Shown piece after piece: positions 1 to 64,000 of a DNA stretch of 64,000 nt (its first letter is position 1; every line of letters starts with the position of its first letter). The notes beneath the pieces are model-generated. The model worked only from the letters and a program-made list of their open reading frames with translations. It was not told the origin of the DNA and ran no database searches. A program made the translations under genes and the position numbers. The DNA comes from an uncultured Cellulosilyticum sp. (GTDB lineage Bacteria; Bacillota; Clostridia; Lachnospirales; Cellulosilyticaceae): contig CAKVCL010000011.1 in the NCBI GenBank assembly GCA_934725855.1, positions 1-64,000 of the forward strand, read 5' to 3'.

Positions 1-203
1 CAAAAATTAAGAAAATATGCTAGTTTCAATTCAAAGTCATTTTTTATTAAAATTGCTCTCAAGGCTGAATAGTAACTATTTTCTTGAGTCATTTATTAAA
101 ACTAATTGATATTTTTAGAATTGTATGTTAGCATACTGCAAATAAACAGTTTTCAGCGATATAAAGCTATTTATTATACAAAAAATAAATGAGGAGGTAA
201 GTC

Positions 204-1241
204 ATGATTAAACCAAAGAGATTAAAAAAAGGTGATAAAATTGCCGTTGTCAGTCTTTCATGGGGAGGCTTAGGAGATGCCAGCTTAATTCATAAATATA
301 AAATTGCTCATTCGCGTTTAGAAAATGATTTTGGATTAGAAGTCATTGCAATGCCCCATGCACTGAAAGGATCAGCATTTGTAGCCGCGCATCCAGAATT
401 AAGAGCAAAGGACCTAATGGATGCATTCAAGGATGAGTCTATAGCGGGTATCTTTTGTGCCATTGGTGGTGACGATAGTATTCGTTTATTACCTTATATT
501 GATTATGAAGTAATTAAAAAGAATCCTAAAATCTTTATGGGTTATTCAGACTCTACCATTAATCATTTAATGATGTATAAAGCTGGGCTTGGCTCTTTCT
601 ATGGACCATCAATTATGTGTGAATTTGGTGAGCATGGAAAGATGTTTGATTATACCGTAAATGCTGTACAGAAAGTTTTATTTGAAGAAACGGTAGGCTA
701 TCAGATTAAGTCCAGTCCTAAATGGTCTAAAGATTTTATTCCATGGGATGAGGAAAATATAAACTTAGTGAAGCAAATGCAAAGCGAAACACATGGTTAT
801 GAAATTTTACAAGGGGAAGGAAAGCATGTAGGGCATTTATTAGGAGGCTGCATCGATGTTTTTATGATGTGTACAGGAACCAGTATATGGCCTAGTTTAG
901 AACAGTGGAAGCAGGCTATTTTATTTGTAGAAACCAGTGAAGATCAACCTTCTCCACAATTGATCACTTGGGCATTTAGAAATCTAGCAGCACAAGGCGT
1001 TTTAAAGGAACTAAGTGGCATCATTGTAGGAAAACCACAAGATGAGGTGTACTATGAAGAATATAAAGCAGCCATCTGTCAGGTGGTTTCAGAAGAAGAA
1101 CATTTAGTGGATTTACCGATTATTTATAATGTTAACTTTGGACATGCTATGCCAATAGGGATTATCCCTTATGGAGTACAGACTGAATTAGATTGCAATG
1201 AAGGAACGATTACCTTATTAGAAAATGCTACAATAGAGTAG
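204..1241 (+). CDS. S66 family peptidase (LD-carboxypeptidase / MccF-like)
   Basis: A 345-residue protein with the S66 serine peptidase layout. S66 enzymes either trim the tetrapeptide of recycled murein (LD-carboxypeptidase) or cleave microcin-type peptide-nucleotides and acyl-sulfamoyl adenylates (MccF, giving self-immunity). The nucleophile is expected at Ser115 in GYSDS; the VETSED segment near residue 245 and NFGHAMPIG near residue 313 supply the Glu and His of the triad. There is no signal peptide, so it should be cytoplasmic. A GAGGAGGT ribosome site lies 7 bases before ATG. The gene stands alone, followed by non-coding DNA. The sequence alone does not separate cell-wall recycling from antibiotic immunity; the GYSD form and 345-residue length lean slightly toward the MccF-like branch. 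Confidence 0.85.
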   Translation: MIKPKRLKKGDKIAVVSLSWGGLGDASLIHKYKIAHSRLENDFGLEVIAMPHALKGSAFVAAHPELRAKDLMDAFKDESIAGIFCAIGGDDSIRLLPYIDYEVIKKNPKIFMGYSDSTINHLMMYKAGLGSFYGPSIMCEFGEHGKMFDYTVNAVQKVLFEETVGYQIKSSPKWSKDFIPWDEENINLVKQMQSETHGYEILQGEGKHVGHLLGGCIDVFMMCTGTSIWPSLEQWKQAILFVETSEDQPSPQLITWAFRNLAAQGVLKELSGIIVGKPQDEVYYEEYKAAICQVVSEEEHLVDLPIIYNVNFGHAMPIGIIPYGVQTELDCNEGTITLLENATIE

Positions 1242-1877
1242 AACAAAAATGCATAGATTAAGATGCTTTTTATGTTTATTGAGCATCTGGCAAAGTTTTA
1301 ATATTTTTATCAAAAAATTTAAAGGGTTTTTTATTTTTAAACACATATATATTAGTGAGAGTAGTCAATTAAATAAGTGCCTTAAAGTTATCCAAAGCGA
1401 GGTTAATAAATGAGCAAAGTCACTTTTACAAATAACAAATAGCTATCTATGCGAACGGAACCTTGTAAATGTGCCAAAGGTCATCCATCAAACTAGCAGC
1501 AAGATAACAAAAAGGGCGAAGCAATAGATTGATGAAATCGTATCATCCGACCAAGAAAAATATGGAATCAAGTTTCCTTCCATTAGTAAATAGGATAAGC
1601 TTAAGCACATGTGGTCTTATTTATTGATGAAGCCCCCGACAAGGAAAGCTTTATTTCTATAAAGAAGCCAATCATGCCCAACTCTTTTTGAAGCGGGGGC
1701 TTATTAAGACATGGGCAAAATAGGCTTTTTAGAGGAATGAAGCAGACGTTGGGGAAAAACAAAAAGCGAGATTTAGTGACTGTAACTAAGTCTCGCTTTT
1801 TGTCGTGCATAAGGATAAAATTTGTAATTACTATTTTGAAAAGCAATCTCTCAGATTGTGGATAATATTGAGAAAAA
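1242..1877. other. Long stretch without a recognisable gene, rich in inverted repeats
   Basis: I find no open frame with a ribosome site, and short frames give no family I know. The DNA contains a 7-bp hairpin just after the peptidase gene (1261-1288), an inverted repeat with a GC-rich 9-bp core (AAGCCCCCG at 1630-1638 against CGGGGGCTT at 1694-1702) enclosing a small CTTTAT/ATAAAG hairpin, and a strong terminator at 1761-1801. It may be a decayed insertion or hold further non-coding RNA. Confidence 0.5.
1761..1801. terminator. Bidirectional rho-independent terminator
   Basis: Two 16-base arms (AAAAAGCGAGATTTAG and CTAAGTCTCGCTTTTT) pair with a single G-T. The T-run continues on the minus strand as TTTTTGTTTTT, so it works best leftward, but five T on the plus strand allow both directions. 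Confidence 0.75.
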
Positions 1878-2054
1878 ATTAAAAGGGAGTTTAAGAAGAT
1901 TTGGTATCTTCTTAAACTCCCTTTTAATATAAAAATAATCATATAAGAATATCGGTGGGGCGGCATTTCCCACATCTCAGGTACTTGTTTTACAAGTGTG
2001 TAGAGAACCATTTTCTACCTCAACATTCTTATATGATTATTCTATACTTTTCTT
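1872..2054 (-). ncRNA. Candidate structured small RNA (cloverleaf plus terminator)
   Basis: Read on the minus strand, a predicted transcript of about 180 nt starts near 2054. It contains a perfect 17-bp closing helix (1934-1950 with 2025-2041) around three hairpins: GTAGA(G/A)A-type at 2000-2018, ACTTGT/ACAAGT at 1983-1997 and GTGGG/CCCAC at 1955-1973. Six bases later comes a 22-bp perfect hairpin (1878-1928) with a six-U tail. A consensus promoter sits just upstream. Promoter, multibranch fold and terminator together argue for an independent RNA gene rather than a 3' UTR. The family is not recognised: it lacks tmRNA, RNase P, SRP and 6S hallmarks. It could alternatively be a MITE-like element with 17-bp terminal repeats, although no target duplication is visible. 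Confidence 0.6.
1878..1928 (-). terminator. 22-bp perfect terminator hairpin
   Basis: Arms 1878-1899 and 1907-1928 are perfect complements around a 7-base loop. On the minus strand the stem is followed by TTTTTT, so it terminates leftward transcription coming from the candidate small RNA and from the nuclease-domain gene further upstream. Confidence 0.85.
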
Positions 2055-2060
2055 ATTATC

Positions 2061-2089
2061 ATGATACATTATTTTTTTATAAATGTCAA
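2061..2089 (-). promoter_or_regulatory. Consensus promoter for the candidate small RNA
   Basis: On the minus strand: TTGACA (2089-2084), 17-base spacer, TATCAT (2066-2061). The predicted start is near 2054. It lies in the 54 bases between the stop of the nuclease-domain gene and the cloverleaf, so the RNA does not depend on read-through. Confidence 0.7.
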
Positions 2090-2095
2090 TGTTTC

Positions 2096-2482
2096 TTATG
2101 AAAACGATTTTAATCTACCACTGTGTAATCGCTTAGATATTTTTGAATCTTTAACTTCGTATAGACTTGCTACATATAAGCCATTAGAGTTTTTATCCAG
2201 TTTTATAGCAATTAGAATATTTTCATCATATTTTTTTACTAACTCAATACTGCTAGGTTCTTTTTTATTCATGCCGATATAATCTGGAGATTGAATGATT
2301 TCTCCTATTTTTTGAATATAACTTACACAATTAGGGTGTCTATTTCTAATATGTACCTCTAGACCAACTGATTGCATAATATCTACAACTGGAAGATTAC
2401 AACTTAAAATGTCATTAAATTTCTGATTGTATTCCCCAACTTTAAATAGTTTTTGTTGTGAATTTTCTTTTGTTTCGTTCAT
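2096..2482 (-). CDS. Small PBECR-type (RelE/barnase/colicin-D-like fold) nuclease-domain protein
   Basis: A 128-residue cytoplasmic protein. The core from about residue 36, with SVGLEVHIRNRHPNCVSY, a helix GEIIQSPDYIGMN, then strands ILIAIKLDK and LYVASLYEV, matches the pattern I know from phage-type PBECR domains (H-I-x-x-R-H-P, then PDYI, then paired strands). These are predicted RNases of the BECR fold, usually found in phage polyproteins or toxin contexts. It is a single-domain form with no antitoxin-like neighbour. Its own promoter is good (TTGAAT-17-TATAAT, 2540-2512); the ribosome site is weak (GTGAAG), and a small palindrome CACTACTTAGTG (2488-2499) lies at that site. A small-RNA gene follows on the same strand. 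The family assignment is from pattern memory and is moderate; activity is inference. Confidence 0.55.
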   Translation of the reverse strand: MNETKENSQQKLFKVGEYNQKFNDILSCNLPVVDIMQSVGLEVHIRNRHPNCVSYIQKIGEIIQSPDYIGMNKKEPSSIELVKKYDENILIAIKLDKNSNGLYVASLYEVKDSKISKRLHSGRLKSFS

Positions 2483-2511
2483 ACTTCACTACTTAGTGAT
2501 AGTTGCTTTTA

Positions 2512-2540
2512 TTATAAGATAGGATAGTATATTATTCAAA
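2512..2540 (-). promoter_or_regulatory. Promoter of the PBECR-type gene
   Basis: Minus strand TTGAAT (2540-2535), 17-base spacer, TATAAT (2517-2512). Transcription should start near 2505, giving a leader of about 22 bases that contains the palindrome CACTACTTAGTG next to the ribosome site. Confidence 0.65.
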
Positions 2541-2548
2541 TAAATATA

Positions 2549-3662
2549 TCATTCTTTTCCTTCTGGTTTCATAGAAAGAGAAGAATCGTGAGGACAGCAT
2601 GGAATACCATCTTCATTAATAGTGTAATCCTGATTTTTCAGCCCGGATCTTGCATTTAAAGGGATATATGCTTTAGAAAAATGCCTGTTTTTTCCAAGGG
2701 TATCACCAGTAAGCAGATCTTTATAGAGTGCAGTTGTATCAAAAGCAGCATCTCCCAGAAATGTTTTAGGATTGATCAGCGGGTGCTTTGAAAAGAAATC
2801 CTTTAGTGTAGGGATTAAAAGTTTAGAATCATGTACGCTCTTATCTGCATCAGGAGAATCAGATTTTTTCTCAACAACGATATCTGGATGGGAAGTCATA
2901 AAGTTTTTATTGTAAAAAGAAATATGGCGGATGATACCAAGGCCATTTGTAACAACACCAAAGTTGAAGACATAGCAAAAATGTCCATTGATGTACAGCT
3001 GCTTAATCTCAGGATTAGCAGAAGCATGAGAAAGCGTAGATACATAAGCAGCCTTATAAGGGTCATAAGATTTATTAAAACCATGTGCTTTAGCATAGGC
3101 TTTAAGTTGTTTAATGATTCTGTTTGCATACTTGGGATTATTTTCGGTAACAAAGGCTTCTATGCCAGAAGAGTCAAAGAGGGGCATGTCAGCTTTGGCA
3201 GAGTCAATAGCTTGGCAGATAGGTTCTGTAAGATCAACAAGGTTGCTGAATACGAGCTGCAGATCATCTAAAAGTCTTGCTTAAACCGGGTAATTTTAGA
3301 AGCATCAGGAACTTTTGTAAAACCACAGAACTAACGAAGTGGTTAGAGTAAGTAAGAAAAGTTAAAAGAAGCTGATCAGTAGGGATGGAGAAAATACGTT
3401 GGATAATCAGAGCCCAGAGTAAAGCATGTAAAGAGTATTTACGGGATCTTCCTGTTGATGCATAGAAATGATTATAAAAAGTAGTTGGAATGATTTCGTC
3501 CAGATCGATGTGGTTTTCTAATAGAGAAAGAAAAGTAGGTTTATCATTTTCAAATTTTTCCTGGCAATCTGAAAAAATATCTGGCAAAGAAAGCTGTTTA
3601 TGTAGTATCATAATATCAGAGTAACTCCTTTCTTGGGTAACGGTTTTTAGTTTTTTTGTCAA
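2549..3662 (-). pseudogene. Degraded DDE transposase (IS1182/IS4-superfamily-like)
   Basis: The N-terminal part (3662-3264; better start ATG at 3611 behind AGGAGTT) carries the IILHKQLSLPDIF-type opening and the helical SLHALLWALIIQRI segment. The C-terminal part (3187-2549) carries DSSGIEAFVTENNPKY, SPDADKSVHDSKLL and FLGDAAFDT, a DDE core. Between them the reading frame changes twice: near 3330-3340, where LRxFCGFTKVPDAS continues in another frame after a stop, and again at about 3276, where KQDF needs one extra T to read on into DDLQLVFSNLVDLTEPI. The gene stops at MKPEGKE, well short of a usual full-length enzyme of roughly 450-550 residues, so the 3' end is lost. No clear terminal repeats remain. 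It is a dead insertion sequence. Confidence 0.85.
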
Positions 3663-3768
3663 CTCTATTATACCATATCCAGTGAGGAGTTACTTGTTTT
3701 TGAAGCAAAAAACATGCCGTATTTATGCGGCTTGTGGCGTTTTGGAAATGCCTATTTAGTAGTAATAG

Positions 3769-3796
3769 AAGAGGAGAAAAAATCTCCTCTTTTTTA
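3769..3796 (+). terminator. Hairpin terminator between transposase remnant and MATE gene
   Basis: AAGAGGAGA (3769-3777) pairs with TCTCCTCTT (3783-3791), followed by T-run on the plus strand. It lies 45 bases beyond the MATE stop codon and can stop transcripts running either way, best rightward. Confidence 0.6.
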
Positions 3797-3840
3797 GTGG
3801 TTACAAGAAATTTGTTCTAATCATAACGTCATACTTTGCT

Positions 3841-5175
3841 CTAGTAGCTGTATTTTTTGTGTTTAACAACTAGGAATATTGTACCAAGAACAACAGCCAT
3901 AAATTCTGCAACAACAACAGAAATCCAAATGCCATCAATTCCTAAAATTATTGGAAGTAATAGGATGCAGGCACTTTGGAAAACTAACGTACGCAAGAAA
4001 GAAATAATAGCAGAGGTAAGCCCATCGTTTAGGGCGGTGAAGAAACCAGAAGCAAAAATACCAAATCCCATAAAGCAAAAAGATAATGCAAAGATTCTAA
4101 AGCCTGAAACGGTTAGGTCAAACAACTCCGCGTCGTAACCTACGAAAAATTTCGAAAGTGGATGAGTAAGGAGCTCTGCGGAAATAACCATACCAATACC
4201 GAATAGGCCAATGAGAATAAGGCTTTTTCTAAGTAGACTTTTGAGTTCAGTATGGTTTTGGCTGCCATCATGGTAACTAATGATAGGGGCAACGCCGATG
4301 GAATACCCAATAAATGCTGCAGAGAAAATCATACTGATATACATCATGACACCATAAGCTGCGATACCATTTTCTCCTGTATATTTTAGGAGTTGAAGAT
4401 TGTATAAAATGCCCACGAGGCTCATGGAAATATTACTCATAAACTCTGAAGAGCCGTTAATACAAGCCCGCAAAATAGCTTTGCCATTAAAAGATGTTTT
4501 TCCAAGACGAAGAATGCTGCTATTTTTTCGAAAGAAGTAAATAAGTGGAATAATACCTCCAATAGTTTGTGCCACAGCAGTCGCTATAGCAGCTCCAGAA
4601 AGTTTGAGTTCTTGTGGTAAAAGAAGGACTAGAACCGCATCTAATATCATATTGATGACACCAGATAAAATAGTTATCGTCAGTCCAAGATGTGGCTTTT
4701 CAGCTGCAACAAGGAAACTTTGGAACATAACTTGAAGCACAAAAAACGGTAATGAAACAAGAATAATTCTTGAATAGGTGACACAGTTATCTAGCAGTAC
4801 ACCTTTTGCGCCAAGAACAGATGCTATCGGACGAATAAAAATGAAACCTAGTATGGCTAATACCAAACCAATAGCAAAAGCAACATATACGAATAAAGAA
4901 AAATAACGATTGGCTTGTTCTTTCTTACCTTCCCCGTAGGTTCTTGCTACAAGCGCAGTACCACCTGTACCAAACATGAAACCCACTGTACCTAAAATGA
5001 TCAATACGGGCATGATTAAATTAATTGCGGCAAAAGAAGTTTTACCAGCAAAGTTTGAAATAAAGAAGCCGTCTACCACACTGTAGATGGATGTAAAGAT
5101 CATCATGGCGATAGATGGCAAAGTGAATTTGATAAGTTTTCCATAAGTAAAATGATCTGAAAGCTGAATACGCAT
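3841..5175 (-). CDS. MATE family multidrug/Na+ (H+) antiporter
   Basis: A 444-residue integral membrane protein with about 12 hydrophobic segments in two six-helix halves, the MATE layout. MATE proteins export cationic drugs or metabolites using Na+ or H+ gradients. Typical segments are the N-terminal FTLPSIAMMIFTSIYSVVDGFFISNFAG and the GTGGTALVARTYGEGKKEQANRYFS loop after helix 2. A strong AGGAGGAAAAAT ribosome site precedes the ATG. It follows the MarR gene by 20 bases and shares its promoter, so expression should be controlled by that repressor and by whatever ligand releases it. The substrate cannot be read from the sequence. There are no frame or length anomalies. Confidence 0.92.
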   Translation of the reverse strand: MRIQLSDHFTYGKLIKFTLPSIAMMIFTSIYSVVDGFFISNFAGKTSFAAINLIMPVLIILGTVGFMFGTGGTALVARTYGEGKKEQANRYFSLFVYVAFAIGLVLAILGFIFIRPIASVLGAKGVLLDNCVTYSRIILVSLPFFVLQVMFQSFLVAAEKPHLGLTITILSGVINMILDAVLVLLLPQELKLSGAAIATAVAQTIGGIIPLIYFFRKNSSILRLGKTSFNGKAILRACINGSSEFMSNISMSLVGILYNLQLLKYTGENGIAAYGVMMYISMIFSAAFIGYSIGVAPIISYHDGSQNHTELKSLLRKSLILIGLFGIGMVISAELLTHPLSKFFVGYDAELFDLTVSGFRIFALSFCFMGFGIFASGFFTALNDGLTSAIISFLRTLVFQSACILLLPIILGIDGIWISVVVAEFMAVVLGTIFLVVKHKKYSY

Positions 5176-5195
5176 AAAGATTTTTCCTCCTGATA

Positions 5196-5633
5196 TTACA
5201 ATTTTTCAATTTGCTGACGAAAGCAATTTGCGTATTTTTCCATTAGGTCAATATAGGTACTAATTTCATTCTCTGTCCAAGTATCAAATGAATCCAATTC
5301 TGCCTGATAGAGTCTAGCTGCCGTTTTTTGTAAGTACTCTGTACCTTTATCGGTCAGAATAACTTTTTTTGAACGGCCATTATGTTGCTTGAGATACAAA
5401 ATGCCATCTGCTTCAAGATGACGAATCGCTGAATTGATCGTTTGCTTACTGATACCAGAATTTTTGTAAATATCACTGAGTAGGCATTCGTTACCAGCAT
5501 CATAAATGGAATAAAGAACAATAGAAACACTGTCTGAAATGCCTAGCTTTAAAGAAGACAGATGATAGAGTGACTCTATTTCGGTAGACAGATAGTTGAT
5601 TCTATGAATTGCATTAATGTGATGATGACTCAT
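5196..5633 (-). CDS. MarR family transcriptional regulator
   Basis: A 145-residue winged-helix protein. The wHTH lies at about residues 45-100 (LLSDIYKNSGISKQTINSAIRHLEADGILYLKQHNGRSKKVILTDKG), flanked by the dimer helices of MarR proteins. I chose the ATG at 5633 because GGAGGTG stands 6 bases before it; an upstream in-frame ATG at 5663 would lie inside the operator and lacks a ribosome site. The gene heads a two-gene operon with the MATE exporter. An 18-bp palindrome between the -10 box and the start codon is an obvious autoregulatory operator. The inducer is unknown; MarR-MATE pairs commonly respond to toxic compounds that the pump removes. Confidence 0.9.
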   Translation of the reverse strand: MSHHHINAIHRINYLSTEIESLYHLSSLKLGISDSVSIVLYSIYDAGNECLLSDIYKNSGISKQTINSAIRHLEADGILYLKQHNGRSKKVILTDKGTEYLQKTAARLYQAELDSFDTWTENEISTYIDLMEKYANCFRQQIEKL

Positions 5634-5645
5634 ATTGACACCTCC

Positions 5646-5663
5646 ATGTACGAAATCGTACAT
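5646..5663. promoter_or_regulatory. MarR operator palindrome
   Basis: ATGTACGA-AA-TCGTACAT, perfect 8-bp arms. It begins six bases downstream of the -10 box (5674-5669) and ends just before the GGAGGT ribosome site, overlapping the predicted transcription start. A repressor bound here would block initiation of the marR-MATE operon. Confidence 0.75.
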
Positions 5664-5668
5664 TCTGT

Positions 5669-5697
5669 AGTGTAGTATGGTTTTACATGCTTGTCAA
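5669..5697 (-). promoter_or_regulatory. Promoter of the marR-MATE operon
   Basis: Minus strand TTGACA (5697-5692), 17-base spacer, TACACT (5674-5669). Start predicted near 5662, inside the palindromic operator. Confidence 0.8.
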
Positions 5698-5999
5698 TAG
5701 CTAGAGATTTATCTTATACAAAACGATTGGGTAGGGTAAAGATACCAATTAGGTGGTACAACTATGTAGAGTAGTACTTATGAGCGTCCAGAAGTACCAA
5801 AAGAGGAAAAAGCAATAAGCTTAGCAACATACAAATCCATACTAGGGGGGAATTAAGAGATGAATGAAAAAGTTATTGCGCCCGATAAAGAGGGACTAGA
5901 TGGTATGTTCAGAATTGAGAAGATTAGAAATATAGAATAGTTGAGATATCTAAAGGAAAGGCTTGGTATGTGAGGATAGAATGCCTTTGATTGCACCTT
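5698..5999. other. Intergenic region, possible gene relics only
   Basis: No gene of normal size. Two short frames read sensibly (a 28-codon stretch around 5772-5855 with no start, and a 26-codon ATG frame at 5861-5938 behind GGGGGGAATTAAGAG). They look like fragments of one decayed gene, but neither is recognisable. Confidence 0.4.
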
Positions 6000-6497
6000 C
6001 TATTCGTTTATAATCTTATTTGGTAAAATTTTATATTCAGGAATGGTTCCTTTGTATGCGTAAACCTTATCCATGAGTGATCCTTTAGCACCCATAGTAA
6101 AAGCAATATCACTGCTTCTTATACACATTAATTTATCGTTAATTGTTAGATGAAGATAGTCCATGGTATGATTGGGTAATTGGATAATTCCTGAAGGTGA
6201 TATCGTGAGCCAGGAATAGCCTCGTCCTTGATACTGAATAAAGTGACCTTCCTCTAGCTCGTAATTTGAAAGAGTAGGGCAGTCTGCTAAGATATGTTTT
6301 AGTTTTGAGTTTGAAAGCAATGTGTGATTCGTTATACAAAATCCGCCAGTTGCTTTAGCGCCTGTAAAAATAATAATTTTTCCGTCTTTGGTTATGTCAT
6401 ATTCTGCTAATGCCTGTGTTGGTATTTGAATTCTATTTTGAACTCCGATAATGGAAAGACCAAAAACGAACTTTCCACCTTTATTTAGTTGAGGCAT
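6000..6497 (-). CDS. Uncharacterised protein with two AbrB/SpoVT-like repeats
   Basis: A 165-residue soluble protein of unknown function. It contains two related blocks: residues about 21-54 (RIQIPTQALAEYDITKDGKIIIF then GAKATGGFCIT) and about 107-140 (IIQLPNHTMDYLHLTINDKLMCIR then FTMGAKG). Each has the strand / IP / helix-forming / D-K-I-x-I-strand rhythm of swapped-hairpin AbrB/SpoVT DNA-binding domains, suggesting an internal duplication. In AbrB proteins two such hairpins form one DNA-binding barrel, so this could be a monomeric double-barrel protein; that is inference. The ribosome site AAGGAAGGTGG is 7 bases before ATG and lies inside the end of the small upstream frame, so the two are translationally coupled. 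It is divergent from a PadR-like regulator gene. Confidence 0.6.
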   Translation of the reverse strand: MPQLNKGGKFVFGLSIIGVQNRIQIPTQALAEYDITKDGKIIIFTGAKATGGFCITNHTLLSNSKLKHILADCPTLSNYELEEGHFIQYQGRGYSWLTISPSGIIQLPNHTMDYLHLTINDKLMCIRSSDIAFTMGAKGSLMDKVYAYKGTIPEYKILPNKIINE

Positions 6498-6667
6498 AAA
6501 ATTCCACCTTCCTTTTTATGTATAATATTTATTAGTGAGTGTTTATAATGTTTCTTATCGAAATAAGTTCTAAGGGCAGATATATAAAGAACAATTAATA
6601 AAGCATACCACCCATATTTAATGAGAAATTGCATGACATTTTCGCGCCCAGGTTTTTTGATGAACAT
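6485..6667 (-). CDS. Small single-pass membrane protein (hypothetical)
   Basis: A 60-residue frame overlapping the next gene by 13 bases. Residues about 15-34 (LIKYGWYALLIVLYISALRTYF) form one likely transmembrane helix with a basic, Lys/His-rich tail (FDKKHYKHSLINIIHKKEG). No family recognised. The first ATG (6667) has a poor ribosome site, and an internal Met at 6634 also lacks a strong one, so translation start and even reality are uncertain. Support comes from the tight overlap with a well-founded downstream gene, the plausible membrane helix and the regulator facing it across a palindromic operator. Confidence 0.4.
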   Translation of the reverse strand: MFIKKPGRENVMQFLIKYGWYALLIVLYISALRTYFDKKHYKHSLINIIHKKEGGILCLN

Positions 6668-6713
6668 CTTTTGTTTTAGAACGTAATACTATAAAATAAT
6701 CTTAATATAAACC

Positions 6714-6741
6714 AATACTACTATAATTGCATAGTAGTATT
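6714..6741. promoter_or_regulatory. 28-bp palindrome with embedded -10 box (PadR-type operator)
   Basis: Arms AATACTACTAT and ATAGTAGTATT are perfect complements around AATTGC. The plus-strand -10 box TATAAT (6722-6727) sits inside the palindrome, so binding would block transcription of the padR-like gene and could also affect the divergent pair. ATACT/AGTAT half-sites are common for PadR proteins. Confidence 0.7.
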
Positions 6742-6770
6742 GATGTGAAGTAATGTCAAGGAGATAAAAA

Positions 6771-7100
6771 ATGTTATCAAAATCAGCAACTATGATCATG
6801 GGGAGCATAAATAGTACCCCATTAAATGCTTATGAAATTATAAAAAGGTTACAGTGGATGAATGTCAAGTATTGGTACAATATTGCCGATTCAACAGTGT
6901 ATGCTACAATAAAATCATTTGAAAAAAAAGGTTATATATCTGGTAGCATAGAAAAAAAAGGAAAAATACCAGATAAAACCATATATACCTTGACTGAAAA
7001 AGGCAGAATTGAATTAAAGGAAACGTTATGCTACTTCATTGTCAATTTTGATTTCGATACCAATATTTTTTCAATGAATTATGGACAAATGGAACATTGA
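6771..7100 (+). CDS. PadR-like winged-helix regulator (short form)
   Basis: A 109-residue protein with the PadR winged helix. IMGSINSTPLNAYEIIKRLQWMNVKYWYNIADSTVYATIKSFEKKGYISGSIEKKG holds the HTH (residues about 20-58) and is followed by the wing TIYTLTEKGRIEL (about 70-83). PadR proteins normally add a helical dimerisation domain. Here only about 25 residues follow the wing, so this is a minimal form similar to PadR subfamily 2. The start is supported by AAGGAGATAAAAA ATG. The palindrome with the -10 box inside lies 30 bases upstream, implying autorepression and control of the divergent membrane protein / duplicated-domain gene pair. The ligand is unknown. Confidence 0.8.
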   Translation: MLSKSATMIMGSINSTPLNAYEIIKRLQWMNVKYWYNIADSTVYATIKSFEKKGYISGSIEKKGKIPDKTIYTLTEKGRIELKETLCYFIVNFDFDTNIFSMNYGQMEH

Positions 7101-7123
7101 AATAATTATGTCTAGGTAAAATG

Positions 7124-7175
7124 AACAATCCCTCAAAAGCAGTTAATCTAAGTGGGCTGCTTTTGAGGGATTGTT
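7124..7175. terminator. Bidirectional terminator between padR-like and TDT transporter genes
   Basis: A 19-bp perfect stem (7124-7142 with 7157-7175) with T-rich flanks on both strands. It serves two convergent genes. Confidence 0.85.
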
Positions 7176-7181
7176 TTAGTT

Positions 7182-8138
7182 TTATTTTGTTTCTGCGTGG
7201 TAACTTTTAATAAGTAGCATTAAGAAGTTAAAGAGTACAAAAGTGATGATACCTGTTGTAATAAATAATTGAATACCACCGATTTGTTTTAAAATATTGC
7301 CTAAACCAGTAAGTCCGTTAGCAAGCATAAAGCCTGATACTTTGTTCGTTGCAACCGTTCCAATTGCCATTGGGAAGGTAAGTCCTGCAAAGCCTGGATG
7401 GAAGCTAAATGAGAAGAACTTAGTAAGGTTACATACGACATATAAAATAGAAGCAAATACTACAATATAAAGCACGTAAACCACAATTGGGTTAGGGTTT
7501 GTAATAATGTTGATATAACTTACAACGCAAAGGCTGGATGGTGCAAGTACAATCGCTTTAGTATGGAAAAGTGGATCGGCAATTGGGTGTTTTAAAAGTC
7601 TTACCACCATAAATGGCATAGCAATAGCTAAAGCAGCAATCCCATAGTAAACAATGATGGTACAAATGAGAGGCTCATTCATAACCCCACCAACAACAGT
7701 AGAAACCATAATACCGTTTAAGGTAACGAACCAGCTTGGTACGAAAGTGTCGATATTAAAGTTTTTAATGACATTGCGATATAAGAAAAGGCAAAGATGA
7801 ACGGCATGAATCCCAAGTCCGATAAACCATAGCCCTTTACCAATTGCAGGAGAATAATCAAATACATAGCTTCCTAAAATCATAGTGATCATAGAGAAAC
7901 CAGCATACAAAGAAGCAGGGACGGTGTTAGAATACTCTTTTTTAAATGTATCAAAATGAAGGATAATTTTCCCGATGTAGCATAGGAGAATAATCGCCGC
8001 ACTCCACATGGTAATATGGCGAATCCAGCTATAGCCAAGTGGTGCCCATAAGTTTGAAAGGGTAGCAGCACCCACCATAGTGGCTAGAATTGGAACTGGC
8101 ATATTGGCAAGTTTTGTTTTAAATGTTTTTTTAGTCAT
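7182..8138 (-). CDS. TDT family transporter (TehA/SLAC1-like)
   Basis: A 318-residue membrane protein with about ten hydrophobic helices, matching the tellurite-resistance/dicarboxylate transporter (TDT) family. Members are TehA, SLAC1 anion channels, malate permease Mae1 and sulfite exporter Ssu1. Signature-like parts are MPVPILATMVGAATLSNLWAPLGY at the N-terminus and FSFHPGFAGLTFPMAIGTVATNK near residue 245, where the pore Phe and Pro of the family lie. It is 157 bases downstream of narC1 on the same strand, after a 14-bp hairpin. Placement beside nitrate and sulfite/nitrite reductase genes makes an oxyanion (nitrite, sulfite or nitrate) substrate a reasonable guess, but the link is positional only. 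The ATG follows AAGGAGCATTTTA. Confidence 0.85.
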   Translation of the reverse strand: MTKKTFKTKLANMPVPILATMVGAATLSNLWAPLGYSWIRHITMWSAAIILLCYIGKIILHFDTFKKEYSNTVPASLYAGFSMITMILGSYVFDYSPAIGKGLWFIGLGIHAVHLCLFLYRNVIKNFNIDTFVPSWFVTLNGIMVSTVVGGVMNEPLICTIIVYYGIAALAIAMPFMVVRLLKHPIADPLFHTKAIVLAPSSLCVVSYINIITNPNPIVVYVLYIVVFASILYVVCNLTKFFSFSFHPGFAGLTFPMAIGTVATNKVSGFMLANGLTGLGNILKQIGGIQLFITTGIITFVLFNFLMLLIKSYHAETK

Positions 8139-8218
8139 TAAAATGCTCCTTGAGATGAATTTAAGCCAAAAGATTAGTAAGTTCTTTAAAGCATATTGAT
8201 AGATAGTTTGCTTTTTAA

Positions 8219-8255
8219 TAATATAGCCATAGTAAGCGTTTCTATGGCTATATTA
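8219..8255. terminator. 14-bp hairpin between narC1 and the TDT gene
   Basis: TAATATAGCCATAG pairs perfectly with CTATGGCTATATTA. Neither side has a good T-run, so it may weaken read-through or protect the mRNA end rather than terminate outright. Confidence 0.45.
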
Positions 8256-8295
8256 TGAGGAGATATGGTAGCATTCATACCATAATCTGCTATAA

Positions 8296-9534
8296 TTACT
8301 TTTCTTCTAAATAGGTGAATGCACCATTTTCTTTGATATTGAAGAAATCTGAGTAATCGATTTTAAAGAGTGGTTTCTTAACTTTAGAAACATCAATTTT
8401 TTCTCTAATGAGTTGAGTTAAGATACCTGAATAAGATAAATCACCTTGAAGGATGGCACCATAGATTTTGCCATCTTTGTGAATGATTTTTTTATAGTTA
8501 ACACCATCGTCTTCTATTTCAATGGTGTAGTTTTCAGGGTCTTCTGGCTGGGCAAGCCCTAAAGACATCGTAGGAATACCTAAGAAGTTCATGGTTGATT
8601 TACTTGCAAAGAAATCGGTCATTTCTTTTGGAATGCCTACCATGTTACTTGCGGCAATAATGCCTTCTTTAACTGCTACTGGCCAAATTGGGTTACGCCC
8701 TGTTACATCTCCAGCACCATAGATATCTGGATTTGAAGTTTGACCAAAAGCATCAATGATTAGACCAAAGCGATCGGTTTCAATGCCACTGCCTTCTAAG
8801 AAGCTGACATTTGAACGTACACCAGAAGCGACAATTAATAAATCACAAGGAATTATTTCGTCATTACTTAATTTAATCGCAGTGATTTCTTCATTTTCAT
8901 TCATAATGAGCTCACTTACGCCTAAGCTAAAGAGTTGTTTGATGCCTTCTTTGGCAAATGCTTCTTCGTAAGTTTTAGCTGCACGGTGATCTAATTGGAT
9001 AGAAAGCATACGGTCACGCATTTCTACGATAGAAATTGATTTGCCTAAGTGCATCAGCCCAGAAGCGGCATCAATGCCTACAAGACCAGCACCCATGATG
9101 ACAATATTTTGAGCGGTTTTAGCTCTTTCCATAATGGCTTCAATCTCATCAAGGTCATGGAAACCAATAGCATTTTTAGCTTCACGAAGTCCATTAATAG
9201 GTGGAAAGAAGACATGTGAACCCGTAGCAATGAGTAGCTTATCAAAGTTTATATGAGTGCCTTTATCTGTGATAACTTCTTTGGCTGTAGGGTCTACACT
9301 TACAGCACTTTCTCCCTTAATCCATTGGATATTGTTTTTAGTGATAAAATCAAGTGGTACAAATTGAAGGTGGTTAAGGTCGCGCTCACCTTCTACATAG
9401 TGGTGGAGAATACATCTTGAATAGATGTGCTCATCGGTTGATACTAATACGATTTGGGCTTCTTGGTCTAATTCACGTAATCGCCTTGCGCCACTTATTC
9501 CAGCAGCAGAAGCTCCTAATACAACATATTTCAT
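8296..9534 (-). CDS. narC: FAD/NAD(P)-dependent oxidoreductase of nitrate reductase module 1 (NarC-like)
   Basis: A 412-residue two-dinucleotide-fold flavoprotein of the NADH:rubredoxin oxidoreductase / NirB N-terminal type. GASAAGISGARRL (residues 7-19) is the FAD Rossmann site. VIMGAGLVGIDAASGL (about 147-162) binds NAD(P), and IYGAGDVTGRNPIW (about 271-284) is the second FAD contact. It is the last gene of the narA1-narB1-narC1 operon, 4 bases after narB1, and should feed electrons from NAD(P)H or exchange them with ferredoxin through NarB to the molybdoenzyme. A paralogue is encoded at 19742-20968. The gene order matches the clostridial nitrate reductase operon narABC that I recall from C. 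perfringens. Assignment of the electron donor is inference. Confidence 0.8.
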   Translation of the reverse strand: MKYVVLGASAAGISGARRLRELDQEAQIVLVSTDEHIYSRCILHHYVEGERDLNHLQFVPLDFITKNNIQWIKGESAVSVDPTAKEVITDKGTHINFDKLLIATGSHVFFPPINGLREAKNAIGFHDLDEIEAIMERAKTAQNIVIMGAGLVGIDAASGLMHLGKSISIVEMRDRMLSIQLDHRAAKTYEEAFAKEGIKQLFSLGVSELIMNENEEITAIKLSNDEIIPCDLLIVASGVRSNVSFLEGSGIETDRFGLIIDAFGQTSNPDIYGAGDVTGRNPIWPVAVKEGIIAASNMVGIPKEMTDFFASKSTMNFLGIPTMSLGLAQPEDPENYTIEIEDDGVNYKKIIHKDGKIYGAILQGDLSYSGILTQLIREKIDVSKVKKPLFKIDYSDFFNIKENGAFTYLEEK

Positions 9535-9538
9535 TTGA

Positions 9539-9943
9539 CTAGACCTCCTTTAATGTAATGGCACTCATAGGACACTTTTCAACACACATCGGCCCTTTTT
9601 CACGGTGAGTACATAGATTACATTTCATAATTTCTTTGTAGCGAAGGGAATCCGCTTTTAATACCCCATAAGGACAAGCCATAATACACATATAGCAGCT
9701 TGCACATTGTGCTTTATCATATTCCACAAGTCCTGTTTCAGGATTTTTACGCATGGCACCTGTCATACAAGTGAAGGTACACTCAGGTTCATCACAGTGA
9801 CGACAGAAGATAGGGGTTTGTTTATTTTCACTGCTCAGTACGATTCGGTTTCTTGGATCGGGACTTTCATGGCTTACCATACAAGCTGTGACACATGTCA
9901 AGCAGCCTACGCATTTAGAACGGTCAATATTAATTCTTTTCAT
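9539..9943 (-). CDS. narB: Four-cluster ferredoxin subunit of nitrate reductase module 1 (NarB-like)
   Basis: A polyferredoxin of about 134 residues with sixteen cysteines in four groups: CVGCLTCVTAC, CRHCDEPECTFTC, CASCYMCIMACP and CNLCTHREKGPMCVEKCP. This is the HycB/FdhB-like arrangement that carries four [4Fe-4S] clusters. It is the electron wire between the flavoprotein and the molybdoenzyme. Two ATGs are possible; I prefer 9943 (MKRINIDRSKC) because AGGAG stands 8 bases before it, against 3 bases for the ATG at 9949. It lies 11 bases after narA1 and 4 bases before narC1, so the three are co-transcribed. It is close in sequence to the ferredoxin at 19329-19745. Confidence 0.85.
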   Translation of the reverse strand: MKRINIDRSKCVGCLTCVTACMVSHESPDPRNRIVLSSENKQTPIFCRHCDEPECTFTCMTGAMRKNPETGLVEYDKAQCASCYMCIMACPYGVLKADSLRYKEIMKCNLCTHREKGPMCVEKCPMSAITLKEV

Positions 9944-9954
9944 GGTCATTTCTC

Positions 9955-12027
9955 CTATAATTTTTGGATGTTAATAGGTGTTGTTTTATATGATGGCTCT
10001 TTAGAAAATGGATCATAAAGAGAAGGGGTGAGTTTGTTGGTTTCAATGTAGTGTATTGGTGCGTAAAGCTGATATTTAGGAACGTTTTGGGTAATTTTAG
10101 CCATAAAGCATGCACTTTCACCATTGATAGAGGACACCTTAAAGACCTCATTCATTTCAATCCCTTTTTCAGCGGCGAGTTCTGGATGGATATAAATATA
10201 AGCCATTTCTGGATAAGCATCTTCTACCACACCAATTTCTCTTGAACGAACTTGTGTATGCCATTGTCCTACCGTGTCACGCCCTGTATTTAAGATATAA
10301 GGGAATGCATTGGTTGTTGGCAGTGGATTCTCACGAATTTCATCAAAAACAAATTTTGCTTTACCTGATGGGGTATAGTACTTGCCATCTTCAAAAAGTC
10401 TTCTTTCATCTTCTTCTAAAGTATCCCCCGCTCTAAATGGCCATTGGATACCCTTAGAATCTTCAAGCATTTCATAAGTGACACCTGTGATATCACATGG
10501 CATTCCTTTAGAACATTTTTTCATCAGTTCAAATACAGCTTCTGGTGTTTGCCATAAATCAAGAAGTGAGCCCATACCTAAAGCTTTACCTACACCATGG
10601 AAAACTTCAAAGTCAGAGTGTTCATTGGCTTCTTTTTTAAGAACAGGGCGAAGTGGAGAAAGACGTCTTTCTGTATTAATAAAAGTCCCTATTTTTTTGA
10701 TGCCTGGGACAACTGGGAAGAAAACGTGCGCCTCGCTACTTGTGTGTGTATCTTCATAGATATCTTGAGCAATAAATAAATCAAGCTTATTAAGTGCACG
10801 GGCAAAAGTTTCATTGTTTGTCCAAGAGTGACGAGGGTTTGTACAAAGTACCCATAACGCTTTGATTTCACCTGCTTCAATTTTTTCAATGATGGCATTG
10901 TATGGAAGCGTTGGTTTATCAATAAGCTGCTCATCTGTAATTTGAAGCGCATCACAAACAGCGCTGCGTCTTTTGGCATTATCATAATCACCACCTCCAT
11001 AAAGGCCAGCAGTATTGCTAAAAGCACGAGAACCCATCGCATTAGATTGACCTGTAATAGAGTTGGCACCTGTACCAGGGCGGCCGATGCTACCTGTCAT
11101 AAGGGCAAGGTTAATGATAGATTGAGCGGTGCGAACGGCTTCATAACCTTGATTAATCCCCATTGTCCACCAGAAAGAAACACGTTTGCCATGATGAATC
11201 AGTTCAACCATTTCATAAAGAGCTTCAACAGGTAAACCAGTTTTTTGGCTAACCATTTCAGGGGTGTAGGAAGCTACAAGCGCCTTAAAGCCATCAAAGT
11301 TTTCTGTATGATTTTGGATATAGGCGTGATCTAGGTAATCTTTCTCGATTAAGAGATGAGCAAGCCCATAGAAAAGGTAAATATCTGTTTTACCATTTAA
11401 ACCGTAGTAGTAGTCTGCATTTTGAGCCGTTTCGGATTTTCTTGGATCAATGACAATCAATTTTTTATGAGTGTTTTTGCGAATGCGATCCCAAATAATC
11501 GGGTGAGTAATCACAGGATTTGCACCGATTAAGAAAATAGTATCAGAAAGCTCGAAATCATTAAGTGTATAAGGTGGTGCATCAAAGCCAAAACTTTGTT
11601 TATGAGCCACGACTGAAGTTGCCATACAAAGTCTTGTGTTACCATCTACATGACCACGAAGAAAGTTTCTTATGACATGAGAAAAGAGCGCCATTTCTTC
11701 AAGCGGCAATTGACCCGTACTGATTGCGGCAATGGCATCTCCTCCATATGTTTCTTTAATTGAAAGTAATTTGTCTGCGACATATTGATAAGCTTCATCC
11801 CAGCTTTTTTCTTCCATTTCGCCGTGAGCGTTACGAATTTTTGGAAGGGGTGAAGGCTTAAAACGCGTATGTTGTTTGTCTAATGAGATTCCTTTAATAC
11901 AAGAGAAACCTTTATTAACTGGGTAATGTGGTGTAGGCATAACTTTTTGAATTTCATTGTTTTCCACATAGAAATCAAAGTTACAAGCTAATGCACATAG
12001 ATTACATGTTGATTGAACCTTATTCAT
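9955..12027 (-). CDS. narA: Molybdopterin oxidoreductase, clostridial/assimilatory nitrate reductase type (copy 1)
   Basis: A 690-residue Mo-bisPGD enzyme. The N-terminal CNLCALACNFDFYVENN ... GFSCIKG binds one [4Fe-4S]. DGNTRLCMATSVVAHKQSFG near residue 135 carries the cysteine expected to ligand molybdenum, as in NasA and NapA nitrate reductases (formate dehydrogenases have Sec or Cys in a different context). The C-terminal cofactor-binding domain begins near LNTGRDTVGQWHTQVRSREI. There is no twin-arginine signal, so it is cytoplasmic. It heads an operon with the ferredoxin and flavoprotein genes, from a promoter with a Crp-type site at -41.5. A paralogue lies at 17222-19336. Nitrate is the best substrate guess from the Cys motif and operon; other oxyanions are possible. 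Confidence 0.8.
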   Translation of the reverse strand: MNKVQSTCNLCALACNFDFYVENNEIQKVMPTPHYPVNKGFSCIKGISLDKQHTRFKPSPLPKIRNAHGEMEEKSWDEAYQYVADKLLSIKETYGGDAIAAISTGQLPLEEMALFSHVIRNFLRGHVDGNTRLCMATSVVAHKQSFGFDAPPYTLNDFELSDTIFLIGANPVITHPIIWDRIRKNTHKKLIVIDPRKSETAQNADYYYGLNGKTDIYLFYGLAHLLIEKDYLDHAYIQNHTENFDGFKALVASYTPEMVSQKTGLPVEALYEMVELIHHGKRVSFWWTMGINQGYEAVRTAQSIINLALMTGSIGRPGTGANSITGQSNAMGSRAFSNTAGLYGGGDYDNAKRRSAVCDALQITDEQLIDKPTLPYNAIIEKIEAGEIKALWVLCTNPRHSWTNNETFARALNKLDLFIAQDIYEDTHTSSEAHVFFPVVPGIKKIGTFINTERRLSPLRPVLKKEANEHSDFEVFHGVGKALGMGSLLDLWQTPEAVFELMKKCSKGMPCDITGVTYEMLEDSKGIQWPFRAGDTLEEDERRLFEDGKYYTPSGKAKFVFDEIRENPLPTTNAFPYILNTGRDTVGQWHTQVRSREIGVVEDAYPEMAYIYIHPELAAEKGIEMNEVFKVSSINGESACFMAKITQNVPKYQLYAPIHYIETNKLTPSLYDPFSKEPSYKTTPINIQKL

Positions 12028-12066
12028 GGTGCTACCTCTCTTTGATAATTAATTAACGATATCAAG

Positions 12067-12109
12067 AGTATAGCTTTTTAAACGTTTTTTTTCTGTGATA
12101 ATCATCACA
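12067..12109 (-). promoter_or_regulatory. narA1 promoter with Crp-type activator site
   Basis: The minus-strand -10 box is TATACT (12072-12067), start near 12060. TGTGA-TAATCA-TCACA (12094-12109), a perfect Crp-consensus palindrome, is centred at 12101.5, exactly -41.5. There is no good -35 box, as expected for class II activation. The same site lies at about -63.5 from a TATAAT (12153-12158) facing the divergent CobW-type gene. Confidence 0.75.
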
Positions 12110-12195
12110 CTTAGCTTGAAAAGAGAAAGGAAAATTAAAGAAGAGAATGTGATATAATCATTTAAGATCAGTCCATAGAACAGGAGTATACAAAG

Positions 12196-13131
12196 ATGAC
12201 AAAAGTAGATTTGATTACAGGATTTTTAGGTTCAGGTAAGACGACATTTATTAAGAAGTACGCCAAGTATTTATTAGAGAGTGGGGAGAAAATTGGTATC
12301 TTAGAAAATGATTTTGGGGCAGTCAATGTCGATATGATGCTGCTTCAAGATTTAGCCAGTGAGCGTTGTGAATTAGAAATGGTATCCAGCGGATTTGATA
12401 AGGATTGCCATAGAAGAAGGTTTAAAACAAAATTAATTTCAATGGGAATGGTAGGATATGACAGAGTCATTGTTGAACCCTCAGGTATTTATGATGTCGA
12501 TGAATTTTTTGATGTGCTTTGTGAAGCACCATTAGATAGATGGTATGAAATAGGAAATGTGATTACAATTGTGGATGCCACATTAGAAGATGATCTTTCT
12601 AAAGAAGCGCAGTATTTATTAGTTTCTCAGCTCGCTCAAGCAGGAAAGGTGATATTAAGTAAAACAGAAACAGCCAGCAAAGAGCAAATAGAGCATACGA
12701 TTCAAACGCTTAATAAGATCATGGCAAGCTTCAAATGCGAAAGACGTTTTGAAAGTGAAATGCTTGGTAAACCACTTGGTGAACTAACTAGTAAAGACTT
12801 TGAAGAAATTAAAGCGTCAGGCTATACCGATTATGTGCACACTAAGTTGTGGTTTGACAAAGAGGAAATTTTTCAATCTGTATATGTGATGGATAGCCAT
12901 ATTACAGAAGAAAAAATTAAAAAAGCAGTGAAGGGCATGATGCAGGATAAAGCCTGTGGGAAGATTTTTCGCATCAAAGGCTTTATCCAAACAGAAGAAG
13001 GGGGATGGCTGGAGCTTAATGCCACTGAATTGGCTACCTCCATCCATCCTATTGCACAAGGGCAAGATGTGGTGATTGTAATTGGTGAAGATTTAAAGGA
13101 AGAAAAAATCAAGCACTACTTAATGGAATAA
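12196..13131 (+). CDS. CobW/G3E-type GTPase (putative metal chaperone)
   Basis: A 311-residue G3E GTPase. Walker A is GFLGSGKTTF (residues 9-18); ENDFGAVNVD (about 39-48) is the switch segment; EPSGIYDVDEFF and SKTETASKEQ supply later nucleotide contacts. G3E proteins load metals (Ni, Co, Zn, Fe) into enzymes. The usual CxCC metal motif after switch I is absent: the place reads SSGFDKDCHRRRF, with one Cys and one His. The gene is divergent from narA1 and convergent with the crp-type gene, inside the nitrate/sulfite cluster, so a role in cofactor supply (iron for siroheme or FeS, or molybdenum) is plausible but unproven. ACAGGAG lies 10 bases before the ATG. Confidence 0.75.
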   Translation: MTKVDLITGFLGSGKTTFIKKYAKYLLESGEKIGILENDFGAVNVDMMLLQDLASERCELEMVSSGFDKDCHRRRFKTKLISMGMVGYDRVIVEPSGIYDVDEFFDVLCEAPLDRWYEIGNVITIVDATLEDDLSKEAQYLLVSQLAQAGKVILSKTETASKEQIEHTIQTLNKIMASFKCERRFESEMLGKPLGELTSKDFEEIKASGYTDYVHTKLWFDKEEIFQSVYVMDSHITEEKIKKAVKGMMQDKACGKIFRIKGFIQTEEGGWLELNATELATSIHPIAQGQDVVIVIGEDLKEEKIKHYLME

Positions 13132-13156
13132 GGGTTAAGATAAAAAGCTTCTAAGA

Positions 13157-13852
13157 TTACGATTGACTTTTAAAATAAAGTGAAAGCTTATCTGGGTCTG
13201 GGATGATAATATATTTATTTTGATAAATCACCAGTTCATTATGGATTAAAATCTTTAGAGCACGAGAGATGGTTTCACGATAAGAGCCTAGAAAATCAGC
13301 TAGTGAAGTAATCGTGATTGGAAAGTTAACGAGTACACCTTGCTCACAAGGCACGCCATAATCTTTGCTAAGCTTCCAAAGCTTAGCGGCAAGCTTCTTC
13401 TCCATTTTGATAACAGAGGTGGAATTTTTAAGCTGTCTATAAAGTCGCCTAATTCTTTTGGAAAATGCATTAAGAATATTTTCCATGAGAATAGGGTCTG
13501 ATTGCATCAAATTTAGAAATGTCTTTTTATGAATCATAAGCAGCACACAATCATTATAGGCCTTACAGTTAATGGCTGAGGGTAACTCATCTGAGAGAGA
13601 TTCATTAAGAAGGTCACCTTTAGATAAAATAAAAATCACCTTATTTTGTCCGCTGGCATGTGTTTTGTAAAGACAAGCATTGCCATCTAGAACAAAGTAA
13701 ATATAAGAGAGAATATCTTTATCAAAAAAGATGGATTGATCGGCTTTATAATATTGAATACGTCCATTTGAAACAATTTCGGCAATGGTTTGGGGCTTTA
13801 CATTAGAAAATAAAGAAAGACCCATTAGAAAATCGGGGGTTAGGTAATCCAT
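13157..13852 (-). CDS. Crp/Fnr family transcriptional regulator
   Basis: A 231-residue protein with an N-terminal cyclic-nucleotide-type beta-barrel (about 15-115), a long dimer helix (about 120-145) and a C-terminal winged helix (about 150-225). The recognition helix RETISR (192-197) has the Arg-Glu-x-x-x-Arg spacing that in Crp reads TGTGA/GTGA half-sites, and such palindromes occur at the narA1 and asrA promoters. It lacks the N-terminal cysteine cluster of Fnr; its cysteines (60, 96, 102, 169) are scattered, so direct [4Fe-4S] oxygen sensing is unlikely and the effector is unknown. ATAGGAG precedes ATG by 7 bases. It is the likely local activator of nitrate and sulfite/nitrite reduction. 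Confidence 0.85.
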   Translation of the reverse strand: MDYLTPDFLMGLSLFSNVKPQTIAEIVSNGRIQYYKADQSIFFDKDILSYIYFVLDGNACLYKTHASGQNKVIFILSKGDLLNESLSDELPSAINCKAYNDCVLLMIHKKTFLNLMQSDPILMENILNAFSKRIRRLYRQLKNSTSVIKMEKKLAAKLWKLSKDYGVPCEQGVLVNFPITITSLADFLGSYRETISRALKILIHNELVIYQNKYIIIPDPDKLSLYFKSQS

Positions 13853-13956
13853 AACTTTTCTCCTATAGTCAGTGTACTTTTTTAATATCTTTACTATTGT
13901 AAGCTAAATGTTTTTAAAATATAAGAGAAAAATAACCAAGAAATACCATTTGCCCT

Positions 13957-13984
13957 AAATAGCCCCTTTATAAGGGGCTATTTT
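13957..13984. terminator. Terminator-like hairpin between divergent genes
   Basis: AAATAGCCCC/GGGGCTATTT with T-run on both sides. It lies upstream of both flanking genes (crp-type leftward, asrA rightward) and of the predicted asrA promoter, so it ends no known gene. It may terminate an unannotated small RNA or insulate the promoters. Confidence 0.5.
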
Positions 13985-14040
13985 TGAGGAAAATAAGAAA
14001 CATAATAAGAAAAATAATGGATGGTGAGGATGATATTGGA

Positions 14041-14085
14041 AACGTGATAGTTGTCACGTTATTTTTTTTTGCGCTCCAGTATAAT
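14041..14085 (+). promoter_or_regulatory. asrA promoter with Crp-type activator site
   Basis: AACGTGA-TAGTTG-TCACGTT (14041-14060) is a perfect 7-bp-arm palindrome with GTGA/TCAC cores, centred at 14050.5. The -10 box TATAAT is at 14080-14085, start near 14092, placing the site at -41.5 as for narA1. A leader of about 140 bases separates the start from asrA. Confidence 0.75.
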
Positions 14086-14231
14086 AAGTTCATACAGTAA
14101 GGAGCTAATTAGTAGGCTAGCCCCTAATTTTACAAAGTGAAGTGATTTGTTAAAAAAGTCACAAAATAGAAGTGCCAGAAAATAAAACGGTATCAATAAA
14201 GAACATAAAATAGACAGGATGGAGTAAGCTC

Positions 14232-15257
14232 ATGGGATATAAGATTCATATAGAAGCATTTAATGAAGCATTAAGTCAGCTCTCAAGAGAATATAGCATT
14301 TATGCGCCAAAGAGATTTATTGGAGGAGGAACGTATTCAGATACAGACCGTATTCGTTATGGTGAAGTTCAATCAATTGATGAAATTGTATTTGATTTAA
14401 AATCAGAGTTTTCTTATAAAGAAATTCTAACCCCTATTTCACAAACTCTTTTCTATTTTACAGAAGATGAAGTCAAAGAAGCAGATGGTTTAGTGAAAGG
14501 GGCAGTTGTTTTCTTAAGAAGCTGTGACATGCACGCGGTTAAAAGATTAGATGACATCTATTTGAAAAATGGTTTTGAAGATAGTTATTACAAACGTATA
14601 AGAGAAAAAACAAAATTTATCCTTATGGGATGCAAAGAAGCTTTTGATAGTTGCTTCTGTGTGGATATGGGCACGAATACATGCAGTCAGCATGATGCCT
14701 TTATAAAGGTAGAAGGCGACTACGTTTATATTGATGGTCATTTCGAAGAACTGATGATGCGTCTTGGTGAAGAGGTAGAAGAAATATCTGTTACTCCAGA
14801 TTTTGTAACAGAAACCAAAACACATGTGTCTATTCCTGAAAATCTTTCATTAGAGGTGATGGATAGTAAGATGTGGGAAGCGTATAACCAAAGATGCATT
14901 GCTTGTGGACGTTGTAACTTTGTGTGTCCGACTTGCACTTGCTTTACGATGCAAGATGTATTTTATGAAGGCAGTGACCAAAAGAAAACGGGAGAAAGAC
15001 GTAGAGTGTGGGCATCTTGCCAAGTAGATGGCTATACAAATATGGCAGGAGGACATGCTTTCCGTTTAAATAAAGGACAACGTATGCGCTTTAAAGTGAT
15101 GCACAAAGTACACGATTACAAAAAACGTTTTGGCTATCATATGTGTGTAGGATGTGGACGCTGTGATGATATTTGTCCTGAGTATATTTCATTCTCAGCT
15201 TGCATTAATCAATTAAAAGATGGTATGGGCGAAGTAGTTAAGGAGGGTACTAACTAA
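14232..15257 (+). CDS. asrA: Anaerobic sulfite reductase subunit A
   Basis: A 341-residue iron-sulfur electron-transfer subunit, close to the usual AsrA length (about 347). Two ferredoxin-type motifs lie near the C-terminus: CIACGRCNFVCPTCTC (about 222-237) and CVGCGRCDDICPEY (about 301-314), for two [4Fe-4S] clusters. AsrA passes electrons between AsrB and the siroheme subunit AsrC, in the cytoplasm. It is the first gene of asrABC; its stop codon shares one base with the asrB start. The promoter has a Crp-type site at -41.5, so it should be induced together with narA1. Because the operon lies between two nitrate reductase modules, reduction of nitrite as well as sulfite is a reasonable hypothesis. 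Confidence 0.9.
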   Translation: MGYKIHIEAFNEALSQLSREYSIYAPKRFIGGGTYSDTDRIRYGEVQSIDEIVFDLKSEFSYKEILTPISQTLFYFTEDEVKEADGLVKGAVVFLRSCDMHAVKRLDDIYLKNGFEDSYYKRIREKTKFILMGCKEAFDSCFCVDMGTNTCSQHDAFIKVEGDYVYIDGHFEELMMRLGEEVEEISVTPDFVTETKTHVSIPENLSLEVMDSKMWEAYNQRCIACGRCNFVCPTCTCFTMQDVFYEGSDQKKTGERRRVWASCQVDGYTNMAGGHAFRLNKGQRMRFKVMHKVHDYKKRFGYHMCVGCGRCDDICPEYISFSACINQLKDGMGEVVKEGTN

Positions 15258-16048
15258 TGAAAAACGAATATATTCCTTTTTTATCAGAAATCAAAGAAGT
15301 GATTAAGCATACAGAAATCGAATACACATTCCGTATGGCTTTTGAAGGGGATGTTAAACCCGGTCAATTCTTTGAGGTATCTCTTCCTAAATTTGGTGAA
15401 GCTCCCATTTCAGTAAGTGGTATTGGTGAAGGCACAGTGGACCTTACCATTCGTAAAGTTGGAAAGGTAACAGGTGAAATCTTCGAAAAATACCAAGGGG
15501 ATAAGCTTTTTATGCGAGGACCATATGGCAATGGTTTTGAGCTTGAAAACTACAAAGGACACGAAGTAGTGGTTGTAGCTGGGGGGACAGGTCTTTCACC
15601 TGTACGTGGCATTGTAGAGTACTTTGCTGAGCATAAAGAAGACGCAAAAGGCTTTACACTCATTACTGGCTTCAAGAGTCCAGAGGATGTGCTTTTTAAA
15701 GACGACCTTAAAAAATGGGAAGAAACAATGAATCTTATTGTAACCGTAGACCAAGCACCAGAAGGGTATACTGGACATACAGGACTTGTTACAAAATTCA
15801 TTCCAGACCTTGAAATTAAAGATTTAGAAGATGTCCAAGTAGTCGTTGTTGGACCACCAATCATGATGAAATTTACCGTACAAGAATTTTTAAAACGTGG
15901 CATTAAAGAGGAAAACATCTGGATTTCTCAGGAAAGAAAGATGTGCTGTGGCATTGGTAAATGTGGTCATTGCAAAATAGATGACACTTATATCTGCTTA
16001 GATGGACCAGTATTTAATTATACAAAAGGTAAATTATTAAGAGATTAA
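15257..16048 (+). CDS. asrB: Anaerobic sulfite reductase subunit B (FAD/NAD reductase)
   Basis: A 263-residue ferredoxin-NADP reductase-type subunit. The FAD barrel occupies the first 95 residues, with MRGPYGNGF near 85-93. GGTGLSPVRGIVEYF (about 104-118) starts the NAD(P)-binding half, and near the C-terminus MCCGIGKCGHCKIDDTYIC binds a [2Fe-2S] cluster as in PyrK and AsrB. It oxidises NADH and passes electrons to AsrA. The start overlaps the asrA stop (TAATG), giving tight coupling. It is the usual size for the family (about 270). asrC follows after 13 bases. Confidence 0.9.
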   Translation: MKNEYIPFLSEIKEVIKHTEIEYTFRMAFEGDVKPGQFFEVSLPKFGEAPISVSGIGEGTVDLTIRKVGKVTGEIFEKYQGDKLFMRGPYGNGFELENYKGHEVVVVAGGTGLSPVRGIVEYFAEHKEDAKGFTLITGFKSPEDVLFKDDLKKWEETMNLIVTVDQAPEGYTGHTGLVTKFIPDLEIKDLEDVQVVVVGPPIMMKFTVQEFLKRGIKEENIWISQERKMCCGIGKCGHCKIDDTYICLDGPVFNYTKGKLLRD

Positions 16049-16061
16049 TAGGAGTGCGGAA

Positions 16062-17027
16062 ATGGATATTAATACGAAAAAATTAAAAAAGAATGCCTTT
16101 AGAGTAAGTAAAGTAAGAGGAATCACCGCCTCACGTGTCAGAGTGCCAGGGGGGCTTATTACAGCAGACCTTCTAGGAAAGGTTCAAGAAATTGCCGAAA
16201 AGTACGGAAACGGTCAAGTGCACATTACTTCAAGACAAGGTTTTGAAATCTTAGGGATTAAATTAGAGGATGTGGATAAGGTTAATGAGATGCTTCAACC
16301 TATTATTGAAGCATTAGACATCAATCAAGAAATCCCAGGCAAAGGCTATACCGCTGCAGGAACACGTAACGTCACAGCGTGTATTGGAAATAAAGTTTGT
16401 CCTTTTGCAAATTATAATACAACCGAATTTGCTAAACGTATTGAAAAGGAAATCTTTCCTAACGACCTTCATTTTAAGGTAGCACTTACAGGGTGTTCAA
16501 ATGATTGTATTAAAGCTAGAATGCATGACTTTGGGATTATTGGGATGACTATGCCGCAATATGACCCTTCAAGATGTGTATCGTGTGGAGCGTGTGTAAA
16601 AGGCTGTAAATCACGTTCTGTAGGGTGCTTAAAAGGTGAAAACTTCCGTGTGAAGCGTAATGCAGAAAAATGTGTAGGGTGTGGGGTATGTGTGAATGCT
16701 TGCCCAACAGGTGCATGGACGAGAAGTGCTAAAAAATACTACAAGCTTGCCATCATGGGACGTACTGGTAAAGTTAATCCAAGACTTGCAGAAGATTTCC
16801 TAATCTGGGCAGATGAAGACAGTATTGTAAAAATCATTAACAATTGCTATGACTATGTTAAAGAGTATATTGCAAAAGATGCACCAGGTGGCAAAGAACA
16901 CATTGGTTATATTGTAGACCGTACAGGCTTTATGGAATTTAAAAAATGGATTATGAAAGACGTAGAGTTACCACCAGAAACAATCGTTAAGGAAAATATC
17001 TACTGGAGCGGGATTCATTTTAAATAA
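16062..17027 (+). CDS. asrC: Anaerobic sulfite reductase subunit C (siroheme/FeS)
   Basis: A 321-residue catalytic subunit. GQVHITSRQGFEILGI is the substrate-side strand. CIGNKVCPFANYNT (about 107-120) and TGCSNDCIKA (about 147-156) give the four cysteines that bind the [4Fe-4S]-siroheme centre. An inserted ferredoxin domain, CVSCGACVKGCKSRSVGC and CVGCGVCVNACPTG (about 173-225), carries two more clusters, as in AsrC. It performs the six-electron reduction of sulfite to sulfide; enzymes of this fold also reduce nitrite to ammonia. It ends the asrABC operon, and a perfect 21-bp terminator follows 10 bases later, so the second nar module is not simply co-transcribed. Confidence 0.9.
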   Translation: MDINTKKLKKNAFRVSKVRGITASRVRVPGGLITADLLGKVQEIAEKYGNGQVHITSRQGFEILGIKLEDVDKVNEMLQPIIEALDINQEIPGKGYTAAGTRNVTACIGNKVCPFANYNTTEFAKRIEKEIFPNDLHFKVALTGCSNDCIKARMHDFGIIGMTMPQYDPSRCVSCGACVKGCKSRSVGCLKGENFRVKRNAEKCVGCGVCVNACPTGAWTRSAKKYYKLAIMGRTGKVNPRLAEDFLIWADEDSIVKIINNCYDYVKEYIAKDAPGGKEHIGYIVDRTGFMEFKKWIMKDVELPPETIVKENIYWSGIHFK

Positions 17028-17037
17028 ATGAAATGAT

Positions 17038-17087
17038 AAAAAGTGTCTTTATAGATGGCAAACTACCCATCTATAAAGACACTTTTT
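17038..17087 (+). terminator. Terminator of the asrABC operon
   Basis: Arms 17038-17058 and 17067-17087 are perfectly complementary (21 bp) with an 8-base loop and a T-run. It separates asrABC from the second nar module, which must have its own promoter in the 130 bases that follow (TATTAT at 17163-17168 is a candidate -10, with a single TGTGA half-site at 17144). Confidence 0.9.
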
Positions 17088-17221
17088 TAGCTTATAGCCA
17101 TTTTGGGGGTCTTAGTCTATGGGAAAATCCTTTTTTATGGACATGTGAATAAAAATATAGTCTATTATCTCATACTAGTCATTAAGAAATGACAATGAGA
17201 CTTATAGAAGAGGTGCAAAAA

Positions 17222-19336
17222 ATGGAAGTGAAGCAAACGACTTGCAATTATTGCTCTATTGCTTGTAACTTAGATGTTTATGTAGAAGATAATACCATTC
17301 ATCATATCTGTCCCACAGAACACTATCCCGTTAATCAAGGCTTTTGTTGTGTTAAAGGACTGAGTTTAGATAAACAAAATACGATTTTCCAAAATCCAGT
17401 TTTGCCGCTTCTTAGAAATGAAAAAGGTGAAATGACCCATATCAGTTGGGATGAAGCCTTTAAACTTTTTGCTACTAAAATGAAAGGCATTCAAGAAAAG
17501 TATGGAAAAAAGAGTGTCGCCTTTATTAGTACAGGACAGCTTCTGACAGAAGAAATGGCACTTCTTGGGCATATTGCAAGAGATTATTTAGGAATTGATG
17601 GGGACGGTAATACAAGACTTTGCATGGCGACGTCCGTAGTAGCTCATAAGCAAAGCTTTGGATTTGATGCACCGCCTTATACACTTGAAGACCTTGAACT
17701 GACAGACACGATGATTTTTATTGGCGCCAATCCAGTGGTGGCACATCCTATTTTATGGGGCAGAGCAGTAAAAAACACAGAAGCCTATAAGGTGGTCATT
17801 GACCCTAGATTTAGTGAAACAGCTCACCATGCTGATTTATATATGAATATCAAACCTAAAGCAGATTTAATTTTATTGTATACCCTTGCCAATGTACTGA
17901 TTGAAAAAGGGTGGATTAATGAGGATTATATTGAAAAACACACCGAACATTTTGAGGAATTTAAAGAGCATGTGAAAAAATATACCCTGATAGATGTAGA
18001 AGATCAAACGGGTATCTCAGCAGGGCAGGTAAAAAAATTAGCTGAAATCATTCATCAAGGCAAAAGAGTTTCTTTTTGGTGGACGATGGGCGTTAATCAA
18101 TCCTATCAAGCAGTTCGCACAGCTCAAGCGATTATTAATCTTGCCCTTATGACAGGAAATATTGGTCGTCCTGGAACAGGTCCAAACTCGATTACAGGAC
18201 AATGTAACGCATTAGGCTCACGTTTATTTAGTAATACCACAGGTCTTTATGGAGGTGGGGAATATAATAATGAAGCCAGAAGAAAGGTGGTGGCTGGGGC
18301 ATTAGGCATGAAGCCTTCTGATTTGCCTGATCAGCCAAGCATTCCGTATGACCAAATCGTAGAAGGCATTAATAAGGGAGAAATTAAGGGCTTATGGATT
18401 GCTTGCACCAATCCAGCTAGTTCTTGGATTAATAATGAACGCTTTATAGAGGCAGCCAAAAAACTAGAATTTTTCGTGGTTCAAGATATTTACTCAGATA
18501 CGGAAACCACTAGACTTTGCCATATGCTCTTGCCTTCGACATCAGGACTTAAAAAGCAGGGCTGTATTATTAATACAGAAAGACGTATTTCTGCTGTAAC
18601 GCCTGTTCTTAAGAAGGGAAAAGATGAGAAAACCGATTATGATATCCTTTTAGGCATTGGCGAGGCACTTGGAATGGGAAAACTTTTAGATGGTTGGCGA
18701 ACACCACAGGAGGCTTTTGAAACCATTAAGAAATGTACTAAGGGTGCCCCTTCAGATATAACTGGCGTAACTTATGAAAGCATCACTAGGAGTAAGGGCA
18801 TCCAATGGCCACATCCAGAAGGAGAAGTGCTTAAAAGTGACCAAAGACGCTTGTTTGAAGATGGCAAGTTTTTTACACCAAGTGGCAAAGCGCAATTTAT
18901 TTTTGAAGACGTGGTAGAAAGCCCTGTGCATACTTCTTCAGAATATCCTTATTTGCTCAATACTGGACGTGCCACAGTGGGACAATGGCATACGCTTACT
19001 AGGACAAGGGAAATTCCAGCTGTTTATGCGATTACCCCACATGAAGCTTATATTAATCTTCATCCTAAACTTGCAGCAAGGTTTAATATTCACGATATGG
19101 ACTTATTAGAGGTTGCCTCCCAGACAGGGGTGAAGCGAATTTTCAGAGCAAGGCTTAGTACGAGAGTAAATGTCAATCATCTTTTTGCCCCTTTACACTA
19201 TGCCGAAACCAATGCCTTACTACCTTATAGCTTTGACCCTTATTCTAAACAACCTTCTTATAAAATGGTTGCAGTCAATATTCGAAAAGTAGCAGATGAT
19301 GATAGAAAGACGATAGCGGAGGCCTATTATGATTAG
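17222..19336 (+). CDS. narA: Molybdopterin oxidoreductase, clostridial/assimilatory nitrate reductase type (copy 2)
   Basis: A 704-residue paralogue of the enzyme encoded at 9955-12027. CNYCSIACNLDVYVEDN ... GFCCVKG binds [4Fe-4S]; DGNTRLCMATSVVAHKQSFG carries the expected Mo-ligating Cys and is identical to copy 1 over this motif, while flanking regions differ clearly. I start it at ATG 17222 because GAGGTG stands 8 bases upstream; an earlier in-frame ATG (17189) has no ribosome site. It overlaps the ferredoxin gene by 8 bases. The module order (molybdoenzyme, ferredoxin, flavoprotein) equals copy 1 but on the opposite strand. Two copies may differ in substrate affinity, substrate or regulation. 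There is no export signal. Confidence 0.8.
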   Translation: MEVKQTTCNYCSIACNLDVYVEDNTIHHICPTEHYPVNQGFCCVKGLSLDKQNTIFQNPVLPLLRNEKGEMTHISWDEAFKLFATKMKGIQEKYGKKSVAFISTGQLLTEEMALLGHIARDYLGIDGDGNTRLCMATSVVAHKQSFGFDAPPYTLEDLELTDTMIFIGANPVVAHPILWGRAVKNTEAYKVVIDPRFSETAHHADLYMNIKPKADLILLYTLANVLIEKGWINEDYIEKHTEHFEEFKEHVKKYTLIDVEDQTGISAGQVKKLAEIIHQGKRVSFWWTMGVNQSYQAVRTAQAIINLALMTGNIGRPGTGPNSITGQCNALGSRLFSNTTGLYGGGEYNNEARRKVVAGALGMKPSDLPDQPSIPYDQIVEGINKGEIKGLWIACTNPASSWINNERFIEAAKKLEFFVVQDIYSDTETTRLCHMLLPSTSGLKKQGCIINTERRISAVTPVLKKGKDEKTDYDILLGIGEALGMGKLLDGWRTPQEAFETIKKCTKGAPSDITGVTYESITRSKGIQWPHPEGEVLKSDQRRLFEDGKFFTPSGKAQFIFEDVVESPVHTSSEYPYLLNTGRATVGQWHTLTRTREIPAVYAITPHEAYINLHPKLAARFNIHDMDLLEVASQTGVKRIFRARLSTRVNVNHLFAPLHYAETNALLPYSFDPYSKQPSYKMVAVNIRKVADDDRKTIAEAYYD

Positions 19337-19745
19337 AATTGCAATTGACAGAGGTAAATGTATTGGCTGTTTAACATGTACCACAGCTTGCGTGGTTGCA
19401 CATGAAGGAAAAGATACAAGAAATCATATTTCGATTAATGATAAAGGAAGGTTCACACCTATCTTTTGTAGAATGTGTAGTAAACCAGAATGTGTTTATA
19501 CTTGCATGAGTGGTGCCATGAGAAAAGATGATGAAACAGGGTTAGTTTTATACGACGAATCACGTTGTGCCCATTGTTTTATGTGCATTAGGGCTTGCCC
19601 CTATAGTGTTCTTAAAATGGATAAATATACGGACTCTATTGTGATGAAGTGTGACTATTGTCGTAGCACAAAATATGATGGCCCACAGTGCACGGCTAAC
19701 TGTCCAACAGGAGCCATTACTTTACAGGAGGTAAGCGAGCAATGA
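19329..19745 (+). CDS. narB: Four-cluster ferredoxin subunit of nitrate reductase module 2 (NarB-like)
   Basis: A 138-residue polyferredoxin with four cysteine groups: CIGCLTCTTAC, CRMCSKPECVYTC, CAHCFMCIRACP and CDYCRSTKYDGPQCTANCP. It is expected to bind four [4Fe-4S] clusters and relay electrons between the adjacent flavoprotein and molybdoenzyme. The ATG overlaps the end of narA2 by 8 bases and its stop overlaps narC2 by 4 (ATGA), the tightest coupling in the cluster and unlike the spaced copy 1. It differs from copy 1 mainly in the loops between clusters. Confidence 0.85.
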   Translation: MIRIAIDRGKCIGCLTCTTACVVAHEGKDTRNHISINDKGRFTPIFCRMCSKPECVYTCMSGAMRKDDETGLVLYDESRCAHCFMCIRACPYSVLKMDKYTDSIVMKCDYCRSTKYDGPQCTANCPTGAITLQEVSEQ

Positions 19746-20968
19746 GATATGTAGTCATAGGTGTCTCAGCAGCAGGAATTAGTGGAGCCAAAACAATCAA
19801 AGAAATTGATAAAAGTGCAGAGGTCATTATCATCTCTAAGGATGAATACATTATTTCCAGATGTATGCTGCATCAATATATTAGTGGTGAAAGAACAATA
19901 GAAGCTTTAAACTTTGCTAATCCAGGAAATTTTGTAGAAGCATATGGTATTAATTGGATGAAGGGAATAGAAGTAACGGCTATTCATCCAAAAGAAAAGA
20001 TGCTTAGCTTATCAAATGGAGAGAGTCTTTCTTATGATAAAGTGCTTATTGCGACAGGAGCCAGTTCATTTATTCCACCTGTAGAAAATTTAAGAAAGGC
20101 GCATCATGTTATTGGGCTAAGAAATTTAGAGGATGCAATTTATATTAAAGGTATGCTACCTAAAATCAAAAATGTAGTGGTTCTTGGAGCAGGGCTAGTA
20201 GGCATTGATGCAGTTAGTGGACTTTGGCACTCGGGCGTGCATGTGACTTTAGTAGAAATGGGTACAAGGATTTTGCCAATTCAATTAGATGAGTATACGG
20301 CAGGCGTTTATGAGCAGCGTTTTAGAGAAAATGGCGTAGATATTAGATTAGGGGTAAGTGCTAAGAAGGTTGAAATAGATGAAAACAACAATCCTACAGG
20401 AGTCCTTTTAAGTACAGGTGAGATGATACCATGCGACTTAATTATTGTGGCGACTGGTGTTAGAGCGAATGTGGCGTTCTTAGAAGAAAGTGGCATTGAA
20501 ACAGACCGTTTTGGACTGATTGTCAATGCACAATGTGCAACGAATACAAAAGATGTTTATGGCGCAGGGGATGTGACAGGGCGCAATCCAATCTGGCCTA
20601 ATGCGATTAAACAAGGAATGGTAGCAGGAAATTGCATGGCAGAGAATGAAATAAGTCTATCAGATTTCTTTAGCAGTAAGAATACGATGAATTTCTTAGG
20701 AATTGCCACATTATCTATTGGCGTACCTATTAAGCCAGATGACACTTATACAGAAACGATTCAAAAACAAGGAAAAGATTATAAGAAATTCATTCATAAA
20801 GATGGTAAAGTATATGGCATCTTAATTCAAGGTGATTTATCCTATGTGGGGGGATTGACGCAACTCCTTCAATATAAAATGGATATAGGTGATATTCAAA
20901 AATCTATTTTTAAGGTGGATTATGCAGATTTCTTTAATGTGAAGTCTAATCAAGAATTTACGTATTAA
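19742..20968 (+). CDS. narC: FAD/NAD(P)-dependent oxidoreductase of nitrate reductase module 2 (NarC-like)
   Basis: A 408-residue flavoprotein paralogous to that at 8296-9534. GVSAAGISGAKTI (residues 7-19) is the FAD site, with Val in place of the usual Gly/Ala after the first Gly. VVLGAGLVGIDAVSGL is the NAD(P) site and VYGAGDVTGRNPIWP the second FAD contact. It begins in a 4-base overlap with narB2, so it belongs to the same transcription unit. It should couple NAD(P)H oxidation to the polyferredoxin. No strong terminator follows; a long imperfect inverted repeat begins 14 bases downstream. Confidence 0.8.
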   Translation: MRYVVIGVSAAGISGAKTIKEIDKSAEVIIISKDEYIISRCMLHQYISGERTIEALNFANPGNFVEAYGINWMKGIEVTAIHPKEKMLSLSNGESLSYDKVLIATGASSFIPPVENLRKAHHVIGLRNLEDAIYIKGMLPKIKNVVVLGAGLVGIDAVSGLWHSGVHVTLVEMGTRILPIQLDEYTAGVYEQRFRENGVDIRLGVSAKKVEIDENNNPTGVLLSTGEMIPCDLIIVATGVRANVAFLEESGIETDRFGLIVNAQCATNTKDVYGAGDVTGRNPIWPNAIKQGMVAGNCMAENEISLSDFFSSKNTMNFLGIATLSIGVPIKPDDTYTETIQKQGKDYKKFIHKDGKVYGILIQGDLSYVGGLTQLLQYKMDIGDIQKSIFKVDYADFFNVKSNQEFTY

Positions 20969-20982
20969 TGTAAAGTCAATCA

Positions 20983-21073
20983 AAGCCCCTTTACTTTTCT
21001 TGTAAAGGAAATTTTTAAGGTAAGAAATTTGTAAATGAACCAAGCAGTTTCTTATAAGAAAAGTAAAGGGCTT
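20983..21073. repeat. Long imperfect inverted repeat downstream of nar module 2
   Basis: Arms of about 22 bases (20983-21005 and 21052-21073) match with one bulged C and one G/A difference, around a 46-base centre. There is no T-run on either side, so it is not a standard terminator. The rest of the gap up to glmU (to 21352) is AT-rich with no gene; I see no clear consensus promoter there. Confidence 0.5.
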
Positions 21074-21352
21074 ATAATTTGACAATATGTCTATATATTA
21101 AAAGAAAATTTTGTATTTTATATATAGAGTGTATACATGATATACAATTTATGTATTTTTGAAAGTAGATTGTTTCTTGAAATGTAATCGAATCAATAAA
21201 AATAAGCTAATAATTAACAAAGGGCATGCATATAAATAAAAGAGAAAGATACATAAAAATGTAAAATCATGAAAGAAATAAATGGTTGCACAAAGCGTCA
21301 TAAAGTGAGAAAATGTTGTTGAGTCACAAACATTGTGAAAGGAAGAGAAGAA

Positions 21353-22717
21353 ATGAAAACAAAAGCGTTAGTTTTGGCAGCTGGCCAAGGGACACGTATG
21401 AAGTCTAATGAATCTAAAGTACTTCATAAAGTATTAGGAAAAAGTCTTGTGGAGTATCCAATATTAGCTGCCCAAGGTGTAGGTGTTGAAGAAATCTGTC
21501 TAATTGTAGGCCATAAAGCAGAAGATGTAAAAGCGGCATTAGGTGATCGTGTAAGCTATGCCCTTCAAAAAGAGCAATTAGGAACAGGCCATGCTGTGAT
21601 GCAAGCATTGGATTTTATTGAAGAAGCTGATGAGGTGATTATTCTATATGGAGATACACCACTTATTAGAAAAGAAACCTTACAAGTGATGCTAGATTTT
21701 CACCGTGAAAAGCAAAACACTGTAACAGTACTTTCTGCATTAATGGATGACCCTACAGGTTATGGCAGAATCGTACGTGATGCAAATGGAAATCTTCTTA
21801 AGATTGTTGAACAAAAAGATGCAAGTGAAGAAGAAAAGAAGATTAATGAAATTAATGGTGGAATGTACATTTTTGATGGCAAACTATTAAAATATGCGCT
21901 TTCAAAGCTTAATAATAATAATGTTCAAGGTGAATATTATTTAACAGATACCATTCAAATCTTATTAAATGAAGGTAAGAAAGTGGATGCCATCGCTATT
22001 AGCCAAAGTGAGGATATTGCAGGAGTCAATTCACGTATGCAATTAGCCGAAGTGACTAAGGTGATGAAAAATCGAATCAATGATAAACATATGGCAAATG
22101 GGGTTACATTGATTGATCCAGATCATACGTATATTGAAGCAAGTGTTATTATAGGAAAAGATACCATTATTGAACCAGGCTGTATGCTTGAGGGAAACAC
22201 GGTGATTGGAGAAGGATGTCGTATTGGCTACAATTCAAAACTTAAAAATATGACCATCAAAGATCATGTTGACATTGAAATTAGTGTACTTACAGATAGC
22301 TTTGTGGATGAAGGAACACATGTAGGTCCATTTGCATATGTTAGACCAAATTCACATGTTGGTAAGAACATTAAGGTAGGAGACTTCGTAGAAATTAAGA
22401 ATTCTACAATCGGTGATGGCACAAAGATTTCTCACTTAACTTACATTGGAGATGCAGATGTTGGGGAAAATGTAAACTTCGGTTGTGGCACAGTAGTGGT
22501 TAATTATGATGGTCAAAAGAAACATCGTACAACTATTGGCAATCATGCCTTTATTGGATGTAACACAAATCTTGTATCACCTGTTACAGTGGAAGATAAT
22601 GCTTATACAGCAGCAGGTTCAACGATTACTAAAACAGTTCCTAAGGATAGTTTGGCAATTGCTAGAGCAAAACAGGAAAATAAAGAGAACTGGGTACTAA
22701 AAAAACGACAAAAATAG
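21353..22717 (+). CDS. glmU: Bifunctional UDP-GlcNAc pyrophosphorylase / glucosamine-1-phosphate acetyltransferase
   Basis: A 454-residue protein making UDP-N-acetylglucosamine for peptidoglycan. The N-terminal nucleotidyltransferase opens with LAAGQGTRMKS and includes LGTGHAVMQAL and YGDTPL. The C-terminal left-handed beta-helix (from about residue 250) shows hexapeptide repeats such as IGKDTIIEPGCMLEGNTVIGEGC, and the acetyltransferase site FVEIKNSTIGDGTKISHLTYIGDADVG. I start at ATG 21353 (AAGGAAG 7 bases upstream) rather than at 21335. It opens a block with prs, pth and mfd, the same order as in Bacillus and many Clostridia. Confidence 0.95.
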   Translation: MKTKALVLAAGQGTRMKSNESKVLHKVLGKSLVEYPILAAQGVGVEEICLIVGHKAEDVKAALGDRVSYALQKEQLGTGHAVMQALDFIEEADEVIILYGDTPLIRKETLQVMLDFHREKQNTVTVLSALMDDPTGYGRIVRDANGNLLKIVEQKDASEEEKKINEINGGMYIFDGKLLKYALSKLNNNNVQGEYYLTDTIQILLNEGKKVDAIAISQSEDIAGVNSRMQLAEVTKVMKNRINDKHMANGVTLIDPDHTYIEASVIIGKDTIIEPGCMLEGNTVIGEGCRIGYNSKLKNMTIKDHVDIEISVLTDSFVDEGTHVGPFAYVRPNSHVGKNIKVGDFVEIKNSTIGDGTKISHLTYIGDADVGENVNFGCGTVVVNYDGQKKHRTTIGNHAFIGCNTNLVSPVTVEDNAYTAAGSTITKTVPKDSLAIARAKQENKENWVLKKRQK

Positions 22718-22736
22718 ATAATATGCTTTTCTACCT

Positions 22737-22764
22737 TTGCATTTTGTATACAATATGATATAAT
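22737..22764 (+). promoter_or_regulatory. Promoter of prs
   Basis: TTGCAT (22737-22742), 16-base spacer, TATAAT (22759-22764). It gives prs a promoter of its own 20 bases after the glmU stop. Confidence 0.6.
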
Positions 22765-22809
22765 GTGTTGCGGAAAACACGGTCGAATATTAAGGAGGAC
22801 TTAAATCAG

Positions 22810-23766
22810 ATGATTAGAAATTATACTGATATTAAAGTGTTTACGGGTAATGCTCACCCAGAACTTGCTAAAGAAATTGCACAAAGCTTAGATATCACAT
22901 TAGGAAAATCGGAAGTTACAACATTTAGTGATGGAGAAATTAGTGTAAAGATTGATGAGAAAGTTCGTGGTACGGATGTATATATTATCCAACCTACTTC
23001 TACACCAGCTAATGAACACTTAATGGAATTGTTAATTATGATTGATGCAATGAAACGTGCATCAGCAGGTCGTATCACAGCAGTTATTCCATATTATGGA
23101 TATGCTCGCCAAGACAGAAAAACAAGAGCAAGAGATCCAATTAGTTCAAAACTAGTAGCAGATATTATTCAAACTGCAGGGGCTGATAGAGTTCTTACAA
23201 TGGATTTACACTGTGCACAAATTCAAGGTTTCTTTAACATTCCATTAGATCATCTTGTAGGTCTTCCATTACTGACAAAATACTATGCAGATAAATTTGG
23301 TGATCATACGGAAGATGTCGTAGCCGTATCACCAGACCTTGGTAGTGTAGGTAGAGTAAGATCATTTGCAACAAAACTAGATATACCTCTTGCTATTATA
23401 GATAAGAGAAGACCAAAAGCTAACGTATGTGAAATTATGAACATTATCGGTGATGTAAGTGGTAAACGCGTTATCTTAATCGATGATATGATTGACACAG
23501 CAGGTACAATTTGTAACGCTGCAAATGCACTTAAAGAAAGAGGAGCAACTGCTGTTTATGCATGTTGTACGCATGGTGTACTTTCAGGTCCAGCGATCGA
23601 AAGAATCGAAGCATCAGCTATTGAAGAACTTGTTGTATTAAACACAATCAACATTCCAGAAGAAAAGAAAATTAGCAAGATTAAAGAGATTTCTGTTGCA
23701 CCTATTTTTGCAGATGCAATCAGACGTATTCATGAAGACTTATCAGTATCTAAATTATTTGATTAA
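22810..23766 (+). CDS. prs: Ribose-phosphate pyrophosphokinase (PRPP synthetase)
   Basis: A 318-residue enzyme transferring pyrophosphate from ATP to ribose-5-phosphate to make PRPP for nucleotide, His and Trp synthesis. Visible motifs: [11 protein letters not shown], the catalytic loop region [17 protein letters not shown] (about residue 95), [13 protein letters not shown] (about 129) and the PRPP-binding loop [13 protein letters not shown] (about 220). Length matches the class I bacterial enzyme. I choose ATG 22810 behind AAGGAGG (11-base spacing); an upstream in-frame start would read through the promoter region. A terminator follows at 23784-23825. Confidence 0.95.
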
Positions 23767-23783
23767 GACTAATCTTTTAAATG

Positions 23784-23825
23784 AAAATAGGTTAAGCACC
23801 TTAAAAGATTGCTTAGCCTATTTTT
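23784..23825 (+). terminator. Terminator of prs
   Basis: AAAATAGGTTAAGCA pairs with TGCTTAGCCTATTTT (one G-T), followed by TTTTT. Confidence 0.85.
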
Positions 23826-23889
23826 ATTTATGTCTATTATAAGAAGTTAAATAATTTGAGAATATTTTTTAAAAATTGAGGATAATACA

Positions 23890-24106
23890 TTTACTTTGGT
23901 AAAAACATATGTTAAAATGACGTACAGTGTAATAAAAAAAGCACAAAAAAGAAAAATAAAAATCTATTATAAAAGGTAAAAAAGTAAAGAGAGAGAAAAG
24001 CATGTCATTTAAAAGGTGAGCATGCAAGATTATGGGATTGATATTGAAGATATTTAAGCTAAAAAGCTACGTTATATATAAAATAGGTATAACGTGGCTT
24101 TTTAGC
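23890..24106 (+). other. Possible short transcription unit with a mini-ORF and terminator
   Basis: TTTACT-17-TAAAAT (23890-23918) could start a transcript of about 180 nt. It would end at a 19-bp hairpin (24058-24076 with 24088-24106, one G-T) followed by little T. Just before the hairpin is an 11-codon frame MQDYGIDIEDI (24021-24056) with AAGGTGAG close upstream. It is either a small RNA, a leader-peptide arrangement ahead of pth, or chance. The rest of the 23767-24236 gap is AT-rich and empty. Confidence 0.35.
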
Positions 24107-24236
24107 ATGAGTGGATTTTTGAATCAGCATGATTTATGGGCTTCAATTGGAAGGTTATATCGAGATGTGATACAATAAAAAGGATGATTAAATAATTAGA
24201 AATAGGATAATCTAATAAAAAAGCGGAGGAAGACAG

Positions 24237-24800
24237 ATGAAACTAATCGTAGGACTTGGAAATCCAGGCATGCAATATGTAGCAACAAGACATAATGTTG
24301 GATTTGAAGTGATAGATAGCATTGCTGAAACGTATAATATATCAGTTATAAAAAATAAATATAAAGCCTTAATTGGAGAGGGCACTATTGCAGGTGAAAA
24401 GGTTATTTTAATGAAGCCTCAAACTTATATGAATTTAAGTGGAGAAGCTGTAAAGGCTTGTATGGACTTTCATAAAATAAGTCATGAAGATTTAATTATT
24501 ATTTATGATGATATTTCTTTAGAGGTAGGACAACTTAGAATTCGCAAGTCAGGCAGTGCAGGTGGGCATAATGGCATTAAAAATATTATTGCACAAATTG
24601 GCACACAGGAGTTTCCAAGAATAAGATTTGGTGTTGGGGAAAAACCAGCAGGGTGGGATCTTGCAAATTATGTGTTAGGCAGATTTCCAGAAGAAGAGAT
24701 GAAGATTGTTGGGCCTAGAATTATGGATGCTGTAAAAGCAACAGAAACCCTATTAAAGTTCGGAATCGATAAAGCAATGAATAACTATAACAAAAAGTAA
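24237..24800 (+). CDS. pth: Peptidyl-tRNA hydrolase
   Basis: A 187-residue enzyme that cleaves peptidyl-tRNA released from stalled ribosomes, recycling the tRNA. GLGNPGMQYVATRHNVGFEVID contains the conserved Asn and catalytic His (about residue 20). LMKPQTYMNLSG and the Asp-bearing IIYDDISLEVGQLRIRKSGSAGGHNG are the other family signatures. GCGGAGGAAG precedes the ATG. mfd follows after 12 bases, as in many Firmicutes. Confidence 0.96.
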   Translation: MKLIVGLGNPGMQYVATRHNVGFEVIDSIAETYNISVIKNKYKALIGEGTIAGEKVILMKPQTYMNLSGEAVKACMDFHKISHEDLIIIYDDISLEVGQLRIRKSGSAGGHNGIKNIIAQIGTQEFPRIRFGVGEKPAGWDLANYVLGRFPEEEMKIVGPRIMDAVKATETLLKFGIDKAMNNYNKK

Positions 24801-24812
24801 GACGGTGATTTT

Positions 24813-27800
24813 GTGGAATGTAGATATAGAGGGCTTATAGAGCCACTTCTTGAGCTTCCCGGTATGGAAGAAGCTTTAGCGTATATAAAAGCGGGTAAAA
24901 ATATTAAAGTCGTTAATTTAGTCAATGCATGTAAAATTCACTTAAGCTATGCTATGGCTCAATTTACAAAGTCACCCATGGTGATGATTACTTATGATGA
25001 ACTGAGCACCAAACAATTAGTAGAAGACTTAGAAGTACTGAAGGGGAAAGAGTCAGTGCTTATTTATCCTGCAAGAGATATTCTGTTTTATAATGCAGAT
25101 GTGCATAGCATGGATATTACATCTCAAAGATTGAAGGTGATTGAAGCACTGATTAACAAAGAAGATGTAGCAGTTGTTCTGCCTATTGAGGCACTCCTTA
25201 ATCCATTATCACCTAAAGAAACTTTTGAAGCTTATAAAGTGGAGATTGAAGTAGGGGGAACGATTGATTTACCTAAATTAGAGGCAAGACTGATTCAAAT
25301 GGGTTATGAGCGAGTCTCTAGAGTGGAAGCTATGGGACAATTTGCGGTTCGTGGAGGGATTATTGATATTTATGGAGCGACTGATGAAGAAGCTTATCGT
25401 ATTGAATTGTGGGATGATGAAGTAGATTCTATTAGAAGTTTTAATGTACAAACTCAGCGTTCAGTAACTAAAGTAAATAAGATTCGTATAATGCCCAATC
25501 AAGAGATCATTTTTCCTTTAGAAGTGGTACAAAAGGCTATTCCAGCAATTAAAGAAGATTTAAAGAGAACAGCAGATAAGCTGAGAAAAGATGGAAAGAA
25601 CGATAGTGCCATTAGAATAGAAGAAACGGTAAAAGAAGCCATAGAGCAAATAAGCTTAGGAATCAGTCCAAGAGGCCTTGAAATGTATGCCCCTTATACA
25701 GACTTAAAGCTGGTTTCTATTTTAGACTATTTACCTAAAGAAACATTGATTTTTATCGATGAGCCAATCAAGGTAAGAGAGAAAAGTAATCGTATTTTAG
25801 AAGAATATCGTATGAGTATGATTTCAAGAATTCAATATGGACATCTTTTACCTACGCAAATGAATTTAATTTTTGCGTATGATGAAGTCATATACAGATT
25901 AAATGCGTTTAGGCAAGTGATGCTGATGAATTTTGAAAGTGAGATAGAAGAAGTTGATACAAGCTATACACTTTTAGTGAACGTATTTGAAAATACGACC
26001 TTTTATAAAAATCTAGATTTACTAGAAAAAGACTTAAAGGAGTGGAAGGCTAAGAAAAAAAGAGTCGCTTTATTAATGGGTGCTAAAGCCGTTGCTATGC
26101 GTTTAGGTGATGAATTAGAAGCAAGAGGTGTCATTGCCACTTATACAGAACATGATGAAACCAGTGCACTGCCGGGACAGGTTTTAATGTATAAGGGTTA
26201 TCTAAATAAAGGCTTTGGTTATAGTGATTTAGACTTTTATATTATTGCTGATAAAGACTTATTTGGTAAAGAAAAGAAAGTTAAAAAGCAAAAGAAGAAA
26301 TATAAGGGTAGCAAGATTCAAAGCTTTTTAGATTTGGCACCAGGTGATTATGTGGTTCATGAGCAATATGGTATTGGTGTCTTTCAAGGCATTGAGCAGA
26401 TTGTGGTGGATGGGATTAGTAAAGATAATTTAAAAATAGAATACGCTGACCACAATTATTTATATGTCAATATCAATCAAATGGATTTGGTACAAAAATA
26501 TATAGGAGCAGAGGGCAAAGAAGTGAAGCTTCATAAGATTGGAACCTCTGATTGGCGAAAGTCTAAAGCGAAGGCAAAGAAGGCGATTAAAGATATCGCA
26601 AAAGACCTCATTTTACTTTATAGTGAAAGACAATATCAAAGAGGCTTTAAGTATGATGAGGATAATACTTGGCAAAGAGAGTTCGAGGAGCTCTTTCCGT
26701 ATGAAGAAACAACGGACCAATTAAATGCGATTGAAGATGTAAAAAAAGATATGGAAAGCGGTAAGATTATGGATCGCTTAATCTGTGGGGATGTAGGTTA
26801 TGGTAAAACAGAAGTTGCCATAAGAGCAGCCTTTAAAGCAGTTCAAAATAGTAAGCAGGTTGCCTACCTTGTCCCAACTACCATTTTAGCGCAACAACAT
26901 TATGAGCGTTTTGCGGAGCGTATGAAAAGCTATCCGATTAAGGTAGAGCTTTTATCACGTTTTAGAACACAAAAACAAGTTAAGGAAACCCTTAAAGGAT
27001 TAGAAACAGGTGGGGTGGATATTGTCATAGGGACTCATCGTTTGTTATCTTCTGATGTAAAGTTCAAAGATTTAGGACTGGTTATTATTGATGAAGAGCA
27101 ACGTTTTGGAGTGACCCATAAAGAAAAACTTAAACAAATGCGTACTCAGGTGGATGTGTTGAACCTAACTGCTACACCTATTCCTAGAACACTCCATATG
27201 AGTTTGATTGGTGTAAGAGATATGAGTGTATTAGAAGAAGCACCCGTAGAAAGAAAAGCCGTTCAGACTTATGTGATTGAATATAGTGAAGATTTTATTA
27301 GAGATGCAATTAGTAGAGAATTAGCTAGAAATGGACAGGTTTTCTTTTTACACAATCAAGTCAGAAATATAGAAGAGATGGCAGAAAGAATGCAGGAATT
27401 AGTACCTGAAGCAAGAGTGGAATTTGCACATGGTCAAATGAAGGAAAGAGAACTTGAGCAGATTATGTTAGCGTTTGTTCATGGAGAAATTGATGTACTA
27501 GTTTGTACCACGATTATTGAAACAGGACTTGATATTCAAAATGCTAATACCATTATCATTAATGGAGCAGACCGTATGGGACTTAGTCAGCTTTATCAGC
27601 TTAGAGGAAGGGTTGGACGCTCGAGTCGTATAGGGTATGCGTATTTGATGTACCAAAAAGATAAGGTACTTAAAGAAGTGGCTGAAAAAAGACTGCAAGC
27701 CATTAAGCAATTTACCGAACTTGGAGCAGGTTTTAAGATTGCTATGAGAGACCTTGAAATTCGTGGCGCAGGTAATTTACTAGGGGCCCAGCAGCATGGT

Positions 27801-28349
27801 CATATGGATGCCATAGGGTATGATTTATACTGTAAGATGCTATCTGAGGTTATGAGCGTAGCGCGTGGGGAAAACGTAGAAGAGGAATTTGAAACCACCA
27901 TTGAAATCAAAATCAATGCCTATATTCCATCGGGCTATATTACGGATGAAATTCAAAAACTAGATATTTACAAAAAGATTGCGTCTATTCAAAAGGAAGC
28001 AGATTACATGGATATTCAAGAGGAAATCGAAGACAGATATGGCAATATCCCAGTAGAAGTTTGTAATTTGCTTGATATCGCACTTATTAAAGCAATGGCT
28101 CATGAGATTTATATGACGCTTGTGAGTGAAAACAAAAGGCAAGTGTTATTTAAATTTAAACAAGATGCACCGCTTAATCCCGAAGCTTTACCTGAATTAT
28201 TAGCTCAGTATGGACGTAAGATGAAATTTGTCGGTGGAAAAGAACCATCGATTAAAATGAATTTAGAAGATGTGGATAGAAAAGAACTAATCAGTAATAT
28301 TAAAAATATATTACATGACTTTATTAAATTGAAGAGTCCAAACGAATAG
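24813..28349 (+). CDS. mfd: Transcription-repair coupling factor
   Basis: A 1178-residue DNA translocase that removes RNA polymerase stalled at lesions and recruits UvrA. From N to C: UvrB-like region (ISPRGLEMYAPY), RNA-polymerase-interaction domain (FLDLAPGDYVVHEQYGIGVFQGIE, about residue 505), RecG-like helicase with Walker A GDVGYGKTEVAIRAAFKA (about 660), DEEQ box IIDEEQRFGVTHKEKL, TATPIPRTLHMS, and motif VI QLRGRVGRSSRIGYAYL. The C-terminal TRCF domain is present. The start is GTG 12 bases after pth. Full length, no lesions. The promoter of the next gene is embedded in its last codons. Confidence 0.96.
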   Translation: MECRYRGLIEPLLELPGMEEALAYIKAGKNIKVVNLVNACKIHLSYAMAQFTKSPMVMITYDELSTKQLVEDLEVLKGKESVLIYPARDILFYNADVHSMDITSQRLKVIEALINKEDVAVVLPIEALLNPLSPKETFEAYKVEIEVGGTIDLPKLEARLIQMGYERVSRVEAMGQFAVRGGIIDIYGATDEEAYRIELWDDEVDSIRSFNVQTQRSVTKVNKIRIMPNQEIIFPLEVVQKAIPAIKEDLKRTADKLRKDGKNDSAIRIEETVKEAIEQISLGISPRGLEMYAPYTDLKLVSILDYLPKETLIFIDEPIKVREKSNRILEEYRMSMISRIQYGHLLPTQMNLIFAYDEVIYRLNAFRQVMLMNFESEIEEVDTSYTLLVNVFENTTFYKNLDLLEKDLKEWKAKKKRVALLMGAKAVAMRLGDELEARGVIATYTEHDETSALPGQVLMYKGYLNKGFGYSDLDFYIIADKDLFGKEKKVKKQKKKYKGSKIQSFLDLAPGDYVVHEQYGIGVFQGIEQIVVDGISKDNLKIEYADHNYLYVNINQMDLVQKYIGAEGKEVKLHKIGTSDWRKSKAKAKKAIKDIAKDLILLYSERQYQRGFKYDEDNTWQREFEELFPYEETTDQLNAIEDVKKDMESGKIMDRLICGDVGYGKTEVAIRAAFKAVQNSKQVAYLVPTTILAQQHYERFAERMKSYPIKVELLSRFRTQKQVKETLKGLETGGVDIVIGTHRLLSSDVKFKDLGLVIIDEEQRFGVTHKEKLKQMRTQVDVLNLTATPIPRTLHMSLIGVRDMSVLEEAPVERKAVQTYVIEYSEDFIRDAISRELARNGQVFFLHNQVRNIEEMAERMQELVPEARVEFAHGQMKERELEQIMLAFVHGEIDVLVCTTIIETGLDIQNANTIIINGADRMGLSQLYQLRGRVGRSSRIGYAYLMYQKDKVLKEVAEKRLQAIKQFTELGAGFKIAMRDLEIRGAGNLLGAQQHGHMDAIGYDLYCKMLSEVMSVARGENVEEEFETTIEIKINAYIPSGYITDEIQKLDIYKKIASIQKEADYMDIQEEIEDRYGNIPVEVCNLLDIALIKAMAHEIYMTLVSENKRQVLFKFKQDAPLNPEALPELLAQYGRKMKFVGGKEPSIKMNLEDVDRKELISNIKNILHDFIKLKSPNE

Positions 28350-28357
28350 GCTATAAT
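28329..28357 (+). promoter_or_regulatory. Promoter of the PrsA-like foldase gene
   Basis: TTGAAG (28329-28334), 17-base spacer, TATAAT (28352-28357). The -35 box lies within the end of mfd. Confidence 0.65.
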
Positions 28358-28391
28358 GAAGGTATCAAAAAGACTATAAGGAGAGAGACGC

Positions 28392-29435
28392 ATGAAAAGC
28401 ATTAAAAAAATGCTAATAACATTCGTAGTCGTTTGCTTAACAACAGTTGGTGTAACAGGATGTTTTAAGAAAGATGTAGTAGTAGCAAATGTTAATGGGA
28501 AAGCGATAACAAAGCAACTTTACTATATAAACTTATGGTCTACTTTAAGAGGCCTAGAGAGTATGCAAGAAGGGTATTGGGACTTTGAAAACCTTTCAGG
28601 AAAATCACCAGAGGATTTTGCAAAGACGAAATCATTAGAAGCGGCTACTAGATGTATTATTTTAGAGCAAAAAGCAGAAGAACTTGATATTAAGTTAACT
28701 AAAGAAGACAATGAAAAGATTAAAAGCAAGGCTAAAGAAACCATGAAAGAGCAAGAGGACTTTTCTAATCAATACGGTATTAAGCAAAAAGATTATGAGA
28801 AATATTATACTTATGCTGTATTAAACGAGAGAGTAATGGATAAATTATCTTCAATCTATGAACCTAATGAAGAAGAAGTCGTTAACATGTTAAGTGAAAT
28901 GAAGGCAAATGGTGACTATCTAGATGAAGCAGAAGTGAATCATATTTTATTTTTAACTAAAGATGAACAGGGTAATGATTTACCTGAAGATAAAAAGAAA
29001 GAAGCGTATGAAAAAGCTAGTGAGGCATTAGAAAAGGCACTTTCAGGTGAAGAAATGGATCAGTTGGTACAAGAATATCAATCAACTGAGTATGTAAGTG
29101 GGCAAATAGGAAAAGAGCACTTTAGTAAAAGTGAAAATTTAGACGAAGTGTTAAATGAAATTATTTTTGATAAAGCAGAGATAGGCATTGTATTTCCTGA
29201 GGTTGTAGAGACTTCTATGGGATATGAGATTATTAAAGTTGAAGAAAGAGTAAGTGAAAGTGAAGAAGACATGAAAGCGCGTGCTACTCAAAAAGTACAA
29301 AGAAAATATGCTCAAAATGAACTAGAAGAAATGGCTAATGTAGCTGATGTAGAAAAAACAGAAGCCTATGATAATATCAGCGTAGATTTATCTGGCACAA
29401 CTAAAAATGATTCAGAAAAAGATGAAAATCAATAA
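28392..29435 (+). CDS. Peptidyl-prolyl isomerase lipoprotein (PrsA/SurA-like foldase)
   Basis: A 347-residue exported lipoprotein. The signal peptide MKSIKKMLITFVVVCLTTVGVTGC ends in a lipobox with Cys24 as the lipid anchor, so it sits on the outer face of the membrane. A SurA/trigger-type chaperone part is followed by a parvulin-like region from about residue 175 (EAEVNHILFLTKD ... GQIGKEHFSKSENLDEVLNEIIFDKAEIG ... VETSMGYEIIKVEE). It helps fold secreted proteins. The parvulin domain is diverged (the usual DLG / G-F motifs are altered), so isomerase activity is uncertain. Own promoter within mfd; strong terminator after. Confidence 0.85.
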   Translation: MKSIKKMLITFVVVCLTTVGVTGCFKKDVVVANVNGKAITKQLYYINLWSTLRGLESMQEGYWDFENLSGKSPEDFAKTKSLEAATRCIILEQKAEELDIKLTKEDNEKIKSKAKETMKEQEDFSNQYGIKQKDYEKYYTYAVLNERVMDKLSSIYEPNEEEVVNMLSEMKANGDYLDEAEVNHILFLTKDEQGNDLPEDKKKEAYEKASEALEKALSGEEMDQLVQEYQSTEYVSGQIGKEHFSKSENLDEVLNEIIFDKAEIGIVFPEVVETSMGYEIIKVEERVSESEEDMKARATQKVQRKYAQNELEEMANVADVEKTEAYDNISVDLSGTTKNDSEKDENQ

Positions 29436-29452
29436 AAATAAAATGACTATTT

Positions 29453-29499
29453 AAAAATAAAGTTGCTATTTTAAGAAATAAGATAGCAACTTTATTTTT
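29453..29499 (+). terminator. Terminator after the foldase gene
   Basis: AAAAATAAAGTTGCTAT and ATAGCAACTTTATTTTT are perfect 17-bp arms with a T-rich tail. Confidence 0.9.
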
Positions 29500-29645
29500 A
29501 TGGGAATAAATAAGTAATCTATGGGAATACTTAGGATAGAGAAGACAAGAATCACTCAGTATAAAATGCCAATTTACAAGTATAATCAGCACGATATCTG
29601 GTCAAAGTGATACTAGAACGTAGTAATTTAAGGAGGTTGTTTTGT

Positions 29646-30197
29646 TTGAAAGCAACAGGCATCGTTAGAAGGATAGATGACTTAGGTAGAGTAGTTATTC
29701 CAAAAGAAATTAGACGTACCTTGCGTATTAGAGAAGGAGACCCTTTAGAGATTTTCACAGATAATGAAGGTCAGGTCATTTTAAAGAAATATTCTCCAGT
29801 AGGGGAACTCAGTTCATTTGTTAAGGAATATGCCGATGCCTTGGCTAAAGCAACAGGACATATTACTTGCATTGCGGATAAAGATCAAGTGATAGCTGTT
29901 GCAGGGGGATCGAAAAAAGAATTTTTAGATAAGGGTATTAGCTCTAACTTAGAGAAAATTATCCAGGGGCGTTCTATTTTTAAAGCAACAAAAGGTGATA
30001 ATAAATTTATTCCTATTCTTTCTGAAGGCACTTCAGACAGCTATTGTTCTGAAGTGATCTCACCCATTATATGTGAAGGAGATGCGATTGGTGCAGTTAT
30101 CTTCTTATCCAATAATAAGGCAAATGCGATGGGTGAGGTTGAAGAGAAGCTAGCTTATTCAGCTTCTGGCTTTATTGGAAAACAAATGGAACAATAA
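29646..30197 (+). CDS. spoVT: Stage V sporulation regulator SpoVT
   Basis: A 183-residue AbrB-family transcription factor acting in the forespore. The N-terminal swapped-hairpin domain KATGIVRRIDDLGRVVIPKEIRRTLRIREGDPLEIF is almost the same as in Bacillus SpoVT, and a GAF-like domain (about 60-180) ends in GFIGKQMEQ. The start is TTG at 29646, placing AAGGAGG 8 bases upstream and giving the family's normal N-terminus; extending to 29607 adds unrelated residues. It controls late forespore genes and germination properties. It lies in the conserved spoVT-mazG-hup-yabO order. Confidence 0.94.
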   Translation: MKATGIVRRIDDLGRVVIPKEIRRTLRIREGDPLEIFTDNEGQVILKKYSPVGELSSFVKEYADALAKATGHITCIADKDQVIAVAGGSKKEFLDKGISSNLEKIIQGRSIFKATKGDNKFIPILSEGTSDSYCSEVISPIICEGDAIGAVIFLSNNKANAMGEVEEKLAYSASGFIGKQMEQ

Positions 30198-30200
30198 ATA

Positions 30201-30250
30201 AAAGGTTAGTAACTGAAACGAAGTCATAAGTAGAAGTTGCTAGCCTTTTT
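30201..30250 (+). terminator. Terminator of spoVT
   Basis: AAAGGTTAGTAAC pairs with GTTGCTAGCCTTT (two G-T), then TT. Confidence 0.7.
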
Positions 30251-30289
30251 AATTGATTAAAAACGACCTAATTTAAGCGTGCGCAAAAG

Positions 30290-30559
30290 TTGGAGAAAAA
30301 AGTATTAAAGGCAGGGTATGATAAAAAAGATGAAGTTGGTCAACTTGATGGCATCATTAAGGAATTAGAAGTGTTGAAATTGTTGTTTTTGCAAAAATCA
30401 GATATGGATTTTGAACAAGAAATAGGTGAAATATTGTTTGGAGTGGTAAAATTATCAGCCTTTTTTGATGTAAATGCTGAATTTGCCTTGACAAAGTCAC
30501 TGGAAAAGTTTATAAATAGATTTAGATATATTGAAAATTCAACGTTTACGCGAGATTAG
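30290..30559 (+). CDS. MazG C-terminal-domain remnant or mini-protein
   Basis: An 89-residue frame starting at TTG. Its sequence (AGYDKKDEVGQLDGIIKELEVLK ... FEQEIGEILFGVVKLSAFFDVNAEFALTKSLEKFINRFRYIE) aligns by eye with the second MazG domain of full-length nucleoside triphosphate pyrophosphohydrolases, whose usual form is KVGFDWDD ... EEELEELKEA ... [26 protein letters not shown]. The first catalytic glutamates are degenerate (KELEVL instead of EELEEL), while the EQEIGEIL half is kept. The whole first domain is missing, although synteny (spoVT-mazG-hup) predicts a complete gene of about 260 codons. There is no convincing ribosome site. Either a decaying gene or a small retained protein. Confidence 0.6.
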   Translation: MEKKVLKAGYDKKDEVGQLDGIIKELEVLKLLFLQKSDMDFEQEIGEILFGVVKLSAFFDVNAEFALTKSLEKFINRFRYIENSTFTRD

Positions 30560-30617
30560 ACGAGGATTTTCAATACATATATCCATGTTAATTGCATGAA
30601 TAGAGGAGGAAACAAAA

Positions 30618-30893
30618 ATGAACAAATCTGAATTAGTAGCAGCTATGGCTACAAAAGCTGAATTAAGTAAAAAAGATGCAGAAAAAGCACTTAAAGCATT
30701 TGAAGATGTTGTTATGGAAGAACTTCAAGCTGGGGGTAGAATTCAATTAGTTGGATTTGGAACATTTGAAGTAACAGAACGTAAAGCTCGCGTTGGTAGA
30801 AATCCAAAAACAAATGAAGAAATGCCAATCCCAGGAGGAAAAGCTCCAAAATTCAAACCAGGAAAACAACTTAAAGATATCGTTCGTGGTTAA
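30618..30893 (+). CDS. hup: HU family DNA-binding protein
   Basis: A 91-residue nucleoid protein of standard HU length. NKSELVAAMATKAELSKKDAEKALKAF forms the helical dimer part. GGRIQLVGFGTFEVTERKARVGRNPKTNEEMPIP carries the DNA-intercalating arm with its Pro, and KAPKFKPGKQLKDIV closes the fold. It bends and compacts DNA. GAGGAGGAAACAAAA precedes the ATG. The codons are clean and repetitive (GAA, AAA, GCA), typical of a highly expressed gene. Confidence 0.96.
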   Translation: MNKSELVAAMATKAELSKKDAEKALKAFEDVVMEELQAGGRIQLVGFGTFEVTERKARVGRNPKTNEEMPIPGGKAPKFKPGKQLKDIVRG

Positions 30894-30927
30894 TTAGAAA
30901 CTTTGTTGATATAACAATAGATAAAGA

Positions 30928-30968
30928 GAAGAAGGTTAAAGTCTAGTTTAGGCAATGACCTTCTTTTT
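30928..30968 (+). terminator. Terminator of hup
   Basis: AAGAAGGTTA pairs with the TGACCTTCTT region (one mismatch), loop of about 20 bases, followed by TTTTTT. Confidence 0.7.
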
Positions 30969-31088
30969 TGATGGATACTTAGCGAATGTATCAAATAAAT
31001 GACTGACTCACATTGTATGATATTTATAAAAATGGACAAATTATGTAGTATCAATAATATAGGATATCATAACAGTGAAGGTGAGAAT

Positions 31089-31283
31089 ATGACAAATATA
31101 AAGAGCCAAGCCTTAAGTGGGAAAGACAATAAAAGGCTTAATAATTTAGATAGATTTCATAGTGAAAAGACAGAGGCTAGATGTAATATTGCGCATGAAA
31201 CCAAAATAGCAGGAGTGAATTTACCTGATACAACGAATGTTATTCATTCGAAGGAATGGGTAGATAATGGAAGTAAACTCTGA
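31089..31283 (+). CDS. DUF3787-type small spore-associated protein
   Basis: A 64-residue protein. The C-terminal half ARCNIAHETKIAGVNLPDTTNVIHSKEWVDNGSK follows the DUF3787 pattern (A-x-N-I-x-E-T-K ... V-x-x-P ... V-x-x-A/S-K-E-W-V-D), a family linked with the clostridial spore surface. I start at ATG 31089 with AAGGTGAG 6 bases upstream; 30 further in-frame codons upstream do not look like protein. It is a single gene between hup and rqcP, inside a sporulation-rich block, with its own terminator. Function beyond spore association is unknown. Confidence 0.6.
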   Translation: MTNIKSQALSGKDNKRLNNLDRFHSEKTEARCNIAHETKIAGVNLPDTTNVIHSKEWVDNGSKL

Positions 31284-31306
31284 TGGACTAATAAACATAG
31301 GCGATA

Positions 31307-31350
31307 AAAATAATTAAGAAGCTTGAGCTAGAGCATTCTTAATTATTTTT
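31307..31350 (+). terminator. Terminator of the DUF3787 gene
   Basis: AAAATAATTAAGAA pairs with TTCTTAATTATTTT, followed by more T. Confidence 0.85.
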
Positions 31351-31484
31351 TTGTTTACCTAGGGGAGGTGCCAAAGTAGCAAAACATTGCTATGGAAAAG
31401 AAAAAGTAGTATATTAAGAAAATAGTTATTTGACCTCATCAATTAAACGATAATAAAATTTAGTGTATTTCAAAGGAGATCGAT

Positions 31485-31724
31485 ATGCGTATTGATAAAT
31501 ATTTAAAAATCAGCCGAATTATTAAAAGAAGAACGATTGCACAAGAAGCGTGTGATAGTGGACGTGTGATGATTAATGATAAATTAGCAAAAGCTAGTTC
31601 AGATGTTAAAGTTGGAGATATTATTGAAATTAGATTTGGAACGAATACTTCTAAATATGAAGTGTTGGAAATAAAAGAGCATGTTAAAAAAGAAGAAACA
31701 GAAAACATGTATCGTATGTTGTAA
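31485..31724 (+). CDS. rqcP: RqcP/YabO, S4-domain RNA-binding protein
   Basis: A 79-residue protein that is essentially one S4 domain (MRIDKYLKISRIIKRRTIAQEACDSGRVMINDKLAKASSDVKVGDIIEI). RqcP works with RqcH on 50S subunits carrying blocked nascent chains, stabilising the peptidyl-tRNA while alanine tails are added. Size and position (hup, rqcP, yabP, yabQ, divIC) match the Firmicutes arrangement. CAAAGGAGATCGAT precedes the ATG. Confidence 0.9.
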   Translation: MRIDKYLKISRIIKRRTIAQEACDSGRVMINDKLAKASSDVKVGDIIEIRFGTNTSKYEVLEIKEHVKKEETENMYRML

Positions 31725-31801
31725 TAGTGTAATGATGTAATAATTTTTTTTACCTTTCATATAAATAGTTATGAAAGCTAGTATATGAAAGGGTGATAAA
31801 T

Positions 31802-32083
31802 TTGGAAGAGAAATTGAATAAGAAACATTCATTAAGCCTAATAGAACGAGAAAAATTGATTTTGTCTGGAGTAAGAGAAGTGTTTTCATTTGATGAGCAG
31901 CTTATAGAGATTGAGACAAGTAGAGGGTACTTAGACATTAGGGGCAATGATCTGCATATTATCAAAATGAATATTGATGAAGGAGAACTTGCTATTGAAG
32001 GAACTATTAGTGAAATGACTTATCATGATAGTGCAGGAATGGGAAAGAAAAAGAATTCTATCATGTCTAAACTCTTTAAATAA
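31802..32083 (+). CDS. yabP: Sporulation protein YabP
   Basis: A 93-residue YabP/YqfC family protein. LILSGVREVFSFDEQLIEIETSRGYLDIRGNDLHIIKMNIDEGELAIEGTISEMTY is the family core. It is required for sporulation in Bacillus; the molecular role is not settled. I start at TTG 31802, six bases after AAAGGGTG; the GTG at 31793 lies inside that ribosome site. yabQ begins 14 bases after its stop, so the two form one operon. A basic C-terminal tail (GKKKNSIMSKLFK) ends it. Confidence 0.85.
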   Translation: MEEKLNKKHSLSLIEREKLILSGVREVFSFDEQLIEIETSRGYLDIRGNDLHIIKMNIDEGELAIEGTISEMTYHDSAGMGKKKNSIMSKLFK

Positions 32084-32097
32084 GAGGGTGTGATAAC

Positions 32098-32643
32098 ATG
32101 AGTCCAATCATAACAAATCAATCTGTTCTTTTTCTTACCTCAGTTGAGATTGGGGTACTGATGGGAATATTATTTGATCTTATAAGGATTTTTAGGAAGC
32201 TATTAAAGCATCCTAATTTTCTTGTGCAAATGGAAGACATGCTTTATTGGATCATATGTGGGTTTATTGGCTTTTATATGCTTTATGTATGTAATTATGC
32301 AGAGATAAGGCCGTTTATTTTCATTGGTATTTTATTAGGAGCTGTTTTTTACTTTATGACGTTTAGCGTTATCTTTATGAAGATAGCTACAATCGTTATT
32401 CATTATATTAAGGAACTTATTAGAAAGTTGGGTGAAGCAATTAAAAAATATATCCTTAAACCTGTAAAGTTTGTGTTAAAGAAATTGGTGATACTATTTA
32501 AAAAACCAATTTTATACATATGCAAAAAATGGAATCACTTACTATATATGAATAAACTAAGATATAGACAGTATAAGAGAAGGCAATATCAGATAGCATT
32601 AGACCGTAAGGTTGAAACTTATCTTAAGAAAAGTAAATCTTGA
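32098..32643 (+). CDS. yabQ: Spore cortex biosynthesis protein YabQ
   Basis: A 181-residue membrane protein with hydrophobic segments at about residues 12-33, 43-66 and 74-100, then a long, very basic cytoplasmic tail rich in Lys, Arg and Tyr (about 105-181). This fits YabQ, which localises to the forespore outer membrane and is needed for cortex formation. ATG follows AAGAGGGTGTGATAAC. It is co-transcribed with yabP. Confidence 0.85.
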   Translation: MSPIITNQSVLFLTSVEIGVLMGILFDLIRIFRKLLKHPNFLVQMEDMLYWIICGFIGFYMLYVCNYAEIRPFIFIGILLGAVFYFMTFSVIFMKIATIVIHYIKELIRKLGEAIKKYILKPVKFVLKKLVILFKKPILYICKKWNHLLYMNKLRYRQYKRRQYQIALDRKVETYLKKSKS

Positions 32644-32723
32644 TTTAGCAGATTAAAGATATTAATATTATATTAATAATATATTAATTATATATAATGG
32701 TATAATGTTAAGAAGGGATATAA

Positions 32724-33005
32724 ATGAGAAAAAGACACAAAAAAATACGAAATGGTATTGTACTTCTCACTATTATTTTTGTAATAGGGTTAATGATAAG
32801 TAGATATGAAGTAAATGCTTTAGCCAAGGATATAGACTATAAAATTAGTGTAGAGCAAGTTGCTGTAGAGGAACAAAATACAAAATTAGCTGAAATGCAG
32901 CAACAACTTAAGGAGATGGATTCTCTAGAGTATGTAAGGGAAGTTGCCACCAAGGAGCTTAAAATGGTTGATCCAGATACGATTGTGATTAAACCTAAAG
33001 AGTAG
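32724..33005 (+). CDS. divIC: Septum formation initiator DivIC/FtsB-like
   Basis: A 93-residue bitopic protein: basic start MRKRHKKIRN, one membrane helix (about 11-28), then an extracytoplasmic coiled coil (EQVAVEEQNTKLAEMQQQLKEMDSLEYVREVATKELKMVDPDTIVI) ending in the FtsB/DivIC motif around VREVATKELKMVDPDTIV. It belongs to the FtsL-DivIC-DivIB complex of the divisome. The position after yabQ equals that in Bacillus. AAGAAGGGATATAA precedes the ATG. Confidence 0.88.
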   Translation: MRKRHKKIRNGIVLLTIIFVIGLMISRYEVNALAKDIDYKISVEQVAVEEQNTKLAEMQQQLKEMDSLEYVREVATKELKMVDPDTIVIKPKE

Positions 33006-33007
33006 AT

Positions 33008-33046
33008 AAAAGTGACTTAAGTCGAAAGATATTAAGTCACTTTTTT
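33008..33046 (+). terminator. Terminator of divIC
   Basis: AAAAGTGACTTAA pairs with TTAAGTCACTTTT, then TT. Confidence 0.88.
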
Positions 33047-33113
33047 ATAGGTAAAAAGCTTGAATATAGAAGTTACTTCACGGTATATTATTAAGTATAA
33101 AGGAGTTGATAAA

Positions 33114-34221
33114 ATGCTAGAAATGGAACAATTAAAGATTGCATTAGAGCCATTTAAGGCTAAATTAATGGAAATGGGGAACTCTCTTTGACATAGAAAG
33201 ATGCAAAGAGAAGGCAATGCAATTAGAAGAAGTTTCGATGGATAATGCTTTTTGGACTGACAATGAGCGTGCCCAAAGTGTGTTACAAGAATTAAAAGGA
33301 TATAAAGATAAAATTGAAAAATATGAAAAGCTTTGCATGAGTTATGAAGATATCTTAGTTTTAATTGATATGGCAAATGAAGATGAAGATAGAGAACTAG
33401 CAGAGGAAGCAAAAGCAGAAACAGCAGCATTTAAAGAGAAATATGAAACCATGATGATTGCCACGCTATTAGATGGTGAGTATGACAGAAATAATGCGAT
33501 ATTAGAATTACATCCAGGTGCTGGTGGAACAGAATCATGTGATTGGGTGAGTATGCTATTTAGAATGTACACTCGATGGGCAGAAGCGCATGGATATAAA
33601 GTAGAAGTTTTAGATTATTTAGAGGGTGATGAGGCAGGCATTAAGTCTGTGACGATTCAAGTGACAGGAGAAAACGCTTATGGTTATTTAAAATCTGAGA
33701 AGGGAATTCACCGTTTAGTTAGAATATCTCCATTTGATTCTTCGGGAAGACGACATACTTCATTTGCTTCATGTGATGTTATACCAGAAATTACAGATGA
33801 AATTAGCATTGAGATTAGACCAGAGGATCTAAGAATTGATACGTATCGTTCAACAGGAGCGGGTGGACAACATATTAATACCACGGATTCTGCTGTACGT
33901 ATTACTCATCTTCCAACGGGGATTGTTGTACAGTGTCAAAACGAACGTTCTCAAATTCAAAATAGAGATCGTGCGATGCAAATGCTTCGTGCGAAGCTTC
34001 ATGAAAAAGAAGAAGAAGAACGTATGGATAGAATTGATGGGATAAGAGGCGAAAAGAAAGAGATCGCTTGGGGAAGTCAAATTCGCTCCTATGTATTTCA
34101 TCCTTACAACATGGTTAAAGATCATCGCACTAATGAAGAAACTGGAAATACTTCTGCAGTAATGGATGGAGAATTAGACCGATTTATGAATGCTTATTTA
34201 GGGTGGATTCATCAAAAATAG
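33114..34221 (+). CDS. prfB: Peptide chain release factor 2 (programmed +1 frameshift)
   Basis: The product is a 368-residue RF2 made from two frames: codons 1-25 from ATG 33114 ([25 protein letters not shown]), then an in-frame TGA at 33189-33191. Slipping forward one base at CTT-T gives GAC and continues as [14 protein letters not shown] to 34221. This is the autoregulatory prfB shift: low RF2 delays termination at UGA and favours frameshifting. The tripeptide-like [15 protein letters not shown] and the GGQ motif [16 protein letters not shown] (catalytic) are present. AAAGGAG precedes the start. The SD-like stimulator upstream of the slip site is atypical, six rather than three bases from CTT. 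Confidence 0.93.
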
Positions 34222-34242
34222 TCTATAAGTGAGGGGAATGTA

Positions 34243-34725
34243 ATGGAAAATAGGCAAATCATTGTTTTTAAATTAATGGAACATGAATTTGGAATGGATA
34301 TCACAAAGGTATTAGAAATATTAAATTATGAAGAAGTCAGACCTGTACCCAATGTACCAGACTACGTAGAAGGCATTATTAATGTACGTGGCAACGTTTA
34401 TCCTATTTTTAATTTACGAAAAAGACTCAATATGGAATTAACAAAAGAGATGAATGAGACAAAATTTATTTTACTACACTTAGATAATATTAGAGTTGGT
34501 TTTTTAGTAGATAGTGTAAGCGAAATCTTAACTGTTGATGAAGCACAAGTAGAAAAAGCACCTCAGATGATCGACAAAAATAAAATCAACCCCATAGACT
34601 ATATTATTAAGCAAGAAGGCAGGATGATTATTGTACTCAATGTGGAATTACTGATTTCGGAAGAAGAAAATTTATTCATACAAGGAGTTTCAGATGAAAA
34701 AGATAGTGGTGGCAACTCAAAATAA
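34243..34725 (+). CDS. CheW-like chemotaxis coupling protein
   Basis: A 160-residue single CheW domain: IIVFKLMEHEFGMDITKVLEILNYEEVRPVPNVPDYVEGIINVRGNVYPIFNLRKRL, with the family's P-x-x-P-x-x-V-x-G-I-x-N-x-R-G signature at about residues 36-51. CheW couples chemoreceptors to the kinase CheA, so the organism is probably motile. It sits between prfB and rdgB, away from other chemotaxis genes, and its end overlaps the rdgB start by 32 bases. Another CheW-containing gene (cheV) lies at 57195. A role as an isolated adaptor for a specific receptor is possible. Confidence 0.88.
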   Translation: MENRQIIVFKLMEHEFGMDITKVLEILNYEEVRPVPNVPDYVEGIINVRGNVYPIFNLRKRLNMELTKEMNETKFILLHLDNIRVGFLVDSVSEILTVDEAQVEKAPQMIDKNKINPIDYIIKQEGRMIIVLNVELLISEEENLFIQGVSDEKDSGGNSK

Positions 34726-35293
34726 AGGTAAGGTTAAAGAAATTAAGGAGATTCTAGCAGATTTACCTGTTGAAGTTAAAACGATGGGTGAAGTTGGAAT
34801 AGACATTGATGTAGAGGAAAATGGGACAACATTTGAAGAGAATGCAACCATTAAGGCAGAAACAATTAGTAGGTTTACAGATGCGCTAGTGATTGCGGAT
34901 GATTCTGGGCTTGAAATAGATTACTTAAATAAGGAACCAGGTATTTACTCTGCTCGCTATTTAGGAAAAGATACACCTTATGAAATTAAAAACCAAATGA
35001 TTATTGATAGGCTAGAAGGTGTACCAAAAGAAAAAAGAACAGCACGTTTTGTATGTGCTATGGCATTAGCCGAGGCAGGAAAAGAAACTGTCACAACTTA
35101 TGCAACTATAGAAGGTTATATAGGGGATCATGCTGAAGGTGAAAATGGTTTTGGATATGATCCAATTTTCTTTGTAGATGAGTTAGGAACCTCTACAGCT
35201 AATATATCCTTAGAAGCTAAAAATGAGATCAGCCATCGTGCTAAGGCGCTTCGCAGTATGGCCCCCAAAATTAAAGAAAGGCTGAATGAATAG
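34694..35293 (+). CDS. rdgB: XTP/dITP diphosphatase (RdgB/HAM1)
   Basis: A 199-residue house-cleaning pyrophosphatase removing XTP and dITP from the nucleotide pool. VVATQNKGKVKEIKEIL (substrate-binding start), EENGTTFEENATIKAE, ADDSGLEIDYLNKEPGIYSARY and GENGFGYDPIFFV ... ISHRAKAL are HAM1 signatures. The ATG lies inside the end of the cheW gene (32-base overlap) with AAGGAG 6 bases before it. A phosphoesterase gene follows after 6 bases, a pairing common in Clostridia. Confidence 0.94.
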   Translation: MKKIVVATQNKGKVKEIKEILADLPVEVKTMGEVGIDIDVEENGTTFEENATIKAETISRFTDALVIADDSGLEIDYLNKEPGIYSARYLGKDTPYEIKNQMIIDRLEGVPKEKRTARFVCAMALAEAGKETVTTYATIEGYIGDHAEGENGFGYDPIFFVDELGTSTANISLEAKNEISHRAKALRSMAPKIKERLNE

Positions 35294-35299
35294 GCTAAA

Positions 35300-35842
35300 A
35301 TGAAAATACTAGTTATAAGCGATACGCATGGAAAGCTTGACAACGCAAAAAGAATTGTAGAAAGTGTGATGGAAGCAGGGATAAAATATGTCTTACATTG
35401 TGGGGATTATGTTAGCGATGCGCGCCTGTTACAGAAGTTTTATCCTGAGCTAGAAGTTAATAGTGTATATGGCAATTGTGATATTGGTTTTGGTGGTGCA
35501 AATGATGAAGTGATTGAAATAGAGGGCGTTTCCATCTATATGACCCATGGACACAAATATGGTGTGAAATGGGGAGACTACGAAGACCTATGGATTGATG
35601 CAAATGCTTATGATGCAAGTGTAGCAATATGTGGACATTCCCATGAAGCCCATCTAGAGAAGAGACAAGGCATTCTTATGATGAATCCAGGAAGTCTATC
35701 CTTGCCAAGAGATAGTCAGTACCCTTCCTATGGTATATTAGAAATTAAAAATGGGAAGGTTATAAGTGCAAAGATTATGCAAATTTATGATAATGGAGTC
35801 ATAAGAGAACATCTAATATCTAGCCTATTTGGTATTAAATAA
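35300..35842 (+). CDS. Metallophosphoesterase (YfcE/MJ0936 family)
   Basis: A 180-residue calcineurin-like phosphodiesterase. Metal ligands are visible in ISDTHGKLDNA (residues 6-16), LHCGDYVSD, GNCD, THGHKYGV and CGHSHEAHLE. Family members hydrolyse phosphodiesters such as cyclic nucleotides, with the physiological substrate unknown. It is co-transcribed with rdgB (6-base gap). The ribosome site is weak (GAATAGG). Confidence 0.88.
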   Translation: MKILVISDTHGKLDNAKRIVESVMEAGIKYVLHCGDYVSDARLLQKFYPELEVNSVYGNCDIGFGGANDEVIEIEGVSIYMTHGHKYGVKWGDYEDLWIDANAYDASVAICGHSHEAHLEKRQGILMMNPGSLSLPRDSQYPSYGILEIKNGKVISAKIMQIYDNGVIREHLISSLFGIK

Positions 35843-35882
35843 AAATCTAATAGGTAAAAAGTAAAAAAAACTATAAAAGGTG

Positions 35883-35954
35883 TTGACGTATGCAAAGAAC
35901 TTATGTATAATACATTTTGTCAGTTGGCGCTGATTAGCAAAAACTGACAAAATG
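35883..35954 (+). promoter_or_regulatory. Promoter and leader hairpin of the large tRNA operon
   Basis: TTGACG (35883-35888), 17-base spacer, TATAAT (35906-35911). The leader holds a 13-bp perfect hairpin, CATTTTGTCAGTT with AACTGACAAAATG (35913-35925, 35942-35954), 14 bases before the first tRNA. No T-run, so processing or stability rather than termination. Confidence 0.8.
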
Positions 35955-35967
35955 AAGCATACGACAT

Positions 35968-36038
35968 GCGGGTGTAGTTCAATGGTAGAACTTCAGCCTT
36001 CCAAGCTGACTACGTGGGTTCGATTCCCATCACCCGCT
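35968..36038 (+). tRNA. tRNA-Gly (TCC)
   Basis: Acceptor GCGGGTG/CACCCGC, discriminator T, anticodon loop CTTCCAA gives TCC. CCA not encoded. Same as the copy at 36523. Confidence 0.95.
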
Positions 36039-36042
36039 CTGT

Positions 36043-36119
<77 letters not shown>

Positions 36120-36124
36120 TTTAT

Positions 36125-36199
36125 GGTGGGTGTAGCTCAGTTGGTAGTAGCACTGGATTGTGGTTCCAGGTGTCGTGGGTTCGAGTCCCATCTCCCACC
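36125..36199 (+). tRNA. tRNA-His (GTG)
   Basis: Anticodon loop TTGTGGT gives GTG. The extra 5' G (-1) faces C73 as expected for tRNA-His. The acceptor GTGGGTG against CTCCCAC contains one T-T mismatch at pair 6-67. CCA not encoded. Confidence 0.9.
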
Positions 36200-36237
36200 T
36201 TTTGTTATGTCTTAAAAGATATAACTATATATCATAT

Positions 36238-36309
36238 AGGGTTATCGCCAAGCGGTAAGGCACAGGATTTTGATTCCTGCATACGGAGGTTCGAATCCTC
36301 CTAGCCCTG
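36238..36309 (+). tRNA. tRNA-Gln (TTG)
   Basis: Acceptor AGGGTTA/TAGCCCT, discriminator G, anticodon loop TTTTGAT gives TTG. Differs from the copy at 36681 by one base (ATACGG against ATGCGG). Confidence 0.95.
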
Positions 36310-36313
36310 GTAT

Positions 36314-36386
36314 GGGTCACTAGCTCAGTCGGTAGAGCACTTGACTTTTAATCAAGTTGTCCCGGGTTCGATTCCCGGGTGGCTCA
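36314..36386 (+). tRNA. tRNA-Lys (TTT)
   Basis: Acceptor GGGTCAC/GTGGCTC, discriminator A, loop CTTTTAA gives TTT. Standard T-arm GGGTTCGATTCCC. Confidence 0.95.
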
Positions 36387-36417
36387 GTTCTTAGCAAATC
36401 GCTAAGGTGATGAATAT

Positions 36418-36499
36418 GCGGGCGTGGCGGAATTGGCAGACGCACTAGACTTAGGATCTAGCGCCGCGAGGTGTAAGGGTTCGACTCCCTTCGCCCGCA
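36418..36499 (+). tRNA. tRNA-Leu (TAG)
   Basis: Acceptor GCGGGCG/CGCCCGC, discriminator A, loop CTTAGGA gives TAG, with the long variable arm of a class II tRNA. Confidence 0.95.
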
Positions 36500-36522
36500 T
36501 ACTTAAATTTCATAAACACCAT

Positions 36523-36593
36523 GCGGGTGTAGTTCAATGGTAGAACTTCAGCCTTCCAAGCTGACTACGTGGGTTCGATTCCCATCACCCGCT
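36523..36593 (+). tRNA. tRNA-Gly (TCC), second copy
   Basis: Identical to the tRNA at 35968-36038. It starts the second Gly-Arg-Gln run in the array. Confidence 0.95.
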
Positions 36594-36600
36594 TTTATAT

Positions 36601-36677
<77 letters not shown>

Positions 36678-36680
36678 TAT

Positions 36681-36752
36681 AGGGTTATCGCCAAGCGGTA
36701 AGGCACAGGATTTTGATTCCTGCATGCGGAGGTTCGAATCCTCCTAGCCCTG
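36681..36752 (+). tRNA. tRNA-Gln (TTG), second copy
   Basis: One base differs from 36238-36309, just before the T-arm. Last gene of the operon. Confidence 0.95.
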
Positions 36753-36760
36753 TATTAGTT

Positions 36761-36795
36761 AAAAAGGTTAGCATCTTTAGATGCTAACCTTTTTT
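36761..36795 (+). terminator. Terminator of the tRNA array
   Basis: AAAAAGGTTAGCAT and ATGCTAACCTTTTT, perfect 14 bp, plus T. A second, GC-rich hairpin CGCGTGCA/TGCACGCG follows at 36797-36819, before the stop of the convergent CYTH gene. Confidence 0.9.
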
Positions 36796-36820
36796 GCGCG
36801 TGCAGCAAAGTTGCACGCGT

Positions 36821-37273
36821 TTATTGAGGTAAACCTTTAAGGGAAAGGTTATTATTTTTGTACCGAGCATCTAAACTAATATCCTTACCGAACCAAGATG
36901 GGGGGGTGAAATGATTGGCTGCTTCTAAAGAAGCAAATTCCACTTCAACCGTAGTAAGGGGGGACAAGCCACCTTCAAATACATCAAGTTCAGCAGTAAG
37001 CCCATCCTCTAAAGGAATCAAGTAGCGTTTTTTAGTAATCACTGTCCCTTCTACTTTTTTTAGTAAAGTATGAAACTCTTCATCGGTGATAGGTATTTCA
37101 TATTCTTCGCGTGAAATCGCACCGCTAGACTTTATAGTTAGAAAAAAATTATCATTAGATTGGCGAATACGAATAACAGGCTGAATAGAAACATAAGCTT
37201 GTGTGATTTGAATAACAGGATATTTGTCAAGTGTGGGGCATTTATTAACTAAAAATTTACGTTCAATTTCCAT
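36821..37273 (-). CDS. CYTH domain protein (triphosphate-binding)
   Basis: A 150-residue CYTH protein. It opens with the diagnostic ExExK motif MEIERKFLV, and RIRQSNDNFFLTIKSSG, EEYEIPI, KKRYLIPLEDGLTAELDVFEGGL and VEVEFASLEAANHF supply the charged residues of the triphosphate tunnel. Bacterial members hydrolyse inorganic tripolyphosphate or thiamine triphosphate; adenylate cyclase activity is rarer. It is shorter than the class with a CHAD domain, so stand-alone tripolyphosphatase is the best guess. It converges on the tRNA array and stands alone. Confidence 0.85.
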   Translation of the reverse strand: MEIERKFLVNKCPTLDKYPVIQITQAYVSIQPVIRIRQSNDNFFLTIKSSGAISREEYEIPITDEEFHTLLKKVEGTVITKKRYLIPLEDGLTAELDVFEGGLSPLTTVEVEFASLEAANHFTPPSWFGKDISLDARYKNNNLSLKGLPQ

Positions 37274-37536
37274 CGTTTACTCCTAGAGATTTATATAAAA
37301 TTTACTCACATATGATAAAACCAAGTAAAAGGAATGTATCATTTGTTTGTATCATATCATAAGGAAAAGGAAGAATAAATCATAATTTGATGTAGAAAAA
37401 TATAATTTATGCAAAATGAGTGTCAATAGTACAGAAATAAATGTTTTTATAGAATTAAGGGTATGGTATAATAAGGCATACGATAAAAGGTATAAGAAAT
37501 ATGGAGTTTTTAGTAAAAGAAGAGAGGAAGGATTGA

Positions 37537-38082
37537 ATGAAGGTCGCAGTATATTTTGGGACTGGCTATGAGGAAATTGAAGCACTCGGAGCGGTGGATG
37601 TTCTTAGAAGAGCAGGTATAGAAGTTATTTTAGTGGGTGTAGATGCAAAAACAGTTGTTAGCTCACATAAGATTAGCATTAACATGGATGCAGTCATTAC
37701 GGAGATTAACCATGATGAAATCGATATGATGGTATTGCCGGGAGGTGTGCCAGGAGTTAATAATCTTGCAAATAGTGCTTTATTAATAGAGCAGCTAAAG
37801 AAATTTAAAAATGAAGGTAAATGGATTGCAGCCATTTGTGCTGCACCAGGCGTTGTATTAGGAGAGGCAGGATTATTAGAAGGAGAAAAAGCAACTTGCT
37901 ATCCAGGATATGAAGAAAAGATGCGTGGATGTGAAGCTATAGATGAAAGAGTTGTTGTAAGTCATAAAGTGATTACCGCTAAAGGTGCAGGCGCAAGTTT
38001 AGAGTTTGCTTATAAGATTCTAGAAGTGCTTAAAGATAAAGAAACAGCCGATCAAATAAGACATAAAATGATTGCAGATTAA
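37537..38082 (+). CDS. DJ-1/PfpI family protein (YajL/ThiJ type)
   Basis: A 181-residue DJ-1 fold protein. VAVYFGTGYEEIEALGAVDVLRRAGIEV contains the conserved Glu, and WIAAICAAPGVVLGEAGLL carries the reactive nucleophile-elbow Cys (about residue 99); KVITAKGAGASLEFAYKI is the family's closing motif. Members act as glyoxalase III, deglycase-like or redox chaperones; the exact activity is disputed. Single gene with AGAGAGGAAGGATTG before the ATG and a terminator after. Confidence 0.9.
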   Translation: MKVAVYFGTGYEEIEALGAVDVLRRAGIEVILVGVDAKTVVSSHKISINMDAVITEINHDEIDMMVLPGGVPGVNNLANSALLIEQLKKFKNEGKWIAAICAAPGVVLGEAGLLEGEKATCYPGYEEKMRGCEAIDERVVVSHKVITAKGAGASLEFAYKILEVLKDKETADQIRHKMIAD

Positions 38083-38115
38083 AATAACAGTAAGGAAAAA
38101 CCTTACTGCTATTTT
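38081..38115. terminator. Terminator after the DJ-1 gene
   Basis: AAAATAACAGTAAGG pairs with CCTTACTGCTATTTT (one mismatch), loop AAAAA. It overlaps the stop codon and can serve the convergent gene too. Confidence 0.8.
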
Positions 38116-38158
38116 AATGAAAGAAATACTTATACTGATTTAATTAAAATAATCTATA

Positions 38159-38596
38159 TTAAAACACAGTAAGGTGAATGCGCTTAAATAGTTCTGGAAA
38201 ATCCTGATTAGTAATTTGACTTAGATTTAAGTCATCAAAAGCGAGTTGAACCTTATGTAGATTTAACTGATAAATTTCTGCTACTATTTCAGGAGTGTAA
38301 TGGCACCTTTTAGCATAACGCCATTGTCTAGATAAAAGCTTGCAAATTTCACTTGAAGAACTAAGCACAATTGAGAAAAACGTAATGGGATTAAGCTCAT
38401 CAATATTAAGGTTTTGCATATGTGCGGTAAGCTCATCGATTTCTATTTCTAAAATATGAGCAACATCATATACATGAAAAGGAGCTGAGCTTTCTTTTAA
38501 ATAGAGATCTATTGCCTCTATTTTAGGTCTAATAGATTTATTATAGTATGTTTCATAGTTAATGAGCTGAATACGGTTAGTAATAGGATTATTCAT
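38159..38596 (-). CDS. Hypothetical helical protein, possibly duplicated HTH-like units
   Basis: A 145-residue soluble protein I do not recognise. Two segments share a helix-turn-helix-like rhythm: VYDVAHILEIEIDELTAHMQNLNIDEL (about 42-68) and TPEIVAEIYQLNLHKVQLAFDDLNLSQI (about 101-128). Both pair a V/I-A-x-I-x-x-L core with a short turn and a second amphipathic helix. Between them is SEICKLLSRQWRYAKRCHY, basic and aromatic. It could be a small DNA-binding or adaptor protein; this is inference from pattern only. It is on the minus strand between the DJ-1 gene and tig, with AGGTTTACTTAA before the ATG. Confidence 0.5.
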   Translation of the reverse strand: MNNPITNRIQLINYETYYNKSIRPKIEAIDLYLKESSAPFHVYDVAHILEIEIDELTAHMQNLNIDELNPITFFSIVLSSSSEICKLLSRQWRYAKRCHYTPEIVAEIYQLNLHKVQLAFDDLNLSQITNQDFPELFKRIHLTVF

Positions 38597-38872
38597 TTAA
38601 GTAAACCTTTCTAGTTTAAATATCGTAGGATATAATCTATTATAAGCTAAGGGGTAGGGGCTTTACTATATGAAATACTTGGAATAAAATAGGACAATAT
38701 GTACAAATTAGAAATAATATGCAAGATATATATGAATAGGGCGAAAATATTAATATCCATGATATAGATTTTAGATAAATTATATGTTATAATAACGAAA
38801 TGTTAAATTATAATGCACTATTTATGCGTTACAGTATAGACAAAAGGGAAACCTTAAGGAGGATATATTTTA

Positions 38873-40171
38873 ATGAATGCACAAGTTGAAGTAATGGAAA
38901 AAAGCCAAGTAAAACTTACAGTTGAAATTGATGGGGCTCAAGTAGCTAAAGCAGTAGACGCTGCTTATGAATCTATGAAAAAAGATTTCAATATTCAAGG
39001 ATTCCGTAAAGGTAAAGTGCCACGCGCTATGATTGAAAAAATGTATGGGGTAGAAGTATTTTACAATAAAGCGGCAGACATCTTAATTGATGAAACATTA
39101 TTTGAAGCTATTGAAGCTAATAAAGTTGAAATCGCTGCTCGTATTCGTCCAAACGAATTAGAAGTCACAGAAATGAACAAAGATGGTATGAAATATACAG
39201 CAATTATCACTGTAAAACCAGAAGTAACACTTGGTGACTACAAAGACTTAGAAGTAGAAACTGAAAAAGTAGAAGTAACAGATGAAGAAGTTGATGCAGC
39301 AGTAAACGCTGAAGCAACTAAAAATGCACGTGAAATTACTGTAGAAGATAGAGCAGTTATGCCACAAGATAAAGTAACAATCGATTTCGAAGGATTTGTT
39401 GATGGTGAAGCTTTTGAAGGTGGAAAAGGCACAGATTATGATTTAGTTATTGGATCAAAAACATTCATTGATAACTTTGAAGACCAATTAATTGGTAAAA
39501 ACATTGGTGAAGAAGTAGAAGTAAACGTAACTTTCCCAGCTGAATATCATTCAAAAGAACTTGCTGGAAAACCTGCTTTATTCAAAGTAGCAATCAAAGG
39601 CATCAAAGTAAATGAAGTTCCAGAAATTAACGATGATTTCGCAGCAGATGTTTCAGAATTTGATACATTAGCTGAATATAAAGCTGATCTTAAGGCAAAA
39701 CTTCTTAAAGACAAAGAAGTTAATAGCAAAAATGTAGCAGATGCACAAGCAGTAGAAAATGCTGTTGCAAACGCAACCATTGAAGTACCAGAAGCTATGG
39801 TTGATGAACAAGTAGAGAGAAACATCAAACAATTTGAAAACCGTATGAAATCTCAAGGTCTTGAACTTAAACAATACTTACAATTTACAGGTCAAGATAT
39901 GGAAGCTTTCAAAGAAAACTTCAAAAAAGATGCAGAGCATCAAATTAAATCTCGTTTAGTACTTGAAAAAATTGCAGAAGTAGAAGCTATCGAAGTTTCT
40001 GACGAAGAAATTGATGCAGAATTAAAACAAATTGCTGAAATGTATCGTATGCCATTTGAAGAACTTAAGAAATCATTTGCAAGCTATGAAAAAGATTCAT
40101 TATCTGCAGATATTAAAGTTCAAAAGGCAGCTAAAGTCATCACAGAATCAGCAAAAGTAGTTGTAAAATAA
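38873..40171 (+). CDS. tig: Trigger factor
   Basis: A 432-residue ribosome-bound chaperone and prolyl isomerase. The N-terminal ribosome-binding domain carries the signature NIQGFRKGKVPRAMIEKMYG (the GFRxGKxP loop). An FKBP-type domain follows at about 150-240 (MPQDKVTIDFEGFVDGEAFEGGKGTDYDLVIGSKTFIDNFEDQLIG), then the helical C-domain to the end. It starts behind AAGGAGG and leads the tig-clpP-clpX-lonB-lonA-engB run, as in many Firmicutes. Codon use is strongly biased, suggesting high expression. Confidence 0.96.
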   Translation: MNAQVEVMEKSQVKLTVEIDGAQVAKAVDAAYESMKKDFNIQGFRKGKVPRAMIEKMYGVEVFYNKAADILIDETLFEAIEANKVEIAARIRPNELEVTEMNKDGMKYTAIITVKPEVTLGDYKDLEVETEKVEVTDEEVDAAVNAEATKNAREITVEDRAVMPQDKVTIDFEGFVDGEAFEGGKGTDYDLVIGSKTFIDNFEDQLIGKNIGEEVEVNVTFPAEYHSKELAGKPALFKVAIKGIKVNEVPEINDDFAADVSEFDTLAEYKADLKAKLLKDKEVNSKNVADAQAVENAVANATIEVPEAMVDEQVERNIKQFENRMKSQGLELKQYLQFTGQDMEAFKENFKKDAEHQIKSRLVLEKIAEVEAIEVSDEEIDAELKQIAEMYRMPFEELKKSFASYEKDSLSADIKVQKAAKVITESAKVVVK

Positions 40172-40218
40172 TAAACTAAATAACTTGGTTACAGCAAGAT
40201 GAAAAGGAGGCTGCGAGA

Positions 40219-40803
40219 ATGAGTAGTTTAGTTCCAATGGTTATTGAACAGACAAATAGGGGAGAACGTTCATATGACATTTACTCTCGTCTGTTAAAAG
40301 ATCGTATCATTATATTAGGTGATGAGGTCAACAGTGTTACAGCTAATCTTATTGTTGCACAACTCTTATTTTTAGAGGCAGAAGACCCAGATAAAGACAT
40401 CATGTTTTACATTAATAGCCCTGGTGGATCTATTACAGATGGTATGGCTATCTATGATACCATGCAATACATTAAATGTGATGTATCAACAATCTGCATG
40501 GGACTTGCAGCTAGTATGAGTGCTTTTTTACTAGCAGGTGGAACAAAAGGAAAACGTTGTGCCTTACCTAATGCTGAAATTATGATTCACCAACCTTTAG
40601 GTGGCGCAAAGGGTCAAGCAACAGATATTCAAATCACCGCTGAACACATTTTAAAGACAAAAGAACGTATGAATCGTATGTTATCTGAATTTACAGGTCA
40701 AGATATTGAGACAATCAAAAAGGATACTGAAAGAGATAATTGGCTGACTGCTGAAGAAGCAAAAGCATATGGTCTTATTGATAAAGTGATTACGAGATCA
40801 TAA
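40219..40803 (+). CDS. clpP: ATP-dependent Clp protease proteolytic subunit
   Basis: A 194-residue serine protease forming the tetradecameric barrel. The catalytic triad is visible: Ser in [13 protein letters not shown] (about 98), His in [15 protein letters not shown] (about 123), Asp in [13 protein letters not shown] (about 172). It degrades unfolded and regulatory proteins delivered by ClpX. AAAAGGAGG precedes the ATG; clpX begins 14 bases after the stop. No CtsR-type operator is evident upstream. Confidence 0.97.
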
Positions 40804-40817
40804 AAAGGAGGTGCCAA

Positions 40818-42098
40818 ATGCCAACAAAATTTGATGATACAAAACAATTAAGATGTTCTTTTTGTGGTAAAACACAAGATCAAGTTAAAAGGTTAATTGC
40901 AGGACCTAATGTTTACATTTGTGATGAATGTATTGAATTATGTTCTGAAATTATTGAAGAAGAACTTGAAGGTGCATATGAAGAAGATGAGGCAATGGAT
41001 ATTCCGAAACCTAAAGAAATCAAAGCACATTTAGATGAATATGTTATTGGTCAGGATGATGCAAAAAAAGCATTAGCAGTTGCTGTGTATAATCATTATA
41101 AACGTATCTATAAACAACGCAAAAATGATGAAGTTGATATCCAAAAAAGTAACATTTTACTTTTAGGACCTACTGGTACGGGTAAGACATATTTAGCTCA
41201 AACTTTAGCTAAAATGCTTAATGTGCCATTTGCAGTTGCTGATGCCACCTCTTTAACAGAAGCTGGATATGTAGGTGAGGATGTAGAAAATATCTTACTT
41301 AAACTCATCCAAGCTGCTAATTATGATATCGAAAAGGCGCAAATCGGTATTATTTATATCGATGAAATTGATAAGATTTCTAGAAAATCAGAAAATCCAT
41401 CGATTACACGTGATGTAAGTGGTGAAGGTGTACAACAAGCTCTTTTAAAGATTATTGAGGGAACAGTTGCTTCTGTACCACCTCAAGGTGGAAGAAAACA
41501 TCCACATCAAGAGTTTATTCAAATTGATACGACAAATATTTTATTTATTTGTGGTGGTGCATTTGATGGCCTTGATAAAATCATTGAAAGAAGAGTTGGA
41601 CATAAAGGAATTGGATTTGGTGCTAAGGTAGTATCAAAACAAGAAAAAAACGTTGGAGAACTTTATAGTCAAGCAGAACCACAAGATCTTGTAAAATTCG
41701 GATTGATTCCTGAGTTTGTTGGACGTATTCCTTCAGTAGTTGCACTTAACAACTTAGATAAGGAAGCACTCATTAGAATTCTTACTGAACCTAAAAATGC
41801 ACTGGTAAAACAATATAAGCATTTATTTGAAATAGATGGAATTGATCTTGAATTTGATGATGCTGCGCTAGTTGCCATTGCTAATTTAGCGATCGAAAGA
41901 GAAACAGGAGCAAGGGGACTTCGAGCAATATTTGAGACTATGATGAGAGACATTATGTATGAAGCTCCATCTATTGGTGACTCATTAGAGAAAGTCATTA
42001 TTCATGAGAATGTTATTACAAATCATGAACAACCTACTTTGGTTTATAGCGACAAAGCAAAAGCAAAGTCGAAGAAATCAACAGATGAATCAGCATAA
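40818..42098 (+). CDS. clpX: ATP-dependent Clp protease ATPase subunit ClpX
   Basis: A 426-residue AAA+ unfoldase. The N-terminal zinc-binding domain has CSFCGKTQ ... CDECIELC (residues about 14-42). Walker A is [17 protein letters not shown], Walker [14 protein letters not shown]. The [19 protein letters not shown] region, the IGF loop for ClpP docking ([11 protein letters not shown]) and sensor motif [12 protein letters not shown] are all present. It is co-transcribed with clpP; the unit ends with a very strong terminator. Confidence 0.97.
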
Positions 42099-42135
42099 TA
42101 ATGGGTAAAGACATTATAAGTACATCTGTCTATAT

Positions 42136-42180
42136 CATTCAAAAAGCAGCTTACTTTTAAAGTAAGCTGCTTTTTGAATG
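42136..42180 (+). terminator. Terminator of tig/clpPX
   Basis: A stem of about 20 bp (42136-42157 with 42161-42180), sharing AAAAAGCAGCTTACTTT/AGTAAGCTGCTTTTT, followed by AATGG rather than a long U-run; the U-run is inside the 3' arm. Confidence 0.85.
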
Positions 42181-42297
42181 GATTTTTAGTCAACTATTTT
42201 TCTAGCGTAAAAAGAAGAAACCAATCCTTTAAAGAGTATCATTTTAGTATAAAATGGCAATACTTGAAGATAAGAAAAGCAAGTAGGAGGATGTTTT

Positions 42298-43941
42298 ATG
42301 TTAGAAGGATTGTTAATTGGGGTTCAATTTATTTTTTCCTGTATTATAGGGATTTATTTTTTTACGCAACTGAAAGGCCAAAATAGTTCAAAGACTAATA
42401 TTTATAAAAATTCTATTCAAAAAATGGAAGAGATGAGTGAACTTAGAAAAATCGCTCTTACAAAACCTCTTTCTGAGAAAGTAAGGCCAAAATGCGAAGA
42501 AGATATTATAGGGCAAAAAGATGGTATGAAAGCACTTAAAACAGCATTGTGTGGACCTAATCCACAGCATGTCTTGATATATGGCGCTCCAGGAGTAGGA
42601 AAAACGGCAGCAGCGCGTATTGTTTTGGAAATTGCAAAAGCATCTGCAGGAACGCCGTTTAAGAGAAATGCAAAGTTTATTGAAATTGATGCAACCACAT
42701 TGCGTTTTGATGAGCGCAGTATCGCAGACCCTCTTATTGGTTCGGTTCATGATCCTATTTACCAAGGGGCAGGAGCCTATGGACAGGCAGGCGTTCCACA
42801 GCCAAAGCTAGGGGCTGTAACTAAAGCGCATGGCGGCGTTTTATTTATTGATGAAATCGGAGAATTGCATAGTGTTCAGATGAACAAGCTGCTTAAAGTA
42901 CTTGAAGACCGTAAAGTGTTTTTAGAGAGCTCTTATTATTCTGCTTATGATGAGAATATTCCTAGAGATATACATGATGTATTTACGAATGGTTTACCAG
43001 CAGACTTCAGATTAATAGGGGCTACAACCAGAAGTCCTGAAGATATTCCACCGGCGCTTCGATCTCGTTGCATAGAAATATTTTTTAATGATTTAACAGA
43101 AAAAGATATCCTAGAGATTGTTAACTCAGTATCAGAAAGAGAAGAGATTAGTATAAAGGATGCTGCTAAAGAATTAATTAGTAACTATGCCATTAATGGG
43201 CGTGACGCTGTCAATATGCTACAAACCGCACAGAGCTTGGTACGTTTAGAAGGAAGGTTTGACATTACGAAGAAGGATTTAGAGTGGGTGATTCAAACTG
43301 GGCATTATATAGCAAGACCTAAATCTAACCTAAAGCTTAAGGACGAAGTGGGATGTGTTAATGGACTGGGTGTGCTAGGTAATGGAAGAGGAATGGTACT
43401 GAGTATTGAAGCTGTAGCAAAACAAGTAGAGTGTGGACAAGGAAAAGTGAAAGTATCTGGCATTGTGGAAGAAGAGGAAATACAAGGCAAGCAAAGTAAA
43501 ACAAAAAGAAAAAGTATGGCAGTTAATTCAGTGGAAAATGTACTCACTTTATTAAAAATGAGATATAATGTTAACATGGATAATTATTTCTTGCATATTA
43601 ATTATACATCAGGAATACCTATTGATGGGCCATCAGCAGGAGTAGCTATATTTTGTGTATTATACTCAGCAATATTTAATAAGATTATTCCTGGCAATAT
43701 AGCGATGACAGGGGAAATTTCTATTAGAGGAGAAGTTTGCCCTGTAGGTGGTGTGTATGAAAAAGTAATGGCAGCAAAAGAAGCTGGGCTTAAGAAGGTA
43801 TTTATTCCAAAAGATAATATGCAAGATTTATTAAAGAATATAGACATAGAAATAATACCCGTAGAGCGTATTGAGCAAGTTATTGCTTCAATTTTTGAAG
43901 AGGCACTTATTAAAGAAGCAACTTCTAAGTTACATGCATAA
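42298..43941 (+). CDS. lonB: LonB, membrane-anchored Lon-type protease of sporulating Firmicutes
   Basis: A 547-residue protease with one N-terminal membrane helix (about 2-24: LEGLLIGVQFIFSCIIGIYFF). The AAA domain has Walker A IYGAPGVGKTAAARIV and Walker B GGVLFIDEIGELH. The C-terminal protease holds catalytic Ser in GIPIDGPSAGVAIF and Lys in GGVYEKVMAAKEAGLKKVF. LonB is a forespore-expressed ATP-dependent protease. Unlike LonA it lacks the large N-terminal substrate domain. GTAGGAGGATGTTTT precedes the start. lonA follows after a 78-base gap, an arrangement typical of this group. Confidence 0.93.
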   Translation: MLEGLLIGVQFIFSCIIGIYFFTQLKGQNSSKTNIYKNSIQKMEEMSELRKIALTKPLSEKVRPKCEEDIIGQKDGMKALKTALCGPNPQHVLIYGAPGVGKTAAARIVLEIAKASAGTPFKRNAKFIEIDATTLRFDERSIADPLIGSVHDPIYQGAGAYGQAGVPQPKLGAVTKAHGGVLFIDEIGELHSVQMNKLLKVLEDRKVFLESSYYSAYDENIPRDIHDVFTNGLPADFRLIGATTRSPEDIPPALRSRCIEIFFNDLTEKDILEIVNSVSEREEISIKDAAKELISNYAINGRDAVNMLQTAQSLVRLEGRFDITKKDLEWVIQTGHYIARPKSNLKLKDEVGCVNGLGVLGNGRGMVLSIEAVAKQVECGQGKVKVSGIVEEEEIQGKQSKTKRKSMAVNSVENVLTLLKMRYNVNMDNYFLHINYTSGIPIDGPSAGVAIFCVLYSAIFNKIIPGNIAMTGEISIRGEVCPVGGVYEKVMAAKEAGLKKVFIPKDNMQDLLKNIDIEIIPVERIEQVIASIFEEALIKEATSKLHA

Positions 43942-44019
43942 TAGATGATGTATGTGCTGCTTTTGCGTTATGATAGCTTGCAGGTAAATAGTCATATCGG
44001 GTCATTTGAGGGTGGAAAA

Positions 44020-46332
44020 ATGAATAAAGAAATAGTTAATATACCTGTACTTCCATTAAGAGGTGTAACGATATTTCCAGAAATCGTTATGAATTTTGAT
44101 GTAGGAAGGGAAAAGTCAGTAAAAGCACTTGAAGCGGCTATGAAAAATGATGAAGTGATTTTAGTTGTAGCTCAAAAAGATGCGGATACAGATCATCCAA
44201 AACAAGAGGACTTATATAGTATTGGGACTGTTGCAAAAATCAAGCAAATGGTTAAAATTGGTGAAGGTCAATATAAGGTTATTGTAAAAGGAATTATAAG
44301 AGCGAAGATTTTAGAATTAAATGAAAGTAACTATTTAGCGGCTGAAGCAGAAGTGATTAAAGATACTTGGGACGAAGAAGATGTAGAACAGCAAGCTTTA
44401 ATTAGAACAATAGGTGAATTGTTTGAGAAATATGCCCAACTTAATCCACGTATTACAGACGAAGTGCTATATGGTATTTTAAGTATTAAGAATAGCTTAG
44501 AAATGGTAGACATTATCATTGGACATATTGTATTGGAAGTAGAAAGAAAACAAGAAATTTTAAGTTGTTTAGATGTAAAAGAACGTTTATTTAAAACAAT
44601 AAAAGTTTTAGAGTCTGAAGTTGAGATTCTTTCCATGCAAAAAGAGATTATGGATAAAGTTAAAGCTCGCATTGATCAAACTCAAAAAGAGTATTTCTTA
44701 CGTGAACAAGTTAAAGTCATTCAAGAGCAGCTTGGTGATAAGGATGGCTTATTAGCAGATATTGAAAAATATGAAAATAAAATGAAAGAAATTGTATTAC
44801 CTGATGAAGTTAAAGAAAAATTAGAACGTGAAATTAGAAAATTACGTAATATGCCTTCTAGTTCACCTGATAATGGAAATATAAGAACTTATATAGAAAC
44901 GGTTTTAGATTTACCATGGGGTAAACAAACAGAAGAGAATATGGATTTAAAAAAAGCTGAGCAAATTTTAGCAAAGGAACATTATGGACTTACAAAGATT
45001 AAAGAACGTGTGATGGAATATTTAGCAGTACGTAAATTATCTAAAGAAGTTCCTTCTCCCATTATTTGTTTAGTAGGACCTCCGGGAGTGGGTAAGACTT
45101 CTATAGCACGCTCTATAGCACATGCTACAGGAAGAAATTATGTTCGCATTTCGCTTGGTGGTGTTAGAGATGAAGCAGAAATCAGAGGACATAGAAGAAC
45201 CTATGTAGGTGCTATACCAGGGCGTTTTATTTATGGACTTTCTGAGGCTAAGAGTAATAATCCATTAATGCTTTTAGATGAAATTGATAAAATGTCTAAC
45301 GATTTTAAAGGAGATCCTGCAGCTGCTATTCTTGAAATACTAGATAGCAATCAAAATAGTGCATTTAAAGACCATTACTTAGAGGTACCAGTTGATCTGT
45401 CAAACGTTTTATTTGTGGCAACAGCTAATACTTTAAATGGTATACCAAGACCACTATTAGACCGTATGGAAATCATTGAAGTTGGCAGCTATACAGTGAT
45501 TGAAAAGTTAGAAATTGCACAGAAATATTTATTACCTGCACAACTTGAAAAGCATCATTTGACCAAAGAAAATTTAAAACTTACTAAAGCAAATTTGCGC
45601 TATATTATTGAGCATTATACAAAAGAAGCAGGCGTTAGAGGATTGGAGCGTACATTAGCGAGTATTTGCCGTAAGGTAGTGCGAGAAATGGTAGAAAAGA
45701 ATGTTTCTTCTGTGCAAGTTAATATGGCAAAAATTAAGGCTTATTTAGGACCATTATTTTTTGAATATGAAGAAAAGAATAAGTCAGCTGAAGTTGGTAT
45801 AGTAAGAGGTCTTGCATGGACAAGTGTGGGTGGCGATACATTATCTATTGAAGTCAATTGTATGAAAGGCAAAGGCCAATTAGAACTTACAGGGAAAATG
45901 GGAGATGTGATGAAGGAATCCGCTAAAGCAGCTGTAAGTTTCATTCGTTCTAGAGCAGAAGCGTTAGGAATTGATGAGGAATTTTATAAGAATACGGATA
46001 TTCATATTCATATTCCAGAAGGAGCTGTTCCTAAAGATGGTCCATCTGCAGGGATTACTATGGGAGTAGCTATGATTTCAGCATTAACGGGCAAGAAGGT
46101 AAGAGCAGACCTTGCTATGACAGGAGAAATTACGATTAGAGGGAGAGTGCTTCCAATTGGTGGATTAAAAGAAAAGCTTCTTGCAGCAAAACGTGCTAGA
46201 ATGAATACAGTTATTGTACCAATGCAAAATAAAAGAAATGTAGAAGAATTAGAAGTGTGTATTACAGAGGAACTCGAAATTATATTTGCTTCTGAAATGG
46301 ATGATGTATTACAGCATGTTTTTGCCGAATAA
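44020..46332 (+). CDS. lon: ATP-dependent protease La (LonA)
   Basis: A 770-residue Lon. The N-terminal LON domain starts IPVLPLRGVTIFPEIVMNFDVGREKSV. Walker A is LVGPPGVGKTSIARSIAHATGR; sensor and HRRTYVGAIPGRFI motifs follow; the catalytic dyad is Ser in VPKDGPSAGITM and Lys in GGLKEKLLAAKRARM. It degrades misfolded and regulatory proteins. I start at ATG 44020 (GAGGGTGG upstream); an earlier in-frame ATG at 43945 adds 25 residues absent from the family. Confidence 0.95.
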   Translation: MNKEIVNIPVLPLRGVTIFPEIVMNFDVGREKSVKALEAAMKNDEVILVVAQKDADTDHPKQEDLYSIGTVAKIKQMVKIGEGQYKVIVKGIIRAKILELNESNYLAAEAEVIKDTWDEEDVEQQALIRTIGELFEKYAQLNPRITDEVLYGILSIKNSLEMVDIIIGHIVLEVERKQEILSCLDVKERLFKTIKVLESEVEILSMQKEIMDKVKARIDQTQKEYFLREQVKVIQEQLGDKDGLLADIEKYENKMKEIVLPDEVKEKLEREIRKLRNMPSSSPDNGNIRTYIETVLDLPWGKQTEENMDLKKAEQILAKEHYGLTKIKERVMEYLAVRKLSKEVPSPIICLVGPPGVGKTSIARSIAHATGRNYVRISLGGVRDEAEIRGHRRTYVGAIPGRFIYGLSEAKSNNPLMLLDEIDKMSNDFKGDPAAAILEILDSNQNSAFKDHYLEVPVDLSNVLFVATANTLNGIPRPLLDRMEIIEVGSYTVIEKLEIAQKYLLPAQLEKHHLTKENLKLTKANLRYIIEHYTKEAGVRGLERTLASICRKVVREMVEKNVSSVQVNMAKIKAYLGPLFFEYEEKNKSAEVGIVRGLAWTSVGGDTLSIEVNCMKGKGQLELTGKMGDVMKESAKAAVSFIRSRAEALGIDEEFYKNTDIHIHIPEGAVPKDGPSAGITMGVAMISALTGKKVRADLAMTGEITIRGRVLPIGGLKEKLLAAKRARMNTVIVPMQNKRNVEELEVCITEELEIIFASEMDDVLQHVFAE

Positions 46333-46398
46333 AATCATGCGTTAGACAATGAATTTAAAATTAAGAGACGATATGGGTTTTTAATAAGGAGACGAAAG

Positions 46399-47028
46399 AT
46401 GAATGTAACAAAAGCAGAAATGATTATAACAGCAGGTATGACCTCGCAATTTCCAAAGCATGATTTGCCAGAGATTGCTTTTGCAGGAAAGTCAAATGTA
46501 GGAAAATCTTCACTACTTAATGCAATGCTTAATAGAAAATCACTTGCAAGAATTAGTTCACAACCAGGAAAAACACAAACGATTAATTTTTATAGTGTAC
46601 AAGATACTTTTATGTTTGTTGACTTACCGGGATATGGTTATGCGAAGGTATCCAAATCAGAGAGAGAAAAATGGGGTAAATTGATTGAAGGGTATTTACA
46701 AAAAAGAGAGCAGCTTCAAAAGATTATTCTCTTAATAGATATTAGACATGAGGTCGGAAGCAATGATAAGATGATGTATGATTGGATCAAGCATTATCAT
46801 GATGAAGTGATTGTTGTAGCCACTAAAATGGATAAAATTAAACGTAGTCAAGTTCAGAAACAATTATCTGTGATTAGAAAAGGATTAGGTTTATCTGGGA
46901 ATGATAAATTGATTGCTTTTTCTTCAGAAACGAAACAGGGTAAAGATGAGTTATGGAAGATTATCGAAGAATGTCTAGGAAGCAAGGAAGAAGTAGTAAG
47001 TGAAAGTAAGGCAAATGATTTAGAATAA
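46399..47028 (+). CDS. engB: Ribosome biogenesis GTPase EngB/YsxC
   Basis: A 209-residue GTPase needed for 50S assembly. G1 is AGKSNVGKSSLLNAML, G3 DLPGYGYAKVSK, G4 TKMDKIKR, with the family's short N-terminus (PKHDLPEIAFAG). It normally follows lon in Firmicutes, as here (66-base gap, TAAGGAGACGAAAG ATG). About 10 extra acidic residues at the C-terminus (SKEEVVSESKANDLE) are the only variable part. Confidence 0.95.
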   Translation: MNVTKAEMIITAGMTSQFPKHDLPEIAFAGKSNVGKSSLLNAMLNRKSLARISSQPGKTQTINFYSVQDTFMFVDLPGYGYAKVSKSEREKWGKLIEGYLQKREQLQKIILLIDIRHEVGSNDKMMYDWIKHYHDEVIVVATKMDKIKRSQVQKQLSVIRKGLGLSGNDKLIAFSSETKQGKDELWKIIEECLGSKEEVVSESKANDLE

Positions 47029-47056
47029 ATGAGAGATAACAAATGGGGGGAGTAGG

Positions 47057-47563
47057 ATGAGTTTTCCTAAGGAGTTTTATTTTAAAGAAGGTAAATTAGA
47101 ACTATCAATGCTGGATGATGATGAAAATGAAAGAGCAGAAAAAAAGGATATTTTAGAAGAAGAGGATTCACCAGAATCTAAGCTAGTAGTGAGTGAAGAG
47201 GTATATAAAACACTTCATTATATGGGAAAATATTTAACTATAAAAGAAGAAGCGCCTAAAGTAGAAAATAAATACGAAAGCACGATTACTAAGGAAGATG
47301 AAATTAGCTGTTCTAAAGATAAAAATATTATTCTTTTTACGAAGCCCAAGAAAGCAAATATATTAGAAAACAGTGATAAGCAAAATGTCAGTGAGTTAGT
47401 GAAGGCTGAAGATGAGAATGAAATAAAATCATTAAATCAACAGAGCATAGATTCTTTTTTAGAAGGATACTTTAAAAAATGTAGTACTAAACCCTATCAA
47501 TATGCTGAGGAACTAAAGAAGCATATTGATAAACAAATAGAGACTATTAGAAATTATAGCTAG
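47057..47563 (+). CDS. Hypothetical acidic, low-complexity protein
   Basis: A 168-residue protein not recognised. It is rich in Glu, Asp, Lys and Ser (for example DDDENERAEKKDILEEEDSPESK) with no membrane segment or Cys motif, and probably largely disordered apart from the C-terminal helix (QQSIDSFLEGYFKKCSTKPYQYAEELKKHIDKQIETIRNY). It starts behind GGGGGGAGTAGG, 28 bases after engB, so probably shares that transcript. The fast-evolving middle and conserved-looking ends suggest a linker between two short binding segments; no function can be named. Confidence 0.55.
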   Translation: MSFPKEFYFKEGKLELSMLDDDENERAEKKDILEEEDSPESKLVVSEEVYKTLHYMGKYLTIKEEAPKVENKYESTITKEDEISCSKDKNIILFTKPKKANILENSDKQNVSELVKAEDENEIKSLNQQSIDSFLEGYFKKCSTKPYQYAEELKKHIDKQIETIRNYS

Positions 47564-47615
47564 ATATCCCACCAATAGAGATTAAATAACAAAATTTATT
47601 ATTAAGATAAAAAGG

Positions 47616-47669
47616 TTGACATGCAATAATAGATATGATATTATAATTTTCGTCAGATGAGTTCTGACG
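47616..47669 (+). promoter_or_regulatory. Promoter and leader hairpin of the two-tRNA operon
   Basis: TTGACA (47616-47621), 17-base spacer, TATTAT (47639-47644). The leader hairpin CGTCAGA/TCTGACG (47651-47669) lies 7 bases before the first tRNA and shares the GTCAG/CTGAC core with the leader of the large tRNA array. Confidence 0.8.
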
Positions 47670-47675
47670 AGATAT

Positions 47676-47748
47676 GCGCGAATGGCTCAGTTGGTAGAGC
47701 ATCTCCTTGCCAAGGAGAGGGTCGCGGGTTCGAGTCCCGTTTCGCGCT
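47676..47748 (+). tRNA. tRNA-Gly (GCC)
   Basis: Acceptor GCGCGAA/TTCGCGC, discriminator T, anticodon loop TTGCCAA gives GCC. Confidence 0.95.
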
Positions 47749-47752
47749 CTGA

Positions 47753-47827
47753 CGGGGTGTGGCTCAGTTTGGCTAGAGCGCCTGATTTGGGTTCAGGAGG
47801 CCGCAGGTTCGAGTCCTGTCACCCCGA
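47753..47827 (+). tRNA. tRNA-Pro (TGG)
   Basis: Acceptor CGGGGTG/CACCCCG, discriminator A, anticodon loop TTTGGGT gives TGG. Confidence 0.95.
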
Positions 47828-47900
47828 CTAGAGAAAGAGGCTGTTAATTAATGTACACATTGATTAGTGGTCTTTTTTATTGTCTTAAAATATGACGCTT

Positions 47901-47946
47901 ACAAGAAAAAACGTCTTGCTTTAATTTGCAAGACGTTTTTTCTTGT
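47901..47946. terminator. Bidirectional terminator
   Basis: Perfect 19-bp stem (47901-47919 with 47928-47946) with ACGTTTTTTCTTGT and its mirror. It ends the tRNA operon rightward and the DUF4364 gene leftward. Confidence 0.88.
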
Positions 47947-47948
47947 AA

Positions 47949-48473
47949 TTATTTAGATAAAATATGAAGAATTTCACCATACAAATTCGATGCATTTTCT
48001 TTCCAATTGCGACATAGTTCAATGGCTTGCTTTTTAGAGCCTACGTTTAAACTTAAATCAATAAGTGTCGATTCGTTTTCTGTAACTTTACAATGAATCA
48101 CATATTCATTCTCTTTAGTCGGCGTATATTCAGCATAAACATCTAGTTCGCTCTTTAGTTTACGCCAGTTCTTCTCAATAAAGGTATCTAACTCAGTCCT
48201 AATAAAATTAGGAATTCTTGAAACAAAAAACTCTAACGTTTGAGAGCCACGTTCGCTGATTTCAAAATAAGAAATATGTTTTTGTTTTGAAATGGTAATG
48301 AACTTGGAAGTTTCAAGTTCAGTTAAATACTGTTGTAAGGAAAAGTAGTCTGTATAACCTCTTTCAAGGATGATTTGTGTAATTTGAGAAACTGAAAGAG
48401 GCATTTTAACTTGAGCTAAAAGATAGAGTATGATGAGCTTATTGACTGTAAAGTCTTCATTACTTAAATTCAT
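47949..48473 (-). CDS. DUF4364 family winged-helix protein
   Basis: A 174-residue protein matching the DUF4364 family of Clostridia. The N-terminal wHTH lies at about 10-85 (LIILYLLAQVKMPLSVSQITQIILERGYTDYFSLQQYLTELETSKFITISKQKHISYFEISERG), followed by a mixed alpha/beta C-terminal part (EYVIHCKVTENESTLIDLSLNVGSKKQAIELCRNWKENA). It is a probable DNA-binding regulator of unknown target. ATG at 48473 is chosen because GAGGAGG lies 7 bases upstream; an extra in-frame ATG at 48488 would overlap that site. The radical-SAM gene lies upstream on the same strand. Confidence 0.8.
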   Translation of the reverse strand: MNLSNEDFTVNKLIILYLLAQVKMPLSVSQITQIILERGYTDYFSLQQYLTELETSKFITISKQKHISYFEISERGSQTLEFFVSRIPNFIRTELDTFIEKNWRKLKSELDVYAEYTPTKENEYVIHCKVTENESTLIDLSLNVGSKKQAIELCRNWKENASNLYGEILHILSK

Positions 48474-48525
48474 AACTTGCCTCCTCACACCTTTTATATT
48501 ATTTTAACGTAAATAGATATTAAAC

Positions 48526-49488
48526 TCAACATTTGTTTTGTGGTTTCCACATAGAACAACTATTGGATGCTTCACAAAATAAAAGACCTTGATAAATATT
48601 ATGGGTTTTAAAGTAGTGATTCATATGATTAAGGACATTCTTTTTATGAATAGTCCATAAAGGTGCAATAAGGTGATTACGAGCACCATCACCTGTTAAA
48701 CGATGAATGACAAAATGAGGTGGGAATAGAGAAAGCATATCCCCTATCAGGCTAATATATTCCTCCTCGGTCAGTAGTTTATAGGGATGTTCTTCGTAAT
48801 ATTTTCCCAGCGGGGCATTATCTAAAATATGAAGCATATGAAGTTTAACCCCTTGAATAGGTAAATGGCTGATATAACGTGCAGTTTCTAACATTTGTTC
48901 TTTGGATTCATTGGGTAACCCTAAAATGAGATGAATAACGGTTTCAATTTGATGAGTAGTTAGTTTTTCTATAGCTTCATTGAAAACAGATAAGTTATAA
49001 CCCCTATTAATAAGAAGTGCGGTATCTTCATGAATGGTTTGAAGACCGAGTTCAATCCAAAGATGAGTACGTTTACTAAGTGCTTCAAGATAATTTATAA
49101 TTTCATCCGATAAACAATCTGGACGAGTAGCAATGGCTAAGCCTACAACACCCGGAAAAGCGAGAGCTTCTTCATATTTTTGTTTAAGAATATCTAAAGA
49201 ATCATAAGTGTTTGTAAAGGCTTGGAAGTAAGCAATGTATTTACGGTTTATTCCCCATTTTGCTTCTAAAAGGTGACTTGCTTCACGAAGCTGAGCTGTA
49301 ATGTTACCTTTGGTGTAGCCAGTAAAGTCTCCGCTTCCTCTTTCACTACAAAAAAGACATCCTTTGGAAGAAATTTTGCCATCACGATTAGGACAAGTAA
49401 AACCTCCATCTATGGAAAGCTTAAGTACTTTTTCTCCATGACGCTCTCGTAAAAAATGATTTAAACTATAAAAATGATCTGTTTGCAT
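48526..49488 (-). CDS. Radical SAM protein, YhcC/TIGR01212 family
   Basis: A 320-residue radical SAM enzyme. The cluster cysteines lie in FTCPNRDGKISSKGCLFCSERGSGDF (residues about 31-55), with the wider spacing typical of the YhcC/Elp3-like subgroup. IATRPDCLSDEIINYL, WIELGLQTIHEDTALLINRGY and HLILGLPNESKEQML are the SAM-binding strands. It shares the Elp3 radical-SAM core but lacks an acetyltransferase domain. The substrate is not established; a tRNA- or protein-modifying role is often assumed. It is 37 bases upstream of the DUF4364 gene on the same strand. Confidence 0.88.
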   Translation of the reverse strand: MQTDHFYSLNHFLRERHGEKVLKLSIDGGFTCPNRDGKISSKGCLFCSERGSGDFTGYTKGNITAQLREASHLLEAKWGINRKYIAYFQAFTNTYDSLDILKQKYEEALAFPGVVGLAIATRPDCLSDEIINYLEALSKRTHLWIELGLQTIHEDTALLINRGYNLSVFNEAIEKLTTHQIETVIHLILGLPNESKEQMLETARYISHLPIQGVKLHMLHILDNAPLGKYYEEHPYKLLTEEEYISLIGDMLSLFPPHFVIHRLTGDGARNHLIAPLWTIHKKNVLNHMNHYFKTHNIYQGLLFCEASNSCSMWKPQNKC

Positions 49489-49577
49489 ATAATAATGTCC
49501 TTATTCAATAAATAGATTAAAAAAAGATAATATAAAGTAGTAGCCTTAAGCTAATACTATATATTATCTTATAGAAG

Positions 49578-50012
49578 TTATTGGAGTGCAAGGAGCATTT
49601 CTTCTTTTCTTAATCTAATTTCTTCGCAGACTTCAATTGTATGTGCCCACTGATCGGGGGTAGTGATGGTTCTGGAAAATTTAATAAAATCATCTCTTAA
49701 AATTTTAGTAAAGTCTTTTTTGATTTGCGCTGCCTCCTCATCCGTTTGAGCTAAAGAAAGAGCTTCTAGAAACTCGTTAGCCCTGCTAGCAGTAACAAAA
49801 GGAAGGTAAGGTTGCAAGACATCTAACTTTTGCTCAAGTGCTTCATATTGGCGTTTAAAGGGATTACCTTCTACGTTTTCCATATACGCTAAAAAAGCAT
49901 CTAGATTTAAGAATGTAATGTTTTTAATAGGTGAATAATCAAAATCAGATAGAATATGACGAAAATCTTCAAGTTCAAACTTAAGTTCTTGTTTGGAAAG
50001 TAAAGCTGGCAT
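49578..50012 (-). CDS. Hypothetical helical protein
   Basis: A 144-residue, almost entirely alpha-helical cytoplasmic protein, not recognised. Helical stretches such as KQELKFELEDFRHILSDFDY, NPFKRQYEALEQKLDVLQPYL and ANEFLEALSLAQTDEEAAQIKKDFTKILRDDFIKF are amphipathic. I start at ATG 50012 (MPALLSKQEL) with AAGGGGG 9 bases upstream; 20 in-frame codons before it have no ribosome site. It follows the methyltransferase gene on the same strand by 95 bases. No catalytic motif is visible. Confidence 0.6.
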   Translation of the reverse strand: MPALLSKQELKFELEDFRHILSDFDYSPIKNITFLNLDAFLAYMENVEGNPFKRQYEALEQKLDVLQPYLPFVTASRANEFLEALSLAQTDEEAAQIKKDFTKILRDDFIKFSRTITTPDQWAHTIEVCEEIRLRKEEMLLALQ

Positions 50013-50107
50013 GATAAAGTCCCCCTTAACATCATTTAAAAGCAAATAATCTATATAAACTAGTATGTCCATTAAGGGGGAAAAAACAAAATGTAAAAAT
50101 ATCCGTT

Positions 50108-51277
50108 TTAAGATGGGAGTGCCTTAAAGTTTTCCCCATCTTTTGGGGGTTTTGGCCCAAAGTATTGATAGAAATCAACTTTTAAATTACCATTAAACAA
50201 TTTACGTTTTTTGTTGGCTTTTTTACCATAATCTCTTTCAAAAGTGTCAGAAGAAGTAATGGTATAGAGAGACCAAGTTGGATTGCTATCGGTTAGTCTT
50301 CTAAGTTCTTTATGAATTTGACTAACTTTTACAGGGTCGCTAATACGTTCACCATAAGGTGGGTTAACGATCATAACACCATAATCACCATGAGGAAGAG
50401 AAACTTTGTGGATCGGTTTGGCAAAGAATTGAATGCAATCACCAATACCAGCAGCATCTGCATTTTCACGTGCCTTTTGAATCATATTACGATCGATATC
50501 TGAAGCGTAGATAATAGGATTTCCTTTACGGTCAATCGCTTCCTTTGCTTCTAGGCGAAGTTCATCCCAAAGTTTTTTAGGAACTTGTGGCCAGAATGAA
50601 GAAGCAAATTGTCTATGAAGGCCAGGGGCAATATTCTTTGCCATTAGAGCTGCTTCAATGGCAAAAGTACCAGAGCCACAACAGGGATCATATAAAATAC
50701 GACCTTTTTGCCAGTAACTAATACCTAGTAGTGCAGCTGCCATTGTTTCTTTAAGTGGGGCTTCACTTTGTTTAACACGATAACCACGTTTGTGTAAGCC
50801 TTCACGACCAGTTGTGTCAATCGTTAAAGTAGCGATATCCTTTAAAAGTGAAACTTGAACGGTATATTCTGGACCTGTTTCAGGAAACCAATCCATTTTA
50901 TAACGTTCACTTAAGTGTTTTACAATAGCTTTTTTAGTAATGGCTTGACAGTCAGAAATACTAAAAAGTTTAGATTTAATAGATTTACCATTGACGGTGA
51001 ATTTAGCATCAGGTGTAATCCAAGCCTCCCAAGGCAGTGCTGCAACTTGATCAAAAAGCTCTACGAAAGTAGTTGCTTTAAATTCTCCCATTTTAATCAG
51101 TACACGGTCAGCACAGCGCAGCCATAAGTTAGAAAGGACGATTGCTTCAGCATCACCCGTGAAAATGACTTTACCATCTTGAACCGCGTTAATCTCATAG
51201 CCTAATTCTTCAACTTCTTTTTTGACCATGGCTTCAAGACCGAAGGTAGAAGTTGCAATAAGTTCAAATCGTTTCAT
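50108..51277 (-). CDS. THUMP-domain rRNA (guanine-N2) methyltransferase, RlmL/YpsC-like
   Basis: A 389-residue SAM-dependent RNA methyltransferase. An N-terminal ferredoxin-like plus THUMP region (about 1-160, with FVELFDQVAALPWEAWITPDAKFTVNGKSIKSKLFS) binds RNA. The catalytic half has motif I ILYDPCCGSGTFAIEAALMAKNIAPG (about 197-222) and the N2-methylation motif IV IVNPPYGERIS (about 308). Family members methylate a guanine of 23S rRNA (m2G2445 in E. coli). It lacks the second, RlmK-type domain of the E. coli fusion, as usual in Firmicutes. GGAGCACGTT precedes the ATG. Confidence 0.9.
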   Translation of the reverse strand: MKRFELIATSTFGLEAMVKKEVEELGYEINAVQDGKVIFTGDAEAIVLSNLWLRCADRVLIKMGEFKATTFVELFDQVAALPWEAWITPDAKFTVNGKSIKSKLFSISDCQAITKKAIVKHLSERYKMDWFPETGPEYTVQVSLLKDIATLTIDTTGREGLHKRGYRVKQSEAPLKETMAAALLGISYWQKGRILYDPCCGSGTFAIEAALMAKNIAPGLHRQFASSFWPQVPKKLWDELRLEAKEAIDRKGNPIIYASDIDRNMIQKARENADAAGIGDCIQFFAKPIHKVSLPHGDYGVMIVNPPYGERISDPVKVSQIHKELRRLTDSNPTWSLYTITSSDTFERDYGKKANKKRKLFNGNLKVDFYQYFGPKPPKDGENFKALPS

Positions 51278-51500
51278 AACGTGCTCCTTATATTTATTCG
51301 ATAGTTTTATTGTACACTAAACGACAAAAAGTGTATAGGGATGAAAGTTAGAATAAGCTATTGTGGAAGCCTTTTATAGGCGAGATTAGAGCAAAATGAA
51401 AAGACTGTTTTTGAAAAATAGACTTGAAATGAAAGGGGGCAAAAAAGTATACTATAAGAAAAAATAGGAGCAAAGAAAAAAATAGGAGCAGACGAATGGA

Positions 51501-52034
51501 ATGAAAGTATGGCAGCATTTTAAGACGATTACAAAACATAGACATCAAGTGATTAAGCATTGTTATAAGGCAGGCATACTGTTTCAAGGTTTATTTCATG
51601 ATTTGTCTAAATATAGTCCAACAGAATTTATCGTAGGGGCAAAATACTATATAGGGACAAGAAGCCCTAATGAAGGGGAACGCATGGCTAAGGGATATTC
51701 TTTGGCATGGATGCATCATAAGGGTAGGAATAAGCATCACTATGAGTATTGGACAGATTATAATCCTAAAACTAAAAAAGTGGAGCCTGTAAAGATGCCG
51801 CTTAAATATGTTATTGAGATGTTTTGCGATCGAGTGGCAGCAAGCAAGATTTATATGAAGAAGGCATATTGTGATCGCAGTGCTTTAGAGTATTTTTTAA
51901 ATGCAAAAAGTCGATTACAAATTCATCCAGAAACATCAGCTTTATTAGAAAAATTACTGACAATGCTAGCTAATGAAGGCGAACAAAATACTTTCGCTTA
52001 TATCAGAGCATTAAAGAAGCAGGGAAGATATTAG
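51501..52034 (+). CDS. DUF5662 family protein
   Basis: A 177-residue protein matching DUF5662. The opening HFKTITKHRHQVIKHCYKAG is followed by LFQGLFHDLSKYSPTEFIVGAKYY, with an H-D-x-S-K motif reminiscent of HD-type metal sites, and then AWMHHKGRNKHHYEYW, a cluster of six histidines. The aspartate in MFCDRVAASKIYM may complete a metal centre. A metal-dependent hydrolase role is plausible but not established for the family. The start follows GGAGCAGACGAATGGA, which is a modest ribosome site. Confidence 0.75.
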   Translation: MKVWQHFKTITKHRHQVIKHCYKAGILFQGLFHDLSKYSPTEFIVGAKYYIGTRSPNEGERMAKGYSLAWMHHKGRNKHHYEYWTDYNPKTKKVEPVKMPLKYVIEMFCDRVAASKIYMKKAYCDRSALEYFLNAKSRLQIHPETSALLEKLLTMLANEGEQNTFAYIRALKKQGRY

Positions 52035-52091
52035 TAAGTTAGATAGGCAGCATGAATTAAAAAAAGATTTGTGTAAAATTATCAAATATAA

Positions 52092-52129
52092 TTCGAATAT
52101 TTATTGTTTTTTGGTGTTTAATATTCGAA
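52092..52129. repeat. Inverted repeat upstream of the folate riboswitch promoter
   Basis: TTCGAATATT (52092-52101) and AATATTCGAA (52120-52129) are perfect complements 18 bases apart. They lie just upstream of a -10 box TATAAT (52142-52147). Possible operator or -35-region protein site. Confidence 0.5.
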
Positions 52130-52156
52130 ATTGTATGTTACTATAATGATACAAGA

Positions 52157-52280
52157 GCAGGGTAAAGTATTGAGCGTTAAGTTCTATTGTTACGGAATGT
52201 TGAACATAGCCGAAGATTACAATAACAACGCTTAAAAAGTGGTGATTAAGTAATCGCGATTCAATACTTGCATTCACTGC
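52157..52280 (+). ncRNA. Tetrahydrofolate (THF) riboswitch
   Basis: The closing helix is GCAG / AAGTATTGA against TCAATACTT / CTGC, interrupted by GGTA and GCATTCA exactly as in the known THF aptamer. The conserved GCGTTAAG (52174-52181), GGAATG, CCGAAG and the 3' CTTGCATTCACT are all present. It lies upstream of a folate transporter and folC. The predicted transcript start is near 52154, so the aptamer begins almost at the 5' end. Folate binding should reduce expression through the hairpin at 52331-52352. Confidence 0.92.
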
Positions 52281-52330
52281 AATATTATTATCGCCAAAAT
52301 GGAAATAATAAAATTGTTCTGAAGAACCAG

Positions 52331-52360
52331 CTCCTTATAAAATTTTAAGGAGGTTTTTTT
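52331..52360 (+). terminator. Riboswitch expression platform: terminator that also hides the ribosome site
   Basis: CTCCTTA (52331-52337) pairs with TAAGGAG (52346-52352), which is the ribosome site of the transporter gene, followed by seven T and the ATG. One hairpin can therefore act both as terminator and as Shine-Dalgarno mask. A competing hairpin AATATTATTAT/ATAATAAAATT lies at 52281-52315. Confidence 0.7.
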
Positions 52361-53218
52361 ATGTTTAAAATGGTTGTTTTTATGGTATTAGGTCTTTTAA
52401 TTTTAGGTGGAATGGCAGTGCTTTTACAAAATAAGAACGTGGCAGTAGCAAAGCAGAATCAAACACAGTCTTTTAGCTTGGTATTAACTGCATTATTAGT
52501 GGCCATCAGTATTGTTTTGGCACAATTTAGGATTTACATTCCTCTTTTTGGGTTCCCATCTGTTCGTTTTTCAATTTCTGAGATTCCAATCTTTTTAGTA
52601 GGTGCTATGTTGGGTGGCGTTTATGGAGCAATGGCTGGATTTACTAGTGATATTATTAGCTTTATTCTTGCGCCATCAGGTGCTTATCATTTTGGTTTTA
52701 CATTAAATCTCATGTTAATTGGTTTTATTCCAGGTGTTATTTTTAGTTTAATTCGCAATCAAAGGATTTCAATTCCTTTTGGAAAGCTTAATAAAATTTT
52801 AGGCAGTATTGCAATGGTAGGGGCATTAATCTATATTAACAAAATTGGTTTAGCGGATTTAAAAGAAGCAGGTGAAATAGAGCAAATAGCAGGCATGCCA
52901 GTTAATATTTTATTAAGTATAGTAATGGTTGCTTTGGTAGGGGGCTTAGTGTTTGTTACCTTCAAGCTTAAAAAAGTTTATTCAGGAGATAAAGGATTAT
53001 TTGGGATTGACCAATTAATTTTTATCGTAAGTATCAATTATATTGTAGTGAATTTAATCTTTACACCTATTTGGTTATTGCAGCTTTATAATATTCCAGT
53101 CATGGCATCTATAGCGGTGCGTCTATTTAAAAGTTTAATTGATGTACCCCTTCAAGTCATTGTGATTTATACAGTGGTTCATGCAATACCTGTGAGAATG
53201 AGAGAAAAGTTATTATGA
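52361..53218 (+). CDS. folT: Folate ECF transporter S component (FolT-like)
   Basis: A 285-residue integral membrane protein. After an N-terminal helix (about 5-23) and a polar linker, the S-component core begins at about 35 with AISIVLAQFRIYIPLFGFPSVRFSISEIPIFLVGAMLGGVYGAMAGFTSDIISFILAPSGAYHFGFTLNLMLIGFIPGVIF. The folate-family pattern and the THF riboswitch in front agree. It captures folate and works with the shared EcfAA'T energising module, which is not in this window. The region at about 140-220 (long polar insertion and extra helices) is larger than in minimal S components. The stop overlaps folC by 4 bases. Confidence 0.88.
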   Translation: MFKMVVFMVLGLLILGGMAVLLQNKNVAVAKQNQTQSFSLVLTALLVAISIVLAQFRIYIPLFGFPSVRFSISEIPIFLVGAMLGGVYGAMAGFTSDIISFILAPSGAYHFGFTLNLMLIGFIPGVIFSLIRNQRISIPFGKLNKILGSIAMVGALIYINKIGLADLKEAGEIEQIAGMPVNILLSIVMVALVGGLVFVTFKLKKVYSGDKGLFGIDQLIFIVSINYIVVNLIFTPIWLLQLYNIPVMASIAVRLFKSLIDVPLQVIVIYTVVHAIPVRMREKLL

Positions 53219-54585
53219 CAGAGCGCATAGTAGGAGAAGAAGAGAAAATGAATCACTCAGAAATAGACATACATGAAATTCAAAAGCCTATGACCAAAGA
53301 AGAGGCAATTACCTATATAGAAAGTGCTAATGGGAAAGAAATTCATCTTGGATTAGAGGTTATGAATGCACTAATGAACGTAATAGACTGGCCAAGTAGA
53401 GGACAAAAAATTATTCATGTAACAGGAACAAATGGAAAAGGTTCTGTGTGTGAAATACTTGGTCAGATTTTAAAATGTGAAGGCTACAAAGTAGGTACAT
53501 TTAATACACCTTATTTTGATGAACCCAATGAATGTATCCGAATAAATGGTGAAAAAATTTCTGATGATCAACTAACGCATTATGTTAGTCAACTCGTACC
53601 AATTGTATTGGAGTTAGAAGCTAAGGGTATGAAGCCTTCGGGGTTTGAGTTATTAACAGCGATAGCACTTTTATATTTTAAGGACAGTAAAGTAGATTAT
53701 AGTATTTTAGAAGTAGGGTTAGGTGGAAGATTAGATGCAACGAACATTATACAGGCTTCTACCTTATCCATCATTACTAAAATAGCTATAGATCATAAGA
53801 ATTTCCTTGGAGATACTTTAGAAGCAATTGCAAAAGAAAAGGCTGGCATTATCAAAAAAGAAGGACTTGTGGTGATGCCAAGACAAGAAGAAAGTGTTAT
53901 GAAAGTGGTAGAAGATACTGCAAAAAAACAAAATGCCAAACTTTATATTATGGAGCCAGAAGAAATAAAACTGATACAAGTAACCGAAGAGGCACTTTGG
54001 TTTAGATATATAAAAGAAACATATGGTCTTGATTTGATAGGCACTTATCAAGCCTATAATGCAAGTATAGCCATTGAAGCCATAAAAGTGCTTAATCAAA
54101 ATGGATTAGCTGCGGTGCATCAGGCTTCTATTAAAAACGGCTTAATGCAAGTAAAATGGCCAGGGCGCTTTGAAAAAATGACACAGCATCCCCTTATTTT
54201 TATTGATGGGGCACATAATGTAGATGGCATCAAAGCTTTGACGGAAACTTTAAATAAACTCCCTAAGAGAAAGACAATTGCGATTGTGGGGATATTAAAG
54301 GATAAAGAAGTAGAGCAAATGGTTTCGATCATTGGACCTTGGATTGAACAATTTGTAGTCACTAGACCACTTAATCCAAGAGCAATGGAAACTAAGGCAC
54401 TTGGCAAACTGCTTAAGCCCTATGGAAAGGTTTATATTGAAGAAGATATTGAGAAAGCTTTAAAATTAGCTATAAATCTTAGTAGTGAAATAAGTAATAG
54501 TCAAATTTTAGGCTTTGGTTCTTTATATATGTTAGGTAAATTAAGAAAGTGTGTATTAAAATATATTAATGAGCAAAATATGTAA
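53215..54585 (+). CDS. folC: Folylpolyglutamate synthase / dihydrofolate synthase
   Basis: A 456-residue Mur-ligase-like enzyme adding glutamates to folates, which traps them in the cell. IIHVTGTNGKGSVCEILGQIL (about 62-82) is the P-loop. FNTPYFDEPNECIRING, SILEVGLGGRLDATNI, KEKAGIIKKEGLVV and FIDGAHNVDGIKAL are family motifs. The ATG overlaps the transporter stop (ATGA), so THF-riboswitch control extends to this gene; a second in-frame ATG at 53248 behind AGAAGAAGAG is possible. Import plus polyglutamylation makes a folate-salvage operon. Confidence 0.93.
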   Translation: MTERIVGEEEKMNHSEIDIHEIQKPMTKEEAITYIESANGKEIHLGLEVMNALMNVIDWPSRGQKIIHVTGTNGKGSVCEILGQILKCEGYKVGTFNTPYFDEPNECIRINGEKISDDQLTHYVSQLVPIVLELEAKGMKPSGFELLTAIALLYFKDSKVDYSILEVGLGGRLDATNIIQASTLSIITKIAIDHKNFLGDTLEAIAKEKAGIIKKEGLVVMPRQEESVMKVVEDTAKKQNAKLYIMEPEEIKLIQVTEEALWFRYIKETYGLDLIGTYQAYNASIAIEAIKVLNQNGLAAVHQASIKNGLMQVKWPGRFEKMTQHPLIFIDGAHNVDGIKALTETLNKLPKRKTIAIVGILKDKEVEQMVSIIGPWIEQFVVTRPLNPRAMETKALGKLLKPYGKVYIEEDIEKALKLAINLSSEISNSQILGFGSLYMLGKLRKCVLKYINEQNM

Positions 54586-54723
54586 AGTAATTTATGATGA
54601 ATTGATTGAATATAATGGTTAAATATAGTATAATTAAATCACAAAATATATAAAACAATTTTGGGTTTGCTTCATATTATATGCATTGTATACAAAAGTA
54701 ACCCGATTGAGGGGGGATTTACT

Positions 54724-55356
54724 ATGGAACAAAAGTTAATCATTACGATTGGTAGACAATATGGAAGCGGTGGAAGAGCCATTGGAAAGAAATTGGCAGA
54801 TGCTTTAGGAATGACTTTTTATAATAAAGAAATTATTGATCTAGCAGCTAAGAAAAGTGGTATGAGTCAAGAAGCATTTGAAAAAGTAGATGAAACGGCA
54901 GCAAGTAGTTTGCTGTATTCTATTGCAACAGGTGCGTATATGTTTGGCAATTATGTTTCACCACAAATCGATTTACCACTTAATGATAAGCTTTTTATAA
55001 CGCAATCAGAAATTATTAAGAGCATAGCAAGTAAAGAATCTTGTGTCATTGTAGGTAGATGCGCAGATTATATTTTAAAAGATCGTAAGGATGTTATAAA
55101 TATCTTTATTCATGCCAGCAAAGAGGCACGTAAGGAAAGAGCCATTAATGAGTATAATGTGGCAGCTAACAAAGTAGAGGGATACTTAAACAAAATTGAT
55201 AAAAAGCGTAGCACATACTATAACTATTACACAGGAGAAAAATGGGGAAATAGTTGTAACTACCATCTTTGCTTAGATAGTAGTTTACTTGGTGAAGATG
55301 GATGTGTGCACATTATTGAAGAATTTATAAAAGAAAGAGCAAAGTCTAATCAGTAA
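54724..55356 (+). CDS. Cytidylate kinase-like protein
   Basis: A 210-residue P-loop kinase of the cytidylate-kinase-like family: IITIGRQYGSGGRAIGKKLADALGMTFYNKEIIDLAAKKSGMS (Walker A variant G-R-x-x-G-S-G-G-R). CVIVGRCADYILKDR and INIFIHASKEARKERAINEYNV supply the nucleotide and lid regions. It is shorter and different from true CMP kinase, and its substrate is unknown. I start at ATG 54724 after GAGGGGGGATTTACT; 21 upstream in-frame codons overlap promoter-like sequence. Strong terminator follows. Confidence 0.85.
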   Translation: MEQKLIITIGRQYGSGGRAIGKKLADALGMTFYNKEIIDLAAKKSGMSQEAFEKVDETAASSLLYSIATGAYMFGNYVSPQIDLPLNDKLFITQSEIIKSIASKESCVIVGRCADYILKDRKDVINIFIHASKEARKERAINEYNVAANKVEGYLNKIDKKRSTYYNYYTGEKWGNSCNYHLCLDSSLLGEDGCVHIIEEFIKERAKSNQ

Positions 55357-55361
55357 ATAAA

Positions 55362-55402
55362 AAGGGCTATGAAAAATGGTTTTCTCATTTTTCATAGCCC
55401 TT
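55362..55402. terminator. Bidirectional terminator
   Basis: Perfect 17-bp arms (AAGGGCTATGAAAAATG and CATTTTTCATAGCCCTT). Serves the kinase-like gene and the convergent membrane-protein gene. Confidence 0.88.
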
Positions 55403-55415
55403 AAAAAGTATGTAT

Positions 55416-56021
55416 TTATTGCTCAATGGTTAGTGGAGTATCGGATAATGAATCCTCAGCGGTGTCAGGAAAATCTTCTTCTTGGAATTCATCCACAAAC
55501 ACATCATCATCTGCTAAGGTTTCCTCGGTGACTTCATCAGCAGCTTCATCCGTAACTGAATCAGTAGGTGTTAAATTAACCTTTTCATAGGTTGTTGTTA
55601 AAGAAGCATGCTCATCATTTGAAAGAGCTACTTTGACAGCATCCATTAATAAGAGAGTGGCAGTAGAAGAATTACCATTTTGAGGAAGGTCAAGTGACTG
55701 AGTGGCGGTGACATAAGTGTTGATGTAATCAACACTAGAAACCAAATCTTTATAAAGTGAAGAAGAGGTTTCATCTAGACCAGATAAGGAAATAGAGGTG
55801 ATATTGTGATCTTGAACCTCAACGACTAAATCCATGTCAGCATCTGATAAAGTAATACCTGCTATGTACTTGCCATCTACATATCCATTAGATGAAGAAA
55901 AAGTTTGTGCAGACTTATTTTTAAAAAGTAACAGAACAAATAAAGCAATAACAATAAGTAATACAAGTGCAGGGATGCGTAGGTCTTTGAGTTTAAAGAC
56001 AAGAAATTTTGGACTTGACAT
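55416..56021 (-). CDS. Single-pass membrane protein with extracytoplasmic domain and acidic tail (hypothetical)
   Basis: A 201-residue bitopic protein: basic N-terminus, membrane helix (about 16-33: IPALVLLIVIALFVLLLF), then an outside domain. Residues about 45-90 (NGYVDGKYIAGITLSDADMDLVVEVQDHNITSISLSGLDET) resemble the start of FMN-binding-type repeats (D-G-x-Y ... V-x-V-x-x-x-x-I-x-x-I), but the flavin-accepting Thr motif is not clear. The last 50 residues are almost purely acidic (EEFQEEDFPDTAEDS style). AAAGGAGGATTAATC precedes the ATG. Possibly an envelope-associated sensor or redox adaptor; function unknown. Single gene. Confidence 0.6.
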   Translation of the reverse strand: MSSPKFLVFKLKDLRIPALVLLIVIALFVLLLFKNKSAQTFSSSNGYVDGKYIAGITLSDADMDLVVEVQDHNITSISLSGLDETSSSLYKDLVSSVDYINTYVTATQSLDLPQNGNSSTATLLLMDAVKVALSNDEHASLTTTYEKVNLTPTDSVTDEAADEVTEETLADDDVFVDEFQEEDFPDTAEDSLSDTPLTIEQ

Positions 56022-56278
56022 GATTAATCCTCCTTTTTAAATTTGACATGTCCTAATACATATATATGGACGAGAGGAAAGATATATGCAAAAAATCTAG
56101 CCTTTTAATCAATGTAAATAAATTTTTTAAGCATTGATTTAAGATAGAAATAAGATACAAGAAAAGATAATTATAATATAGATAACGATTAGAAATATAG
56201 GCAGTATATAAAAAATATGATACAATACAAGTAAAATAGGAAAATATATAAGAACATAAGAAAAGGAAGGTAGTCAAA

Positions 56279-56959
56279 ATGAATATTGCACAAACGATTG
56301 ATCATACACTTTTAAAGGCAACTGCTACCCAGGCACAGATTAAAGAAATTTGTAATCAAGCAATGGAGTATCAATTTAAAACCGTATGTGTGCCAACATG
56401 TTATGTTGCTCTAGCAAGTGAGCTATTAAAAGGGACAAAAATTGGGGTAACTACAGTTGTGGGCTTCCCTTTAGGCAATGAAACACCAGAAACTAAAGCA
56501 TTTCAAAGCAAAGAAGCTGTATTAAATGGGGCAACTGATATTGATACAGTCATTAACGTTGGAGCTCTTAAAGAAGCTAGATACGATTATGTACAACATG
56601 ATATTGAAGCCGTTGTAAAAGCCTCTAAAGCTGCTAATCCAGAAACCATTGTAAAAGTCATTATTGAAACCTGTTATTTAACAGATGAAGAAATTGCTAA
56701 AGCAACTGAATTAGTCGTTGCAGCCGGAGCTGATTTTGTTAAAACCTCAACTGGATTTGGAACAGCAGGTGCCACATTAGAAGCTGTAAAGATTATGAAA
56801 AAGGTTGCAGGAGACAAGATTCAAGTAAAAGCAGCAGGAGGTATTAGTGATGCTGCAACAGCACAAGCTATGATTGAAGCAGGTGCAACAAGATTAGGAG
56901 TAAGTAAAAGTATTGCTATTGTAACAGGTCAAAAAGTTAATAAGGATGGTTCTTATTAA
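56279..56959 (+). CDS. deoC: Deoxyribose-phosphate aldolase
   Basis: A 226-residue class I aldolase splitting 2-deoxyribose-5-phosphate into glyceraldehyde-3-phosphate and acetaldehyde, the last step of deoxynucleoside catabolism. DHTLLKATATQAQIKEIC starts the barrel. GADFVKTSTGFG carries the Schiff-base lysine, IQVKAAGGISDAATA the second lysine, and GATRLGVSKSIAI the phosphate site. AAGGAAGG precedes the ATG. No other deo genes are adjacent in this window. Confidence 0.95.
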   Translation: MNIAQTIDHTLLKATATQAQIKEICNQAMEYQFKTVCVPTCYVALASELLKGTKIGVTTVVGFPLGNETPETKAFQSKEAVLNGATDIDTVINVGALKEARYDYVQHDIEAVVKASKAANPETIVKVIIETCYLTDEEIAKATELVVAAGADFVKTSTGFGTAGATLEAVKIMKKVAGDKIQVKAAGGISDAATAQAMIEAGATRLGVSKSIAIVTGQKVNKDGSY

Positions 56960-57194
56960 TAAATAGGAAGGATAGCCTTGGAGATTTTAATCAATCAACA
57001 AGGTTATTTTGTTTTTGAGAAAAATGCGGAATATATTCGCAAAATGGGCAAAATTGACAACAATTATATGAACATGAGTTGAAAATATATTTTAAATACA
57101 TTATAATTTATGTTATATAAAATTGGTAAAGAGATAAGCTATTTTTAGTAAATGCCACAAAGCTTTAAGAATTGAGAGAGGATGGGTGACTTAT

Positions 57195-58100
57195 ATGAGT
57201 AATAATCAGTCAGTATTATTAGATGTAGGGACTGGAGAAGTAGAGGTTATTGTATTTTTAGTTAATGATCATAAATACTGTGTTAATGTACTAAAGGCAA
57301 GAGAAATCATTCAACTTACTGATGTAAGACCATCAACAGATGGTAATCAATGCATTTTAGGTATTACGAATGTACGTGACAAAGTAATGACCGTTATTGA
57401 TTTAAGTTACATATTAGATAAAAAGGAAACTGAAAAAGTAGAAGGCAAAATGGCACTTGTTTGTGAATTCAATAGAAAGCAAGTTATGTTTGCAGTAGAT
57501 AGTATAGAAGGGATTCACCGTGTTAAATGGTCCGATATTACAAAGCCAGATCCACTTCTTAAAGGAAGCTTATCTGTTGGAAATATTTTAACTGAAAATG
57601 GCATTTTGTTAATGCTTGATTTTGAAAAAATTATTACAGATATTTCCAAAGAAGAAAGCCCATATGAAAAAGGTAAAAGTGAAATCGTCCGTAAAGCAGA
57701 ACGTGCCACAAAAAGAATTTATATGGCAGATGATTCTAAAACGATTCGTACTTTATTAAAAGAAGTCCTTACAGCAGCAGGATATAAAGATATACATACC
57801 TTTGACAATGGAAAAGAAGTGCTTGATGCGATTATGAAACTTAAAGAAGCTAAAGGAGCAAACTTTAAAGAGGATATTGACCTTTTAATCACAGATATTG
57901 AAATGCCTATTTTAGATGGTCATACAGTGACACGTCGTATTAAAGAAGATCCAATACTAAATACACTTCCAGTTATTATTTTCTCTTCTTTAATTACAGA
58001 TGACTTATATCATAAAGGTGAAGCTGTTGGGGCAGATTGTCAAATTAGTAAACCATCTATCCATGATTTAGTTGAATCAGTAGACAGACTTGTATTTTAG
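57195..58100 (+). CDS. cheV: Chemotaxis protein CheV (CheW plus response-regulator receiver)
   Basis: A 301-residue fusion. An N-terminal CheW domain (about 1-150; VIVFLVNDHKYCVNVLKAREIIQLTDVRPSTDGNQCILGITNVRDKVMTVIDL) is joined to a receiver domain (about 175-300) with MADDSKTIRTLLKEVL acidic pocket, phospho-Asp in DLLITDIEMPILDGH, FSS and the conserved Lys in ISKPS. CheV helps adaptation by changing receptor-kinase coupling when phosphorylated. ATG 57195 is preferred (GGGTG six bases before) over GTG 57186. Stand-alone gene, so the main chemotaxis operon is elsewhere. Confidence 0.9.
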   Translation: MSNNQSVLLDVGTGEVEVIVFLVNDHKYCVNVLKAREIIQLTDVRPSTDGNQCILGITNVRDKVMTVIDLSYILDKKETEKVEGKMALVCEFNRKQVMFAVDSIEGIHRVKWSDITKPDPLLKGSLSVGNILTENGILLMLDFEKIITDISKEESPYEKGKSEIVRKAERATKRIYMADDSKTIRTLLKEVLTAAGYKDIHTFDNGKEVLDAIMKLKEAKGANFKEDIDLLITDIEMPILDGHTVTRRIKEDPILNTLPVIIFSSLITDDLYHKGEAVGADCQISKPSIHDLVESVDRLVF

Positions 58101-58102
58101 GC

Positions 58103-58130
58103 TTGACTAACACAAAAAGTTTGATACAAT
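58103..58130 (+). promoter_or_regulatory. Promoter of the T-box-hisS-aspS unit
   Basis: TTGACT (58103-58108), 16-base spacer, TACAAT (58125-58130). Starts three bases after the cheV stop; transcription start near 58137. Confidence 0.7.
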
Positions 58131-58136
58131 AGAAGC

Positions 58137-58372
58137 TAATATGAAACATCAATGATGAGAAGGAGTATAATCCTAAATTTCAGAGAGTGAGCCATGGCTG
58201 AAAGCTTACATCAGGATTAGAAGACATCTCGGAGAGCGCTCTTGAAATTGTATTAGGGAGCAACGGTTAGTCTCGTTATAGACTACTTAGAGTGCAAAGT
58301 AAGAAAATTACTTTGAAACAGGGTGGCAACACGGTGATATCGTCCCTGACAGATTAGTCAGGGGCGTTTTTT
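58137..58372 (+). ncRNA. T-box leader controlling hisS-aspS
   Basis: The invariant T-box sequence AGGGTGGCAACACGG is at 58320-58334, followed by CGTCCCTGAC (58341-58350) that pairs with GTCAGGGGCG as the terminator and T-run (to 58372). Stem I lies at about 58150-58255. The specifier region GAAGACATCTCGG (58220-58232) contains both GAC (Asp) and CAT (His) overlapping by one base, fitting the two synthetase genes downstream. Uncharged tRNA should stabilise the antiterminator and raise expression. Confidence 0.93.
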
Positions 58373-58454
58373 AATGCCTAAAAGTGTACGCCTAACTATA
58401 CTTTACATGATTGAGAAATACGTAGAAGGTTTAAAAAAATGAAAGGAGTCTAAC

Positions 58455-59726
58455 ATGGAACTTCGTGCTTTAAAAGGAACCAAAGATATTTTTGGTGAAG
58501 AAATGAGAAAATGGTTAGAAGTTGAAGAAATCATTAGAAACTTATGTGATGACTTTGGCTTTGGGCAAATTAGAACCCCTATGTTTGAGTATACAGACTT
58601 ATTTGCAAGGGGGGTGGGGGATACAACCGATATTGTGAATAAAGAAATGTATTCTTTTGTAGATAAAGGGGAAAATCGCATTACATTAAAGCCAGAAAGT
58701 ACAGCAGCAGTTGTTCGTGCATTTTTGGAGCATAGTATGTATGCAGATACACAACCTACTAAATTATACTATATTTCGCCAACCTTTAGATATGAAAGAC
58801 CACAAGCAGGTCGCCAAAGACAGTTCCATCAATTTGGGGTTGAGATGTTTGGGACAGATTCACCAACAGCAGATGCTGAAATTATTTCAATGGGTCATAC
58901 ATTACTTAAACGTCTTGGCATTAAAAAAGTTGAGCTTCACATCAACTCATTAGGTGGACCAGAATGTAGAAAGAAATATAATGAAACCCTTAAAGGCTTC
59001 TTAAATGAAAGAAGAGAGCACCTTTGTCCATTATGTCAAGAAAGAATGGATAAAAATCCACTTCGTGTATTAGACTGTAAAAACCCAGAGTGTCAAAAAC
59101 ATTTACAAGATGCGCCAACCGTATTAAGTACTTTAGGAGAAGAATGTAAGGCACACTTTGAAAAAGTTCAAGAGTTACTTAAGGCAATGGATATTCCATT
59201 TGTAGTTGACCCCGGGATTGTTCGTGGATTGGATTATTACACTAAAACCGTTTTTGAATTTGTTTCAAATGATATCGGTGCTCAAGGAACCGTATGTGGT
59301 GGCGGAAGATATGACCGCTTAGTAGATGAAATCGGAAATAAGCATGTGCCAGCTGTAGGATTTGGAGCAGGAATGGAAAGATTGATTATTGTAAGAGATG
59401 CTGAAAACAACGCGTCACTTGCACCACTGATGCGTGATATCTTTATTGGATACCGCGGAGATGAGGCTATGATGGAAGCTTTCAAAATTGTAAATAGTCT
59501 TCGTCAGGCGGGCATTAGTGCAGAAAGTGATCATCTTCAAAGAAGTATCAAGGCTCAAATGAAATATGCCAATAAGATTAATGCACGTTACTCTATGATT
59601 ATTGGAGAAAGTGAATTAGAAGAAAGAAATGTAAAACTGAAAGAAATGGAAAGTGGAGATGAAGTGACGATTTCACTTGATCAATTCGTGCAAGTTTTCA
59701 AAAATATGTTAAATGTAGAAGCATAA
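58455..59726 (+). CDS. hisS: Histidyl-tRNA synthetase
   Basis: A 423-residue class II synthetase. Motif 1/2 regions are TLKPESTAAVVRAFLEH and SPTFRYERPQAGRQRQFHQFGVE. The histidine-A motifs are GIVRGLDYYTKTVFEF (about 258) and VCGGGRYDRLVDEIG, and motif 3 is VGFGAGMERLI. A C-terminal anticodon-binding domain ends the protein. A zinc-like CPLCQERMDKNPLRVLDCKNPEC insert (about 192-214) is present, as in many Firmicute enzymes. First gene after the T-box leader; aspS follows by 23 bases. AAAGGAG precedes the ATG. Confidence 0.96.
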   Translation: MELRALKGTKDIFGEEMRKWLEVEEIIRNLCDDFGFGQIRTPMFEYTDLFARGVGDTTDIVNKEMYSFVDKGENRITLKPESTAAVVRAFLEHSMYADTQPTKLYYISPTFRYERPQAGRQRQFHQFGVEMFGTDSPTADAEIISMGHTLLKRLGIKKVELHINSLGGPECRKKYNETLKGFLNERREHLCPLCQERMDKNPLRVLDCKNPECQKHLQDAPTVLSTLGEECKAHFEKVQELLKAMDIPFVVDPGIVRGLDYYTKTVFEFVSNDIGAQGTVCGGGRYDRLVDEIGNKHVPAVGFGAGMERLIIVRDAENNASLAPLMRDIFIGYRGDEAMMEAFKIVNSLRQAGISAESDHLQRSIKAQMKYANKINARYSMIIGESELEERNVKLKEMESGDEVTISLDQFVQVFKNMLNVEA

Positions 59727-59749
59727 AAGCTTATAAGGAGGCTATAAAG

Positions 59750-61549
59750 ATGGCAGAATCAATGCAAGGGTTAAAAAGAACCCATCGTTGTACAGAGTTA
59801 AGTGCCAAGAATGTTGGCGAAGAAGTTGTCGTAATGGGGTGGGTACAAAGAAGAAGAAATTTAGGTCAAATTTTATTTATTACGCTTCGTGACCGTTCAG
59901 GACTTTTACAATTAGCTTTTGGTGAACAAACAGATAAAGCAGTATTTGAAAAAGCAGAAACACTTAGAAGTGAATATGTGATTGCTGCAAAAGGAATTGT
60001 CGTATCTCGTGGGGCTGATAGCAATAAATCCATGCAAACTGGAGATATCGAAATCGATGTAAAAGAGCTTCGTATTCTTTCTGAAGCAGAAACCACACCA
60101 TTTGAAATTCTTGAAAATATTGATACAAAAGAAGAACTTCGTTTAAAATATCGTTATCTAGACCTTAGAAGACCAGATATGCAAAAGAACTTCATTCTTC
60201 GTAGCAAAGTCACTCAAAGTGTTAGACGTTTCTTGGAAGCAGAAGGCTTCTTAGAAATTGAAACACCTATTATGCAAGTGTCTACTCCAGAGGGTGCTCG
60301 TGATTACTTAGTCCCTTCTCGTGTACACCCAGGTAGTTTCTATGCTTTACCACAATCCCCACAATTATTTAAACAATTACTCATGGTTTCTGGTTTTGAC
60401 CGTTATTTCCAAATTGCAAAATGCTTCCGTGATGAAGACCTTCGTGCAGACCGTCAACCAGAATTCACACAAATCGATATGGAGCTTTCTTTCGTAGAAC
60501 CAGAAGACGTTATGGAGGTTAATGAAAGATTAATTCATACGGTATTTAAAGAAGCTTTAGGGGTGGAGGTTCAACTTCCAATTCAAAGAATGACTTATAA
60601 AGAAGCGATGAATCGTTTTGGTTCAGATAAACCAGACCTTCGTTTTGGCGTGGAGTTACAAGACTTAACAGAAGTGGTTAAAGGATGTGGCTTTGCAGTA
60701 TTTGAAAATGCCATTGCAAATGGGGGCACAGTAAGAGCCATTAATGCAAAAGGTATGGGAGATATAGGTCGTAAACAAATTGATGCCCTTGTAAAATATG
60801 GACAAGACTTTGGTGCAAAAGGCGTAGCTTGGCATCAAATCAAAACAGATGGAGAAGAAAAATCTTCTTTTGCTAAATTCTTAAATGAAGAAACACTTGC
60901 AGCCATCAAAGAAAAAATGGGTGCTGACAAAGATGACTTAATCTTAGTTGTAGCAGATAAACCATCTGTTGTATTTGCTACATTAGGTGCACTTCGCCTT
61001 GAAGTAGCAAGAAGGCTTGATTTAATTGATAAAAATGAGTTTAGATTTGTATGGATTACAGAATTCCCACTTCTTGAATATGATGAAGAAGCAGGACGTT
61101 ATGTAGCGATGCACCACCCATTTACCATGCCAATGGAAGAAGACCTTGACATGATGGAAACCAATCCAGGAGAGGTAAGAGCTAAAGCTTATGACCTTGC
61201 GCTTAATGGTTGTGAACTTGGTGGTGGTAGTATTCGTATTTATAGAAACGACATCCAAAAGAGAATGTTTAAACTGCTTGGTTTCACAGAAGAAAGAGCA
61301 GAAGAATGCTTTGGTTTCTTATTAAATGCTTTCAAATATGGGGTACCACCACATGGTGGACTTGCTTTTGGACTTGATAGAATGATTATGTTAATGTGTC
61401 AAGCAGATAGTATCCGTGACGTGATTGCATTCCCTAAAGTGAAAGATGCAAGTTGTTTAATGACACAAGCACCAAATGTTGTAGAAGAAAAACAATTAGA
61501 AGAACTTGGCATTGCGCTTGTAAAACAATCAGAAGAAACACAAGAATAA
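59750..61549 (+). CDS. aspS: Aspartyl-tRNA synthetase
   Basis: A 599-residue bacterial-type class IIb synthetase. The N-terminal OB fold binds the anticodon (GEEVVVMGWVQRRRNLGQILFITLRDRSGLLQ). The catalytic core has RYLDLRRPDMQKNF and FRDEDLRADRQPEFTQIDMELSF (motif 2) and GLAFGLDRMIMLM (motif 3). The GAD insertion (about 290-420) typical of bacterial AspRS is complete. AAGGAGG precedes the ATG. Expression is tied to hisS through the T-box, and the overlapping GAC/CAT specifier suggests sensing of both tRNAs. Confidence 0.96.
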   Translation: MAESMQGLKRTHRCTELSAKNVGEEVVVMGWVQRRRNLGQILFITLRDRSGLLQLAFGEQTDKAVFEKAETLRSEYVIAAKGIVVSRGADSNKSMQTGDIEIDVKELRILSEAETTPFEILENIDTKEELRLKYRYLDLRRPDMQKNFILRSKVTQSVRRFLEAEGFLEIETPIMQVSTPEGARDYLVPSRVHPGSFYALPQSPQLFKQLLMVSGFDRYFQIAKCFRDEDLRADRQPEFTQIDMELSFVEPEDVMEVNERLIHTVFKEALGVEVQLPIQRMTYKEAMNRFGSDKPDLRFGVELQDLTEVVKGCGFAVFENAIANGGTVRAINAKGMGDIGRKQIDALVKYGQDFGAKGVAWHQIKTDGEEKSSFAKFLNEETLAAIKEKMGADKDDLILVVADKPSVVFATLGALRLEVARRLDLIDKNEFRFVWITEFPLLEYDEEAGRYVAMHHPFTMPMEEDLDMMETNPGEVRAKAYDLALNGCELGGGSIRIYRNDIQKRMFKLLGFTEERAEECFGFLLNAFKYGVPPHGGLAFGLDRMIMLMCQADSIRDVIAFPKVKDASCLMTQAPNVVEEKQLEELGIALVKQSEETQE

Positions 61550-61663
61550 TGGTTAAAAGCCAGTAAAATAAGAGCTATGATTTTTGCTAGAAAGTCATGG
61601 CCCTTATCCTTAATAGATAAACAGAAGTTAAAAAATCGAAAATAAAATAAGATATATCATAAG

Positions 61664-61700
61664 AAAGACTATAACAAAATATTGGGTTATGGTCTTTTTA
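61664..61700 (+). terminator. Terminator after hisS-aspS
   Basis: AAAGACTATAAC pairs with GTTATGGTCTTT (one G-T) and is followed by TTAATT. Another longer hairpin, ATAAGAGCTATGA/TCATGGCCCTTAT at 61568-61607, precedes it without a U-run. Confidence 0.7.
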
Positions 61701-61730
61701 ATTAAAAAATGGAAAGAGAGGAAATAGATC

Positions 61731-62342
61731 ATGATTAAAAATATAATTTTTGATATTGGGGATGTATTAGTGCATTTTAGATGGAAACAAGTGATGATTG
61801 ATTTAGGATTTAGTGAAACAGAAATAGCACTTTTATATAAGGCACTTTTTGAAAGTCGCTGGTGGAATGAATGGGATAGAGGGGTTATTCCAGAAGAAGA
61901 AGTTATGAGGCATATGAAAGAAGAAGGCAAAGGGTTAGAAACACAAATGGAGAGGTTTTTTGAACATAAAGGAGAACTCGTTATTCAGTATCCTTATGTA
62001 GAAGCATGGATGCAATCCTTAAAACAGCAAGGTATGAAACTTTATTTATTATCTAACTATCCAATGAGTCTTTTTGAATTACATGCTAAAAATACCTTTA
62101 CATTCTTACCTTATGTGGATGGAAAAATCGTTTCAGGCTATGTAAAACATGTTAAGCCAGAGCCAGAGATTTATACGATTTTACTGAATACATATGGACT
62201 AAAGCCAGAGGAATGTGTTTTCCTAGATGATCGAGCAGATAATGTGGAGGCAGCAAGAAAAATGGGGATACATAGTATTTTATTTGAAGGCTTTGAGGCG
62301 GCCAATCAGGCATTAGAAAGATTAATGGCTTCGAACAATTGA
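61731..62342 (+). CDS. HAD superfamily hydrolase, subfamily IA
   Basis: A 203-residue HAD phosphatase-like protein. The nucleophile motif is IIFDIGDVLVHF (Asp9; the second aspartate is replaced by Gly-Asp as in YihX-type proteins). Motif II is LYLLSNYP, motif III the Lys in YVKHVKPEPEIY, motif IV VFLDDRADNVEAARKMG. A helical cap lies at about 15-90. Related YihX enzymes dephosphorylate glucose-1-phosphate; the substrate here is not determined. GGAAAGAGAGGAAATAGATC precedes the ATG. Single gene. Confidence 0.88.
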   Translation: MIKNIIFDIGDVLVHFRWKQVMIDLGFSETEIALLYKALFESRWWNEWDRGVIPEEEVMRHMKEEGKGLETQMERFFEHKGELVIQYPYVEAWMQSLKQQGMKLYLLSNYPMSLFELHAKNTFTFLPYVDGKIVSGYVKHVKPEPEIYTILLNTYGLKPEECVFLDDRADNVEAARKMGIHSILFEGFEAANQALERLMASNN

Positions 62343-62448
62343 CCCCAGCACTAAAATGTAGTACGCTTATTCGAGGATAAAATGTAATTAAGTATGTGTG
62401 TCATTATTTATAGAATACTGGCTCAAGTAAGGTAATGGAGGAAGAAAA

Positions 62449-62673
62449 ATGACATTAAGTGAAGGCGTACCGGGTAAAGTGTATAGTGTGTTGGATGTAA
62501 AGGAAGAAATAAGTATTGAAAGGCGGCTTTCTGCGCTAGGACTCATTAGTGGGACAAAGATAGCCTTACTCAATAAAAAGAAAAAAGGGGCAGTCATCTT
62601 CTCCGTAAGAGGGACAAGGTTTGCTATTGGTAAGGTTATAGCTGATGGAATCTATGTAGAGGAGGTCAACTAA
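62449..62673 (+). CDS. feoA: Ferrous iron transport protein FeoA
   Basis: A 74-residue SH3-like FeoA: MTLSEGVPGKVYSVLDVKEEISIERRLSALGLISGTKIALLNKKKKGAVIFSVRGTRFAIGKVIADGIYV. The family pattern R-R-L-x-x-L-G-x-x-x-G-x-x-I and the C-terminal FAIG are clear. It assists FeoB in Fe2+ uptake. AATGGAGGAAGAAAA precedes the ATG. feoB starts at the base after its stop codon, so the two are coupled. Confidence 0.9.
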   Translation: MTLSEGVPGKVYSVLDVKEEISIERRLSALGLISGTKIALLNKKKKGAVIFSVRGTRFAIGKVIADGIYVEEVN

Positions 62674-64000
62674 ATGAAGGAAGAATTAAATATTGGATTT
62701 ATTGGTAATCCAAACTGTGGAAAGACAACGCTTTTTAATGCCTATACTGGTGCAAGGCTGAAAGTAGCCAACTGGCCAGGGGTTACGGTTGAGAAAAAAG
62801 AGGGTGCTATGAAATATCATGAGCACTTGTTTAAATTAGTGGACTTACCAGGAATCTATAGCTTAACTTCATATACGATGGAGGAGAAAGTATCTAGAAA
62901 TTACATATTAAGTGATGATGTGGATGTGATTATCGATGTTGTGGATGCTTCTGCACTTGAGAGAAATTTATATTTAACCTTGCAGCTCATTGAACTAGGT
63001 AAACCCGTTGTACTGGCACTTAATATGATGGATATTGTTGAAGAACGTGGCATGGAAATAGATATGCACCGTTTACCTGAGATGTTAGGCATACCAGCTA
63101 TAGGGGTTTCAGCACGTAAAAAGACAGGTCTTGAAATCTTAATGCATGCCGCTTCACATCATAAAGGACATTCAAAGCCAGATCAGCTCATTCATCAGCA
63201 TAAGCATGATGAAAGTGCCCATCAGCATAATCATCATGATGAATATGCCATGGTATATAGTGATGAAATAGAAGATAAGATTGATTTAATTGAAGCGGTT
63301 TTAATTGAAAAATATCCAGAGATTAAAAACTATAGATGGCATGCTATTAAGCTTCTTGAAATGGACCCTGAAATAATGGAGAAGTATCCTATCGACAGAC
63401 CAGATATTATGGACAGAAGTTATGAAAAGGATATTATTAATCAAAAATATGATTTTATTGAAGAAATCATTGAAGAAGTTGTGGTCAATAAAAGTAAAAA
63501 GGTGGCTGCAACAGATAAAATAGATAGTTTTTTAACCAGTCAATTTTTAGGCCTTCCTATTTTCTTAGCCATTATGGCATTAGTATTCTTCTTAACATTC
63601 ACAGTGGGAGACTTTTTGAAGGGTTACTTAGAAATTTTGTTAGAATGGATTTCAAGAGGCACTGCGCAAGGTTTAACACTTGCGAGTGCCCATCCAATGA
63701 TGATTTCACTTGTAGTAGATGGCATTATTGCAGGGGTAGGAGGCATATTAACCTTCTTACCGAATATCTTTATCTTATTTTTAGCACTTGCTTTCCTTGA
63801 AGACAGTGGCTATATGTCTAGAGTAGCTTATGTAATGGATGGCATTATGGGAAAAATAGGACTTTCAGGTAGAGCGTTTATCCCTATGCTGCTTGGTTTT
63901 GGATGTACCGTACCAGCTATTATGGCATCTAGAGCATTAGAAAATAGAAGAGACCGATTTAAAACGATTTTAATTACACCATTTATGTCTTGTAGTGCAA
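62674..64000 (+). CDS. feoB: Ferrous iron transport protein FeoB (5' part, runs off the window)
   Basis: The first 442 codons of FeoB. An N-terminal G-protein domain has G1 [13 protein letters not shown]3 VDLPGIYSL and G4 LNMMD, then a helical GDI region, then the first membrane segments (from about 286: [24 protein letters not shown]) and the metal-path Cys in [17 protein letters not shown]. Between the G domain and the GDI region (residues about 161-189) there is an insertion with ten histidines (HHKGH, HQHKH, HQHNHH), which is not part of ordinary FeoB and could bind Fe2+ or another metal. GAGGAGGTCAACTAA precedes the ATG. The C-terminal half, including FeoC if present, lies outside the window. 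Confidence 0.95.

Follow-up and report, generated by a model that had tools for sequence, protein, structure and literature searches.

Skipping-rope RNA and the PBECR3 nuclease: a candidate type III-like toxin–antitoxin module with reversed gene order

Results

A skipping-rope RNA lies directly behind a PBECR3 gene

In the 64,000-nucleotide stretch of DNA analysed here (the window), a minus-strand RNA of the Rfam family 'skipping-rope' lies directly behind a gene for PBECR3, a small nuclease. Across genomes the two are paired whichever partner is taken as the starting point; they diverge together, and the promoter predicted for the RNA is the stronger of the two. We consider it probable (roughly 60%) that they form a type III-like toxin–antitoxin module in which PBECR3 is neutralized by an RNA with a tRNA-like cloverleaf, transcribed from a separate promoter and encoded after the toxin rather than before it. 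PBECR3 would then be toxic and directly bound by the RNA, and the pair might act in phage conflict or in the maintenance of mobile DNA.

The original prediction placed a promoter, a multibranch fold and a terminator in succession on the minus strand, and all three are found there. The σ70-type promoter (2061–2089), made up of TTGACA (2089–2084), a 17-base spacer and TATCAT (2066–2061), begins 6 nt past the stop codon of the nuclease gene. In the structured part of the RNA (1934–2041), both the sequence and the computed fold give three hairpins inside a perfect 17-bp closing helix, P1 (1934–1950 with 2025–2041), and after this fold come the long hairpin and U-run of an intrinsic terminator (1872–1928). 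The 218-nt RNA as a whole (1872–2089) folds at −71.7 kcal/mol, compared with a shuffled mean of −33.3 (s.d. 3.65), which corresponds to a z of −10.5, and none of 200 shuffles was as good. The RNA had also been thought to match no known family. This proved wrong, because the Rfam model RF02924, skipping-rope, matches at 1947–2028 over its full length of 1–80 (71.7 bits, cut-off 36.7, E 2.3e-15); the RNA gene itself stands. This core contains P2 (2018–2000), P3 (1998–1978) and P4 (1973–1955), together with a loop–loop pseudoknot (1962–2009), indicated by covariation, between the P2 loop (2009–2007, GGU) and the P4 loop (1964–1962, GCC).

The discovery paper of skipping-rope is reportedly that of Weinberg and colleagues from 2017; it lay outside our literature search, and the papers that were searched describe no function for the family. 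In the portions of the texts available to us, Rfam marks a pseudoknot for skipping-rope (PMC7779021), the family makes up 1% of the phage ncRNAs used by a host predictor (PMC8501573), and it is also named in PMC7682815 and PMC11507696. Elsewhere the window has a THF riboswitch (52156–52281), a T-box leader (58143–58350) and a nine-gene tRNA cluster (35968–36753), all of them ordinary.

The gene directly upstream of the RNA (2096–2482, minus strand) encodes the predicted toxin, a protein of 128 aa that matches PBECR3 (PF18812; E 4e-22, 78.7 bits, cut-off 30). PBECR3 and PBECR2 are its only Pfam matches, and no NCBIfam family matches it at E 0.1. Its residues H44, H49 and K114 are invariant. Its structure model is confident (pLDDT 93), and the nearest solved folds are those of colicin D, BrnT and RelE; ToxN is absent from the fold-search matches listed, which excludes nothing. 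PADLOC returned no match for two PBECR3 proteins, and the single window nuclease, used as a query against viral contigs, found no relative. Further upstream, the ORFs at 2549–3662 resemble a broken transposase, and Pfam gave no match for two pieces of them. The adjacency to a nuclease gene noted in the original prediction was right, and the gene can now be named as PBECR3; the specific link across genomes reported below goes beyond what had been claimed, and the gene belongs to the story rather than to the background. Iyer et al. (2017; PMC5512222) predict that PBECR domains are RNases carried by phages and mobile elements, and note that phages also have them as solo versions.

Covariation supports the fold and its pseudoknot

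For covariation analysis, 56 of 60 chosen sequences were aligned (alignment A2; L171, L182, L219 and L227 were left out), the choice of the 60 having excluded RNAs longer than 92 nt and model matches below 50 bits. The proposed pairs are standard in 93.7% of cells. Two-sided changes occur in 17 of the 21 pairs counted, which belong to P1, P2, P4 and the pseudoknot; P3, whose closing pair C31–G51 never varies in the 56 sequences, is not part of this count. The covariation score is 0.625; shuffles give 0.193, sliding the partners gives no more than 0.150, and none of 500 shuffles reaches the observed score. Compensatory changes in the closing helix had been named in advance as the supporting evidence to look for, and all eight modelled P1 pairs show two-sided changes across the 56 sequences. 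The pseudoknot is paired in 94.6% of cells, with two-sided changes in two of its three pairs, and nine columns of the core are invariant. In a divergent subfamily of 18 members, chosen by a CGT-bearing loop motif such that only the letters past CGT vary freely, 15 have a perfect P2/P4 loop complementarity of 5–6 nt, in eight different sequences; the other three, read by eye, have the same complementarity with one G–U pair. The alternative pairing of GGTA with TACC that had been suggested is not conserved, AGGT being present in 41 and ACCT in 17 of the 56 sequences. An apparent resemblance between the P4 loop and 16S rRNA was dropped, since this stretch varies jointly with the P2 loop.

In tRNA the junction linkers measure 2-1-4-0, and the first and third hairpins occupy the D-arm and T-arm positions. 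The consensus structure line of the RNA likewise gives a four-way junction with linkers of 2-1-4-0, and the covariation of the pseudoknot supports a contact between the first and third hairpin loops. Judged from the alignment, the linker pattern and the P2/P4 loop contact would reproduce the topology of tRNA, a likeness of topology only and not of family. Membership of the tRNA family was itself rejected, because RF00005 gave no match at E ≤ 10 within 1872–2089 and ARAGORN found no tRNA there.

The RNA and PBECR3 are paired in both directions

Searching with an exact core pattern yielded 21 viral and 105 genome stretches which, with three phage records and the window, comprise 131 RNAs at 130 loci. 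A same-strand PBECR3 gene ends just upstream of 73 of these RNAs, with a stop-to-core distance of 27–144 nt (median 60 nt). Enough upstream sequence was present for 19 of the 21 viral RNAs, eight of which have PBECR3. Five Streptococcus suis prophage records carry the RNA, and in the two examined (L002 and L003) it lies directly behind PBECR3, near a putative att site; the RNA of the Enterocloster phage examined has no PBECR3 neighbour.

As a less biased sample, we took the matches of the Rfam model in 391 Clostridia and 299 Bacilli genomes, among which the centre genomes G001 and G002 had been picked as known carriers. RF02924 has 74 matches in 51 of the Clostridia genomes, with 1 to 6 copies per carrying genome, and 19 matches in 16 of the Bacilli genomes. 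One Clostridia match (G129, 32.2 bits) was left out, giving 73 for analysis, and four of these, like one of the 19 from Bacilli, fall below the Rfam cut-off. PBECR3 is found directly upstream on the same strand in 45 of the 73, where chance would give about 0.0005 cases at a rough genome size, and in eight of the 19, with two further Bacilli loci having it convergent within about 210 nt. Taking all sets together, the RNA is directly downstream of PBECR3 in 126 of 223 cases, counts that are not non-redundant, as the three sets overlap in a few loci, and that include weaker matches of lesser independence, the PBECR3 profile having been built in rounds on the same loci. Other placements of PBECR3 account for four more: two convergent genes, the third copy of a tandem array and a frame that overlaps the RNA. 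The 97 RNAs without PBECR3 directly upstream comprise 58 of the 131 pattern-found RNAs, 28 of the 73 from Clostridia and 11 of the 19 from Bacilli, and a PF18812 match is absent from 20 of the 51 RNA-bearing Clostridia genomes.

Seen from the gene, PF18812 has 54 matches in the same 391 Clostridia genomes, of which 14 score under the curated cut-off. A same-strand downstream RNA was called for 33 of 37 short PBECR3 frames (≤200 aa) compared with three of 17 longer ones (Fisher p 5e-7); when restricted by hand to frames over the Pfam cut-off, the RNA accompanies 29 of 31 short and one of nine long frames. Among the four short frames without a called RNA, reading by eye revealed the RNA at G152 and a decayed copy at G259, and no RNA was found at G078 or G261. 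A laxer Rfam search of two of these four loci and seven long-frame loci gave no skipping-rope. Nine of the 12 PF18812 matches in Bacilli, read by eye, have the RNA (seven on the same strand, two convergent), and the remaining three contain stop codons. Solo PBECR3 nearly always has the RNA, and the RNA often stands without PBECR3. This asymmetry is the pattern expected of a toxin and its antitoxin.

To compare the divergence of the partners, the 126 RNA–PBECR3 pairs were reduced to 122 with sufficient domain length and to 105 after removal of proteins more than 95% identical. Protein and RNA distances are correlated with a Mantel r of 0.86 (105 pairs), the best of 2000 permutations reaching 0.158, and for every protein cluster with two or more members, RNA distances inside the cluster are smaller than those to RNAs of other clusters. 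This co-divergence shows that the RNA and PBECR3 are inherited as one unit, a result that joint inheritance without binding gives too. We also sought a recurring protein antitoxin around 102 PBECR3–RNA loci, where none recurs widely; the commonest other neighbour within 1000 nt occurs in eight of the 102 loci upstream and six downstream.

The RNA has its own predicted promoter

Of 117 distinct loci with a PBECR3-linked RNA, 96 score at least 6 for a promoter in front of the RNA (mean z 3.6 relative to shuffles), compared with 35 of 91 RNAs that are not PBECR3-linked. Across 104 loci this score is reached on the RNA side in 83 and in the toxin upstream region in eight, and the RNA side is stronger in 97, although the toxin promoter may be underestimated, since the start of the toxin gene was estimated from where its domain begins. 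A T-rich run lies behind 215 of 223 RNAs (a raw count, without a shuffled control). The RNA is convergent to PBECR3 in two Bacilli loci and therefore does not need to share the PBECR3 mRNA; at the convergent locus L221, a TATAAT-like site was recognized by eye before the RNA. Because promoters recur before the RNA, including the site at L221, it is most likely a separate transcript, as far as sequence signals can tell. In the window, this transcript would begin near 2054 and be about 180 nt long. The recurrent promoter, the strong covariation and the copies without a nuclease gene bear out the original prediction of a free-standing RNA gene.

Some skipping-rope RNAs lie behind other genes

Of the distinct RNAs that have no adjacent PBECR3, 89 had sufficient sequence, and for 49 of these a different ORF (≥70 aa) ends no more than 160 nt away. 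The upstream genes include two CptIN toxins (E 1e-45 and 3.6e-35), a TenpIN-like toxin (E 5.7e-21, below its cut-off), PBECR4, PemK, ParE and Uma2 and, by reading only, a PIN-like gene and several housekeeping-like genes. A similar RNA lies behind PBECR3, PBECR4 or a TenpIN-like toxin in streptococcal-type loci (the S. suis prophages L002 and L003, S. cuniculipharyngis L055 and the viral contig L010). We read the RNAs behind other genes as cases in which the gene upstream of a retained RNA was replaced, or as stand-alone RNAs; they are the main loose end. An RNA that serves every type of toxin as a universal antitoxin was considered as well, but the CptIN, TenpIN-like, PBECR4, PemK, ParE, Uma2 and PIN-like neighbours are scattered, and this explanation was not adopted.

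In four loci (L012, L054, L010 and L113) skipping-rope comes directly after a type III toxin of the CptIN or TenpIN-like kind. When three CptIN/TenpIN loci were scanned for repeats upstream of the toxin, L012 had 46-nt repeats in front of its CptIN toxin and L054 and L010 had none. Two small protein families, of 192 aa (L169 and L191) and about 91 aa (L183 and L209), each occur twice immediately upstream of the RNA. Three tandem skipping-rope RNAs, the third below the cut-off, are found at L192:3001–3326 (G289:C70, Clostridia), an arrangement that resembles the repeated antitoxins of type III systems. A different RNA, Bacilli-1 (RF02931), is present at L055:1770–1834, L010:2108–2172, L266 and L267. 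It lies directly upstream of a PBECR4 gene in two of the three over-cut-off loci from the 299 Bacilli genomes, and upstream of PBECR4 also in L055 and, by reading, in L010. Bacilli-1 is a possible second case of an RNA antitoxin paired with a phage BECR nuclease.

Discussion

In the module that we propose, PBECR3, predicted to be a small RNase of the BECR fold, would be the toxin, and skipping-rope, encoded immediately after the toxin gene, would be transcribed from a strong promoter of its own. The RNA is predicted to fold into a four-way cloverleaf locked by the P2/P4 loop–loop pseudoknot, in which form it would bind the nuclease and block it; with a promoter far stronger than the toxin's, it would stay in excess. 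Several observations count against this reading. PBECR3 is not directly upstream of 97 of the 223 RNAs, that of the Enterocloster phage among them, and 20 of the 51 carrying genomes have no PF18812 match. A few RNAs lie behind other RNase toxins, including the CptIN toxin of L012 with repeats of its own, which is unexpected for a specific antitoxin. Moreover, the RNA of known type III systems is upstream and repeated, the short PBECR3 frames of G078 and G261 have no RNA, and co-divergence could arise from joint inheritance.

A bolder version is tentative and, in our view, rather doubtful: skipping-rope would be a tRNA-shaped decoy that fills the active site of a tRNA-cutting enzyme resembling colicin D and has no cleavable anticodon loop, its 2-1-4-0 linkers and P2/P4 loop elbow mimicking tRNA. 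The pair would then represent a distinct class of module with reversed order, and lone phage copies would confer immunity to the enzyme.

The RNA might instead be a cofactor, guide or preferred substrate of PBECR3, forming an RNA–protein complex that acts, for instance, in phage defence or counter-defence. Such a complex would fit the observed pairing and co-divergence, and also the strong conservation of the core with its nine invariant columns, but the strong RNA promoter beside a weak toxin promoter and the many RNAs without an adjacent PBECR3 suit an antitoxin better than an obligate cofactor, and we regard this alternative as unlikely. We judge it equally unlikely that the RNA acts in trans in an unrelated role, such as binding a host factor, and merely shares the cargo spots of mobile elements with toxins. 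Its occurrence behind other toxin families and housekeeping-like genes, and the similar RNA behind three kinds of toxin in streptococcal-type loci, would be explained in this way; the close RNA at 33 of 37 short PBECR3 frames, the correlation of 0.86 and the lack of any other widely recurring neighbour would not. A cis-acting role in the nuclease mRNA, as a 3′-terminal element for stability or termination, would account for an RNA placed 27–144 nt past the stop codon in the 73 pattern-found cases and for the terminator-like run behind it. This is improbable in view of the near-consensus promoter in 96 of 117 loci and the convergent and stand-alone copies, and conservation and covariation exceed what a terminator needs. 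Finally, a MITE or chance hairpin, brought to mind by the transposase-like ORFs that adjoin the module, is very unlikely given the RF02924 match, the many compensatory changes and a copy number of 1 to 6 in each of the 51 carriers among 391 genomes.

If the antitoxin reading is right, skipping-rope, for which the papers searched describe no function, and the PBECR3 nucleases would share a testable role, and Clostridia, Bacilli and phages would hold a new layout of RNA-neutralized toxins. It would also explain how a genome can safely carry a solo PBECR3 gene, and would suggest that other unexplained phage RNAs, such as Bacilli-1 beside PBECR4, are antitoxins of a like kind.

The closest known systems are those of type III (ToxIN, CptIN and TenpIN), which share an RNase gene with a small pseudoknotted RNA, a presence on phages and elsewhere, and the expectation that the RNA is in excess. 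In the available text of PMC5086642, the type III repeats precede the toxin behind one promoter. The RNA of type III systems is upstream of the toxin with a terminator between them, whereas here it is downstream in 126 of 223 cases and has its own promoter. Type III RNAs are tandem repeats; here there is one RNA at the window and one per pattern-set locus, except for L070 with two, and L192 has three. The type III toxin is ToxN, CptN or TenpN, whereas the window nuclease is PBECR3 and, according to Pfam and NCBIfam, none of these. A second parallel is the abiF RNA motif (RF03085), of which RCd22 from a C. difficile prophage binds and neutralizes the phage-borne AbiF as a type III-like RNA antitoxin, as described in 2025 in the accessible part of PMC12373285. 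Both cases have a structured RNA beside a phage-borne toxic protein, with neutralization demonstrated there and proposed here. They differ in the RNA and in the protein, AbiF being linked to Cas13 ancestors, and the AbiF RNA is upstream with two motif copies (PMC12373285, same part). The PBECR domains of Iyer et al. (2017; PMC5512222) belong to the same nuclease superfamily and include solo phage versions; the portion of that paper available to us mentions no RNA partner, whereas here the RNA accompanies most of the short frames and only three of 17 long ones. Our literature search, with subscription papers and the discovery paper outside its scope, returned no paper that links skipping-rope with PBECR3. 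The window RNA has the fold and pseudoknot of RF02924 and is a member of that family, for which the present analysis adds a pairing and co-divergence with PBECR3 and a pattern of promoters. The RNA family was already known; its partnership with PBECR3 appears to be new.
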